Shown here: one piece after another, positions 1 through 42,361 of the stretch | Position numbering within the stretch: position 1 is the first letter of the stretch | Layout of the letters: every line of letters starts with the position of its first letter | Virus record (IMG/VR): IMGVR_UViG_3300024500_000049 | Location: 1 to 42,361 of that record | Strand: one strand, 5' to 3' | Source: a virus | Length of the DNA: 42,361 nucleotides | Notes under the pieces: generated by a model | What the model saw: only the letters and a program-made list of their open reading frames with translations | Told to the model about the DNA's origin: nothing | Database searches by the model: none | Program-made: the position numbers and the translations under genes

Positions 1-1
1 T

Positions 2-904
2 ATACGTGCTCCGGAACGTCGTGTGTTTTATGTAGACGTTGGTAACATGCCCGCACACATGGCCATGAGCTTTGTTGAGCGTGTGAAAAATGAAATCAAT
101 CAACGTCGTATACCTAGCCAAGCAGGCGGCGGACAGAACATCATAGATGCTAGCTATAATCCGTTGAGCATCTCTGAAGACTACTTCTTTCCCCAGACCG
201 CAGAAGGTCGAGGATCAAAAGTAGATGTTCTACCAGGTGGTACTAATCTAGGCGAAATCGACGATCTACGCTACTTTACTAATAAACTATTCCGTGCTTT
301 GCGCATACCTAGCAGCTACTTGCCAACCATGCCTGACGACAGTCAAGCACAGCATGTGGATGGCAAAGTAGGCACAGCCTACATTCAAGAACTGCGTTTT
401 AACAAATATTGCGAACGTCTACAGAGCCTGATGATCGGAGAGTTTGATCTAGAATACAAGAGATGGTTGATAGATCAAGGCATCAATATTGACAATTCTC
501 TGTTTGAACTTAAATTTAATCCTCCACAAAACTTCGCAGCTTATCGTCAGAGCGAACTGGACAACGCTAGAGTACAGACGTTTGCTGCTTTACAAGAAGT
601 GCCTTACCTCAGCAAGCGTTTCTCTATGAAACGTTTCTTAGGATTGAGCCAAGAAGAGATCGTAGAAAACGAACGTATGTGGAAAGAAGAAAATGGTTCT
701 ACTGTAGCAGCAGCTCTAAACGCAGCAGCAGAATTGCGTGGAGTAGGAGTTACACCGGACGGTATTTCAGGCGATCTAGGCGATCAAACAGCAGAAGCAC
801 CAGAAGATATGGCAGCGGCTGCTGAACCAGGAACCTCAGAAGCACCAGAAACAGCAGCAGCTACAGCAGCACCGCCAGCACCACCGACTCAGCAGACTAT
901 CTAA
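2..904 (+). CDS. 20: Portal vertex protein gp20, C-terminal part (5' end cut by window)
   Basis: The reading frame is open at the left edge (first whole codon at base 2) and begins with RAPERRVFYVDVGNMP, a hallmark gp20 segment, so the GTG at 23 is internal and not the true start. About 300 residues are visible. T4 gp20 is a little over 500 residues, so roughly the N-terminal 40% lies outside. In T4-like phages twelve copies form the ring at the unique capsid vertex that nucleates prohead assembly, passes DNA during packaging and joins the neck. A second conserved stretch is LPGGTNLGEIDDLRYF near residue 78. From about residue 240 the chain becomes Ala/Pro/Glu/Thr-rich low complexity, a probably flexible tail. 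Position directly upstream of core, protease, scaffold and capsid genes matches T4 order. Identification is very secure. Confidence 0.96.
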   Translation: MRAPERRVFYVDVGNMPAHMAMSFVERVKNEINQRRIPSQAGGGQNIIDASYNPLSISEDYFFPQTAEGRGSKVDVLPGGTNLGEIDDLRYFTNKLFRALRIPSSYLPTMPDDSQAQHVDGKVGTAYIQELRFNKYCERLQSLMIGEFDLEYKRWLIDQGINIDNSLFELKFNPPQNFAAYRQSELDNARVQTFAALQEVPYLSKRFSMKRFLGLSQEEIVENERMWKEENGSTVAAALNAAAELRGVGVTPDGISGDLGDQTAEAPEDMAAAAEPGTSEAPETAAATAAPPAPPTQQTI

Positions 905-910
905 TAAATA
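903..910 (+). promoter_or_regulatory. Possible T4-type late promoter AATAAATA
   Basis: AATAAATA matches the T4 late consensus TATAAATA at 7 of 8 positions and overlaps the portal stop codon. By T4 geometry (start about 6 nt after the octamer) transcription would begin near 916, within the start codon of the 82-aa gene. It could therefore serve the next genes or give a leaderless message. It may be fortuitous because the stop codon supplies part of it. Confidence 0.3.
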
Positions 911-914
911 CAAG

Positions 915-1163
915 ATGAAACTTTACGAATTCTTCTATTTCAACGACCAACAAAACGAGTACGTAGACGACAAACGCTACGAAAATCGTGCTGATACCAG
1001 TGTCTTAAGAAAAGACGACACACGTAAGATTTCATTGACTCTTCGACAAATCAATCAGCTTCGCAAGCAAAGCGAAGCCCATCAGTTCGAACAGGCTGCT
1101 GAGCTAGAATTTATACAGCAGATGTATGGACAGAAACCTGAAGCAGAACAGCCCGCAGCCTAA
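915..1163 (+). CDS. Small conserved protein between portal and prohead core genes
   Basis: An 82-residue charged protein starting MKLYEFFYFNDQ. The middle (about residues 35-70) is predicted helical and rich in Arg, Gln and Glu, and the end is acidic and alanine-rich. It has no membrane segment or known catalytic motif. It lies 10 nt after the portal gene with no clear Shine-Dalgarno, and its 3' end overlaps the next gene by 38 nt, which suggests translational coupling. T4 has small prohead core genes 67 and 68 at this place, so a role in head assembly is a reasonable guess from position, but I do not see clear sequence similarity to either. The longer acidic protein at 1849 is the better gp67 candidate. 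That it is a real gene is likely; its function is unknown. Confidence 0.72.
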   Translation: MKLYEFFYFNDQQNEYVDDKRYENRADTSVLRKDDTRKISLTLRQINQLRKQSEAHQFEQAAELEFIQQMYGQKPEAEQPAA

Positions 1164-1755
1164 TAACACAGCATTTGTACTCGGTAACGGACGCAGTAGA
1201 CTGCGTGTAAATCTTGCTGAGATGAAAAAATGGGGCAAGATCTACGGCTGTAACGCACTATATCGAGAATTTGATCCAGACTTTCTAGTGGCAGTAGATG
1301 TCAAAATGATCAAAGAAATAGTAGCCGCGGGCTATCAATACAAGCGTCCTGTATGGACTAATCCTAATAAAGAAGTGTTAAATGAGCAGGGTATAAACTT
1401 TTTTAACCCTCATAAAGGTTGGAGCTCAGGTCCTACAGCACTTTGGTTAGCTGCTAGCCACGGCATAACCAACATCTATATTCTGGGTTTTGACTATCAA
1501 GGAATAGATCAAAAATTCAATAATGTATACGCAGACACTCCAAATTACAAGTGTAGCAGCGAACCTGCTACCTATTTTGGCAACTGGAGCAATCAAACTG
1601 AACGTGTGATCAAGGAAAATCAAAAAGTAATATTTACAAGGGTAGCAGAAAAAGATGCTTTCTGCCCTAAGAATCTGTCTGATATAACAGGCAATCTCCG
1701 ACATATCAATTTTGAACAGTTCGAAGAGGATTTTCCTGGTTGCGTATTTAAATAA
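1126..1755 (+). CDS. Putative Rossmann-like, MptE/GT42-type glycosyltransferase-fold protein
   Basis: A 209-residue protein. Near residue 18 is FVLGNGRSR, resembling the glycine-rich GNGPS loop that opens MptE-like (PF01973) and GT42 sialyltransferase folds. It is followed by a Cys-Asn pair (GCNALYREF), DFLVAVDVKM, and a later block SSGPTALWLAASHGI then IYILGFDYQG, which parallels the SG...A...G...IYLxGxDF block of those families. These resemblances are read by eye, and the Pro-Ser of the usual loop is replaced by Arg-Ser. A nucleotide or nucleotide-sugar binding role is inferred, not proven. ATG 1126 is the only ATG upstream of the glycine loop, so the 38-nt overlap with the preceding gene seems real. 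Finding an enzyme-like protein inside the head-assembly cluster is unusual. A 93-nt gap with a possible promoter follows. Confidence 0.8.
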   Translation: MDRNLKQNSPQPNNTAFVLGNGRSRLRVNLAEMKKWGKIYGCNALYREFDPDFLVAVDVKMIKEIVAAGYQYKRPVWTNPNKEVLNEQGINFFNPHKGWSSGPTALWLAASHGITNIYILGFDYQGIDQKFNNVYADTPNYKCSSEPATYFGNWSNQTERVIKENQKVIFTRVAEKDAFCPKNLSDITGNLRHINFEQFEEDFPGCVFK

Positions 1756-1804
1756 TCAAAATTGATCAAAAAAGCATCATTTAATACCCAAATATTATCT
1801 TAGC

Positions 1805-1812
1805 ATTAAATA
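1805..1812 (+). promoter_or_regulatory. Possible late promoter ATTAAATA before the prohead core gene
   Basis: ATTAAATA resembles the T4 late consensus TATAAATA but differs at positions 1, 2 and 3. It sits in the only sizeable gap of the head module, 37 nt before ATG 1849, and would give a leader of about 30 nt containing the strong AGGAGG site at 1836-1841. Weak by sequence, supported by position. Confidence 0.35.
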
Positions 1813-1848
1813 TATTCGACAGCCCCACAATATTCAGGAGGAATTAAC

Positions 1849-2745
1849 ATGGCAGACAAGAATAAAATCGCAGAAATGCTAGAGCATATCGTAAACAACG
1901 ATACCGCTAAAGCAGAAGAAATCTTCCACAACTACGTAGTGGAAAAATCCCGTGAAATTTACGAAAATCTAATCGAAAGCGAATTAGAAGAAGAAGATCT
2001 AGGCGAAGAAGACGACGAAGAAAATGATGACATGGATGAGTCATTTGAAGACGTCGAAATGGGCGAAGCTGATGATGAAACTGACGACATGATCGACGAT
2101 ATGGAAGGCGATGATGAAGGCGGTGAAGAAGGCGAAGAAAACCCATTCGGTGACGAAGAAGGCGAAGAAGGCCATGACGAAGATGCTGAAGCAACCAAGG
2201 GCGATATCAAAGACCTAGCTTCTGCTATCGACGAACTACAAGCAGCTTTTGACCAATTCCTACAAGGCGAACAGCATGAAGAAGAAACAGGCGAACCAGG
2301 TGACCACGCAGGACACATGGACGCTGCTGCTGACGCACTAGATGGTTCAGAAGAATTTGAAACAGTCGAAGACCTAGACACAGTACGTGAATACGTAGAA
2401 AAAGTTGGTAACGATTGGGACAAAAACAATCAGAAAGGCGAAGGCAAGGCCGTAGGCGCACAGTCTGGTTCAGTAACAGGTGCTACAAATACCAAGAGCA
2501 CAGTAGCTGGCAAGAATGACATGGGCGGAACAACTGCTAACATCGCAAAAGGCGGCGAAGGCGGTGGTTCAGAAACAGGTCTAAGCAAGAACAAGCCACA
2601 AGACATGAACACAGGTAACATCAATGTTCCTGGTGGAAAAGCAGGCAGTGCTTTTTCTAAGAAAGAACCAGGACATGGCGCAGAAAAGAAAGGTTCAGGC
2701 GAATCAGCTGATAACACAGCAAGTCTTTTCCGCGGTAAGAAGTAA
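1849..2745 (+). CDS. Prohead core protein, gp67-like, expanded
   Basis: A 298-residue, extremely acidic protein. Residues 1-45 are helical (AEMLEHIVNND, KSREIYENLIESEL) and match the pattern of T4 gp67 and related prohead core proteins: a short helix region followed by an acidic run. Residues about 45-115 are nearly all Glu, Asp and Gly. A predicted helix (IDELQAAFDQFLQG) follows, then a Gly/Ser/Lys-rich disordered C-terminus ending FRGKK. T4 gp67 is only 80 residues, so this is about 3.7 times longer. In T4 such core proteins fill the prohead with scaffold gp22 and are degraded by gp21. Several (L/I)-x-E sites, the gp21 target pattern, are present. The gene has a textbook AGGAGG site 7 nt before ATG and lies 14 nt upstream of gp21. 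Assignment as core protein is good; strict orthology to gp67 is less certain. Confidence 0.85.
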   Translation: MADKNKIAEMLEHIVNNDTAKAEEIFHNYVVEKSREIYENLIESELEEEDLGEEDDEENDDMDESFEDVEMGEADDETDDMIDDMEGDDEGGEEGEENPFGDEEGEEGHDEDAEATKGDIKDLASAIDELQAAFDQFLQGEQHEEETGEPGDHAGHMDAAADALDGSEEFETVEDLDTVREYVEKVGNDWDKNNQKGEGKAVGAQSGSVTGATNTKSTVAGKNDMGGTTANIAKGGEGGGSETGLSKNKPQDMNTGNINVPGGKAGSAFSKKEPGHGAEKKGSGESADNTASLFRGKK

Positions 2746-2759
2746 TCGGAGCCCTTTAG

Positions 2760-3392
2760 GTGAAAAACTACCTTAGAGAAAATCTGAGTTTCGACCAAGC
2801 GCAATTGGTTCTTGAAAGTTCCGAGGAAGGGGATAGAAAGACCCTGCATCTCCACGGTATCTGTATCCAAGGTGATATCAGAAACCAGAATCAGCGTGTT
2901 TATCCCTCTACTGAAATTGCTCGGGCTGTCAAAACTATCAACGAACAGATTGCGGGTGGATATTCAGTTCTAGGGGAAGTGGATCATCCTGCTGATCTAC
3001 GCATAAATTTGGACCGTGTTAGTCACATGATCACTAAGATGTGGATGGACGGCCCAAATGGTTACGGTAAGATAAAAATACTTCCAACTCCTATGGGACA
3101 ATTAATTCAAACCATGTTGGAGAACGGAGTGAAACTAGGCGTATCAAGCAGGGGTTCCGGTAACGTTTCAGAAGATGGCAGCGGTAAGGTTTCTGATTTT
3201 GAAATCATTACCGTTGACATTGTCGCACAACCAAGCGCCCCGGGAGCGTATCCCACACCAGTTTACGAAGCATTAATGAACACAACAGGCGGTTATAAGG
3301 CATTGAATATAGCAAGGGAAGTCCAAGGCGATCCTAAGGCACAGAAATACGTAGCAGAGAGCTTGATGAGAATCATCAAGACCCTCAAATAA
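2760..3392 (+). CDS. 21: Prohead core protease gp21
   Basis: A 210-residue protein matching the gp21 serine protease family of T4-like phages, which matures the prohead by cutting scaffold, core and capsid proteins after (L/I)-x-E. Visible landmarks: NRNxR-like motif NQNQRVYPS (residues 43-50), LGEVDHP with the putative catalytic His76, GVSSRGSG with the putative catalytic Ser129/Ser130, and VSDFEIITVDIV near residue 145, followed by AQPSAPGA. The start is GTG at 2760: GGAG lies 8 nt upstream, the N-terminus has the length expected from the family, and no in-frame ATG occurs before residue 90. It is followed 16 nt later by gp22. T4 gp21 is 212 residues, so the length is normal. Confidence 0.95.
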   Translation: MKNYLRENLSFDQAQLVLESSEEGDRKTLHLHGICIQGDIRNQNQRVYPSTEIARAVKTINEQIAGGYSVLGEVDHPADLRINLDRVSHMITKMWMDGPNGYGKIKILPTPMGQLIQTMLENGVKLGVSSRGSGNVSEDGSGKVSDFEIITVDIVAQPSAPGAYPTPVYEALMNTTGGYKALNIAREVQGDPKAQKYVAESLMRIIKTLK

Positions 3393-3408
3393 TTTGTAGG
3401 AGAATCAC

Positions 3409-4500
3409 ATGCTAGATATAGTAAAACAATTATTCGAAAACAATGTGATTTCCGAAGAGATCAAGTCGGAAATTGAATCCGCTTGGCAAACAAAGATTCA
3501 AGAAAATCGCGATGAAGTTACAGCTACACTTCGTGAAGAGTTCGCACAAAAGTACGAACACGATAAGGGCGTGATGGTTGAAGCTATTGACAAAATGATC
3601 AGTGATCGTCTACAAGGTGAGCTCGAAGAGCTTGCTGAAGACAGAAATCAATTAGTCGAAGCCAAAGCCAAGTACGCTAAGAAAATGAAAGATGATGCTA
3701 AGAAGATGGAGAGCTTTGTGCTTTCTAGACTCGCTGGCGAACTTTCAGAACTACACGAAGATCGCAAGTCTGTAGCAGAAAATTTTGCTAAACTAGAAAC
3801 GTTCATTGTTAACGCTCTAGCTAAAGAAATTGCTGAATTCCACACTGACAAGAAAGACCTAGCAGAAACAAAAGTCAAACTAGTCCGTGAAGCCAAAGCA
3901 AAATTTGAACAAGTCAAGTCTGATTTCGTTAAGAAGGCTACCAAAGTCGTTGAAGCTACTGTTACCAACAAGCTAGCTTCAGAGATGAGCCAACTGAAAG
4001 AAGACATCGAAGTCGCTCGCAAGAATGATTTCGGTCGCAGAATCTTCGAAGCTTATGCTAGCGAATATGCTTCTAGCCACTTAAATGAGAAGTCTGAAAC
4101 TTCAAAACTACTTCGTGTAGTTAGGGAGAAAGAAGCTGCTCTAGCAGAGGCTAAGAAAGCCATTGATGATAAGCAGTCCGTTGTCGAAAGCAAGGACCGC
4201 GAAATTCGTATCATGAAAGATACGGTACAACGTAGAGAAATTATGAGCGAACTGTTAAGCCCACTCGCCGGAGAGAAGAAAACGGTGATGAGCGAACTGC
4301 TTGAATCCGTTCAAACAGAAAAACTCCGTGGTGCATTTGACAAGTATCTCCCAGCCGTTATGGCCGGCGAGGCTCCTAAAAAGAAGGCAATTACAGAAGG
4401 CATTGAAGTTACAGGCAACAAGCAGGCTACTACAGTCAGCGGAGAAGAAAAGACCGCTGAGATTTTTACCATCCGCAAGCTCGCGGGACTTAAAGTTTAA
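3409..4500 (+). CDS. 22: Prohead scaffold protein gp22
   Basis: A 363-residue, almost entirely charged, helical and coiled-coil protein, as expected for the main internal scaffold around which gp23 assembles. Residues about 20-265 are Lys/Glu/Ala-rich helices with repeated L-S-E-L-x-E-D-(R/K) elements. The conserved C-terminal block runs from about residue 280 (RREIMSELLSPLAGEKKTVM, then ELLESVQTEKLRGAFDKYLP), which is characteristic of gp22 in T4-like phages. AITEG at residues 327-331 fits the gp21 cleavage pattern (I-T-E). It has a clear TAGGAG ribosome site. It lies between gp21 and gp23 with short gaps (16 and 11 nt), so one operon is likely. T4 gp22 is 269 residues; this one is longer through extra coiled coil. 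Confidence 0.94.
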   Translation: MLDIVKQLFENNVISEEIKSEIESAWQTKIQENRDEVTATLREEFAQKYEHDKGVMVEAIDKMISDRLQGELEELAEDRNQLVEAKAKYAKKMKDDAKKMESFVLSRLAGELSELHEDRKSVAENFAKLETFIVNALAKEIAEFHTDKKDLAETKVKLVREAKAKFEQVKSDFVKKATKVVEATVTNKLASEMSQLKEDIEVARKNDFGRRIFEAYASEYASSHLNEKSETSKLLRVVREKEAALAEAKKAIDDKQSVVESKDREIRIMKDTVQRREIMSELLSPLAGEKKTVMSELLESVQTEKLRGAFDKYLPAVMAGEAPKKKAITEGIEVTGNKQATTVSGEEKTAEIFTIRKLAGLKV

Positions 4501-4511
4501 GGAGAACAATA

Positions 4512-5690
4512 ATGTCAGAACTATTAGAGTCACGCTGGCAGGAAACCAAAGAGGCACTACTTGAAGGCCTTCAAGGAACTCGTCGTACGGTGATGGCAAC
4601 AACTCTGGAAAATACCCGCAAGTATTTGTCGGAGTCAGCCACCGCTGGTGCTACTTCTGCCGGTAACGTCGCAACCCTAAATCGTGTGATCCTTCCAGTG
4701 ATCAGACGTGTAATGCCAACTGTCATCGCAAATGAACTAGTTGGTGTACAACCAATGACTGGTCCAGTTGGTCAAATCCACACCCTACGTGTTCGCTATG
4801 CGGACAGCGCAGGTGGTGTAACAGCTGGTGAAGAAGCATTGAGCCCATTCAAGATCGCTGCTTCATATTCTGGTAATGCTGCTGGTTCTTCATCAACAGC
4901 CGCCGCAGGTGCTACAACAGCAGCACTAGAAGGCGTTGCTGGTAAGAAGATGAGCATCCAAATCTTGAAGCAAACAGTAGAAGCAAAGACCCGCAAGCTA
5001 TCAGCTCGTTGGACTTTTGAAGCTGCTCAAGATGCACAAGCCCAACAAGGCATTGACATCGAAGCAGAAATCATGGCTGCTTTGGCTCAAGAAATCACTG
5101 CTGAAATCGACCAAGAAGTTCTAGGTTCACTACGTAACCTAGCTGGTACAGGATCAGAAACATACGACCAGACCGCTGTGTCAGGTACTGCTACATTCGT
5201 TGGTGACGAACATGCTGCCCTAGCTGTTCTAATCAATCGTCAAGCAAACCTAATCGCTCAGCGTACACGTCGTGGTGCTGGTAACTACGCTGTAGTTTCA
5301 CCATTCGCACTAACAATCCTACAGAGCGCAACAACTTCTGCTTTTGCTCGCACTACAGAAGGCACATTCGAAGCTCCAACAAACACCAAGTTCGTTGGTA
5401 CTTTGAACAGCGCAATGAAAGTGTACGTAGACGCCTATGCTGCTAACAACGCACCTGTGCTAGTTGGCTACAAGGGCTCAAGTGAAAGTGATGCTCCAGC
5501 ATTCTACTGCCCATACATCCCATTGATGTCAAGTGGTGTTGTGCTTGATCCAACAACTTTCGAACCAGTCGTGAGCTTCATGACAAGATATGGCTATGTT
5601 GAACTAAGCAACACAGCATCATCTCTTGGTAATGCTGCTGACTACTTGGCTCGTGTTGAAATCACAGACACAAGCGTAAGCTTCAAGTAA
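4512..5690 (+). CDS. 23: Major capsid protein gp23
   Basis: A 392-residue HK97-fold major capsid protein. The block from residue 40 (SESATAGATSAGN, RVILPVIRRVMPTVIANEL, VGVQPMTGPVGQIHTLRVRY) is the classic gp23 signature, and the C-terminal part carries GYKGSSESDAPAFYCPY and FMTRYG as in other gp23. The gp21 cleavage pattern L-S-E occurs at residues 39-41, so mature protein should start at Ser42, removing a shorter propeptide than T4's 65 residues. T4 gp23 has 521 residues. The reduction seems to lie mainly after the RVRY block (about residues 105-150), where T4 has its insertion domain. No gp24 vertex gene follows. It has a strong AAGGAG site, and transcription probably ends at the hairpins just downstream, so this is likely the end of the head operon and the most highly expressed gene. 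Confidence 0.97.
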   Translation: MSELLESRWQETKEALLEGLQGTRRTVMATTLENTRKYLSESATAGATSAGNVATLNRVILPVIRRVMPTVIANELVGVQPMTGPVGQIHTLRVRYADSAGGVTAGEEALSPFKIAASYSGNAAGSSSTAAAGATTAALEGVAGKKMSIQILKQTVEAKTRKLSARWTFEAAQDAQAQQGIDIEAEIMAALAQEITAEIDQEVLGSLRNLAGTGSETYDQTAVSGTATFVGDEHAALAVLINRQANLIAQRTRRGAGNYAVVSPFALTILQSATTSAFARTTEGTFEAPTNTKFVGTLNSAMKVYVDAYAANNAPVLVGYKGSSESDAPAFYCPYIPLMSSGVVLDPTTFEPVVSFMTRYGYVELSNTASSLGNAADYLARVEITDTSVSFK

Positions 5691-5695
5691 TCAAA

Positions 5696-5711
5696 AACAG
5701 ATTCGTCTGTT
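5696..5711 (+). terminator. Stem-loop with TTCG tetraloop after gp23
   Basis: A perfect 6-bp stem, AACAGA / TCTGTT, encloses TTCG, a member of the very stable UNCG tetraloop class. It starts 5 nt after the gp23 stop and is separated by one base from the main terminator hairpin. It probably stabilises the 3' end of the capsid mRNA or assists termination; it has no T-tract of its own. Confidence 0.6.
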
Positions 5712-5712
5712 C

Positions 5713-5739
5713 GAAAGGCCCTACGGGGCCTTTCTTTTT
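5713..5739 (+). terminator. Rho-independent terminator after gp23
   Basis: A perfect 9-bp stem, GAAAGGCCC (5713-5721) and GGGCCTTTC (5726-5734), closes a TACG tetraloop, giving the exceptionally stable C(UACG)G arrangement, and is followed directly by TTTTT (5735-5739). This is a canonical intrinsic terminator ending the head operon. Confidence 0.93.
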
Positions 5740-5741
5740 GA

Positions 5742-5749
5742 CTTAAATA
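5742..5749 (+). promoter_or_regulatory. Possible late promoter CTTAAATA
   Basis: CTTAAATA matches TATAAATA at 6 of 8 positions, lies immediately after the terminator and would start transcription at about 5755, exactly the A of the next ATG. That gene has no Shine-Dalgarno, so a leaderless transcript is conceivable. Weak on sequence alone. Confidence 0.3.
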
Positions 5750-5754
5750 TTGAT

Positions 5755-6309
5755 ATGGAACAAATTACTACCTGGAAAACTCCGATAGCTGTACAAGAGA
5801 TAGTCGTTGACGACGGAATATCTTGGGATCTATCTGCTTTTAATAATCTCGACAAACTAGATTTTAAACAGATTAAAACACACGAACCGTTACAGGGCAT
5901 TTCTAATACTACGTTTAATAGAGATGGCATGACTATAATGGAAACAAACAAATTGGTTTTTACTGGTTTTAATTTTTCTGTCACAGGTAATATACTAGGA
6001 ATAGAATTAGAAATAAAAGGTCAGCGTTATTCTAGAGTTACTGATCAGATCGTACAGTTACACCTAAATGAACGCATAGGTCAAAACATGAAGCAGTTAT
6101 CAGATATAAATGAAAATTATTTTTCCTATGGTGGCCCTACTGATCTTTGGCAGGATCAAAATCATCTTAGCAATCTTACAGCAGCTAAAATTAATGATCC
6201 ATTATTTGGAATCATGCTACAATTTAGAAGCCATCCGCATTTTCCTCATAGAGACACAGCTTATGTCGACCAACTGAGAATGCGTGTTTACTATGACGAC
6301 GGCGCTTGA
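5755..6309 (+). CDS. Unrecognised beta-rich protein, probably virion or assembly
   Basis: A 184-residue protein that I do not recognise. Its pattern of alternating hydrophobic residues (LVFTGFNFSVTGNILGIELEI near residues 60-85, QLRMRVYYDDG at the end) suggests a beta-sandwich, as in many neck, tail or decoration proteins. There are no cysteines, signal peptide or membrane helices. It follows the capsid terminator directly and opens the block of small genes before the giant fibres. It lacks a visible ribosome site and may rely on a leaderless start or on read-through coupling. The following gene overlaps it by 17 nt. Codon use matches its neighbours. A structural role is inferred from position only. 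Confidence 0.75.
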   Translation: MEQITTWKTPIAVQEIVVDDGISWDLSAFNNLDKLDFKQIKTHEPLQGISNTTFNRDGMTIMETNKLVFTGFNFSVTGNILGIELEIKGQRYSRVTDQIVQLHLNERIGQNMKQLSDINENYFSYGGPTDLWQDQNHLSNLTAAKINDPLFGIMLQFRSHPHFPHRDTAYVDQLRMRVYYDDGA

Positions 6310-6568
6310 TCAACCAAGAGATTTTAAAGAAATAAGAGATCGTATAAACGACTGGCGCAGACGCTTTCCTATGTTTAACCATGATGTTAAACGGATAGAA
6401 CGAATAGTAGAAAATCATATACAAGAATACAGCACAGCGTTAGTCTATTATAGACAGACCAAGCAGAAAAAATATCTAGAACAAGCACAAAATCACATAG
6501 ATGAGATAGACAGAGTGATTAATACTGTGGAAAAAGTACAGTTGATAGCATTGTTAGCCCGTAGATAA
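6293..6568 (+). CDS. Small helical protein of unknown function
   Basis: A 91-residue protein if started at ATG 6293; an upstream in-frame GTG at 6284 would add three residues. I prefer the ATG because it begins a compact product (MTTALDQPRDFK) and still overlaps the preceding gene by only 17 nt. The sequence is strongly helical and charged (INDWRRRFPMF, then a long helix with KKYLEQAQNHIDEIDRVINTVEK), consistent with a small coiled-coil accessory or chaperone. Translational coupling with the upstream gene is likely. No family is recognised. Confidence 0.72.
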   Translation: MTTALDQPRDFKEIRDRINDWRRRFPMFNHDVKRIERIVENHIQEYSTALVYYRQTKQKKYLEQAQNHIDEIDRVINTVEKVQLIALLARR

Positions 6569-6571
6569 ATA
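6564..6571 (+). promoter_or_regulatory. T4-type late promoter GATAAATA
   Basis: GATAAATA matches 7 of 8 positions of the T4 late consensus, overlaps the stop of the helical protein gene and lies 67 nt before ATG 6639. The predicted start at about 6577 gives a leader of about 62 nt, which contains a short GC-rich hairpin (ATGCGG 6589-6594 with CCGCGT 6601-6606, including one G-T pair) and an AAGGAG ribosome site. Confidence 0.65.
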
Positions 6572-6638
6572 AAGTATCTAAGTTTATTATGCGGCACCCA
6601 CCGCGTAGACCTAGAACGTCAACATAAGGAGAAAACAA

Positions 6639-7034
6639 ATGGGACGTCCAGTAAAAAAGATTAATTTTGGTACAGCGGCAGGATCAGATTCAGGTATTTT
6701 GGTATCTGCTATGAAAACTAGCACAGCTCGTACTAGCTACATCGTAGCACAACGTGGTTCAAACAAATACGATGTATACAATGCTACAGACGGTACATTC
6801 CGTGTAACACTAGCAGAAGGTACAAGTTTTGCTGCCGACACAGCAGGAACAGCAGTCATGGTAGGTTACAGAGATCCGGGTAATGATGCTACAAGAGTTA
6901 CTATAAAGAAACTAACAGCTCGCATCATGACAGGTTTTGATGGCACACGCTACAGATGGGCACTAGTAAATGATTCATCATCTGACTACATCCAATTGTA
7001 TGTCAAGGCTAACGGTACAACCGACTACGTATAA
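6639..7034 (+). CDS. Probable small virion protein, beta-rich
   Basis: A 131-residue protein beginning MGRPVKKINFG, with no cysteines and a predicted all-beta fold (VTIKKLTARIMTGFDGTRYRW near residue 85, YIQLYVK near the end). A comparable short protein with a lysine-rich beginning and a KLTAR...FDG...W block is, as far as I recall, common in T4-like phages of aquatic bacteria and is annotated there only as hypothetical or structural. It has its own late promoter and strong ribosome site, so abundant expression is likely, compatible with a virion component such as a decoration, neck or tail protein. The exact role is unknown. Confidence 0.82.
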   Translation: MGRPVKKINFGTAAGSDSGILVSAMKTSTARTSYIVAQRGSNKYDVYNATDGTFRVTLAEGTSFAADTAGTAVMVGYRDPGNDATRVTIKKLTARIMTGFDGTRYRWALVNDSSSDYIQLYVKANGTTDYV

Positions 7035-7047
7035 TTAGGAATCAATA

Positions 7048-8586
7048 ATGAGTCAGGTAATCCAGACTAACGGCGACTACAAGATCAAGACGCCCAATGC
7101 TAACAAGATCACATTCGTTACCTCAGAAGTAAACGTAGTAGGGAATCTTGTAGTAACGGGTAATACTGTATCTGTAGATGTCGCTAATCTTTCGATCCAA
7201 GATAATATCATACGATTGAACAAAGGTGAAACCGGTAATGGTGTTACCAAGATAGTGTCTGGACTTGAAATAGATAGGGGGTTTGTATCTCCAGGAGTAG
7301 CAAACCCTCTACCTTCATTCCTATATAATGAAACTAACAACGATTGGGAAATCATTGAAAGTTTTGGTGGCATAGCTAAAAGCTATGTCAATAGTAAAAT
7401 AAAAGTAAGAAAGGTCGTGACAGATCCTGGCACTGACGGTGGAGATCTAACACTGATAGGATCAGGAACAGGTGTTGTTAAAGTTACAGGTATTTCTAAC
7501 TATGAATCAAGAGTAACCGCAGACGATCACATACCAAATAAAAGATTCGTAGATCTAGCTATCAGAAACAGAGAACCTGACAACGAAATCAAGAGAGACA
7601 ATACTTACGTTATCGTAAAAGATACTGCCGGTGGCGCAGTTGGTATAGCTGTTATGGGCATCTCTAATGCCATAATCAACAATCAAGGTCTTAACTATGT
7701 TGTCGGAGATGTTATTTCTATAGTAGGCGGTACTGCTCAATTAACAGCCAATGCAACAGTCACAGGAGTTGATGGTACTGGCAAGATAACATCATTCAAT
7801 CTTACTGTTCCAGGAAGATACACAGTTTTACCACCATCAAATAACAACGTAGCCACTATCACAAATAGTCTCAACGGAGCAGGTGCTACTCTAGATTTAA
7901 GATGGGAAGTGATAGCTGTTGATATTATCAGTGGCGGTAGTGATTATGCATCTGCTACAGTCACTATAAGCACAGGAGCTCTAGGACCAGGTAGTACCGC
8001 TACAGGTACAGTGACAGTGGATACAAACCCATCGTCACCGACAGCAGGACAAATAACAGCAGTCACTATATTACCCGGCGATAGGGGCACATATTATACA
8101 GTGCCTACAGTTACATTTTCCGCAGGACTTAATACAGCACTGACAGAAAGTTTAGCACAAGTAGTAGTTGACAATGTTATCTCAACTACTTTCTACAAAA
8201 ATAGGATAGAGTTAGGCGCATTAGAAATATCAAATAATATTATTTCTAATAACAACAGCAATACTAACATAATTTTTAGACCACAAGGTACAGGTAAAAC
8301 TGAATTTCAAACACCGTTACAGATCAATGATATAGATGTAGTGCCATCTTATGTCAATGCTTCTTCTGTATTATATTCTTTCGATGCTGGTGATTCGTCT
8401 AATACATTCAGTCCTGGTGGTACAGCTTTGTATTATAACAACAGGACGCAGACTTTGTATTGGCAGAGTTACATGACTAATCATCCACATCCTGTAGAAT
8501 ATAATCTTAGCAATCTGTCACTGTATCCTGTCAAGAATGAATTAATAAGTAAACAAAAAGCACTGGCTATGAGCATGATATTTTAA
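7048..8586 (+). CDS. Fibre-like virion protein with beta-repeat modules
   Basis: A 512-residue protein. The N-terminus (residues 1-80) contains VVTGNTVSVDVANLSIQDNIIRLN, a segment type that I associate with tail-fibre-like proteins of T4-like aquatic phages. Residues about 145-175 carry SNYESRVTADDHIPNKRFVD, another recurring element there. Residues about 200-375 hold glycine-rich beta modules of the type GGxxYxxxPxVxxxG (VTILPGDRGTYYTVPTVTF). FRPQGTGKTEF near residue 410 is the same element as the PHGTG or ANGTG motif of the giant fibres downstream. No enzyme motif is visible. It lies 13 nt after the previous gene with a TAGGAA site, and a 117-aa protein follows 9 nt later. A component of the fibre or baseplate periphery is the most likely role. 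Confidence 0.85.
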   Translation: MSQVIQTNGDYKIKTPNANKITFVTSEVNVVGNLVVTGNTVSVDVANLSIQDNIIRLNKGETGNGVTKIVSGLEIDRGFVSPGVANPLPSFLYNETNNDWEIIESFGGIAKSYVNSKIKVRKVVTDPGTDGGDLTLIGSGTGVVKVTGISNYESRVTADDHIPNKRFVDLAIRNREPDNEIKRDNTYVIVKDTAGGAVGIAVMGISNAIINNQGLNYVVGDVISIVGGTAQLTANATVTGVDGTGKITSFNLTVPGRYTVLPPSNNNVATITNSLNGAGATLDLRWEVIAVDIISGGSDYASATVTISTGALGPGSTATGTVTVDTNPSSPTAGQITAVTILPGDRGTYYTVPTVTFSAGLNTALTESLAQVVVDNVISTTFYKNRIELGALEISNNIISNNNSNTNIIFRPQGTGKTEFQTPLQINDIDVVPSYVNASSVLYSFDAGDSSNTFSPGGTALYYNNRTQTLYWQSYMTNHPHPVEYNLSNLSLYPVKNELISKQKALAMSMIF

Positions 8587-8595
8587 GGATCGAAG

Positions 8596-8949
8596 ATGAT
8601 AGTAAACACACAACTAACAACTAGCACAGCATCACTTTTTACAGCACCGGGTACTCCGGGTGATATGAACACGCAGAGTGCTATCACTACAATGATCTTT
8701 TGTAATACACTCGCACCTAATGCCTCAGACGAAACAGTAAATGCTGTAACTATTGATGTATTTGCTGTAGCATATGGAGCTTCACCAGTTACATTGACTA
8801 ATAAAATCATCTCTAGCTTGACTATACCGGCTGGTGAAACTTTATTTTTTGATACAGAAAGAATCGTGTTAGCTGCCGGCGATTCTATACAAGCTTCATG
8901 TAGTCAAAACAGCGCAGTTGTCGCAACCGTGAGCGTGTTACCAGTATGA
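8596..8949 (+). CDS. Small beta-sandwich virion protein, copy 1 of 3
   Basis: A 117-residue protein with the pattern (I/V)xxMxFCN ... VxxxVFAVAYG ... LTIPAGETLFF ... IVLAAGDSIQAS. The proteins at 20876 and 35435 share the layout (CN motif, a PAG/PPN-like turn and an AGD-like turn near the end), so the three look like a divergent family. Each is encoded directly downstream of a larger fibre-type gene. A compact beta-sandwich that caps, joins or decorates fibres is inferred. It has AAGGA 6 nt before ATG. Its stop overlaps the start of the next gene in an ATGA junction, indicating translational coupling. No established name is known to me. Confidence 0.82.
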   Translation: MIVNTQLTTSTASLFTAPGTPGDMNTQSAITTMIFCNTLAPNASDETVNAVTIDVFAVAYGASPVTLTNKIISSLTIPAGETLFFDTERIVLAAGDSIQASCSQNSAVVATVSVLPV

Positions 8950-9812
8950 AGTTTTTAAAAACAAAAACACTTTCTAAGTTTAGTTCTAATGATCGAGCAG
9001 TCATAGTATATCCTAACGACGTCGGTACAGGCAACAGAGTAGTGTTTAATGCTACTGGATCAGTCATGTTGCCTAAAGGCACGACCAGCAATAGACCAAA
9101 AACGACTGGAGTTAGACAGCCCACTGATGCTAATGGTTCTTTGAGATATAACACTTCGGCTGCTGTTTCTAATCCAGCAGGAGAAGTTGTTAGATATTTT
9201 CCTGAAAACGATACAGGTCTAGAAGTATATCAATCAGGATCTTGGACACAGATAAGAACACAAGGTCCTGCTAGAGTGATACAAGAGATCCTAGGAGCAG
9301 GTACTTATAATATAATCACCCAACCTAACAGCGATATCAGCAGATGGTTTCCTAGCGATGGCAATCCATTGCCCTATGTGCCAGGACTAGCACAAGGATA
9401 TGATCCACAAGATTATGTTAACAACATGATCGTGTTAGTAGAAAATGTGTTTCAAATTGCCAATACAAACTATGAACTAGTCCAAAGCGCAGGACAAGTA
9501 GTGGGAGTAGAAGTAGTATCACCAGGTACCGGTTATACACCTAACAGCACAGTTCCTATAACTGTAGCTGCTCCTAGCGGCGGTGGCACTACTGCGACAG
9601 GTACAGCTACTACTGACAGCAGTGGTAATATAGAATCTATCAGTATAACATCAGGCGGAACTAATTATACTACTATTCCTTCTGTATCGATAGCAGGAGG
9701 AGCAGGCGGCACATATCTAGCTTATATTGCTAAAGCTGGATGGTTTATCAGATTCTATACAGCCGTACCTGACACAAAACCAGTAACAGTTTTATACGGT
9801 TTCGACCAGTAA
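8946..9812 (+). CDS. Fibre-like virion protein with RYNT-type tip motif
   Basis: A 288-residue protein translated from an ATGA overlap with the previous gene. Residues about 40-100 contain LPKGTTSNRP ... GSLRYNTS ... GLEVYQSGSWTQI, the LPxGTxxxRP-G-RYNT-W element also found in the two giant fibres downstream. The middle (residues about 105-165) is different, with PNSDISRWFPSDG and DPQDYVNNM. The C-terminal third contains glycine-rich beta modules (SPGTGYTPNSTVPITV and SGGTNYTTIPSVSI) like those in the 512-aa protein. It ends with FIRFYTAVP. No catalytic motif. It is most likely a fibre or baseplate-attached structural protein; its unit appears to end just before the leader of the 1751-aa gene. 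Confidence 0.83.
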   Translation: MKFLKTKTLSKFSSNDRAVIVYPNDVGTGNRVVFNATGSVMLPKGTTSNRPKTTGVRQPTDANGSLRYNTSAAVSNPAGEVVRYFPENDTGLEVYQSGSWTQIRTQGPARVIQEILGAGTYNIITQPNSDISRWFPSDGNPLPYVPGLAQGYDPQDYVNNMIVLVENVFQIANTNYELVQSAGQVVGVEVVSPGTGYTPNSTVPITVAAPSGGGTTATGTATTDSSGNIESISITSGGTNYTTIPSVSIAGGAGGTYLAYIAKAGWFIRFYTAVPDTKPVTVLYGFDQ

Positions 9813-9834
9813 TCCAAAATCTACCTGCGGTAAA

Positions 9835-9853
9835 TAGTTAAAAGGATTAACTA
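9835..9853 (+). promoter_or_regulatory. Ribosome-site hairpin with Shine-Dalgarno in its loop
   Basis: A perfect inverted repeat, TAGTTAA (9835-9841) and TTAACTA (9847-9853), encloses the 5-nt loop AAGGA, which is the Shine-Dalgarno itself. The right arm ends on the A of ATG 9853. The stem is AT-rich and so only moderately stable. It may present the SD in an exposed loop, or restrain initiation by pairing the spacer. A weak promoter-like GGTAAATA (9829-9836) lies just upstream. Confidence 0.6.
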
Positions 9854-12800
9854 TGTCTGACCTAGGTAGAATCTCCGGATCGATGCTCAAAGAAAACCTC
9901 TTGCGAGGTGGCGAGAATCTGGTCTTTCAAAATTCCCTAAGCGATAGTCTACTCTATATAGATGTAGAAACTAACAGGATCGGCATCAATACAGATGCTC
10001 CTACTAGAGATCTAACTGTACTCACAGCTATCAAGACTTCGGATCTCATAATAGACAATAATCTAAATCTTTCTGGATTTAATTTCGATGGTGCTAACAG
10101 CATATTATCCAGTGTTAATGGTCCTATCTATATTTCTCCAGCGTCTAATCAAACGATAGTACCTCAATTAAGGACCGATAATTTACGTTTTTCTAACAAT
10201 ACTATCAGTTCTTTAAACAGCAATGATAACATAGAATTAAAACCACACGGTATTGGAGAAACTATATTCGATTCCGATGTAATGGTAGATGGAAATCTAC
10301 ATAGTACCGGAGATATATTAATCGACGGACAGATATTTTTTGGTAATCAGACTACAGATACTGTTAGCATAACTGCTGAAGTAAACACAGACTTGATACC
10401 AGATAGCACCGATTATTTTAATCTAGGATCTAGCAGCAAAAAATGGTTAGATTTACACACACATCTAGTTAATGGTCAGCTGCTATCAACTGGATCAGTT
10501 TCATTTCCTAGTCTGTATGATATAGGACTCGATGTAGGCAAGCAATGGTTCGTGGCTACAAATGGTGATGATACGAATGTAGGATTTCATCAACATGGTC
10601 CATTTGCTACAATAGCTAAAGCCTTGAGCGTAGCAACATCCGGCGATACAGTTTACATATACCCAGGAACCTATACAGAAATATTTCCATTGACAGTTCC
10701 ACAAGGAGTTACTGTACGAGGCGCAGGTATAAGAGCAGTTACTGTCAAACCAACTGTAAGTACTAACACCCAGGACTGTTTCTTGCTCAACGGAGAAACT
10801 ACAATAGACGATCTGTCAGTGGTAGATTTTTATTATAATTCAGTTACAGACACAGGCTATGCCTTTAGATTTGCTCCAGGTTTTACAGTAACCTCAAGAA
10901 GTCCTTACGTACAAAATGTATCTGTTATAACAGAACCAGGAACAGGTACTGAAATTCCAGCATCAGTAGTACATGGCACAGGCCCAATTTCTACATCTTC
11001 ATATTCTACTTTTGGATTTACTATTAGAGCATCCGATTATGGAGATATTGGCGGTTATATAACAGCCTATGCTCCTCTGACAGCAGTGATACAATCTGGT
11101 TATATAGATCCTCCAGGATACTACACAGTAACATCAATAGAAGTAGATCCTACTAATACAGATAATTGGTTTATACATACTGCGGAAGAATTTAATCCTT
11201 CTCAACCTGGACTTTCATTAACTTTGTACAGTGTAGGAGCTTCTTTCATCGTTTCAAATGCTTTATTTGCTGAAGCTGGTTACTATTATCTAGATTATAA
11301 TAAATCTGATTTGCCTGTAGATTTTGGCACAACTGTTGGAACTAATTGGATTTATACTGTTGACGTTAATTACTATGGCGGAACTAGCTATATCATTGAC
11401 AGTATTTCTGATCAAGGAACAAGGTGGAGGATAAACTTTACACAGACTATAGCAACTCCTTCTCTTGGCCAAGTACTTTTTGTGTCCCCTGTTGCTCCAG
11501 ACGGCACACCAGTAATACCACTACCGGCAGGTAAAGGAGCACTAGTTGATGGTAGTGTAGCTAATCCCGACAGCAAAGAAGCAAGTATGCTATTTCATAG
11601 CTGTACATTTATCACCACTGAAGTAGATGCGTTGACTATGACTAATGGTGTTCGTGTGGAATGGCTCAATAGCTTTACATATTTTGCCAACAAAGGGCTT
11701 TATGCTATAAATGGCACACTAGGATTTGCCAACCAAGGAGTAAAATTTGGTGCTGAAGTACGAAGCATAGGTTCAGCCAATGTCTACGGTACCTATGGTG
11801 CTTATGCCGATGGTTCGGATACATTGATGTATTTGATTAATCATAATTTTGCGTATATCGGAGCAGGCACAGATACATCCAACGACCCTACAGCAGTCAT
11901 ACAGACTAATGAAGCTAGCAAACACAATGGTGGAGAAATTTACTATCAAAGTCTAGATCAACGAGGAGATTTTAGAGTTGGTGATGTATTCACAGTCAAC
12001 CAAGAAACTGGTTTTGTCACACTAAACGGCATAGGACAAAATGCTAACGGTATCACTAGGATCACTTTAAGCAATAATTCTGGTCAAGACACTATATTAG
12101 ATCCACAGTTCATCCAAACAGGCGGAATAAAAATCAGTGGAAATACTATCTATGGCCTAGATGCTGAAGTTAATATAGATCCTGCTAGCAATCAACTCAA
12201 TCTCGAAAATGTTTCTATACCACAGAATCTTTCAGTGACTGGAAATTTTGTCATAGATGGCCAGTTAACTTTAGGCAATCAAGTGGTCGATACTATCAGT
12301 TTTGTAGCCGATGTTGACAGTGATATTTTACCTAATTCAACTTCTACATATAATCTTGGTAGTGAAACTTTACGTTGGACATCTCTAAAAAATATCAGAT
12401 CAGATTTGCCTAACATTAAAATTTATGATAACAATATACAGACTGTAGATACAAACAGTGATTTAGAATTACGAGCAAATGCTAGCGGGTCTGTGGTATT
12501 TGTAAAAAATACTGAAATATCAAATACATTAACTGTTTCTCAAACTTCTAGTTTTGCTAACACTTTTATCACAGGATCATTTGCTAAAAACGGCACCTCT
12601 CTGATAACTGGTGATATCAATCAAACTGGAGATATAAACATCTCGGGAGATTTCATAGTAAACAACAACTACTATGCTTTCAACGACATCTATCTCAATC
12701 TAAATCAAGTTAGCACTGTTTCTTCCAATAGTGATCTAGAATTAGTAGCTGCGGGCACCGGTGTTATTTCTATACCAGATAAAAATGTTCAGCTAGATAA

Positions 12801-15108
12801 AAATCTACAAGTAGGATCATTTAATGCCGCAGCGATTTCTGTAAATCAAGTAACAGCTCCGGTTATTTCAGACAATAACATAGTTGTCTACGATAATGTA
12901 ATTGAAACTACACAATCAAACAGCGATCTTGAGTTAAAAGCCAGCGGTACAGGTCAAGTTGATTTTGTACAAAATCTAGAAATACTCAACGATCTCACAG
13001 TCATGGCTTTGAGCTCGTTAAAATCTACACAGATACAAGGTACAGTGACACAGACTGGAGATTACAATCAGACAGGTAATACTACAAGAACCGGTGATGT
13101 AAATGTTACTAGTTCGTTGACTTCTAACGGAAATTTTGTCACAGATTCTATCACTGTAAGCAATAATACAATAAGAACTACCGTATCTAACAGTGACCTA
13201 GAATTAGCAGCCACAGGCAATATAGTGATAAACGATATAGCTAGATTTAATAATAATCTAACTACCAATACTACAACATCTACAAATTTAACAGCGATTT
13301 CAACAACATCCTCGGGAGTTTTTTCAGACGGCGATATAAAGATCGAAGGTAATCTAGTTACTACTACACAGAGTAATAGCGATCTAGATCTCAGAGCCAA
13401 CGGTACCGGTATCATAAGATTTACCGCTGCGACATTTAACAATCAATTGTCTGTTACAGGAATTAGTGATCTACAGGCAACAAATATAGTTGGAGATGTT
13501 ACTGTACAAAATCTATCATCTAGCAGTATCACACATACAGGATCATATCAACTTTATGGTACTGGATATGTAACTGGTGATTTTACCAATACTTCAGTAA
13601 CACAGGCAAATTTTGGCAATATCGTATTCTTGAACAATGCTGTTAAGACTACAGAATCAAACAGTGATTTAACTTTAAATGCCAGCGGCACAGGCAGTAT
13701 TAGATTAAAATCACAGACTACATTTAACAAAAATTTATCAGTAAATGATACTTTAACAGTCAATAATCTAACAGTTAATAAAGTAACATTCAATAGTTTA
13801 ACTGATGGCACGGTTTTAGTAAAAGATAATTTTATCACTACCGTAGATTCAAACGCAGACCTAGATCTCACAAGCCACGGCACTGGGATCGTAAGAATAC
13901 CTAGCAATGATTTAAGAACATACGGATTAACTGTAGCTGGCACTAGCTATTTTAACAATACGTTTTTAGGTGGAGGCAATCACTTAGGTAATTTTTCAAT
14001 CACCGGTAATAGAACAGTAAATGGCAGTTACTATCAAACAGGTGATTTTACTAATAATAATGAAATAAGACTAGACAATATACACATAGTCAACAATACC
14101 ATATTGACTACCCTCAGTAGTAGTGACCTTGAATTGCGAGCATCTGGTTCAGGATTAATCAGTTTTACTAATAACAATGTTTTAATTAACAACAATCTTT
14201 CAGTTTCTCAAGATATAACCTCTAGCATTATCAACACATCTTCTACAAGTTATGCTGATAGCTTGTATGATGGTGAGATATTAATCAAAGACAACTTTAT
14301 TAGGACTACAAATTCAAACAGCAATTTAAAATTAACAGGTAATCTCCTAGGCGGCGTAGCATCTCAAAATGTATTGATTAACAACAATGTTATTTCTCCG
14401 GTTACATTTAATGATCTATTGATACAACCAAATGGCATCGTTACTGTAGACAGTGTTTCTGCTATGAAATTACCAACAGGAACTACAGCTAATAGACCTT
14501 CAGGAGTAGCCGGTCAGATACGATATAACACTACAGCACAGCAATTTAGGGGATGGAATTCTGCGGCAACTAAACCATTTAATGGCGTATATTCTGCGGA
14601 TCTAAAAACTTCAGTAACTGCCCTTGATACACAGTCTTTAAGATTTACTGTTAACAATGCTAACAAGATGTCCATAACTAGCAGTAAAGCTATTACCGAA
14701 GCTGTACAAGTAAACACTTATATGACGGTGTCTAATAACACATTTAGCAATGCTCTGAATGAAAACATCTTTATAACACCGGGCGGTACAGGCCAGCCGA
14801 TCTTCGATAAAACTACAATAGTAGGCGATGCTTTTATAAATCTAGATAACACATTACCGTTAACAGTCGCATCAAACGGACAGGGCTATGTAAAATTCAA
14901 TAACAACAAAGCACTGGTTATTCCAGTAGGTAATACCAGTGAACGTCCAGCTGGACCAGAAGTGGGAGATTTTAGATTTAACACAGATCTAGCTGCTCCT
15001 GAAGTTTGGAACGGAGTAGCATGGGCTTCATTAGCAGGTGATGCTGTAGGTATTAGTGCCAGCGAATTCAACGACCTTGATCAAGTTTACAGCTTGATTT
15101 TTGGCTAA
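9853..15108 (+). CDS. Giant fibre protein 1 with beta-helix and 155-residue repeats
   Basis: 1751 residues. N-terminus SDLGRISGSMLKENLL, then DVETNRIGINTDAPTRDLTV, a beta-roll-like segment shared with the next giant. Residues about 230-700 form a right-handed beta-helix (pectate-lyase or DUF1565 type) with FVATNGDDTNVG and SGDTVYIYPGTYTE. An insert at about 359-553 is absent from the paralogue. GDFRVGDVFTVNQETG lies near 705-720. Residues about 867-1490 are a repeat array built on SNSDLELxAxGTG, with half-units alternating at about 63 and 90 residues. The C-terminus carries two LPxGTxxxRP...RxNT elements and ends with YSLIFG. Such proteins are typically trimeric tail fibres or adhesins. Its leader contains the SD-loop hairpin. 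No S74 intramolecular chaperone was seen. Fibre role is inferred from repeat architecture and position. Confidence 0.9.
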   Translation: MSDLGRISGSMLKENLLRGGENLVFQNSLSDSLLYIDVETNRIGINTDAPTRDLTVLTAIKTSDLIIDNNLNLSGFNFDGANSILSSVNGPIYISPASNQTIVPQLRTDNLRFSNNTISSLNSNDNIELKPHGIGETIFDSDVMVDGNLHSTGDILIDGQIFFGNQTTDTVSITAEVNTDLIPDSTDYFNLGSSSKKWLDLHTHLVNGQLLSTGSVSFPSLYDIGLDVGKQWFVATNGDDTNVGFHQHGPFATIAKALSVATSGDTVYIYPGTYTEIFPLTVPQGVTVRGAGIRAVTVKPTVSTNTQDCFLLNGETTIDDLSVVDFYYNSVTDTGYAFRFAPGFTVTSRSPYVQNVSVITEPGTGTEIPASVVHGTGPISTSSYSTFGFTIRASDYGDIGGYITAYAPLTAVIQSGYIDPPGYYTVTSIEVDPTNTDNWFIHTAEEFNPSQPGLSLTLYSVGASFIVSNALFAEAGYYYLDYNKSDLPVDFGTTVGTNWIYTVDVNYYGGTSYIIDSISDQGTRWRINFTQTIATPSLGQVLFVSPVAPDGTPVIPLPAGKGALVDGSVANPDSKEASMLFHSCTFITTEVDALTMTNGVRVEWLNSFTYFANKGLYAINGTLGFANQGVKFGAEVRSIGSANVYGTYGAYADGSDTLMYLINHNFAYIGAGTDTSNDPTAVIQTNEASKHNGGEIYYQSLDQRGDFRVGDVFTVNQETGFVTLNGIGQNANGITRITLSNNSGQDTILDPQFIQTGGIKISGNTIYGLDAEVNIDPASNQLNLENVSIPQNLSVTGNFVIDGQLTLGNQVVDTISFVADVDSDILPNSTSTYNLGSETLRWTSLKNIRSDLPNIKIYDNNIQTVDTNSDLELRANASGSVVFVKNTEISNTLTVSQTSSFANTFITGSFAKNGTSLITGDINQTGDINISGDFIVNNNYYAFNDIYLNLNQVSTVSSNSDLELVAAGTGVISIPDKNVQLDKNLQVGSFNAAAISVNQVTAPVISDNNIVVYDNVIETTQSNSDLELKASGTGQVDFVQNLEILNDLTVMALSSLKSTQIQGTVTQTGDYNQTGNTTRTGDVNVTSSLTSNGNFVTDSITVSNNTIRTTVSNSDLELAATGNIVINDIARFNNNLTTNTTTSTNLTAISTTSSGVFSDGDIKIEGNLVTTTQSNSDLDLRANGTGIIRFTAATFNNQLSVTGISDLQATNIVGDVTVQNLSSSSITHTGSYQLYGTGYVTGDFTNTSVTQANFGNIVFLNNAVKTTESNSDLTLNASGTGSIRLKSQTTFNKNLSVNDTLTVNNLTVNKVTFNSLTDGTVLVKDNFITTVDSNADLDLTSHGTGIVRIPSNDLRTYGLTVAGTSYFNNTFLGGGNHLGNFSITGNRTVNGSYYQTGDFTNNNEIRLDNIHIVNNTILTTLSSSDLELRASGSGLISFTNNNVLINNNLSVSQDITSSIINTSSTSYADSLYDGEILIKDNFIRTTNSNSNLKLTGNLLGGVASQNVLINNNVISPVTFNDLLIQPNGIVTVDSVSAMKLPTGTTANRPSGVAGQIRYNTTAQQFRGWNSAATKPFNGVYSADLKTSVTALDTQSLRFTVNNANKMSITSSKAITEAVQVNTYMTVSNNTFSNALNENIFITPGGTGQPIFDKTTIVGDAFINLDNTLPLTVASNGQGYVKFNNNKALVIPVGNTSERPAGPEVGDFRFNTDLAAPEVWNGVAWASLAGDAVGISASEFNDLDQVYSLIFG
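12451..14325 (+). repeat. Degenerate ~155-residue repeat array in giant fibre 1
   Basis: SNSDLEL-type motifs start at 12451, 12724, 12916, 13186, 13372, 13657, 13849, 14116 and 14314. Intervals alternate about 270 and 190 nt, so two half-units make a super-repeat of 465, 456, 477 and 465 nt. All intervals are multiples of three. It is the counterpart of the exact 471-nt array in the paralogue, here with small insertions and deletions. Confidence 0.8.
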
Positions 15109-15128
15109 TCACGCATTTTGTTTAAACG

Positions 15129-15136
15129 AATAAATA
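15129..15136 (+). promoter_or_regulatory. T4-type late promoter AATAAATA before giant fibre 2
   Basis: AATAAATA matches 7 of 8 consensus positions and lies in the 128-nt gap between the giant fibre genes. The predicted start at about 15142 gives a 95-nt leader whose first structure is the 9-bp hairpin at 15145-15169. Confidence 0.65.
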
Positions 15137-15144
15137 CTTGTGAT

Positions 15145-15169
15145 TACAAGAGAGGACCAGTCTCTTGTA
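15145..15169 (+). promoter_or_regulatory. 5'-terminal mRNA hairpin in leader of giant fibre 2
   Basis: A perfect 9-bp inverted repeat, TACAAGAGA (15145-15153) and TCTCTTGTA (15161-15169), with loop GGACCAG. It begins about 3 nt after the predicted late transcription start, so it would form a hairpin at the very 5' end of the message, a placement known to protect some phage mRNAs. There is no T-tract, so it is not a terminator. A mini reading frame (ATG 15169, five codons, MAKLW) begins at its right edge. Confidence 0.7.
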
Positions 15170-15204
15170 TGGCTAAACTGTGGTAAACCCGCAATGTAAG
15201 GTGG

Positions 15205-15227
15205 TTAACCGTGAAACACGGGGTTAA
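15205..15227 (+). promoter_or_regulatory. Leader stem that overlaps the Shine-Dalgarno of giant fibre 2
   Basis: TTAACC (15205-15210) can pair with GGTTAA (15222-15227), with an inner GTG/CAC pairing (15211-15213 with 15217-15219) around loop AAA and a GG bulge on the right. The right arm shares two bases with the AAGGAG ribosome site (15226-15231) of ATG 15237, so folding could modulate translation of the fibre. Confidence 0.5.
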
Positions 15228-15236
15228 GGAGAGCGA

Positions 15237-18200
15237 ATGAGCCAGCTTGGTCGTATATCTGGGCCGCTCTTGAAGGCGAATCTACTTCGTAATGGAGTTG
15301 ATCTGGCTTTCGAGACTGACCTACTCTATCTAGATGTTAAAAATCTCCGCGTCGGAATAAAGACAGCCAACCCCACACACGATCTTACAGTCAACGGCAC
15401 AACAAGAACCACAAACTTAGAATTAACCAACAGCCTAACAGTAGGCAATCTCACGTTTGGTAATAACACTATCAGTAGCACACAGGGCGAGATACAGCTT
15501 AATCCCGCAGGTGGTGGTACCGTATTTTCTGGCAAGATCACAGCAGACGAAATAGATATTTTTAACAATACTATTTCTACTAACATTTCAAACGCAAATC
15601 TAGAATTCCGTCCACACGGTACTGGTAGCGTAGATATCTATAGCAATGCTACAGTTAATGGAGATCTACACGTCACCGGTAATGTCACAGCAGACGGCGA
15701 CATACAGATCGGTAATCAAACTACTGATACTGTGTCATTCACTGCTGAAATAGTCAGCGACATCATTCCTAAATTTAATGAAACTTATAGTCTTGGATCA
15801 GATCCAGGAGCTGGAGGCAATCGTTGGAATGATGTTTGGGCTAAAAATCTATACGCAGACGCAATTTTTACTTCTAACCTAGTAGTTAATGGTATCAATC
15901 TTACCCTAAGACAGGGAAAGATTTATTATGTAGCTACCAACGGCAACGACACATACTCAGGTACACACGAAAACGATCCGTATGCTACAGTGAAAAAAGC
16001 ATTAACTATGGCAGTCAGTGGAGATACTGTGTACATATACCCAGGAACTTACACAGAAATATTTCCTCTAACTGTGCCTGTTGGTGTTAGCGTAAAAGGT
16101 ATAGGACTAAGATCTGTATTCATCCAACCTACTAGCGGTACTAGAAACAAAGACGCTTTTCAATTAAATGGTGAAACTACCATAGAAGACATCACTGTTG
16201 GCAATTTTGAATACGATTCTGTTAATAATACCGGACATGGATTTGTATTCGCTCCGGGATTTAAAGTCACTACTAGAAGTCCATATATCAAAAATGTCAC
16301 TGTGTTGACATTTGGTAGTACTGTAAGATTAGGCACTAATCCTCTAGATGATCCGCGTGGATATCTAGCCGGTGATGCAGGACGTGGAGCATTCGCAGAT
16401 GGTAGTCTAGCAGATCCTACTAGTATAAAAGCTAGTATGCTGTTTCATTCTGTAACATTTTTAACTCCTGGTGCTGATGGATTAAAATGTACTAATGGTG
16501 TTAGGATAGAATGGCTCAATTGTTTTACATATTTTGCTTCTAAAGGTATAAATCTTTACAGTGGCAGCACAGGTTTTGCCAATGACGGTAAGACTAGGAT
16601 AGAATTTTCCACAACATCTGGCACATTTAATGTCGGTGATACAGTCACATACTATGATACAGACGGAACCACAGTATTAGCCAGCGGATTGATAGAAAGT
16701 AAATCAGGTAATGTTTATACTATAGATGGAAAATCTAATAATTGGGAAACTATTACTGACCGCGGCGGCAAACAGGTTGTAGTGTCAGGCGATGCCAAGT
16801 TAACAACATCTTTGAAAAAATTTGGCACAGCCAGTTTATCATTAGATGGAACAACAGACTATATCAACATCGCTAGCCAACCAGATTTTGCGTTTGGTAC
16901 AGGCGATTTTACCATGGAAGGTTGGTTCTATCCTACCGCTTCTGGCACCTATAGAACATTGTTTGATCTAAGAACTACTACACCCGGCGATGGTGGCGGG
17001 ATCATTATAGGTATAAACAACCTTGATCAATTGTATTTTTATTACAATTTTGGTTTTAGAATAGGTGCTGCTGGTTCTGTACCATTGAATCAATGGAGTC
17101 ATATAGCTTTATCTAGAGTGTCTGGAGTAACTAGAGCGTTCGTCAACGGAACTCAGATCGGTGTAAATTATACAGATAGCAATAACTATGCTCAGAGAGC
17201 AGTTCGTATCGGAGCAGATCCTGCTGGACAATATGCTTTTACAGGTTATGTAGATGATGTAAGAATTTCAAAAGGCGTCGGAAGATATACATCAAATTTT
17301 TCAGTACCGACTAATGCGTTTGTTGGAGATCTTTCAACAGTATTGCTATTACATTTTAATGGACCAAACGCATCAACTATCATAACAGATGACGGCTACA
17401 CTGGCCAGGATATTAGATCATCTAGCGGTGGTGTTTCTACAAGATTAGATAATGTAGATTATACAGACTTTGGTGCTGAGCTTCGTAGCATCGGTTCTGC
17501 TTGTGTTTATGGACAGTATGGAATTTACGGTGACGGTGTTGGTGTTATTGGATATCTGATCGGTCAGAATCTTGCTTACATAGGTTTAGGCAGGAGTACA
17601 GATAACGATCCGTTGTCAGTGATACAGGCTAACGAAGTAGTAAAACTAAACGGAGCAAAAATATTCTTTAACTCTGTTGATGCTCGTGGAGATTTTAGAG
17701 TAGGAGATTATTTCTACATCAATCAGCAGACTGGTGAAGTTAGTTTTAGTAATTCTAATGTCAGTGTGACAGGCAACATATTATTAGATGACGGTCTAGG
17801 TAATGTTACCTATATCGATCCTACTAAAATAGACACGGGCAATATCGAAATCGCTGGAAATACTATCAGCAGTGTTGCCGGCGACGTAAACATTAACGCA
17901 TTTTCTAATCAGATCAATCTTTTAAGCAATGTAACAGTATCTGGCAATCTAGATGTCACTGGCAATGTTACCGTAGGCGGTAATATTACCATCGGTGATC
18001 AAACCACAGACACTGTTAATATTACCGCTAAAGTAACCAGTGACATCATACCAACTATCGATTCTAGATTTAATCTCGGATCCAACAGCTATCGATGGAA
18101 TAATCTTTATTCTACTGAATTAGATACAGGCGATATAAGAATATTTGACAATGTGATTACCACTGTTACCAGCAACAGCGATCTCGAATTAACTGCTAAT

Positions 18201-20870
18201 GGTACCGGTAAGATTTCGATACCTACTAATGATCTATTAGCACAACAAAATTTAACTGTACAAGGTACTAGTTATCTAGCAAATACCGATATCACAGGCA
18301 GTTTCACACTTGTAGGAAATTCTACACTAACCGGTACTATAACACAAACCGGCAATTACACAGTCAATGGTGTGGTAACTGCTGATAATTTATTTTTGAA
18401 TAGATTAAGTCTACAGGGCAATCAGTTACGTTCAACGCAAGGTAATGAAAATCTAGTTCTTTCTGCGGCAGGCACTGGTAAAATATATGTGCCAAATAAC
18501 AATGTCGTGATAGATAATAATCTAACAGTAAACGGCACTGCTACTGTTAATAATTTTACAGTCAACAACAAACTGACTGCGGATTCTTTTGCGACCAGCG
18601 ATGTTTATATAAAAGATAATTTTATTACAACTACTCTTTCTAACAGCGATTTAGAATTAAGAGCAAACGGAACTGGTCGTGTACTAATACCTAATAACAA
18701 TACACGATTAGATCAGGATCTCACAGTCAACGGAACTAGCTATCTCAAGAACACAAATATAGTAGGTACTGTAACCCATACAGGCAACACCAACGCCACA
18801 GGTAACTTGATACAAACAGGTACAGCCAATATATCTGGATCTATCACTATAGGTGATTATGCGCAGTTTGCTGATGTGCGCATCAACAACAATTCTATAA
18901 CAACCACATTGGCTAATAGCGATTTAACTCTAATCGCTAACGGTACTGGTAAGGTAATAGTACCAAACAACAATGTTATCATCAATAACGGATTGACAGT
19001 TATAGGAAATACACAGTCACAGAATATCACTGCGACTAACACCATCACATCACCAGTGTTCACAGACGGTGATATACGCATCGAAGGTAATTTGATCACT
19101 ACTACATTAAGCAATAGTGATCTTGAATTAGCTGCTAACGGTACAGGCAAAGTAGTAGTACCAAATAACAATGTCGATATCGCAAACACATTAACGGTTA
19201 ACAGCACTAGCTATCTTTCTTCAGTAAATGTTACTGGTACTATTAATCATACTGGCAATACTATACAAACCGGTAACCTAACAGAAGTAGGCAATTTTAC
19301 ACTACAAGGTACATTGACTGTAGATGGTATTAGCAATTTTGCTAATGTCAACGTACAGACTAACAATATTTCAAGCAGAACAGGAAATAGTGATTTAAAT
19401 CTTATAGCAGCAGGCACAGGCAAGATTTATGTGCCTAATAATGATGTTGTTGTAGAAAAAAATCTCACAGTCACTGGAAACATAACTGCTACCTCAGCAA
19501 CTATCAATCAAAATCTTGTAACTGACAATCTCAGCAATGGCAATATAGACATACAAGGTAATCTGATCACAACAACTTTAAGTAACAGTGATCTAGAACT
19601 AAGAGCCAATGGCACCGGATCTGTGTCGATACCTAACAATGTTCTAAATCTAGGACAATCTCTTTATGTTACTGGCACGACTAATCTAGCTACCACAAAC
19701 ATCACAGGAACATTAACACAAGTCGGTACTGTTACACAAACAGGCACAGTCAATCAAACTGGAAACTATACAGTTAACGGTCTGTTTAATATCAACGGTA
19801 CTGCTCAGTTTAAAGATGTTAGAATACAAGATAATTTTATAACAACCACTTTAGGTAATAACGACCTAGTGATGATAGCCACAGGTACAGGCATAATTTC
19901 TATGCCAACAAACAATGTATCTATGTCTAAAAATCTTTCAGTGCTAGGCAATATTTCTGCTAATTCTGTAACAGCATCTGACAGAATCACAGCACCTACT
20001 TTTGTTGTAGGTAATGTACAGATAAACGGCAACAGTATCACAACTAATGCGTCTAATACTAACTTACAGTTGACAGCCAACGGTACCGGGTTTATTGAAA
20101 TAGAACAGGTATTAATTAGAGGTAATACTATAACAACACCTTCTAATACTGATCTAGTATTACAGCCGACTGGCACAGGTATCGTAAATATCAACACCAC
20201 ACAGGCATTGAAATTACCTGCGGGCAATGACAGCCAAAGGCCTGCCGGACAAGCTGGTATGATACGTTATAACACCCAAACAAATGGCTATGAAGGTTAT
20301 GATGGTACCTATTGGAGAAGGATAGACGGTGTTTATGATGTAGCACAGACTACCTATATCACTGGAGAATTAACACCAGGTGCCAATGATAATATTATAA
20401 GATTCTATGTCAATGGTGGAACTGCTATAGCTGATCTAAATGCTAGCAGATTCCGAGTACCGTCTTTGGACATTAGCAATATCAATATCACTGGAGATAC
20501 TATCAGTTCTACTGGCAATTCAAATATAACATTCGCTCCTACAGGTTCTGGATCTACTGTTATTGGAAATTTTGCCTTCAAGAATAACTTGATCACAAAT
20601 ACTGTGACTGACAGTATCACTTATTTTAATCAAACAGGTAACGGATATTTTAAAATTTCAGGTACTAACGGATTTGTTATACCTACAGGAACTAGTGGAC
20701 AACGCGGTGGTATAGTTGAAACTGGTATGATTCGTTTTAATACCACAGACAACAGAATGGAAATTTACGATGGTACTCAGTGGGGATCAGCAGCTGGCAG
20801 CACTGGGCAAGGAATAACTATTACTGAAGCTACTGATGTAGCCATTGTAAACGCATTAATTTTTGGATAA
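15237..20870 (+). CDS. Giant fibre protein 2 with LamG-like lectin domain and exact 157-residue repeats
   Basis: 1877 residues, paralogous to fibre 1 (shared start SQLGRISGPLLKANLLR, shared end NALIFG). Beta-helix from about residue 226 (YYVATNGNDTYSG, SGDTVYIYPGTYTE). Residues about 519-720 are a LamG/concanavalin A-like domain: FGTASLSLDGTTDYI, GDFTMEGWFYP, QWSHIALSRVSG, GYVDDVRISKGVGRY and LLLHFNG. Fibre 1 lacks it. Beta-helix continues with GAELRSIGSACVYG, then DARGDFRVGDYFYINQ (from 815). Residues about 979-1605 contain four 157-residue repeats. Two LPxG-RP-RYNT tip elements and a short tail follow. The LamG domain suggests polysaccharide binding at the host surface. Structured leader and own late promoter imply separate control. 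Adhesin or fibre role is inferred from domains. Confidence 0.92.
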   Translation: MSQLGRISGPLLKANLLRNGVDLAFETDLLYLDVKNLRVGIKTANPTHDLTVNGTTRTTNLELTNSLTVGNLTFGNNTISSTQGEIQLNPAGGGTVFSGKITADEIDIFNNTISTNISNANLEFRPHGTGSVDIYSNATVNGDLHVTGNVTADGDIQIGNQTTDTVSFTAEIVSDIIPKFNETYSLGSDPGAGGNRWNDVWAKNLYADAIFTSNLVVNGINLTLRQGKIYYVATNGNDTYSGTHENDPYATVKKALTMAVSGDTVYIYPGTYTEIFPLTVPVGVSVKGIGLRSVFIQPTSGTRNKDAFQLNGETTIEDITVGNFEYDSVNNTGHGFVFAPGFKVTTRSPYIKNVTVLTFGSTVRLGTNPLDDPRGYLAGDAGRGAFADGSLADPTSIKASMLFHSVTFLTPGADGLKCTNGVRIEWLNCFTYFASKGINLYSGSTGFANDGKTRIEFSTTSGTFNVGDTVTYYDTDGTTVLASGLIESKSGNVYTIDGKSNNWETITDRGGKQVVVSGDAKLTTSLKKFGTASLSLDGTTDYINIASQPDFAFGTGDFTMEGWFYPTASGTYRTLFDLRTTTPGDGGGIIIGINNLDQLYFYYNFGFRIGAAGSVPLNQWSHIALSRVSGVTRAFVNGTQIGVNYTDSNNYAQRAVRIGADPAGQYAFTGYVDDVRISKGVGRYTSNFSVPTNAFVGDLSTVLLLHFNGPNASTIITDDGYTGQDIRSSSGGVSTRLDNVDYTDFGAELRSIGSACVYGQYGIYGDGVGVIGYLIGQNLAYIGLGRSTDNDPLSVIQANEVVKLNGAKIFFNSVDARGDFRVGDYFYINQQTGEVSFSNSNVSVTGNILLDDGLGNVTYIDPTKIDTGNIEIAGNTISSVAGDVNINAFSNQINLLSNVTVSGNLDVTGNVTVGGNITIGDQTTDTVNITAKVTSDIIPTIDSRFNLGSNSYRWNNLYSTELDTGDIRIFDNVITTVTSNSDLELTANGTGKISIPTNDLLAQQNLTVQGTSYLANTDITGSFTLVGNSTLTGTITQTGNYTVNGVVTADNLFLNRLSLQGNQLRSTQGNENLVLSAAGTGKIYVPNNNVVIDNNLTVNGTATVNNFTVNNKLTADSFATSDVYIKDNFITTTLSNSDLELRANGTGRVLIPNNNTRLDQDLTVNGTSYLKNTNIVGTVTHTGNTNATGNLIQTGTANISGSITIGDYAQFADVRINNNSITTTLANSDLTLIANGTGKVIVPNNNVIINNGLTVIGNTQSQNITATNTITSPVFTDGDIRIEGNLITTTLSNSDLELAANGTGKVVVPNNNVDIANTLTVNSTSYLSSVNVTGTINHTGNTIQTGNLTEVGNFTLQGTLTVDGISNFANVNVQTNNISSRTGNSDLNLIAAGTGKIYVPNNDVVVEKNLTVTGNITATSATINQNLVTDNLSNGNIDIQGNLITTTLSNSDLELRANGTGSVSIPNNVLNLGQSLYVTGTTNLATTNITGTLTQVGTVTQTGTVNQTGNYTVNGLFNINGTAQFKDVRIQDNFITTTLGNNDLVMIATGTGIISMPTNNVSMSKNLSVLGNISANSVTASDRITAPTFVVGNVQINGNSITTNASNTNLQLTANGTGFIEIEQVLIRGNTITTPSNTDLVLQPTGTGIVNINTTQALKLPAGNDSQRPAGQAGMIRYNTQTNGYEGYDGTYWRRIDGVYDVAQTTYITGELTPGANDNIIRFYVNGGTAIADLNASRFRVPSLDISNINITGDTISSTGNSNITFAPTGSGSTVIGNFAFKNNLITNTVTDSITYFNQTGNGYFKISGTNGFVIPTGTSGQRGGIVETGMIRFNTTDNRMEIYDGTQWGSAAGSTGQGITITEATDVAIVNALIFG
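18171..20051 (+). repeat. Four tandem 157-codon repeats in giant fibre 2
   Basis: The codon opening each SNSDLEL-type motif falls at 18171, 18639, 19110, 19581 and 20052, i.e. steps of 468, 471, 471 and 471 nt. An interleaved second motif falls at 18441, 18912, 19383 and 19854, with steps of exactly 471 nt. Each unit has a long half (with HTGNxxQTGN-like turns) and a short half (with xIPNNNV and NLTVNGT). Nucleotide sequence has diverged while length is kept, so structure appears to constrain the period. Confidence 0.88.
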
Positions 20871-20875
20871 AAAAC

Positions 20876-21205
20876 ATGGCAACAGCATTTAAAAATAAAA
20901 TAGAAAATCAATTAGGCACTAGCCCTACACAACTGATCGCCACACAGCCTGCTAGCAGGATCACTGTTATTGGTATGAGCCTTTGTAATCTGTTGCCTCA
21001 ATTGGTAAAAGTAAGTGTAACACTAACTGATTCGACTTCTACTACAGGATATTATGTCAAGGATGTACAGATACCTCCTAATCAAAGTTTAAGAATAGTC
21101 AATGGTGGTGAAAAACTGATCATGGCGGAAAACAGTTCACTATCAGCATTTGCTGATCAAGCTGCTGCTGTAGATGTGATTATCAGTTATGTTGAAATCG
21201 TATAA
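20876..21205 (+). CDS. Small beta-sandwich virion protein, copy 2 of 3
   Basis: A 109-residue protein with ITVIGMSLCN, VKVSVTLTD, VQIPPNQSLRI and LSAFADQAAAVDVIISYVEI. It shares the layout of the proteins at 8596 and 35435: hydrophobic strand plus CN near residue 40, a turn of PPN or PAG type and a final strand pair. It starts 5 nt after the stop of giant fibre 2, with a GGA that overlaps that stop, so it is probably translated in step with the fibre. A small accessory such as a fibre cap or joint is inferred. No named family is known to me. Confidence 0.83.
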   Translation: MATAFKNKIENQLGTSPTQLIATQPASRITVIGMSLCNLLPQLVKVSVTLTDSTSTTGYYVKDVQIPPNQSLRIVNGGEKLIMAENSSLSAFADQAAAVDVIISYVEIV

Positions 21206-21216
21206 GGAAAAATATC

Positions 21217-21582
21217 ATGGCCGGACCATTTAATTTAGGTGAAATTAATCAAGAAGAATTGTTAGGTGTAGGTGTACCTAGATATCTGTATGCTATGAGA
21301 AGAACAGATGACGGTGAATTATACGTGAATAGGTTTGATCAGTTGAGCAACACAGATTCTATCACTATAAATCAAAACGGAACCACTGACGGCAATTATG
21401 ACCAATTCGAAACTGGTGTAGATTTCTTCGAAGGAAGAGACGTTAATCACGAGCTAGTCTATGAAAATTTAAATTATGAACAATACCGATGGGATGGACG
21501 ATCACTTTGGTATTACATCAATGATGATGGTGAGTTAGTAGTTAGGATAAACGGAAATTACAACTATCCTAGTGGTATATAA
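21217..21582 (+). CDS. Unrecognised acidic small protein
   Basis: A 121-residue protein, MAGPFNLGEINQEELLG, rich in Asp, Asn and Tyr, with no cysteine. The middle has short beta-like stretches (GVPRYLYAMRRTDDGELYV) and the end contains YRWDGRSLWYYINDDGELVVRINGNY. No catalytic or membrane feature is visible. It has an AAGGA site, lies 11 nt after the previous gene and ends inside the late promoter of the next giant gene. It may be a structural accessory of the fibre system; this is inferred from location only. Confidence 0.8.
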   Translation: MAGPFNLGEINQEELLGVGVPRYLYAMRRTDDGELYVNRFDQLSNTDSITINQNGTTDGNYDQFETGVDFFEGRDVNHELVYENLNYEQYRWDGRSLWYYINDDGELVVRINGNYNYPSGI

Positions 21583-21585
21583 ATA
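21578..21585 (+). promoter_or_regulatory. Perfect T4 late promoter TATAAATA
   Basis: TATAAATA is an exact match to the T4 late consensus, which is read by the gp55-type late sigma. It overlaps the stop of the preceding gene and lies 26 nt before ATG 21612. The predicted start at about 21591 leaves a leader of about 21 nt with an AGGA ribosome site. Confidence 0.8.
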
Positions 21586-21611
21586 TTTTCAACGCAAAAT
21601 TAGGATGAAAA

Positions 21612-24600
21612 ATGGCAGATTTTAGATTTTACAAAATGCGATTTACCTGGAGAGGGGAATGGTCTACGGGTACTGCTTACGTCAAAGATGACATAGTTAC
21701 CTACGGAGCTAAAACGTTTGTCTGTTTGGTAGGACATACCGCTGCTGCCAATTTTTATACCGATTTAGATTTCGTAGATATCACACAAATTCCCAATGTA
21801 CCAGCACCAAAGTGGGCATTACAGGTAGATGGATATACTTACAAGAAAGAATGGGTACCTAATGAATTTTATAATCTAGGCGACATAGTCAAATATAACG
21901 GTATGATCTATATCTGTGTCGTACATCATACTTCTAATAGCATCGGCCTTTATCATGATTACACTAAATGGATCGTCTATGTCAAATCAGACTACTGGAG
22001 AAATGATTGGCAGACTAACACTAGATATCAGATCGGAGATGTAGTCAAATACAATGGATTTTTATATAGGTGTAATTATTCGCATCAATCTGCGGATATT
22101 ATCACCGGTCTAGAAATCGACAGTAATTTCTGGGACACAGTTCTAGCAGCAGAACAGTGGAGACAAGACTGGCAAACATCTACGAGATATAGAGAAAATG
22201 ATGTTGTCAAATACGGCGGTATCGTATATAGATGTAAGCAAGGACATACTTCAGCATCTACTATAGCAGCCGGTCTAGAACAAGATCTAGATTTACAAGA
22301 CAGTACATTAACCAAATGGGAAGTAGTTCATTCAAATATTGAATATAAGACAGACTGGACTGCTTCTACTAGATACAAGTTAAATGACGTAGTCAAATAT
22401 GGTGGTAGTCTTTGGATTTGTACAGTATATCACACTTCGACAACTTCTTTTCAAGATACTAAATGGACTTTGTATGTTCCGGGATTTCAATTTGAAAATG
22501 GTTGGGATGGTACTGTAGTTTATCAAAAGGGCGATGTGGTAAGATATGGTGGTTATTTTTATACAGCATTGGTAAACAATGTAGGTGTAACTCCGACTAC
22601 AGCCGTAGGTGATAGCACAATAGATGTATGGCAACTATTGACTAAAAATTACCAGGTCACTGGTGATTGGTCCAATATATTCAATTACAGGATAGGCAGC
22701 GTCACTAGACGAGAAGGTCAAGTTTATCTAGCCAAACAGGATAATGTAGGCAAGGATCCTAACAGCAATTCCACAGAATGGGAATTATTAATACCTGGTG
22801 AAAAATTCCAAAATTTCTGGAATACAACTACTACCTATGAAATAGGTGACATCGTAACTTACAAACAAAATACCTATGTTTGTATACTACAGCATACTCC
22901 TGTGTTGGCTAACAGACCAGATACAGACACTACAGACGGAACTGTGGTAGGCACCTATTGGAAATTGTATATCAAGGGTGAACCAACTAACAGTCTGATA
23001 ACACAGGGTGATCTAAAAACATATTCTACCACACAAGATAGGATAGCATTAGGCACTGAAGGTCAGGCCTTGAGAGTAGTGACAGGTACAGCTTCATGGT
23101 ATTCATTTAATTCTGCTGCGGCTGTGTATTATGTGGCTCCAGAAGGTATCGACCAACCAAACAACGGAACAACACTACAAAATCCTTGGAGAACTATTAG
23201 ATATGCCTGCGGTAGAGTCAGTGGTCCTGCTACTATCTTTGTCAAGACAGGTTCTTATTCAGAAATATTGCCTATCAGTATACCGGCAGATGTAGCTGTG
23301 GTAGGAGAAGAATTAAGAAGCACGTTAATACAACCAGCTGCCGGCTATGAAACTTCGAATATGTTTTATATGAGGAATGGTTCAGGATTAAGAAACTGTA
23401 CCCTTTCGGGATTGACAGGCACACTAGGGCCATTTGACACTTATATCACTCGTCGTCCTACCGCAGGAGCTTATGTCAGTCTAGATCCAGGATATGGTCC
23501 TGCGGACACTTCTACATGGATCACTACGAGATCGCCATATGTACAGAATGTGACTACTTTCGGTACAGGATGTACAGGCTGTAAGATCGATGGCAGCTTA
23601 CATAATGGTGGTAATAGATCTATAGTGTCTAACGACTTTACGCAAGTACTAAGTGATGGTATTGGCGTATGGTGTACAAATCTAGGATTAACAGAACTTG
23701 TTTCTGTGTTTTCATACTACGGACACATCGGTTATCTAGCAGAAAACGGTGGTAAGATACGTGCTACTAATGGTAACTCATCATATGGTGCTTACGGAAC
23801 TGTGGCACTAGGATTTGATCAAACAGAAACACCTATCACCGGTATAGTAGATAATAGAACAAAGCAAGCGCAGATAAGATCAGCATTTTCCGGTGAAGCC
23901 AACGATTTTGTATTAAGGTATGAATATTCTAATGCTGGACAAAATTATACAACAGTAAATTACACAGTAGTAGGTAGCGGTGTAAACATTTCAACGGTCA
24001 ACGATGAATTTAGAGACAGTGCTGTATTTGAAGCTCAGTTAATAGACAACACAGGTACTACAGGATCTTTTGGTGGAAACGGTTACTATAACATAGGTAA
24101 CAATGCGCAGGCAGGAGATCTAACCACAGTAACATTGGCTACTGGTGATCAAAATACTTTCAACACCTATAGAGGTATGAGAGCGATCATACAAAGCGGT
24201 ACAGGTACAGGACAATATGGTTATGTGGTAGGGTTTAATACTAGCAGTAAAGTACTCAGCGTAGCTAAAGAAAGTTTTCAACCAGTTATAGCTGCCAGCA
24301 GCAGTTCTAGCACTAATTTGTTTACTACAGACGGAGCAACTTATCCTTACAAGTTATATGTTAACCAACCTGTCTATTTTGATTTCGAACCTATCGCAGT
24401 TACAGCTACTGGTATAAATGTTTCAAATGGTATTATTTTATCATCCGTGACAGGATTGTCTGTAGGAATGACTATCACTTTTACCAGCGCAACAGTTTAT
24501 GGTGGTATACAACAGAACTTTACCTATTATATCAAGACCATTAACGGTAACATCATCACGATCAGCCAAAACTTCAATGGTGCTACATTTACAGTTACAG

Positions 24601-27600
24601 CATTTGCCAACATAACTATGACCGGCACTGCTAATAGTAATATAGGAGGTGTATCTTTAGGTACTCTTTATTATATAAAAACTGTTCCATCAGCTACAAC
24701 ATTTTCTATATCTAGCTTACCAGGCGGAGCTACTATCAACTTAACCGATGGTGCAGGTGCTATGAGAACCAATGCTGCTGGGTGGGATCATGTTAATTTA
24801 GGATTTCCTGCTGTAGCTTTATTGGATACTACCAGTGTATATAGGATTGAACCTAGACCAAGTTGGTCTAGACCACCTTTTTCAATCACCACCGGTACAG
24901 TATCAAGCTCGGGTACATGGATAGCAGAAGGCAGCGGCTGTTTTGGTAATGGTAGATATCTCGCTATTACTACTAGCGGAAGTGTAGTTTATAGTACCGA
25001 TGGTACAACTTGGACTAATGCCACTATGCCTTCGAGTGGTGGTGGCTCGTGGGCGTTTGTTACATTCGGTAATGGCAGATTCGTGGCTGTAGCTGCTCCT
25101 TCTAGTACAGCAGCATACAGCACAGACGGTATCAATTGGTCTACCTCGGTATTACCAACTAATACTTCTTGGAGTTCTGCTGCCTATTGTAATTTTAACA
25201 ATAGATGGGTAGCGGTATCAGGAAGTTCTGGAACCATAGCAGCTTACAGCACAGATAATGGTGCTAGCTGGTTATCATCAACACTGCCAACTACTGGCAA
25301 CTGGGCTAGTGTAGCCTGTGGCTCAGGTATCACTGTGGCAATAGCTTCAGGCAGTACTGCTGCCGCTTACAGTACCAATGGTGGACAGACATGGACAGCA
25401 GCTACGTTACCTACTTCTGCTACTTGGAGCGCAGTAAACTATGGGGATGGCAGATTTTTAGCAGTAGCACAGGCAAATACCATAGTGGCACAGACATATA
25501 ATGGTTCAACATGGACACAAAATCCTCCATTACCATTTTCAGCTAACTGGGTCGACATATCGTATGGACAAGGTTCTTGGCTAGCAGTATGTTCAGATGT
25601 TACAGCTAATTTTGCTACCAGCGACAATGGTATCTATTGGACCCAAAGAACCAGTTCGCAAAGCCAAGGAAGATCTAGTGCTACGTTTGGATCTATATCA
25701 GGAGTAGGTCGTTGGATAGTATTTCCGGCCAGCGGTAATGCTATCGATATAGTATCCTCAGGTTCTACCACGAGAGGACGCATAGAATTAAGCGGTAGTA
25801 CATTATCCTTGATAAAATTGTGGGAACCGGGCAGCAGTTACACTTCTGCTACTTGTACAATAACAGATCCTAGCGCAATTACAGCCGCAGTAGTCAACAA
25901 TAGGATAGCAAACGGAGTTTTAGCAAATCCTTCTTTTGTCAACAGAGGTATAGGTTACAAGACATCGACTACAGTAGTAACAGCAACAGGTGACGGATTT
26001 GCAGATATCTATCCTTTCGGTAATACGATGTATCTAAAAAATCTAACTCGATTACCTAAACCTGGTGCTAACTTGATATTTGATCAGATAATCTGGAGTT
26101 CATACGGCTTGCCTTCTAGTGGTACTTGGAGTGATGCTGTATATGGTACAAAATTTGTAGCAGTTAGATCAGGTAGCAACGCTGGTGCTTACAGTACAGA
26201 CGGATCATCATGGTCAGCATCAATACTGCCAGCGTCAGTTAATTGGTCATCGGTTGTATTCGGTAATGGAATATACATGGCTGTAGCTAACGGTTCGGCT
26301 ACAGCGGCTATCAGTAGCGACGGCATCACGTGGACTAGTATTACACTACCTGGAGCACTAGCATGGACTTCTGTAGCATACGGTTCGGGTAAATTTGTAG
26401 TAGTAGCTTCCGGTAGTAACACAGTCATATGGAGTGTAGACAACGGCACTACGTGGACATCAACAACATTGCCAAGTTCTGGTGCGTGGATCAAGGTAGT
26501 TTCAGGAGCCAACGATTTCTTTGCGTTGAGATCGGGCAGCAATCAGGCTGCTTATAGTTCAGACGGCACAGTTTGGGCTGTTAGGAATCTTCCAATAACA
26601 GCCGCCTGGACATCTGCTACCTATGCTAGCGGTATTTCCACATATGTATTCGCAGCCACAGGTAACAGTTTAATCTATACTGTCGATTCAGGAGCCAATT
26701 TTACTACAGTAACACTGCCGGTCAGTGCTAACTGGAGTAAAATATTATTTGGCTATCAGAAATTCGTGTTAGTGGCTGCTGACTCTGCTAATTTGTTAAC
26801 TAGCAAAGACGGAATAACTTGGACAGCAAGATCATATACACAGACCACAAACACAGCATTGGCAAACGGTAATGGTTATTTCACAGTATTAGGAACTAAT
26901 ACAGCAGCCAGAGGTTCAGATGGTAGCACTGACATACAATACAAAGTGTTAACCATCACCGAAACTAGTGGATCTGCTAACAATTATCGAGCAACATTCA
27001 CAGTCAGTCCTACACTAAACAAAACTACCTCGCCTGTAAATGGAGTGGCTATCGAAGTTCGAGAAAAATACAGCCAAGTACGTCTAACAGGACACGACAT
27101 GTTGGCTATCGGTACTGGTAATAAAACAGAAACCAACTATCCTTATGTTGATGTTAATGATTATCTACCAGGAAATGAAACTTATTTCAGAGGCGGTGGA
27201 CGAGTTTTCTATACCACTACTGACCAAGATGGTAATTTCCGTGTAGGACAGTTATTTGCTGTACAGCAAGCAACAGGTATTATCACTATTAGTGCTGATT
27301 ATTTTAATCTAAATGGTCTAAGCAGTCTGACACTGGGTGGTATCGCTGTGGGCGGAAATGCTACGATCATCAATGAGTTTAGCACAGATGCTACGTTTAC
27401 TGCGGATTCAAACTCGATCATACCTACGCAAAAAGCGATCAAACAGTATATCGCTAGACGTATTTCAGGCGGTGGATCTAATGCTGCTACGGGTACTCTA
27501 GTTGCTGGTACAGTTTCGATAGGACCGACTAGCATAGGCAGCACCACAAATACAGTGGTAAGAATACCCGTAAAAATGAGATTTATCAAGGGATTAGGGG

Positions 27601-27680
27601 GTAGCATTACAGCGATGACTTTCTTTACAGAAACATTTGATTCTAGATTAGATTTCGTGGATCCTGTGAGACAGTTTTGA
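21612..27680 (+). CDS. Giant carbohydrate-binding protein 1: CBM5/12-like array, beta-helix, two beta-propellers
   Basis: 2022 residues. Residues 1-456 are eight 50-60-residue modules of the form W...Y..GDVVKYGG..Y.C...HTS......W, matching CBM5/12 (chitin-binding type). Residues about 507-740 form a beta-helix (YYVAPEGID, PWRTIRYACG). Two modules with LSVGMTITF...YYIKT follow near 945-1060. Propeller 1 (about 1095-1376) and propeller 2 (about 1493-1763) are built from Asp-box repeats STDGxxW with YGNGRFVAVA-like strands, about six each. The C-terminus has QVRLTGHDMLAIGTGN, DQDGNFRVGQLF and PTQKAIKQYI. This looks like a multivalent polysaccharide-binding adhesin of the tail or capsid periphery. 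No glycosidase active site could be recognised. It has its own perfect late promoter. Domain types are fairly secure; virion location is inferred. Confidence 0.92.
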   Translation: MADFRFYKMRFTWRGEWSTGTAYVKDDIVTYGAKTFVCLVGHTAAANFYTDLDFVDITQIPNVPAPKWALQVDGYTYKKEWVPNEFYNLGDIVKYNGMIYICVVHHTSNSIGLYHDYTKWIVYVKSDYWRNDWQTNTRYQIGDVVKYNGFLYRCNYSHQSADIITGLEIDSNFWDTVLAAEQWRQDWQTSTRYRENDVVKYGGIVYRCKQGHTSASTIAAGLEQDLDLQDSTLTKWEVVHSNIEYKTDWTASTRYKLNDVVKYGGSLWICTVYHTSTTSFQDTKWTLYVPGFQFENGWDGTVVYQKGDVVRYGGYFYTALVNNVGVTPTTAVGDSTIDVWQLLTKNYQVTGDWSNIFNYRIGSVTRREGQVYLAKQDNVGKDPNSNSTEWELLIPGEKFQNFWNTTTTYEIGDIVTYKQNTYVCILQHTPVLANRPDTDTTDGTVVGTYWKLYIKGEPTNSLITQGDLKTYSTTQDRIALGTEGQALRVVTGTASWYSFNSAAAVYYVAPEGIDQPNNGTTLQNPWRTIRYACGRVSGPATIFVKTGSYSEILPISIPADVAVVGEELRSTLIQPAAGYETSNMFYMRNGSGLRNCTLSGLTGTLGPFDTYITRRPTAGAYVSLDPGYGPADTSTWITTRSPYVQNVTTFGTGCTGCKIDGSLHNGGNRSIVSNDFTQVLSDGIGVWCTNLGLTELVSVFSYYGHIGYLAENGGKIRATNGNSSYGAYGTVALGFDQTETPITGIVDNRTKQAQIRSAFSGEANDFVLRYEYSNAGQNYTTVNYTVVGSGVNISTVNDEFRDSAVFEAQLIDNTGTTGSFGGNGYYNIGNNAQAGDLTTVTLATGDQNTFNTYRGMRAIIQSGTGTGQYGYVVGFNTSSKVLSVAKESFQPVIAASSSSSTNLFTTDGATYPYKLYVNQPVYFDFEPIAVTATGINVSNGIILSSVTGLSVGMTITFTSATVYGGIQQNFTYYIKTINGNIITISQNFNGATFTVTAFANITMTGTANSNIGGVSLGTLYYIKTVPSATTFSISSLPGGATINLTDGAGAMRTNAAGWDHVNLGFPAVALLDTTSVYRIEPRPSWSRPPFSITTGTVSSSGTWIAEGSGCFGNGRYLAITTSGSVVYSTDGTTWTNATMPSSGGGSWAFVTFGNGRFVAVAAPSSTAAYSTDGINWSTSVLPTNTSWSSAAYCNFNNRWVAVSGSSGTIAAYSTDNGASWLSSTLPTTGNWASVACGSGITVAIASGSTAAAYSTNGGQTWTAATLPTSATWSAVNYGDGRFLAVAQANTIVAQTYNGSTWTQNPPLPFSANWVDISYGQGSWLAVCSDVTANFATSDNGIYWTQRTSSQSQGRSSATFGSISGVGRWIVFPASGNAIDIVSSGSTTRGRIELSGSTLSLIKLWEPGSSYTSATCTITDPSAITAAVVNNRIANGVLANPSFVNRGIGYKTSTTVVTATGDGFADIYPFGNTMYLKNLTRLPKPGANLIFDQIIWSSYGLPSSGTWSDAVYGTKFVAVRSGSNAGAYSTDGSSWSASILPASVNWSSVVFGNGIYMAVANGSATAAISSDGITWTSITLPGALAWTSVAYGSGKFVVVASGSNTVIWSVDNGTTWTSTTLPSSGAWIKVVSGANDFFALRSGSNQAAYSSDGTVWAVRNLPITAAWTSATYASGISTYVFAATGNSLIYTVDSGANFTTVTLPVSANWSKILFGYQKFVLVAADSANLLTSKDGITWTARSYTQTTNTALANGNGYFTVLGTNTAARGSDGSTDIQYKVLTITETSGSANNYRATFTVSPTLNKTTSPVNGVAIEVREKYSQVRLTGHDMLAIGTGNKTETNYPYVDVNDYLPGNETYFRGGGRVFYTTTDQDGNFRVGQLFAVQQATGIITISADYFNLNGLSSLTLGGIAVGGNATIINEFSTDATFTADSNSIIPTQKAIKQYIARRISGGGSNAATGTLVAGTVSIGPTSIGSTTNTVVRIPVKMRFIKGLGGSITAMTFFTETFDSRLDFVDPVRQF
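21640..22979 (+). repeat. Eight CBM5/12-like modules
   Basis: Eight consecutive modules begin near residues 13, 75, 127, 181, 242, 292, 345 and 398. Each has an early Trp, a Tyr, G-D-x-V, Y-x-G and a final Trp. Modules 1-5 and 8 keep the Cys and His-Thr or His-Gln after Y.C. Modules 6 and 7 lose them (FYTALVNN, VYLAKQDN), suggesting loss of function or different ligands. Confidence 0.82.
24895..26870 (+). repeat. Two Asp-box beta-propeller domains
   Basis: Asp-box motifs of the S-x-D-x-G-x-x-W type recur about every 45-50 residues: STDGTTW, STDGINW, STDNGASW, STNGGQTW and SDNGIYW in the first propeller (to about 25740), and STDGSSW, SSDGITW, SVDNGTTW, SSDGTVW and SKDGITW in the second (from about 26089). 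Each is preceded by a strand such as YGSGKFVVVASGS. Confidence 0.8.
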
Positions 27681-27704
27681 TAAAAACATGCTATTAAAAA
27701 AACA

Positions 27705-27712
27705 ACTAAATA
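27705..27712 (+). promoter_or_regulatory. Possible late promoter ACTAAATA
   Basis: ACTAAATA matches 6 of 8 positions of TATAAATA in the 58-nt gap between the two CBM-type giant genes. The predicted start at about 27718 is 21 nt before ATG 27739, and CGGAG at about 27728-27732 is the ribosome site. The geometry mirrors that of the perfect promoter before the paralogue. Confidence 0.5.
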
Positions 27713-27738
27713 TATTAACGAACAGTTCGGAGCAATAA

Positions 27739-30700
27739 ATGGCTGAGTATAAATTAGGTAGAATACGTTTTATTTGGAAAGATCAGTGGGCAGCAGGAAC
27801 CACGTATCTCAAAGATGATGTAGTTCGCAAAAATGGTAAAGTTTACATCTGCGTGATCGGGCACACAGCCGCTTCGGATTTTTACGTAGACGCAGACAAT
27901 ATTCCAGCTCGTTGGAATCAAATGAGTGACGGCCAAACATGGCGTTCAGATTGGTCTCCAGATACAGTTTACTATCTCAATGACATAGTAAAATATGGCG
28001 GACAAGTCTATATCTGTACACAAGGACACACTTCGGCAGCTACCTATGCTCTCGGTCTAGAACAAGATCTAGATCTTGGTGACAGCACAGTTTCTAAATG
28101 GCACATTTTTGCCGAATCTTTTGATTGGAAAAATGATTGGGTACCAAATTATAGATATAAGAGACACGATATCGTCAAGTATGGTGGTAACACATACCTT
28201 TGTAATACTGGACACACTTCCGCATCTGATTATACATATGGTCTAGAAGGTCTAGGATTAGTCACACCTGGTGTTCAAGCAGATATAGGCAAGTGGGATC
28301 TATATTCAGAATCTTTCGAATGGAAGACTGACTGGGCACCTAGCACACGATATAAATTACACGATGTGGTAAGATTTGGTGGTACCACTTATGTTTGTAA
28401 TCTAGGTCATACTTCTGCTGCTACATTTGACCTTGGGTTAGAAGCTGACCAGACAAAATGGGATTATTTCAATCAAGGTATACAATATCTCTACGATTGG
28501 GATAATGGCGATGTAAACTATAAGATCAACGATGTGGTAAAATATGGTGGAGATCTTTGGATCTGTACCAAAAAACACAAGTCGAACACTTCTACTCTTT
28601 TCCAAACAGAAGAAGCCGCAGGACGTTGGAAGAAATTCGTCGAAGGTCTTAAATTCCAAGATTCATGGAATAGCTCAACAGTGTATGAACCAGGTGACAT
28701 CGTAACATATGGTGGTTATGCTTATGTGGCAAAGACTAATCACAGCAACGTTTCACCGATCGCAGCAGTGGCTGGTGGAATCAATTGGAGTTTATACACT
28801 ACTGGATTTACTCTTAAAAACAATTGGGATCAAGACACAAATTATAAAGTAGGTGAAGTAGTTAGACTCAACGGGTATTCTTATGCTTGTATAGCCGATA
28901 CTACAAAATACACAACTACGGTAACAGCTACTAGTCAGTCTACTGGTCAATTAACTATAAACAACAGTCTGGCTACCACTACATCTACAGCAACAACCAG
29001 CGTGACTGTAAATTCTGTAACTTATAATTATGTTCGAGTTAACAGTGGTACAGGACTTAGCATTGGTAGATCTATCGTATTCACTGGTACCACATTTGGT
29101 GGTATCACGGCAAATCAAACTTATTATATCGTAGGATTACCTACTACAACACCACAGACTATCGTTTCAGTGGCACAGGCCAGCACTATAGTTACAGTAA
29201 CAACTAATCTAGTACATGGATATACTGCCGGACAGACAGTCACGGTAACAGGAACCAGCCTAGTAGATGCTGCCAATGTGGTGATAACTGCTGTGCCTAA
29301 TGCTTATACATTTACCTATGATCTAGCCAGCAACACAGTACCTACTACTACAGTGTCTGGTACAGTAACACCGGCAGCACAGATTATTATTTCATCTAGC
29401 TATAACGGATCTCCATTGACATTGACTACTGCGTCAGGTTCGATGGGAGTATCAGCTGGTGAAACTTATTTTGTAGGACAAGCTATTAGATTTAGCGGTA
29501 CGACATTCGGAAATATACAGACAGGATCAACACCAAAACAAACCTATTGGATCTATTCTGTAGACGGTCTTAATACTCTAAAGATTTCTACGACACAGTA
29601 TGGTTCTCCTGTTTCTACTACAGCTACCGGTACTAATGGTCAGTCTACGATCACCGTGACTAGCTTGACTGGTATAGCCGTAGGGTTCCAAGTGACTGGC
29701 AATGGTATCGGTAGCGGAGCAACTGTAGTCAGCATAGTAGGCTATGTTGTCACACTCAGTCAACCTAATACCAGCAATATCACTACAGGAACTGGAGCAA
29801 TTACATTCAGTTCATATTTTGTACCTCAGACACAGACTGGTTCGATGACTGCTGAAATAGTAGCAGAACCACCAAATGACACATTCTGGGGTAGATTGAA
29901 TTCAGGCATTAAATGGACTAATTCTTGGGTAACCGACATAGACTATTTCTTAGGTGATGCTGTTCGCTATGGACCAAATAGTTACATCTGTATACAACAA
30001 CATCATTCATTGACCAGCAACAGACCAGACAATGATGTGACAGGAACTTTCTGGAACTTGTTGGCTAATGGTCAGGAATCATCAGTATTGACCACACAAG
30101 GTGATCTAGTTTACTTCGGCGGTTCTGGACCTACAAGATTGCCAATAGGGCAAGATGGTCAAGTGCTGACAGTCAATGGTAATACATTGGCTCCAAATTG
30201 GAAGTTCTGGGGCAGCATCGATCAAGTTTATTATGTAGCTACTTCAGGTACAGACAGTGCTTATCCTATCTATGGTGCTACATTAGACAAACCATGGAAG
30301 ACTATCAGATATGCTTGCGAACAGATATTAGCAGGACCTAGAAATCCTAATGCTGCTTATCTTATAAATGTTAACAGACAGTTCATCCAACGAGAAACTG
30401 TAAATTGGATCAACTATCAAATCGCTAACAATATATCTCCTTTCACTACTGGTTTCACTTATGATCAAACCAAATGCGAAAGAGATACAGGTTATGTAAT
30501 CGATGCTTTAGTCTGGGACTTAACACACGGCGGCAATGTGAGATCTAGAGCGGCAGCATTAAGCTATGTTGGCGGAACATATACTTTATTATCTTCACAG
30601 AAAACACAAACCAACGCAGCACTAAATTATGCTATCAATAATGTGTTAGTCGCCGCAGTATTAGCTAACGCAGCACCTTTCCAAAACTATCAAGTACTAA

Positions 30701-33700
30701 ATGGAGTAGCTGTTGGTTCTCGTATCAATCAAGTTATCAATACAAATTATACTTCAGAAACTGTATCATCAGATATTACTGCTTTATTAAAAATAATCAC
30801 AGATGCTATAACAGCAGGTGTATCTACTAATATTCCTGCTCAGGTACAACCAAATTATACTATCTTGGCTAAAACTGGAGTATATTATGAAACATTACCT
30901 ATCGTTGTGCCAGCGTTTACCGCGATAGTAGGAGACGAATTAAGATCTACAAACATACGTCCAGCTGCTTCGCAAGTAGCTGCTGGTGATGTCACTTACA
31001 GTCTAGCAGCATTGGCTTATATCAAGACTATAATCAGCAATGTAGTGACTGGTACCACAGTAACTACTAATCAAATCACATATTCACAAGATAAAACACT
31101 GCCTTTGGCTACAGGTACTGAAGGAACTACCGTACAGAATCTTGTACAAAATATCATCGACTATATTAATTTCTATATCAATAGCACAGGCAGTGCTCCA
31201 GCTATGACTGGTACCAACACACCGGCTAGCACTTACGATCCGTATGCCGCTGCTAGATTGTTAGAATTGAACAGAAACTTTATCGTAGCTCAAACTAATG
31301 CCTATATAGCAGCGACATATCCTGCTTATAGTTACAATGTGGCATCATGTTCTAGGGACGTTAATCGTTATATAGATGCTCTTAAATATGATCTAGTCTA
31401 TACAGGAAATTATAAAACATTAACATACGCAAAACTATATGTCAATGCGGTAACTGGCAGTCTCTTACAAAATATGTTCTTGGTAAGAAATGCCTGTGGT
31501 CTAAGAAATTGTACCGTACAAGGATTGACAGGTACATTAGGATCAGCCAACGCATATGGAACTAAGAGACCTAGTGCTGGAGCCTATGTCAGCCTAGATC
31601 CAGGCTATGGACCAAACGATTCGGATGCTTGGGTAACCACAAGATCTACATATGTACAAAACGTGACTACATTTGGCACGGCGGCAATCGGTCTTAAGAT
31701 CGATGGTAATTTACATAACGGTGGCAATAAATCTGTTGTTGCTAACGACTTTACACAGGTCATCAGCGATGGTATCGGTGTATGGTGTACCAATAATGGG
31801 TTGACAGAACTTGTGTCTGTGTTCTCGTATTATGGACACATGGGATACCTAGCAGAAGCTGGTGGTAAGATACGTGCTACTAACGGTAACTCATCATATG
31901 GTGATTACGGTACTGTGTCTGAGGGTGTTGATGCGACAGAAGTTCCGATCACTGCTCAGATTGACAATAGAGCATCCGCAGCACAAGTTGGGTTGACAGT
32001 ACAAAACGGCAATGCTATACAGAGATTAGAATTTACTAATGCTGGTATAAACTATAATAATTCTGCTACATTTACTTTCAACGGGGCAGGTATTAATGCG
32101 GCAGCAGTATTTGACGAAACTAGAGATAATGCTATTTTTGAAGCTAGACAATTACAGTTAGCAGCAGATGGTTCAGATGGCATGTATGGCGGATCATCAT
32201 ACTATACAGCACAGAACGTTGCCCAGGCGGGCGGTCTATATCAGATCACGCTAGCTGCTACAGATAGCCAAACTTCTAGCGGTTATCTGGGAATGAGAAT
32301 AGTCACTGTATCAGGTACTGGTGCAGCTCAACAGGCTAAGATCATCAACTACAACGCAGGTAACAAGATCGCTCTTGTGGCTAAAGAATCATTCGCAGAT
32401 ATCACAGTTACTGGTAGCACTATCAGTGGTAACACTTTGACTACTACTGCCGCAGAACAAGATAGATTGTATGCTAACATGCCATTGTATCTTAGCGCAG
32501 CTATTGGTGGGTTGAGTGCTAACTCTTTATATTATGTGGTTGGTTCTAGTATCGCTACACCCGGAACTACTTTCCAAGTTTCAACAGCACCGAGCGGATC
32601 TGCTGCTACGATAACAGCTACAACAACAGGACAAAACGTCACATTATATCAAGCAGGTTGGGAAGGAGCTATCAACGGTACCACTATCACATCACCGGAT
32701 CCTTCTACATTATATTTGATCGAACCGAGAGTAACATTTGCTGCTCCAGGATTTAAACAAAACGCTACAGGCACACTACCGACCGTAGCTGTTGGATATA
32801 AAGATGGTGTGTTTAGTCAGACAAGATCTACTCATACAGGAGTGTCAGCGAGCGGTGGCGCTGGTTCAAGCGCAACCTTCAACATTACTAGAGTAGGATT
32901 GGTTTATACTGTAACATTAAACAACGGTGGTACGGGCTATGCTGTGGGAAATACTCTAACTATTTTAGGAACCAGTGTCGACGGTGCTACTCCAAGGAAT
33001 GACATCACGATAACAGTTACAAAAGTTACAAGTCCTACAGGAGTTATCAGTGCGTTCAGCTCTACTGGTTTAGGTAGAGGTGGACAGTTCTTTGCTTTAC
33101 CAAACAGTGGAGCAACAGGTGCATATTCAAGGGATGGCAGTACATGGACATCTACTACTATCACTAACCAATCTTGGGGAACAGTAGCTACTGGTACTAT
33201 TAGTAACGTGGATTATGTACAAATATTGCCAGGTAGTGGATCGGCTAATTTCCAATACAGCACCAATGGAGGACAAACGTGGACAAGTTCTACGCTGCCA
33301 ACTACACAATCATGGACCAGTTCCGCATTTGGTAATGGTGTATTCATGGCAGTGTCCAGCACATCTAATACACCTATAACATCATCAAATGGTACGAGCT
33401 GGGCTGTTACAGCCGGAAACCTTGGCGCTTTTACTAATTTAGTAGGAGTTGCTTACGGATTGGGTAGATTTATGGTATTGCCAGGATCAGCAGCTAACAC
33501 AACAGCATCATACAGTCTCAATAACGGCACTACATTTGTGGCTACGACATTACCTTCCAGCCAGACATGGTCTGGTATAGCATATGGTAATGGAAGATTT
33601 GTAGCCATAGCGTCAACTAATAGAGCAGGTGCTATCAGCATAGATGGTGTAAACTGGACAGCAGTAACACTACCGAATGGAACTATGACCAAGATCAGAT

Positions 33701-35421
33701 ATGCTCAAGGTCTGTTTATGATGATAACTAGCGGTAGTGCTAATACTGTATGGACATCGCAAGATGGTATCAATTGGACTAACAGGACATTTGCTACCAG
33801 CGATACGAGAGCATTCCCATTCTTTGGTGATCCAAACAATGTACCAAGCTGGATAGTTCTACCGTCGAGTGCTACTACTACAGGTATCATAGCAAAAACT
33901 GGTGCTACTGCTACAGGCAGAGTTTTAGTAACTAACAACAGTATTTCTCAAACTAGAATCGTTGAACCTGGTTCGGGATATCCGTTCGGATCTGTAACTA
34001 ACGTAGGACCTACAACAACTATCACAGTAACCAGCGTATCAGGAACTACTATAACCACTTCAACAAACTTGACTACTGCTGGTATACTATCAGATCAACC
34101 TATAGTATTCAGCGCAGGATTAGGCAATATCGTCGGCGGCAGTACATATTATGTGTTAACGGCTAGTGGCACATCGATGACTATTAGCTCTAGCTTACAA
34201 GGAACTGCTTTCACTGTAGGCACAGCATCTGGTACTATCACTGGTACTACTGCTAGCGTGATCAAAGTTGATCAAACTGATAATCTAGTCAATGGTCAAC
34301 CTGTGAACTTTACCAATTTAGCTGCGGTTGGCTTGTCTACTAATAAAGCATACTATGTGATCAGCGGTAGTATCACTACTACCAGCTTCAGAGTTTCACA
34401 AAATACAGTATCTTCGACAGCGGCAACGCTGACCACACCAGCATCTAGTTTGGTGAATGCTTTTTATAACGCAGGCGGTGCTATAACTATAACTGATCCG
34501 AACCGTGTGTTTGCTGCCCCTATACAAGTAAGAGCTGGATCTAGTGTATTGGCTAATCCTACATTTACCAATAGAGGTACTTTATGGACTACAGCTACAA
34601 CAACAATATCAGGCGACGGTGTTGGAGATATATTCCAACCAGGTCAATATATCTCTATCAAGAACATTAGCTCACTGCCAACAGTTGGATCGAATGTGGA
34701 ATTCGCTTCATTACCGGGACAGTATTTCAAACTAGTTACTACCAGAAACTTGATAGGAACTGGTCCATATACTGCTACATTCCAGATCAGTCCGTTAATG
34801 TCCGTGACAGATTCTCCACCAGATGGCGATGCTATCACTGTAAGAATCAGATATAGCCAAGTGCGTCTAACTGGACATGATTTTTTGAGCATCGGTACTG
34901 GTAACTTTACCAATACAAATTATCCAGGAATACCACTGATCGCTTCTGATTCGGCCAAGCAGACCAAAGAGTCCGCCGGAGGTCGCGTGTTCTTTACCAG
35001 CACTGACCAAGACGGTAACTTCAACGTTGGTAACTTGTTCTCGGTACAACAGGCTACAGGTACTGCTACCCTAAATGCTAACGCATTCAATCTAGCAGGA
35101 CTACAGAGCTTGAGCTTAGGCTCAGTTAACGTGGGAGGTAGCGCAGGCGCTACTATCACTGAATTCAGTACAGATCCATATTTCACAGCTAATAGCGATG
35201 CTATATTGCCTACTCAACGAGCTATCAAGGCATATGTAGCTTCACAAATTGGTTCTGGATCCAGTACTTTGAACGTAAATACACTTACTGCTGGTTCGAT
35301 CTTTGTAAGCGGAAACACCATTACAACCACTACAAACCTCGAAATCAAAGTAACTACAAAATTGAATTTCATCAAGGGTGTGGATGGTTATCCAGTGGCC
35401 TTGAATTTGTTCTTAACATAA
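27739..35421 (+). CDS. Giant carbohydrate-binding protein 2: CBM5/12-like array, interrupted beta-helix, one beta-propeller
   Basis: 2560 residues, the longest gene here and a paralogue of the preceding giant. Seven CBM5/12-like modules run to about residue 388. A 320-residue Thr/Ser-rich insert with SIGRSIVFTG...TYYIVG modules follows, then an eighth module (about 715-779). A beta-helix begins at about 822 (YYVATSGTDS, PWKTIRYACE) but is interrupted by two helical modules carrying CERDTGYVIDALVWDL and CSRDVNRYIDALKYDL. It resumes with CGLRNCTVQGLTGTLG. One Asp-box propeller (about 1778-2030), further YYV modules, and a C-terminal tip matching the paralogue (QVRLTGHDFLSIGTGN, DQDGNFNVGNLF, PTQRAIKAYV) follow. 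It is likely a partner or alternative adhesin for surface polysaccharide; enzymatic activity is not evident. Function is inferred from domains. Confidence 0.92.
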   Translation: MAEYKLGRIRFIWKDQWAAGTTYLKDDVVRKNGKVYICVIGHTAASDFYVDADNIPARWNQMSDGQTWRSDWSPDTVYYLNDIVKYGGQVYICTQGHTSAATYALGLEQDLDLGDSTVSKWHIFAESFDWKNDWVPNYRYKRHDIVKYGGNTYLCNTGHTSASDYTYGLEGLGLVTPGVQADIGKWDLYSESFEWKTDWAPSTRYKLHDVVRFGGTTYVCNLGHTSAATFDLGLEADQTKWDYFNQGIQYLYDWDNGDVNYKINDVVKYGGDLWICTKKHKSNTSTLFQTEEAAGRWKKFVEGLKFQDSWNSSTVYEPGDIVTYGGYAYVAKTNHSNVSPIAAVAGGINWSLYTTGFTLKNNWDQDTNYKVGEVVRLNGYSYACIADTTKYTTTVTATSQSTGQLTINNSLATTTSTATTSVTVNSVTYNYVRVNSGTGLSIGRSIVFTGTTFGGITANQTYYIVGLPTTTPQTIVSVAQASTIVTVTTNLVHGYTAGQTVTVTGTSLVDAANVVITAVPNAYTFTYDLASNTVPTTTVSGTVTPAAQIIISSSYNGSPLTLTTASGSMGVSAGETYFVGQAIRFSGTTFGNIQTGSTPKQTYWIYSVDGLNTLKISTTQYGSPVSTTATGTNGQSTITVTSLTGIAVGFQVTGNGIGSGATVVSIVGYVVTLSQPNTSNITTGTGAITFSSYFVPQTQTGSMTAEIVAEPPNDTFWGRLNSGIKWTNSWVTDIDYFLGDAVRYGPNSYICIQQHHSLTSNRPDNDVTGTFWNLLANGQESSVLTTQGDLVYFGGSGPTRLPIGQDGQVLTVNGNTLAPNWKFWGSIDQVYYVATSGTDSAYPIYGATLDKPWKTIRYACEQILAGPRNPNAAYLINVNRQFIQRETVNWINYQIANNISPFTTGFTYDQTKCERDTGYVIDALVWDLTHGGNVRSRAAALSYVGGTYTLLSSQKTQTNAALNYAINNVLVAAVLANAAPFQNYQVLNGVAVGSRINQVINTNYTSETVSSDITALLKIITDAITAGVSTNIPAQVQPNYTILAKTGVYYETLPIVVPAFTAIVGDELRSTNIRPAASQVAAGDVTYSLAALAYIKTIISNVVTGTTVTTNQITYSQDKTLPLATGTEGTTVQNLVQNIIDYINFYINSTGSAPAMTGTNTPASTYDPYAAARLLELNRNFIVAQTNAYIAATYPAYSYNVASCSRDVNRYIDALKYDLVYTGNYKTLTYAKLYVNAVTGSLLQNMFLVRNACGLRNCTVQGLTGTLGSANAYGTKRPSAGAYVSLDPGYGPNDSDAWVTTRSTYVQNVTTFGTAAIGLKIDGNLHNGGNKSVVANDFTQVISDGIGVWCTNNGLTELVSVFSYYGHMGYLAEAGGKIRATNGNSSYGDYGTVSEGVDATEVPITAQIDNRASAAQVGLTVQNGNAIQRLEFTNAGINYNNSATFTFNGAGINAAAVFDETRDNAIFEARQLQLAADGSDGMYGGSSYYTAQNVAQAGGLYQITLAATDSQTSSGYLGMRIVTVSGTGAAQQAKIINYNAGNKIALVAKESFADITVTGSTISGNTLTTTAAEQDRLYANMPLYLSAAIGGLSANSLYYVVGSSIATPGTTFQVSTAPSGSAATITATTTGQNVTLYQAGWEGAINGTTITSPDPSTLYLIEPRVTFAAPGFKQNATGTLPTVAVGYKDGVFSQTRSTHTGVSASGGAGSSATFNITRVGLVYTVTLNNGGTGYAVGNTLTILGTSVDGATPRNDITITVTKVTSPTGVISAFSSTGLGRGGQFFALPNSGATGAYSRDGSTWTSTTITNQSWGTVATGTISNVDYVQILPGSGSANFQYSTNGGQTWTSSTLPTTQSWTSSAFGNGVFMAVSSTSNTPITSSNGTSWAVTAGNLGAFTNLVGVAYGLGRFMVLPGSAANTTASYSLNNGTTFVATTLPSSQTWSGIAYGNGRFVAIASTNRAGAISIDGVNWTAVTLPNGTMTKIRYAQGLFMMITSGSANTVWTSQDGINWTNRTFATSDTRAFPFFGDPNNVPSWIVLPSSATTTGIIAKTGATATGRVLVTNNSISQTRIVEPGSGYPFGSVTNVGPTTTITVTSVSGTTITTSTNLTTAGILSDQPIVFSAGLGNIVGGSTYYVLTASGTSMTISSSLQGTAFTVGTASGTITGTTASVIKVDQTDNLVNGQPVNFTNLAAVGLSTNKAYYVISGSITTTSFRVSQNTVSSTAATLTTPASSLVNAFYNAGGAITITDPNRVFAAPIQVRAGSSVLANPTFTNRGTLWTTATTTISGDGVGDIFQPGQYISIKNISSLPTVGSNVEFASLPGQYFKLVTTRNLIGTGPYTATFQISPLMSVTDSPPDGDAITVRIRYSQVRLTGHDFLSIGTGNFTNTNYPGIPLIASDSAKQTKESAGGRVFFTSTDQDGNFNVGNLFSVQQATGTATLNANAFNLAGLQSLSLGSVNVGGSAGATITEFSTDPYFTANSDAILPTQRAIKAYVASQIGSGSSTLNVNTLTAGSIFVSGNTITTTTNLEIKVTTKLNFIKGVDGYPVALNLFLT
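27760..30078 (+). repeat. CBM5/12-like module array with a 320-residue insertion
   Basis: Modules 1-7 run from 27760 to about 28900 (e.g. WRSDWSPDTVYYLNDIVKYGG, YICTQGHTSAA). After module 7, residues about 388-711 are an inserted Thr/Ser-rich region, and the eighth module (WTNSWVTDIDYFLGDAVRYG) follows at about 29910-30078, adjoining the linker that also follows module 8 in the paralogue. Confidence 0.8.
30364..31452 (+). repeat. Two helical modules inserted in the beta-helix
   Basis: Segments at about 30364-30580 and 31261-31452 share N-R-x-F-I ... C-x-R-D-x-x-x-x-I-D-A-L-x-x-D-L ... G-N and are predicted helical. They interrupt the beta-helix on both sides of TGVYYETLPIVVPAF and are absent from the paralogue at 21612. 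Confidence 0.72.
33070..33800 (+). repeat. Asp-box beta-propeller of giant protein 2
   Basis: Motifs SRDGSTW, STNGGQTW, SSNGTSW, SLNNGTTF, SIDGVNW and SQDGINW recur every 40-50 residues, with strands such as YGNGRFVAIAS between them. Six blades are recognised; a seventh may be degenerate. Confidence 0.78.
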
Positions 35422-35434
35422 CGGAGAAAAATAA

Positions 35435-35758
35435 ATGGCAACAGGAGTTTTGGGCACATACGATCATACCGCAGGAGCTTGGTTTGCTCTATATACGGTC
35501 CCAGCCACTACATTTTCGGTGGTCAGCTTGTCAATGTGTAACAGAAGCAATCAAGCTGTGAACGTAAGAGTAGCAGTTTCTACAAGTTCAGTTAGCCCTG
35601 CTAACGGCGAAATCATCGAATTTGATGCAGAAGTATTAGGAAAAGGTGTGCTAGAAAGGACCGGTATCGTGATGGATGCCGGTAAAGTGCTTCTAGTTTA
35701 CTCAAATGCTGCGGGCGTTAGCTCGGTAGCATTTGGAATCGAAACATCAACTGTATAA
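35435..35758 (+). CDS. Small beta-sandwich virion protein, copy 3 of 3
   Basis: A 107-residue protein with VVSLSMCNRSNQAVNVRVAV, KGVLERTGIVMDAGKVLLVYSNA and a final strand FGIETSTV. It has the same layout as the proteins at 8596 and 20876, including the Cys-Asn pair at the end of the second strand. It starts 13 nt after the stop of the 2560-aa gene with a CGGAG site and is probably co-transcribed with it. It is inferred to be a small structural accessory, such as a cap or adaptor for the adjoining fibre. It is the third case of this arrangement in the window. Confidence 0.85.
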   Translation: MATGVLGTYDHTAGAWFALYTVPATTFSVVSLSMCNRSNQAVNVRVAVSTSSVSPANGEIIEFDAEVLGKGVLERTGIVMDAGKVLLVYSNAAGVSSVAFGIETSTV

Positions 35759-35764
35759 TAAATA
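35757..35764 (+). promoter_or_regulatory. T4-type late promoter AATAAATA before the Cys-rich cluster
   Basis: AATAAATA matches 7 of 8 consensus positions, overlaps the previous stop codon and lies 20 nt before ATG 35785. The predicted start at about 35770 gives a 15-nt leader with AGGGG. It would drive the 110-aa gene and the three cysteine-rich genes. Confidence 0.6.
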
Positions 35765-35784
35765 TAGCATCAGGGGAATAAACA

Positions 35785-36117
35785 ATGGGAAGATATCTTA
35801 CAACTACAGGAACAGCAGGCAATACGGTCAGAGAGATCTCAGGAGCCTACTCTGCAGTAGTCAACGACAGAATTTTAGCTAATACTGCTAGTAGCGGTTT
35901 TACTATAACACTGCCTGCTAACAGCACATTATTTTTGAATGATACTATTCAGATCATTGACGTAGCAGGAAACGCAGCTATTAACAACATCACTATCGCT
36001 AGAAACAGCTCTAAGATCAACAATATCGCAGACGATTTCGTGATTGACGTTAACTATGCTGTGATCACGTTGATCTATACAGGATCAACATATGGTTGGA
36101 TCGTAGCCAACGCTTAA
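35785..36117 (+). CDS. Small fibre-domain protein (NDRILANT-FTITLPA type)
   Basis: A 110-residue beta protein: NDRILANTASSGFTITLPAN, DTIQIIDVAGNAAINNITIARN, SKINNIADDF and LIYTGSTYGWIV. This N-D-R-x-L-x-x-(D/N)-T...FTxTLPA...GDxxxxxDxxG...NNxTxxRNG pattern is a recurrent domain at the end of phage tail fibres and in small stand-alone virion proteins. It lies at the head of the Cys-rich gene cluster with 18 nt to the next gene, likely one operon. A structural role as a fibre or decoration component is inferred; there is no enzymatic motif. Confidence 0.87.
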   Translation: MGRYLTTTGTAGNTVREISGAYSAVVNDRILANTASSGFTITLPANSTLFLNDTIQIIDVAGNAAINNITIARNSSKINNIADDFVIDVNYAVITLIYTGSTYGWIVANA

Positions 36118-36135
36118 TGAAGGATAAAGACGGGT

Positions 36136-37107
36136 ATGCCAACCTCGCTTAAAGCAACTAACGGTTTTAAAAGTCAGGCTTTCTGGAATCAGGAAACTAA
36201 TCTAGAAAGAGGGACTATACATGTTTACACCCCAGGTAACGACTTCCAAAGTTTCCCCTGCTGCGGATGTTTCGTCGCACCTAGCTGTGGTACAGCAGTC
36301 ATAGAAATCTGGGGAGCTGGCGGAAGCGGTTCTCGTATGTGCTGCTGTGGTGGCGGCATGCCAGGAAATTCAGGTGCCTATGCCAAAAAGACTATCAGAA
36401 TGGGCGCAGGCTGTTATATCTATTTCTATGTAGGCATGGCCTGCGGTAACGCAGACTCTTTATGTTATAGAGGCTGTTCAGAAGCTACCTGTCTATGTTG
36501 GTTTGGTAACCAAGGACTTAGTGGCTGTATGTGCGCACAAGGTGGACAGGGCGGTATCAGTTACTGTTCTACAGGTACTTCTATGTACTGCTGCTATGCG
36601 GCCAATAGTTGGCCAACTACAAACTTAGGCAATGGTTGCGGAATCGTCTGTAATAATTGCTCAGGATCATATCAAGCATGTGCCTACGGTGGAGACGTTA
36701 ACCTCTGTAGTAGGATTTCCTGCGTGGTCTATCTAGGCTGCTTGCCCAGCTGCGTATGTAACATCAATTGGAGCATGGCTATCCCCGCAGGACAATTTTC
36801 AAAATGCGGAGGCTATGTCAGCTACACGACAGAAAATAACCAAGACTACGCTAACTGGGTCGGTGTAGGACAACATAATCATATCATGGCACTGAATGCT
36901 GCCAGTCGTTGGCCACAACAGGGTATGCCATGGGCATACTGCTGGGGGTTTGGCGGTGGTTGCGGCTGTTACGAAAACGAAGGCTGTACAGGATTTGTTC
37001 CACCAGGACATCCTGGAATGGGACCGCTTCCATGTCCAGATGTGAGAGATCATGCTAGAAAAGGCGGCAGTGGCATGGTAAGAATTAAATTTATACCGGG
37101 AACATAA
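36136..37107 (+). CDS. Cysteine/glycine-rich putative adhesin A
   Basis: A 323-residue protein with 33 cysteines (10%) plus very high Gly and Trp/Tyr. The N-terminal segment ETNLERGTIHVYTPG leads into the core AVIEIWGAGGSGSRMCCCGGG followed by PGNSGAYAKK, resembling glycine-rich domains of phage receptor-binding proteins. Further blocks: LCYRGCSEATCLCW, CAQGGQGG, YCSTGTSMYCC, CGIVCN, YGGDVNLC, SCVCN and C-terminal PCPDVRDHARKGGSG then VRIKF. No signal peptide. It is the first of three tandem paralogues. The WGAGGSG core and position suggest a tip or decoration protein. The Cys clusters might bind metal or form disulfides after lysis; nothing in the sequence decides this. The AAGGA site is 11 nt upstream. 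The real reading frame is secured by conservation among the three copies. Confidence 0.92.
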   Translation: MPTSLKATNGFKSQAFWNQETNLERGTIHVYTPGNDFQSFPCCGCFVAPSCGTAVIEIWGAGGSGSRMCCCGGGMPGNSGAYAKKTIRMGAGCYIYFYVGMACGNADSLCYRGCSEATCLCWFGNQGLSGCMCAQGGQGGISYCSTGTSMYCCYAANSWPTTNLGNGCGIVCNNCSGSYQACAYGGDVNLCSRISCVVYLGCLPSCVCNINWSMAIPAGQFSKCGGYVSYTTENNQDYANWVGVGQHNHIMALNAASRWPQQGMPWAYCWGFGGGCGCYENEGCTGFVPPGHPGMGPLPCPDVRDHARKGGSGMVRIKFIPGT

Positions 37108-37108
37108 G

Positions 37109-38089
37109 ATGCCAACTTCGATTAGAACATGGACACAAACTAGACTAAACTTCATCGCAGATAATGAAGAAAACTTAGAACGAGGTTCGATCTATCTGTT
37201 CAGCGGTTCTGCTGAAAGAACGAATTTTAGTAACGGTGGTTTTTGCTGGGTAGCACCTGCTACCGGACAGGCTATCGTAGACATTTGGGGAGCTGGTGGT
37301 AGCGGTGCTCGTATGTGCTGCTGCGGTGGCGGTCTTCCGGGCAATCCAGGAGCATTTGCTAGAAAATGTCTATGTATACAGTCTGGCTGCTGGATCTGCG
37401 GATTTACTGGTATGAGCTGCGGCTCACCAGATCTTTGCTTTAGAGGTTGTTCGGAATATTCAGGTATCTGCTGGCAAGCTAGCGGTACAAACGGTTGTGT
37501 ATGCGCCCAAGGTGGCCGCGGAGGCACTAGCTACTGTTCTACAGGAACTTCTCTCTATTGCTGTTTTACAGCTGGTAACTTCTGTACTACACTAATCAAC
37601 GCTAACTGTGGTGTTGTCTGTAACTATGGTTCAGGCACAGCCAGCTGCTGCGCACAAGCATTCGGTGGCGACATTAACTGTTTTGGCGGTTTTAGTTGTG
37701 TACTTTTCGCAGGTTGTCAACCAAGTTGTCCATGTTCAACAATCTATCACATAGCTACACCTCCATACTATTATTCAACATGCGGTGGAGTGATCACTTA
37801 CACCTCTGAAGGTGATAGCGGAGCAGCTAACTGGTCGGGCGGTACATTGACAGGATACATACACGGTATGTCAGTCATGGGTCGTCAACCACATCACGGT
37901 ACACCTCCAGAGCAATCTTGCTGGACTGGCGGTCGTACATGCGGATGTTACGAAGGTCAAGGATGTATTCCTTTTGTACCAGCAGGATTCCCAGGACCTG
38001 GTCCTTTGCCTTGCCCAGATGTTCGCGATATGGCATTCCGTGGCGGTCATGGTGCTGTAAGAATCAAATTCATAGCCGCAACAGAATAA
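37109..38089 (+). CDS. Cysteine/glycine-rich putative adhesin B
   Basis: A 326-residue paralogue of A, again with 33 cysteines, starting one base after A's stop. Conserved: NEENLERGSIYLFSG, IWGAGGSGARMCCCGGG, LCFRGCSEYSG, CAQGGRGGTSYCSTGTSLYCC, CGVVCNYG, FGGDINC, SCPCS, CGCYEGQGC and PCPDVRDMAFRGG. Differences from A include extra cysteines KCLCIQSGCWICG near residue 88 and fewer near the N-terminus, so cysteine number is kept while positions shift. It also has HHG near residue 255. The very short gap implies coupled translation and stoichiometric production with A. The role is the same as inferred for A. Confidence 0.92.
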   Translation: MPTSIRTWTQTRLNFIADNEENLERGSIYLFSGSAERTNFSNGGFCWVAPATGQAIVDIWGAGGSGARMCCCGGGLPGNPGAFARKCLCIQSGCWICGFTGMSCGSPDLCFRGCSEYSGICWQASGTNGCVCAQGGRGGTSYCSTGTSLYCCFTAGNFCTTLINANCGVVCNYGSGTASCCAQAFGGDINCFGGFSCVLFAGCQPSCPCSTIYHIATPPYYYSTCGGVITYTSEGDSGAANWSGGTLTGYIHGMSVMGRQPHHGTPPEQSCWTGGRTCGCYEGQGCIPFVPAGFPGPGPLPCPDVRDMAFRGGHGAVRIKFIAATE

Positions 38090-38101
38090 GGTGAAATAAG
38101 A

Positions 38102-39085
38102 ATGGCACAATCGCTTAATAGCTTAGTAAGATTAAAAACTCCAGATAGGAATGAAGATAACCTTGAATTAGGCCAGATCTTTGTGTTCAGTCCTGGCACC
38201 ATGTATACCAACTTCTGTTATAACGGTGGTTCTGGTTTCTGTTGGAAAGCTCCAGGAACAGGTACAGCAGTTATCGAAATGTGGGGAGCTGGTGGTAGCG
38301 GTGCTAAGATGTGCTGCTGCGGCGGCGGAACTCCAGGAAATGCAGGTGCTTATGTAAGAAAAACTATTTCGGTTAACTCTAGCACATATGTTTGCGGTTG
38401 TACCGGATTTTCCTGTGGTAACTCAGACTCATTATGCTATAGAGGTTGCTCAGATCCTTCGGGATTAAACTGGGTGAATGGTACTGGTGCGATAGGAGCT
38501 ACCAGTGGCTGCTTATGTGCCCAAGGTGGTAACGGTGGCCTTAGCTGGTGTTCTACAGGTACTTCTATGTATTGTTGTATGGGGGCTAGCGGATGGTGTA
38601 CCACTTATCTAGGTACAGGTTGCGGTGTGGTCTGTAATTACTGTAATGGTATGTGGATTGCCTGCGGGTTTGGTGGAGACATTAACTGCTGCGGTCGATT
38701 CAGCTGTATTACCTATTATGGTTGTCTACCTAGCTGTATTTGTTTGTTCCAATATCATATTGCTGTACCGGCTAATTTCTTCTCATGCGGTTGCGGTAGT
38801 ATGGCTAATTTCACAACAGAAAATGATAATAGGCATTCTAACTGGTCAGGCCAAGGTGTTAACCAACAGATGAACGCATTAGGAGCATTGAGTAGATCGC
38901 CGAGACAAGGTATTCCGCAAAGCTACTGCTGGCGTTCAGATCGTAAGTGTGGATGTTATAATATGCAGGGCTGTATGAACTATAACCCACCTGGTGTGGG
39001 CGGTGTCGGACCAGCTCCGTGCCCAGACGTCCGCGATCACGCTATGCGTGGTGGAATGGGCGCAGTGCGTATTAGATTCTTTTGA
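38102..39085 (+). CDS. Cysteine/glycine-rich putative adhesin C
   Basis: A 327-residue third paralogue with 33 cysteines, 12 nt after B with an AAGGTGA site. Landmarks: NEDNLELGQIFVFSPG, MWGAGGSGAKMCCCGGG, VCGCTGFSCGNSDSLCYRGC, CLCAQGGNGG, WCSTGTSMYCC, CGVVCNYCNG, FGGDINCC, SCICL, CGCYNMQGC and PCPDVRDHAMRGG, ending in IRFF. The middle has an extra loop (NWVNGTGAIGATSG) not present in A or B. The three genes arose by tandem duplication and have diverged strongly between the conserved blocks, suggesting different partner or ligand specificity. A virion role is inferred. Confidence 0.92.
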   Translation: MAQSLNSLVRLKTPDRNEDNLELGQIFVFSPGTMYTNFCYNGGSGFCWKAPGTGTAVIEMWGAGGSGAKMCCCGGGTPGNAGAYVRKTISVNSSTYVCGCTGFSCGNSDSLCYRGCSDPSGLNWVNGTGAIGATSGCLCAQGGNGGLSWCSTGTSMYCCMGASGWCTTYLGTGCGVVCNYCNGMWIACGFGGDINCCGRFSCITYYGCLPSCICLFQYHIAVPANFFSCGCGSMANFTTENDNRHSNWSGQGVNQQMNALGALSRSPRQGIPQSYCWRSDRKCGCYNMQGCMNYNPPGVGGVGPAPCPDVRDHAMRGGMGAVRIRFF

Positions 39086-39091
39086 TAAATA
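39084..39091 (+). promoter_or_regulatory. Possible late promoter GATAAATA
   Basis: GATAAATA matches 7 of 8 consensus positions directly after the stop of the third Cys-rich gene and 15 nt before ATG 39107. The predicted start at about 39097 would leave only a 10-nt leader with GAGG, which is tight but workable. Confidence 0.5.
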
Positions 39092-39106
39092 GTTTAGAGG
39101 ATAAAA

Positions 39107-39757
39107 ATGAGAAAGTTATTTCAAATTACATTGCCCGACGAACCATACAAAACAGCCACTACTAAAAATCAAAAAGTAGACTGTATGTATGTGGGCCCAC
39201 GATATATGGTACTTTGTATCGATAATACTACTGATTTAGTAAAATATGTAGGTAGACGTGCTGACACGATCGAAGAAGCAGAATTAGATAATCACGTAGA
39301 AGATGATCATTATCATGTTTTGCTAGATGCTTCTGTGAATACATTTGAAGCAGCATATCTTACAGGACAGTACGAACACGGTGAGATAGAGAATTATACC
39401 GAAACGTTACCTACAAAAAACGCAGCAGGTGAGTTCGAAACTTATACATATCACTATGATGATTACAGAGGTATTATAGGACAGATTTATTGGAATCAGG
39501 TTCTTTATTACAATCCTTCAAATAAAACTTTCAAAGAACCCGCAAGAAGAGAACATGCTACTGACTGGGATCAAGTAGTAAAAACTACTAAAGATGGGGC
39601 TGCTGAAATACGTAAAATGTTAGAAGCTAATGATTATTTTCCAGCTCAATTAGCAGTTATCAATGAATATCTAGATTGGGTTGATACTTTTGAAGAAAAG
39701 TATGCTGATGTAGATCATTGGAAAGTTCCATTTCCACCATATCCAAACATGGCTTAA
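39107..39757 (+). CDS. Unrecognised conserved-looking 216-aa protein
   Basis: I do not recognise this family. The 216-residue product is acidic and aromatic. The N-terminus has KLFQITLPDEPYKTA, then CMYVGPRYMVLCIDNTTDLV (beta-like), a His-rich acidic stretch (NHVEDDHYHVLLDA), then YRGIIGQIYWNQVLYYNP and ATDWDQVVKTTKDGAAEIRKML, a helical end (YLDWVDTFEEKY) and finally WKVPFPPYPNMA. There is no signal peptide or transmembrane helix. It lies between the Cys-rich cluster and the sugar-modifying genes, with its own promoter candidate. It might be a virion or assembly protein; the His/Asp cluster could bind metal, but this is speculation. Gene reality is well supported by length, ribosome site and position. 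Confidence 0.85.
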   Translation: MRKLFQITLPDEPYKTATTKNQKVDCMYVGPRYMVLCIDNTTDLVKYVGRRADTIEEAELDNHVEDDHYHVLLDASVNTFEAAYLTGQYEHGEIENYTETLPTKNAAGEFETYTYHYDDYRGIIGQIYWNQVLYYNPSNKTFKEPARREHATDWDQVVKTTKDGAAEIRKMLEANDYFPAQLAVINEYLDWVDTFEEKYADVDHWKVPFPPYPNMA

Positions 39758-39775
39758 TTTAGTCTGGACCAGATC

Positions 39776-39822
39776 TAGGTCGACTGTTACCGTATAGCTA
39801 ATATATAGTAGCACTCGACCTA
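39776..39822 (+). repeat. Inverted repeat upstream of the glycosyltransferase gene
   Basis: TAGGTCGA (39776-39783) and TCGACCTA (39815-39822) form a perfect 8-bp inverted repeat with a 31-nt spacer in the 81-nt gap before ATG 39839. It has no T-tract. It could be an mRNA stem or a protein-binding site; the AT-rich spacer (GCTAATATATAG) contains a possible promoter-like stretch. Confidence 0.5.
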
Positions 39823-39838
39823 TATTCTTGGAGACTAA

Positions 39839-40795
39839 ATGGAACAGCAACAACCAACACAGCGATCAAAAGCCTTTTTCTTAAATGGCGGCGCTGGCAG
39901 AGTTCTATGCTCTATCCCGGCATTAGAAAAATACGAAGAAGAATCAGGGGATAAAGATTTCATCATAGTGTGCGAAGGTGGTACGGAAGTGTTCAAAGGA
40001 CATCCTACACTAGACAGCAGAACATATGACAATTGGCACAAGAATCTTTTTGTAGAAAAAATCAAAGATCGCGATTGTGTAACACCCGAGCCTTATAGAG
40101 TTTGGGAATATTACAATCAAAAATGCGATCTAGCACAGGCATTTGATATCGAAATCAATAGAAAAGGCATTAGAGAATTACCTAAACCTAATCTAAGATT
40201 GAGCAAAGACGAATTGTTAGTAGGTAGACAGCTAATCGCCGACGTCAAGAAAAAAATCAAGAAAGAAAAAATCATAGTTTTCCAACCATTTGGCCGAGGC
40301 ATAGACTATGTCGATGGTTCTTTTGTAGATCGTACTAACAGAAGCTTTGAATTTAAAGATGTAAAATCAATCATACGAAAACTTCAAGAAGCCAATTACG
40401 GTGTCGTAATGATGGGAGAAATGCGGCTCGATCTTACCAGCGAAAAACTAAAAGATGATGTAGCAGCACCAGAAAACACTACCATAAGACAGTGGGCAGC
40501 TATCATCAAATACGCAGATCATTTCTTGGGCTGTGACAGTGTGGGTCAACACCTAGCCTATATCGTAGGCAAACAATCTACTGTAGTATTCGGATCTACA
40601 TATCCAGTTAACGTGTCTTACCCTAATTGTAAGTACATGAATCTTCTAGATATGGCTGAAGAAATAAGAGAATATAGTCCTATCAGGATTACACTAGACG
40701 AACGTATTGATAGAAAACTAGAAGGAGTTATGTCCATGACTCCGGAAATTGTTGATTATGTAGTGAATGCTGTTTTAGGGAAGAAACAAAAATGA
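39839..40795 (+). CDS. GT9-like (heptosyltransferase-type) glycosyltransferase
   Basis: A 318-residue protein with the GT-B layout of glycosyltransferase family 9 (ADP-heptose:LPS heptosyltransferases). The N-terminal glycine loop is FFLNGGAGRVLCSIPALEKY, matching the family's G-D-x-(L/V)-x-x-(L/I)-P-A-L element. The C-terminal domain begins at about residue 140 with IIVFQPFGRG and contains IRQWAAIIKYADHFLG, CDSVGQHLAYIVGKQ and VVFGSTYP, the counterpart of the GT9 nucleotide-sugar site (x-x-D-S-G-x-x-H-L-A...FG-x-T). It would transfer a sugar from a nucleotide donor; acceptor and donor are unknown. Its stop overlaps the carbamoyltransferase start (ATGA), so the two are coupled and probably act on the same product, either a surface or virion glycan or hypermodified DNA. 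Confidence 0.85.
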   Translation: MEQQQPTQRSKAFFLNGGAGRVLCSIPALEKYEEESGDKDFIIVCEGGTEVFKGHPTLDSRTYDNWHKNLFVEKIKDRDCVTPEPYRVWEYYNQKCDLAQAFDIEINRKGIRELPKPNLRLSKDELLVGRQLIADVKKKIKKEKIIVFQPFGRGIDYVDGSFVDRTNRSFEFKDVKSIIRKLQEANYGVVMMGEMRLDLTSEKLKDDVAAPENTTIRQWAAIIKYADHFLGCDSVGQHLAYIVGKQSTVVFGSTYPVNVSYPNCKYMNLLDMAEEIREYSPIRITLDERIDRKLEGVMSMTPEIVDYVVNAVLGKKQK

Positions 40796-42361
40796 GTGAA
40801 AGCAAGAATCCAATGTTAAACACTGGCTGGATCGCAGCCATAGCTAGAGGTCATAATTCAGGTATCTGTCTATTCAAAGACGGAGAGATCGTTTTTTCTG
40901 CTGAAGAAGAAAGATTTACCAGACAGAAATACGACGGCGGTCCGTATGCTTCGATGATGAAAATCAAAGAATACACAGACAAAATCGATTATCTAGTAGT
41001 AGCACACACACAAAAATTAAATGAAACTGCGGGTCGTGTTGACTATTCTGGTGATGATGTATACACAGGATTAGCTCGTAAGATGAATCTTATTGATCGA
41101 AAAGCTGATTTACATAATCATCCTCAAGTAATTGACCTTAGTTTTATGCATCATAAGCTACACGCTGCTTGTGCGTTTTATCGTTCGGGATTTGATGATG
41201 CTGTAGCATTGATTGTAGATGGTGCCGGTACTTTCATCCAGATGTCTTATGCTAACCAACCTATATGGGTATGGGAAGTAGAAAGTATCGTAGACTGTTC
41301 ATATCCATCAAAGTTCAAAACTTTGTACAAGCATTATGGTACTAGAGAGCCTATTGCTGGTGCTATCGAAACTAGCATTCCGTCTGATCAGTACGGTGAA
41401 GTAAATGATTTTCATGCTGCCGTATTATCAGACAGAGCAGGTATCGTTAAGACTTACGAAGCAGTCACAGAATATTGTGGGTTCAGTGCTATCGAAGCAG
41501 GCAAGACTATGGGATTGTTCCCATACGGACAGAAAAACGATAAGATTCCTCCATTGTTTGATTTTACATCTAAGGTACCCTTATCAAACAGAAATGTTAT
41601 AGTTCCAGCATATCCTTCGTCTGCTAGAGTCAACGCACAACTATTTGATTATTTGGACGAAGAAATTCCAGAAGGAGTAGATCCTACTAAATTACAAAGT
41701 CGTAGAGATTTGGCTTATGCTTGTCAAACACAGACTCAAGACCAAGTAGTGAGATTGATACGAAAAGCTGTAGAAATTAGCGGCAAGAAGAAAGTAGTGA
41801 TCAGCGGTGGCTATGGTCTTAACTGTGTGGCCAATTATCATTATCTAGAAGCATTGAAAGACGGGGGTATCGAAATTTATGTAGAACCTATCTCTAACGA
41901 TGCCGGAACAGCTATGGGAGCAGGACTGATGTTTTGGCATGCCATGACTGACAACACAGACATACAGAAACTAGATACCCTTTACCTCGGACCTAAGTAC
42001 GAATATACACAGGAAGAAATTGCGGAAAAGGTCAAGTACGCAGGTGGCGAGTTGACAGACGCTACCAATGAACAAGTAGTAGAACTGCTACGTTCTAAGA
42101 ATATCGTGACGATCTTCCAAGGTAGATCAGAAAACGGTCCGAGGGCCCTAGGCAATAGAAGTGTTTTATTTGATCCTACATTTCCAGATGGAAAGGATTT
42201 TGTAAACACTGTCAAACGTCGAGAATATTTCCGTCCTTTTGCGGGCAGCATTATACATGATGTTGTACATGATTGGTTTGATCTGCGCGGCATGGATGAA
42301 AGTCCTCACATGATGTATGCTGTAAACTGTAAGCCCGGAATCGCAGAAAAGATACCCAGCA
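40792..42361 (+). CDS. NodU/CmcH-family carbamoyltransferase (3' end cut by window)
   Basis: The frame opens at ATG 40792 (4-bp overlap with the previous gene, AGGGAAG about 10 nt upstream) and stays open for 523 codons to the right edge. Family landmarks in order: GHNSGICLFKDGEIVFSAEEE-RFTR (residues about 18-43), FMHHKLHAACAFYRSGFDDA and VDGAGT (about 119-147, ATP/carbamoyl-phosphate region), EAGKTMGLFPYG (about 233), VVISGGYGLNCVANYH (about 335), EPISNDAGTAMGAG (about 365), IFQGRSENGPRALGNRS (about 440) and KRREYFRPFAGSI (about 475). These proteins use carbamoyl phosphate and ATP to O-carbamoylate a hydroxyl on sugars or related compounds. Viral relatives are, to my knowledge, linked to carbamoylation of 5-hydroxymethylcytosine in phage DNA. 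Here a DNA or glycan target cannot be told apart. The assignment is very secure. Confidence 0.96.
   Translation, partial: MSESKNPMLNTGWIAAIARGHNSGICLFKDGEIVFSAEEERFTRQKYDGGPYASMMKIKEYTDKIDYLVVAHTQKLNETAGRVDYSGDDVYTGLARKMNLIDRKADLHNHPQVIDLSFMHHKLHAACAFYRSGFDDAVALIVDGAGTFIQMSYANQPIWVWEVESIVDCSYPSKFKTLYKHYGTREPIAGAIETSIPSDQYGEVNDFHAAVLSDRAGIVKTYEAVTEYCGFSAIEAGKTMGLFPYGQKNDKIPPLFDFTSKVPLSNRNVIVPAYPSSARVNAQLFDYLDEEIPEGVDPTKLQSRRDLAYACQTQTQDQVVRLIRKAVEISGKKKVVISGGYGLNCVANYHYLEALKDGGIEIYVEPISNDAGTAMGAGLMFWHAMTDNTDIQKLDTLYLGPKYEYTQEEIAEKVKYAGGELTDATNEQVVELLRSKNIVTIFQGRSENGPRALGNRSVLFDPTFPDGKDFVNTVKRREYFRPFAGSIIHDVVHDWFDLRGMDESPHMMYAVNCKPGIAEKIPS

Follow-up and report, generated by a model that had tools for sequence, protein, structure and literature searches.

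What do three adjacent genes, each encoding a protein with about 10% cysteine, contribute to a virus? The cytoplasm in which a phage produces its structural proteins is reducing, and heavy use of cysteine in them is rare. The question is raised by a viral stretch of 42,361 nucleotides (IMG/VR record IMGVR_UViG_3300024500_000049, hereafter the window), in which the genes for the proteins A, B and C lie in the following cassette.

27739..35421, + strand: protein of 2560 aa resembling a long tail fibre, in which the module W-x-x-x-T-x-Y-x-x-x-D-x-V-x-x-x-G recurs
35435..35758, + strand: small tail protein, 107 aa, cassette-conserved (PHROG 11338 'tail fiber protein', E 1.6e-6; syntenic proteins of ~106 aa in relatives)
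35785..36117, + strand: small tail protein, 110 aa, cassette-conserved (PHROG 31104, E 4.4e-18; PHROG 9648 tail protein, E 4.6e-8; synteny)
36136..37107, + strand: Cys-rich protein A (323 aa, 33 of them Cys); probably a receptor-binding fibre tip of the TNF-like/glycine-rich type
36340..36348, + strand: CCC triplet of A (residues 69-71), invariant, within WGAGGSG-x-x-M-CCC-GGG (Cys in 101/101 family members)
37109..38089, + strand: Cys-rich protein B (326 aa, 33 of them Cys); orthologous group distinct from A and C
38102..39085, + strand: Cys-rich protein C (327 aa, 33 of them Cys); orthologous group distinct from A and B
39107..39757, + strand: 216-aa protein with a beta domain and a C-terminal helical hairpin; probable fibre-assembly chaperone (basis: slot and layout only)
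39839..40795, + strand: GT9-like glycosyltransferase (PHROG 8954, E 1e-135; Pfam GT9, 20.7 bits, just under the cut-off; linkage survey)
40792..42360, + strand: NodU-like carbamoyltransferase, continuing past the window end (Pfam Carbam_trans_N/C, E 1e-26 and 2e-24)

Counting from the open reading frames reproduced the preliminary description of adjacent paralogues of 323, 326 and 327 residues with 33 cysteines each, and the differing cysteine stretches that it had listed (FPCCGC, KCLCIQSGCWICG and VCGCTGFSC) were all found in the three proteins. Cysteine makes up 10.1-10.2% of A, B and C, compared with 0-1.9% of all other large ORFs in the window. The three are 50-54% identical to each other in the alignment and have the core WGAGGSG-x-(R/K)-MCCCGGG in common. 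The exact number of 33, which had been taken as meaningful, is a chance tie: relatives carry 28-38 cysteines, with unequal counts inside single genomes (e.g., 32/29/32), and three equal counts drawn from the family distribution have P ~0.036. A special meaning of 33 was therefore rejected. The cysteine richness itself is not chance.

Relatives and gene order of the cassette

A profile built on A, B and C was searched against viral contigs and yielded 91 relatives, of which 80 were kept; this led to 197 homologous ORFs, typically in tandem. The family alignment comprises 101 non-redundant members from uncultured T4-like phages, and all of them are Cys-rich. With A or C as the query, tblastn against annotated phages gave no match at 1e-5 and weak cyanophage fragments with E up to 10; the route to cultured relatives was PHROG 4205 (E 1.9e-10 for A, 2.6e-5 for B and 1.8e-10 for C, with most of the 287 profile positions covered) together with synteny. 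The cultured cyanophages with the Cys-rich cassette are S-CAM1, S-CAM3, S-SSM7, Sf-FS3 and P-SSM2, and their Cys-rich proteins (259-356 aa, 24-36 Cys, 8.0-11.6% Cys) are all annotated as 'hypothetical protein'. These proteins, which fall in PHROG 4205 and PHROG 35878 (unknown function), are homologous to those of the window, as Cys-rich and located in the same slot, but their identity to the window proteins is low and no role has ever been assigned to them. The window type forms a branch separate from these cyanophage proteins, in phages mostly without psbA: the gene was detected in 1 of 37 contigs, and that contig is S-CAM1-like. This speaks against a cyanobacterial host for the window type, whose phages probably infect other hosts. 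A cellular origin was also rejected, as the one match in 84,980 genomes is a 15-kb MAG contig carrying the same viral cassette.

The gene order in the cultured phages starts with a long fibre gene, in most cases followed by two small tail proteins, and continues with the Cys-rich tandem, a protein of ~220-270 aa, the GT9-like PHROG 8954, a NodU-like carbamoyltransferase and, often, heptose-type sugar genes. The slot of the 2560-aa ORF is taken in S-CAM1, S-CAM3 and S-SSM7 by this fibre gene, annotated as 'tail fiber protein' or the like. The GT9-like glycosyltransferase is linked to the Cys-rich cassette: among 66 loci with sufficient upstream sequence in a survey anchored on this gene, 56 have a Cys-rich ORF upstream of it, nine of the other ten have no long same-strand gene before it, i.e., a different context, and the remaining one (L204) has Cys-poor proteins of 488-500 aa in that place. 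None of 258 ORFs of at least 200 aa located downstream of this cassette in related phages reaches 6.5% Cys (maximum 2.8%), which puts the enrichment in the family well outside chance.

The AF2 model of the 216-aa protein has a pLDDT of 96. The protein has no PHROG match of its own, while its slot equivalents in S-SSM7 and Sf-FS3 match PHROG tail-fibre-assembly families. Searching the model against the PDB gave nothing below E 0.1 and no solved chaperone fold, so its designation as a proven gp25-type chaperone was dropped; a fibre-assembly chaperone role is probable from its slot and two-domain layout.

Predicted fold and place in the virion

The core had been likened to receptor-binding glycine-rich domains, and structure prediction bears this out. 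The AF2 model of A on the 101-row alignment (pLDDT 80.8, pTM 0.80, pLDDT <50 at the N-terminus only) is predicted to contain a TNF-like beta sandwich with a glycine-rich loop bundle. In Foldseek searches against the PDB its top match was the Pam3 fibre (7ypx, E 1.1e-6, TM 0.45/0.55), with the Bxb1 tail tip and the ALK/LTK glycine-rich domains as further matches; among viral models the matches included S-CAM3, P-SSM2, Syn9 Gp38 and many phage proteins described as 'glycine-rich domain'. Sequence search of solved structures with the window proteins gave nothing credible. The Pfam profile Gly_rich_2 (PF21722) matched none of A, B and C and gave weak E-values in 6 of 101 window-type members (best 4e-4); it is passed by the third Cys-rich paralogue of S-CAM1 (25 Cys; 40.1 bits, cut-off 24.3) and by Syn9 gp38, which resembles the model of A in Foldseek but has 2 Cys only in its 266 aa. 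From the similarity of the predicted model and this profile bridge, the family is predicted to be a Cys-rich variant of the known TNF-like/glycine-rich tip fold. The moderate TM-scores and the lack of a Gly_rich_2 match in the window proteins count against this assignment. The very high glycine content with GGGGxGG strands that marks the class is not seen in A, B and C, where glycine is 16.7-17.5% of the whole protein and cysteine 10%, which makes them a variant and not a standard member of the class.

The described system to compare is cyanophage Pam3 (PMC9608196), whose TNF-like and glycine-rich fold is the one predicted here and in which the tail fibre gp24 is accompanied by the chaperone gp25, as the predicted tip genes of the window are followed by a protein with a beta domain and C-terminal helices. 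The tip domain of Pam3 gp24 is 39% glycine, and no cysteine or disulfide is mentioned for it (PMC9608196), whereas the window proteins have 17% glycine and 10% cysteine over the whole protein and come as a trio of paralogues where Pam3 has a single protein. No fold match to gp25 was detectable for the 216-aa protein. A match to a characterised protein, which the preliminary description had regarded as fatal to its case, thus exists at fold level only: the fold class is known, and a search of open-access papers found no description of the Cys-rich version.

The view of A, B and C as phage tail proteins agrees with their fold match to fibre tips and their place among fibre genes, next to a probable fibre chaperone, in a gene order conserved in many phages; they would probably be located at the fibre tip and bind the receptor. 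We consider it very improbable that they are secreted or intracellular Cys-rich effectors or metal buffers merely encoded near fibre genes, a reading compatible with the annotation of every relative as hypothetical but opposed by the fold match, by the slot, flanked across many divergent phages by fibre genes on one side and assembly genes on the other, and by the canonical, Cys-poor tip gene Syn9 gp38, which is located among the Syn9 fibre genes.

Conservation and chemistry of the cysteines

In the alignment of 101 members, 25 columns are at least 80% Cys. The cysteines of A are kept on average in 78% of members and its glycines in 70%, with all other residues kept less, so that the objection of scattered, unconserved cysteines foreseen in the preliminary description falls away as far as conservation is concerned. 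In 34 independent pairs of 80-97% identity, cysteine was the least-replaced residue (2.4%, compared with 9.1% for Gly, 10.7% for Trp and 12-37% for the others), and 26% of the kept Cys codons (TGT/TGC) had changed silently. The cysteine side chain itself is therefore under strong purifying selection. The GC3 of the trio (0.33-0.41) lies above that of most other structural genes in the window, which would suit a compositional accident or functionless drift towards cysteine, but the chance of such an origin is close to negligible given this rarity of replacement beside ample silent change, and given an enrichment that persists in families with identity as low as 40% and is also seen in five cultured cyanophages.

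After clustering at 70%, the total number of cysteines is odd in 18 sequences and even in 23 (33 itself is odd). As odd totals are as common as even ones, not every cysteine sits in an intramolecular disulfide; complete intramolecular pairing is thus unlikely, and some cysteines must be engaged in disulfides between subunits, bind metal or stay as free thiols. Joint gain and loss of Cys columns on the tree gave pairing signals (best A119-A129 and A121-A196) too weak to assign pairs. Compensation of cysteine number was considered from the low variance of total Cys across sequences and was not confirmed branch by branch.

The cysteine content had been called extreme for a cytoplasmically assembled phage protein, which is fair, but Agrobacterium phage Milano, with 2.1% Cys in its structural proteins, is assembled in the cytoplasm and nonetheless has virions with a disulfide-linked tail (PMC10811340), and this precedent supports a disulfide reading of the window proteins. 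The likeness extends to cytoplasmic assembly, a contractile tail and cysteine in tail proteins. The disulfides of Milano join sheath, baseplate and fibre roots, whereas here 10% Cys, with putative bonds, is concentrated in predicted fibre-tip proteins.

The invariant CCC and the several CxC motifs also suit metal binding and count against the disulfide reading. The same fold could carry Cys4-type Zn or Fe sites filled in the reducing cytoplasm, an explanation that is unlikely on balance yet deserves attention, as it would also accommodate the missing preference for even numbers and has a precedent in the HxH-bound iron of T4-type fibre tips, proposed for marine phages (PMC11705849). It would be the cysteine counterpart of the Ferrojan-horse proposal. 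Both would place metal in the fibre tips of marine phages, but the known tips (T4 gp37; PMC11705849) use histidine, and the present family uses cysteine without a conserved HxH. Against a metal-loaded tip, a single HNH occurs in A (in GQHNHI) and no HxH motif in B or C; the alignment has only three columns with >30% His, lacks conserved His columns at a spacing of two and shows no repeating four-Cys module. We infer that disulfides are more likely than metal.

Attachment could also be covalent or redox-switched, with reactive thiols or labile disulfides exchanging with host-surface thiols or among A, B and C on binding. Odd cysteine numbers, which mean that one or more Cys in each subunit lack a partner, are in line with such a switch, as is the reduction of disulfides that Milano requires before tail contraction (PMC10811340); we nevertheless hold it to be improbable, since one or two cysteines would suffice for it and 25 are conserved. 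No Erv/ALR thiol oxidase was found in eight large contigs, which speaks against a switch but is a weak negative, as the control genomes were also without a match; glutaredoxin was present in 2 of the 8.

Three copies per genome and a proposed tip

A whole-contig search with the family profile identified exactly three copies in 31 IMG/VR contigs, in some of which the middle copy has 410-420 aa and was matched as two pieces. Three copies are also present in four of the five complete cultured genomes with the Cys-rich cassette (S-CAM1, S-CAM3, S-SSM7 and Sf-FS3), and two in the complete P-SSM2 genome. Another clade still has three, split 1 + 2, with ~22 kb separating the pair from the single gene, which adjoins a different long gene. 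Where a contig has only one or two copies, it mostly ends at the place of the missing copy; two weak cases (G041 and G053) have diverged relatives barely reached by the profile. On the tree, copies of different phages cluster according to whether they come first, second or third in the locus: the A group has 18 rows with support 92 and the B group 19 rows with support 85, while the C group is less resolved. For 18 three-copy loci, six changes suffice to explain the position labels. The copies are thus ancient, have separate identities and number nearly always three in genomes of sufficient length. Triplication for receptor or ligand diversification, as first suggested, finds no support in this constancy, and the pattern is better explained by three non-redundant subunits kept as a fixed set than by diversification through duplication. 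A, B and C may form one heterotrimeric tip or occupy three fixed fibre positions; the '1 + 2' arrangement, with its distant single gene, fits one shared tip less well.

Our favoured explanation, to which we give slightly better than even confidence, is that A, B and C are distal, receptor-binding tips of a long tail fibre in a T4-like aquatic phage, three non-redundant subunits in which a cysteine network has replaced the glycine lattice. In an ordinary tip, a packed lattice of glycine-rich strands holds the variable loops; in the Cys-rich tip, with glycine much reduced, about 25 conserved cysteines per subunit would hold them instead. The subunits would fold and assemble in the reduced state in the host cytoplasm, aided by the 216-aa protein, and on the virion reaching oxygenated water their cysteines would oxidise to intra- and inter-subunit disulfides, giving a rigid tip with loops free to vary.

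Cysteine enrichment may extend beyond this fold. Two single-cell-derived phages, AG-345-O18 (L117) and AG-345-P14 (L116), have the same cassette with Cys-rich proteins (9.3-10.7% Cys) that match neither the family profile nor PHROGs nor Pfam. One of these proteins, with 757 aa and 73 Cys, resembles the 107-aa tail protein interrupted by a very large Cys-rich insertion (each end matches weakly; the joined ends reach 17.7 bits). Since unrelated-looking Cys-rich proteins fill the same slot in these phages, selection for cysteine may act on the fibre-tip slot itself; if the case is confirmed, the enrichment would be a property of the slot and not of one fold alone. The broader proposal is that aquatic T4-like phages have an obligate set of three hyper-cysteine (~10% Cys) adhesins per genome, which would be put together in the reduced state and become locked, or loaded with metal, in open water, with selection acting on the slot; it is put forward tentatively and with some doubt.

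If this widespread family, with cysteine as its most conserved residue and almost always three members together, is one of adhesins, common freshwater and marine phages may need oxidation or metal, once released, to recognise their hosts. The presence of the cassette in the cultured Synechococcus/Prochlorococcus phages S-CAM1, S-CAM3, S-SSM7 and P-SSM2 makes this directly testable. These results also give a likely role, that of a predicted fibre tip, to PHROG 4205 and PHROG 35878, hitherto of unknown function.

Codon usage and arrangement of the three paralogues

In the trio of Cys-rich paralogues (window 36136-39085, plus strand), TGC accounts for 48% of the Cys codons, versus 21% in other ORFs (P = 0.0009, Fisher test), and GC3 of the trio is higher than that of most other structural genes. 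Among relatives, the middle paralogue reaches 400-422 aa in one clade (L060, L066, L067 and related loci), where the extra 80-100 aa break the match to the window-family profile into two pieces. In one lineage (L029, L038, L040, L044, L047 and L077), the three paralogues are split 1 + 2 with about 22 kb between them; in several of these loci the single paralogue is found close to the major capsid gene and is accompanied by small proteins of its own, of 112 aa and 166 aa.

Other occupants of the slot and unusual records

In two single-cell-derived phages, AG-345-O18 (L117) and AG-345-P14 (L116), the slot of the trio is occupied by Cys-rich proteins for which similarity to the window family was undetectable:
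L117:5021-7294, 757 aa, 73 Cys
L117:7294-8163, 289 aa, 31 Cys
L116:5117-5962, 281 aa, 26 Cys

The viral cassette of the window is also borne by contig PAOW01000006 (L124), which was binned into a Euryarchaeota MAG and is probably a misbinned phage contig. In S-SSM7, the annotated overlapping ORF SSSM7_117 (L114:7075-7404), whose start lies inside the third Cys-rich gene, is probably an annotation artefact.

GT9-like and NodU-like genes downstream

After the putative fibre-tip genes are located:
window 39839-42360, GT9-like glycosyltransferase and NodU-like carbamoyltransferase

In cyanophages, this stretch continues with genes for heptose-type sugars, for 2OG-Fe oxygenases and for a cupin that bears the annotation 'cysteine dioxygenase'. 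The phage's own fibre tips might possibly be a target of phage-encoded modification.
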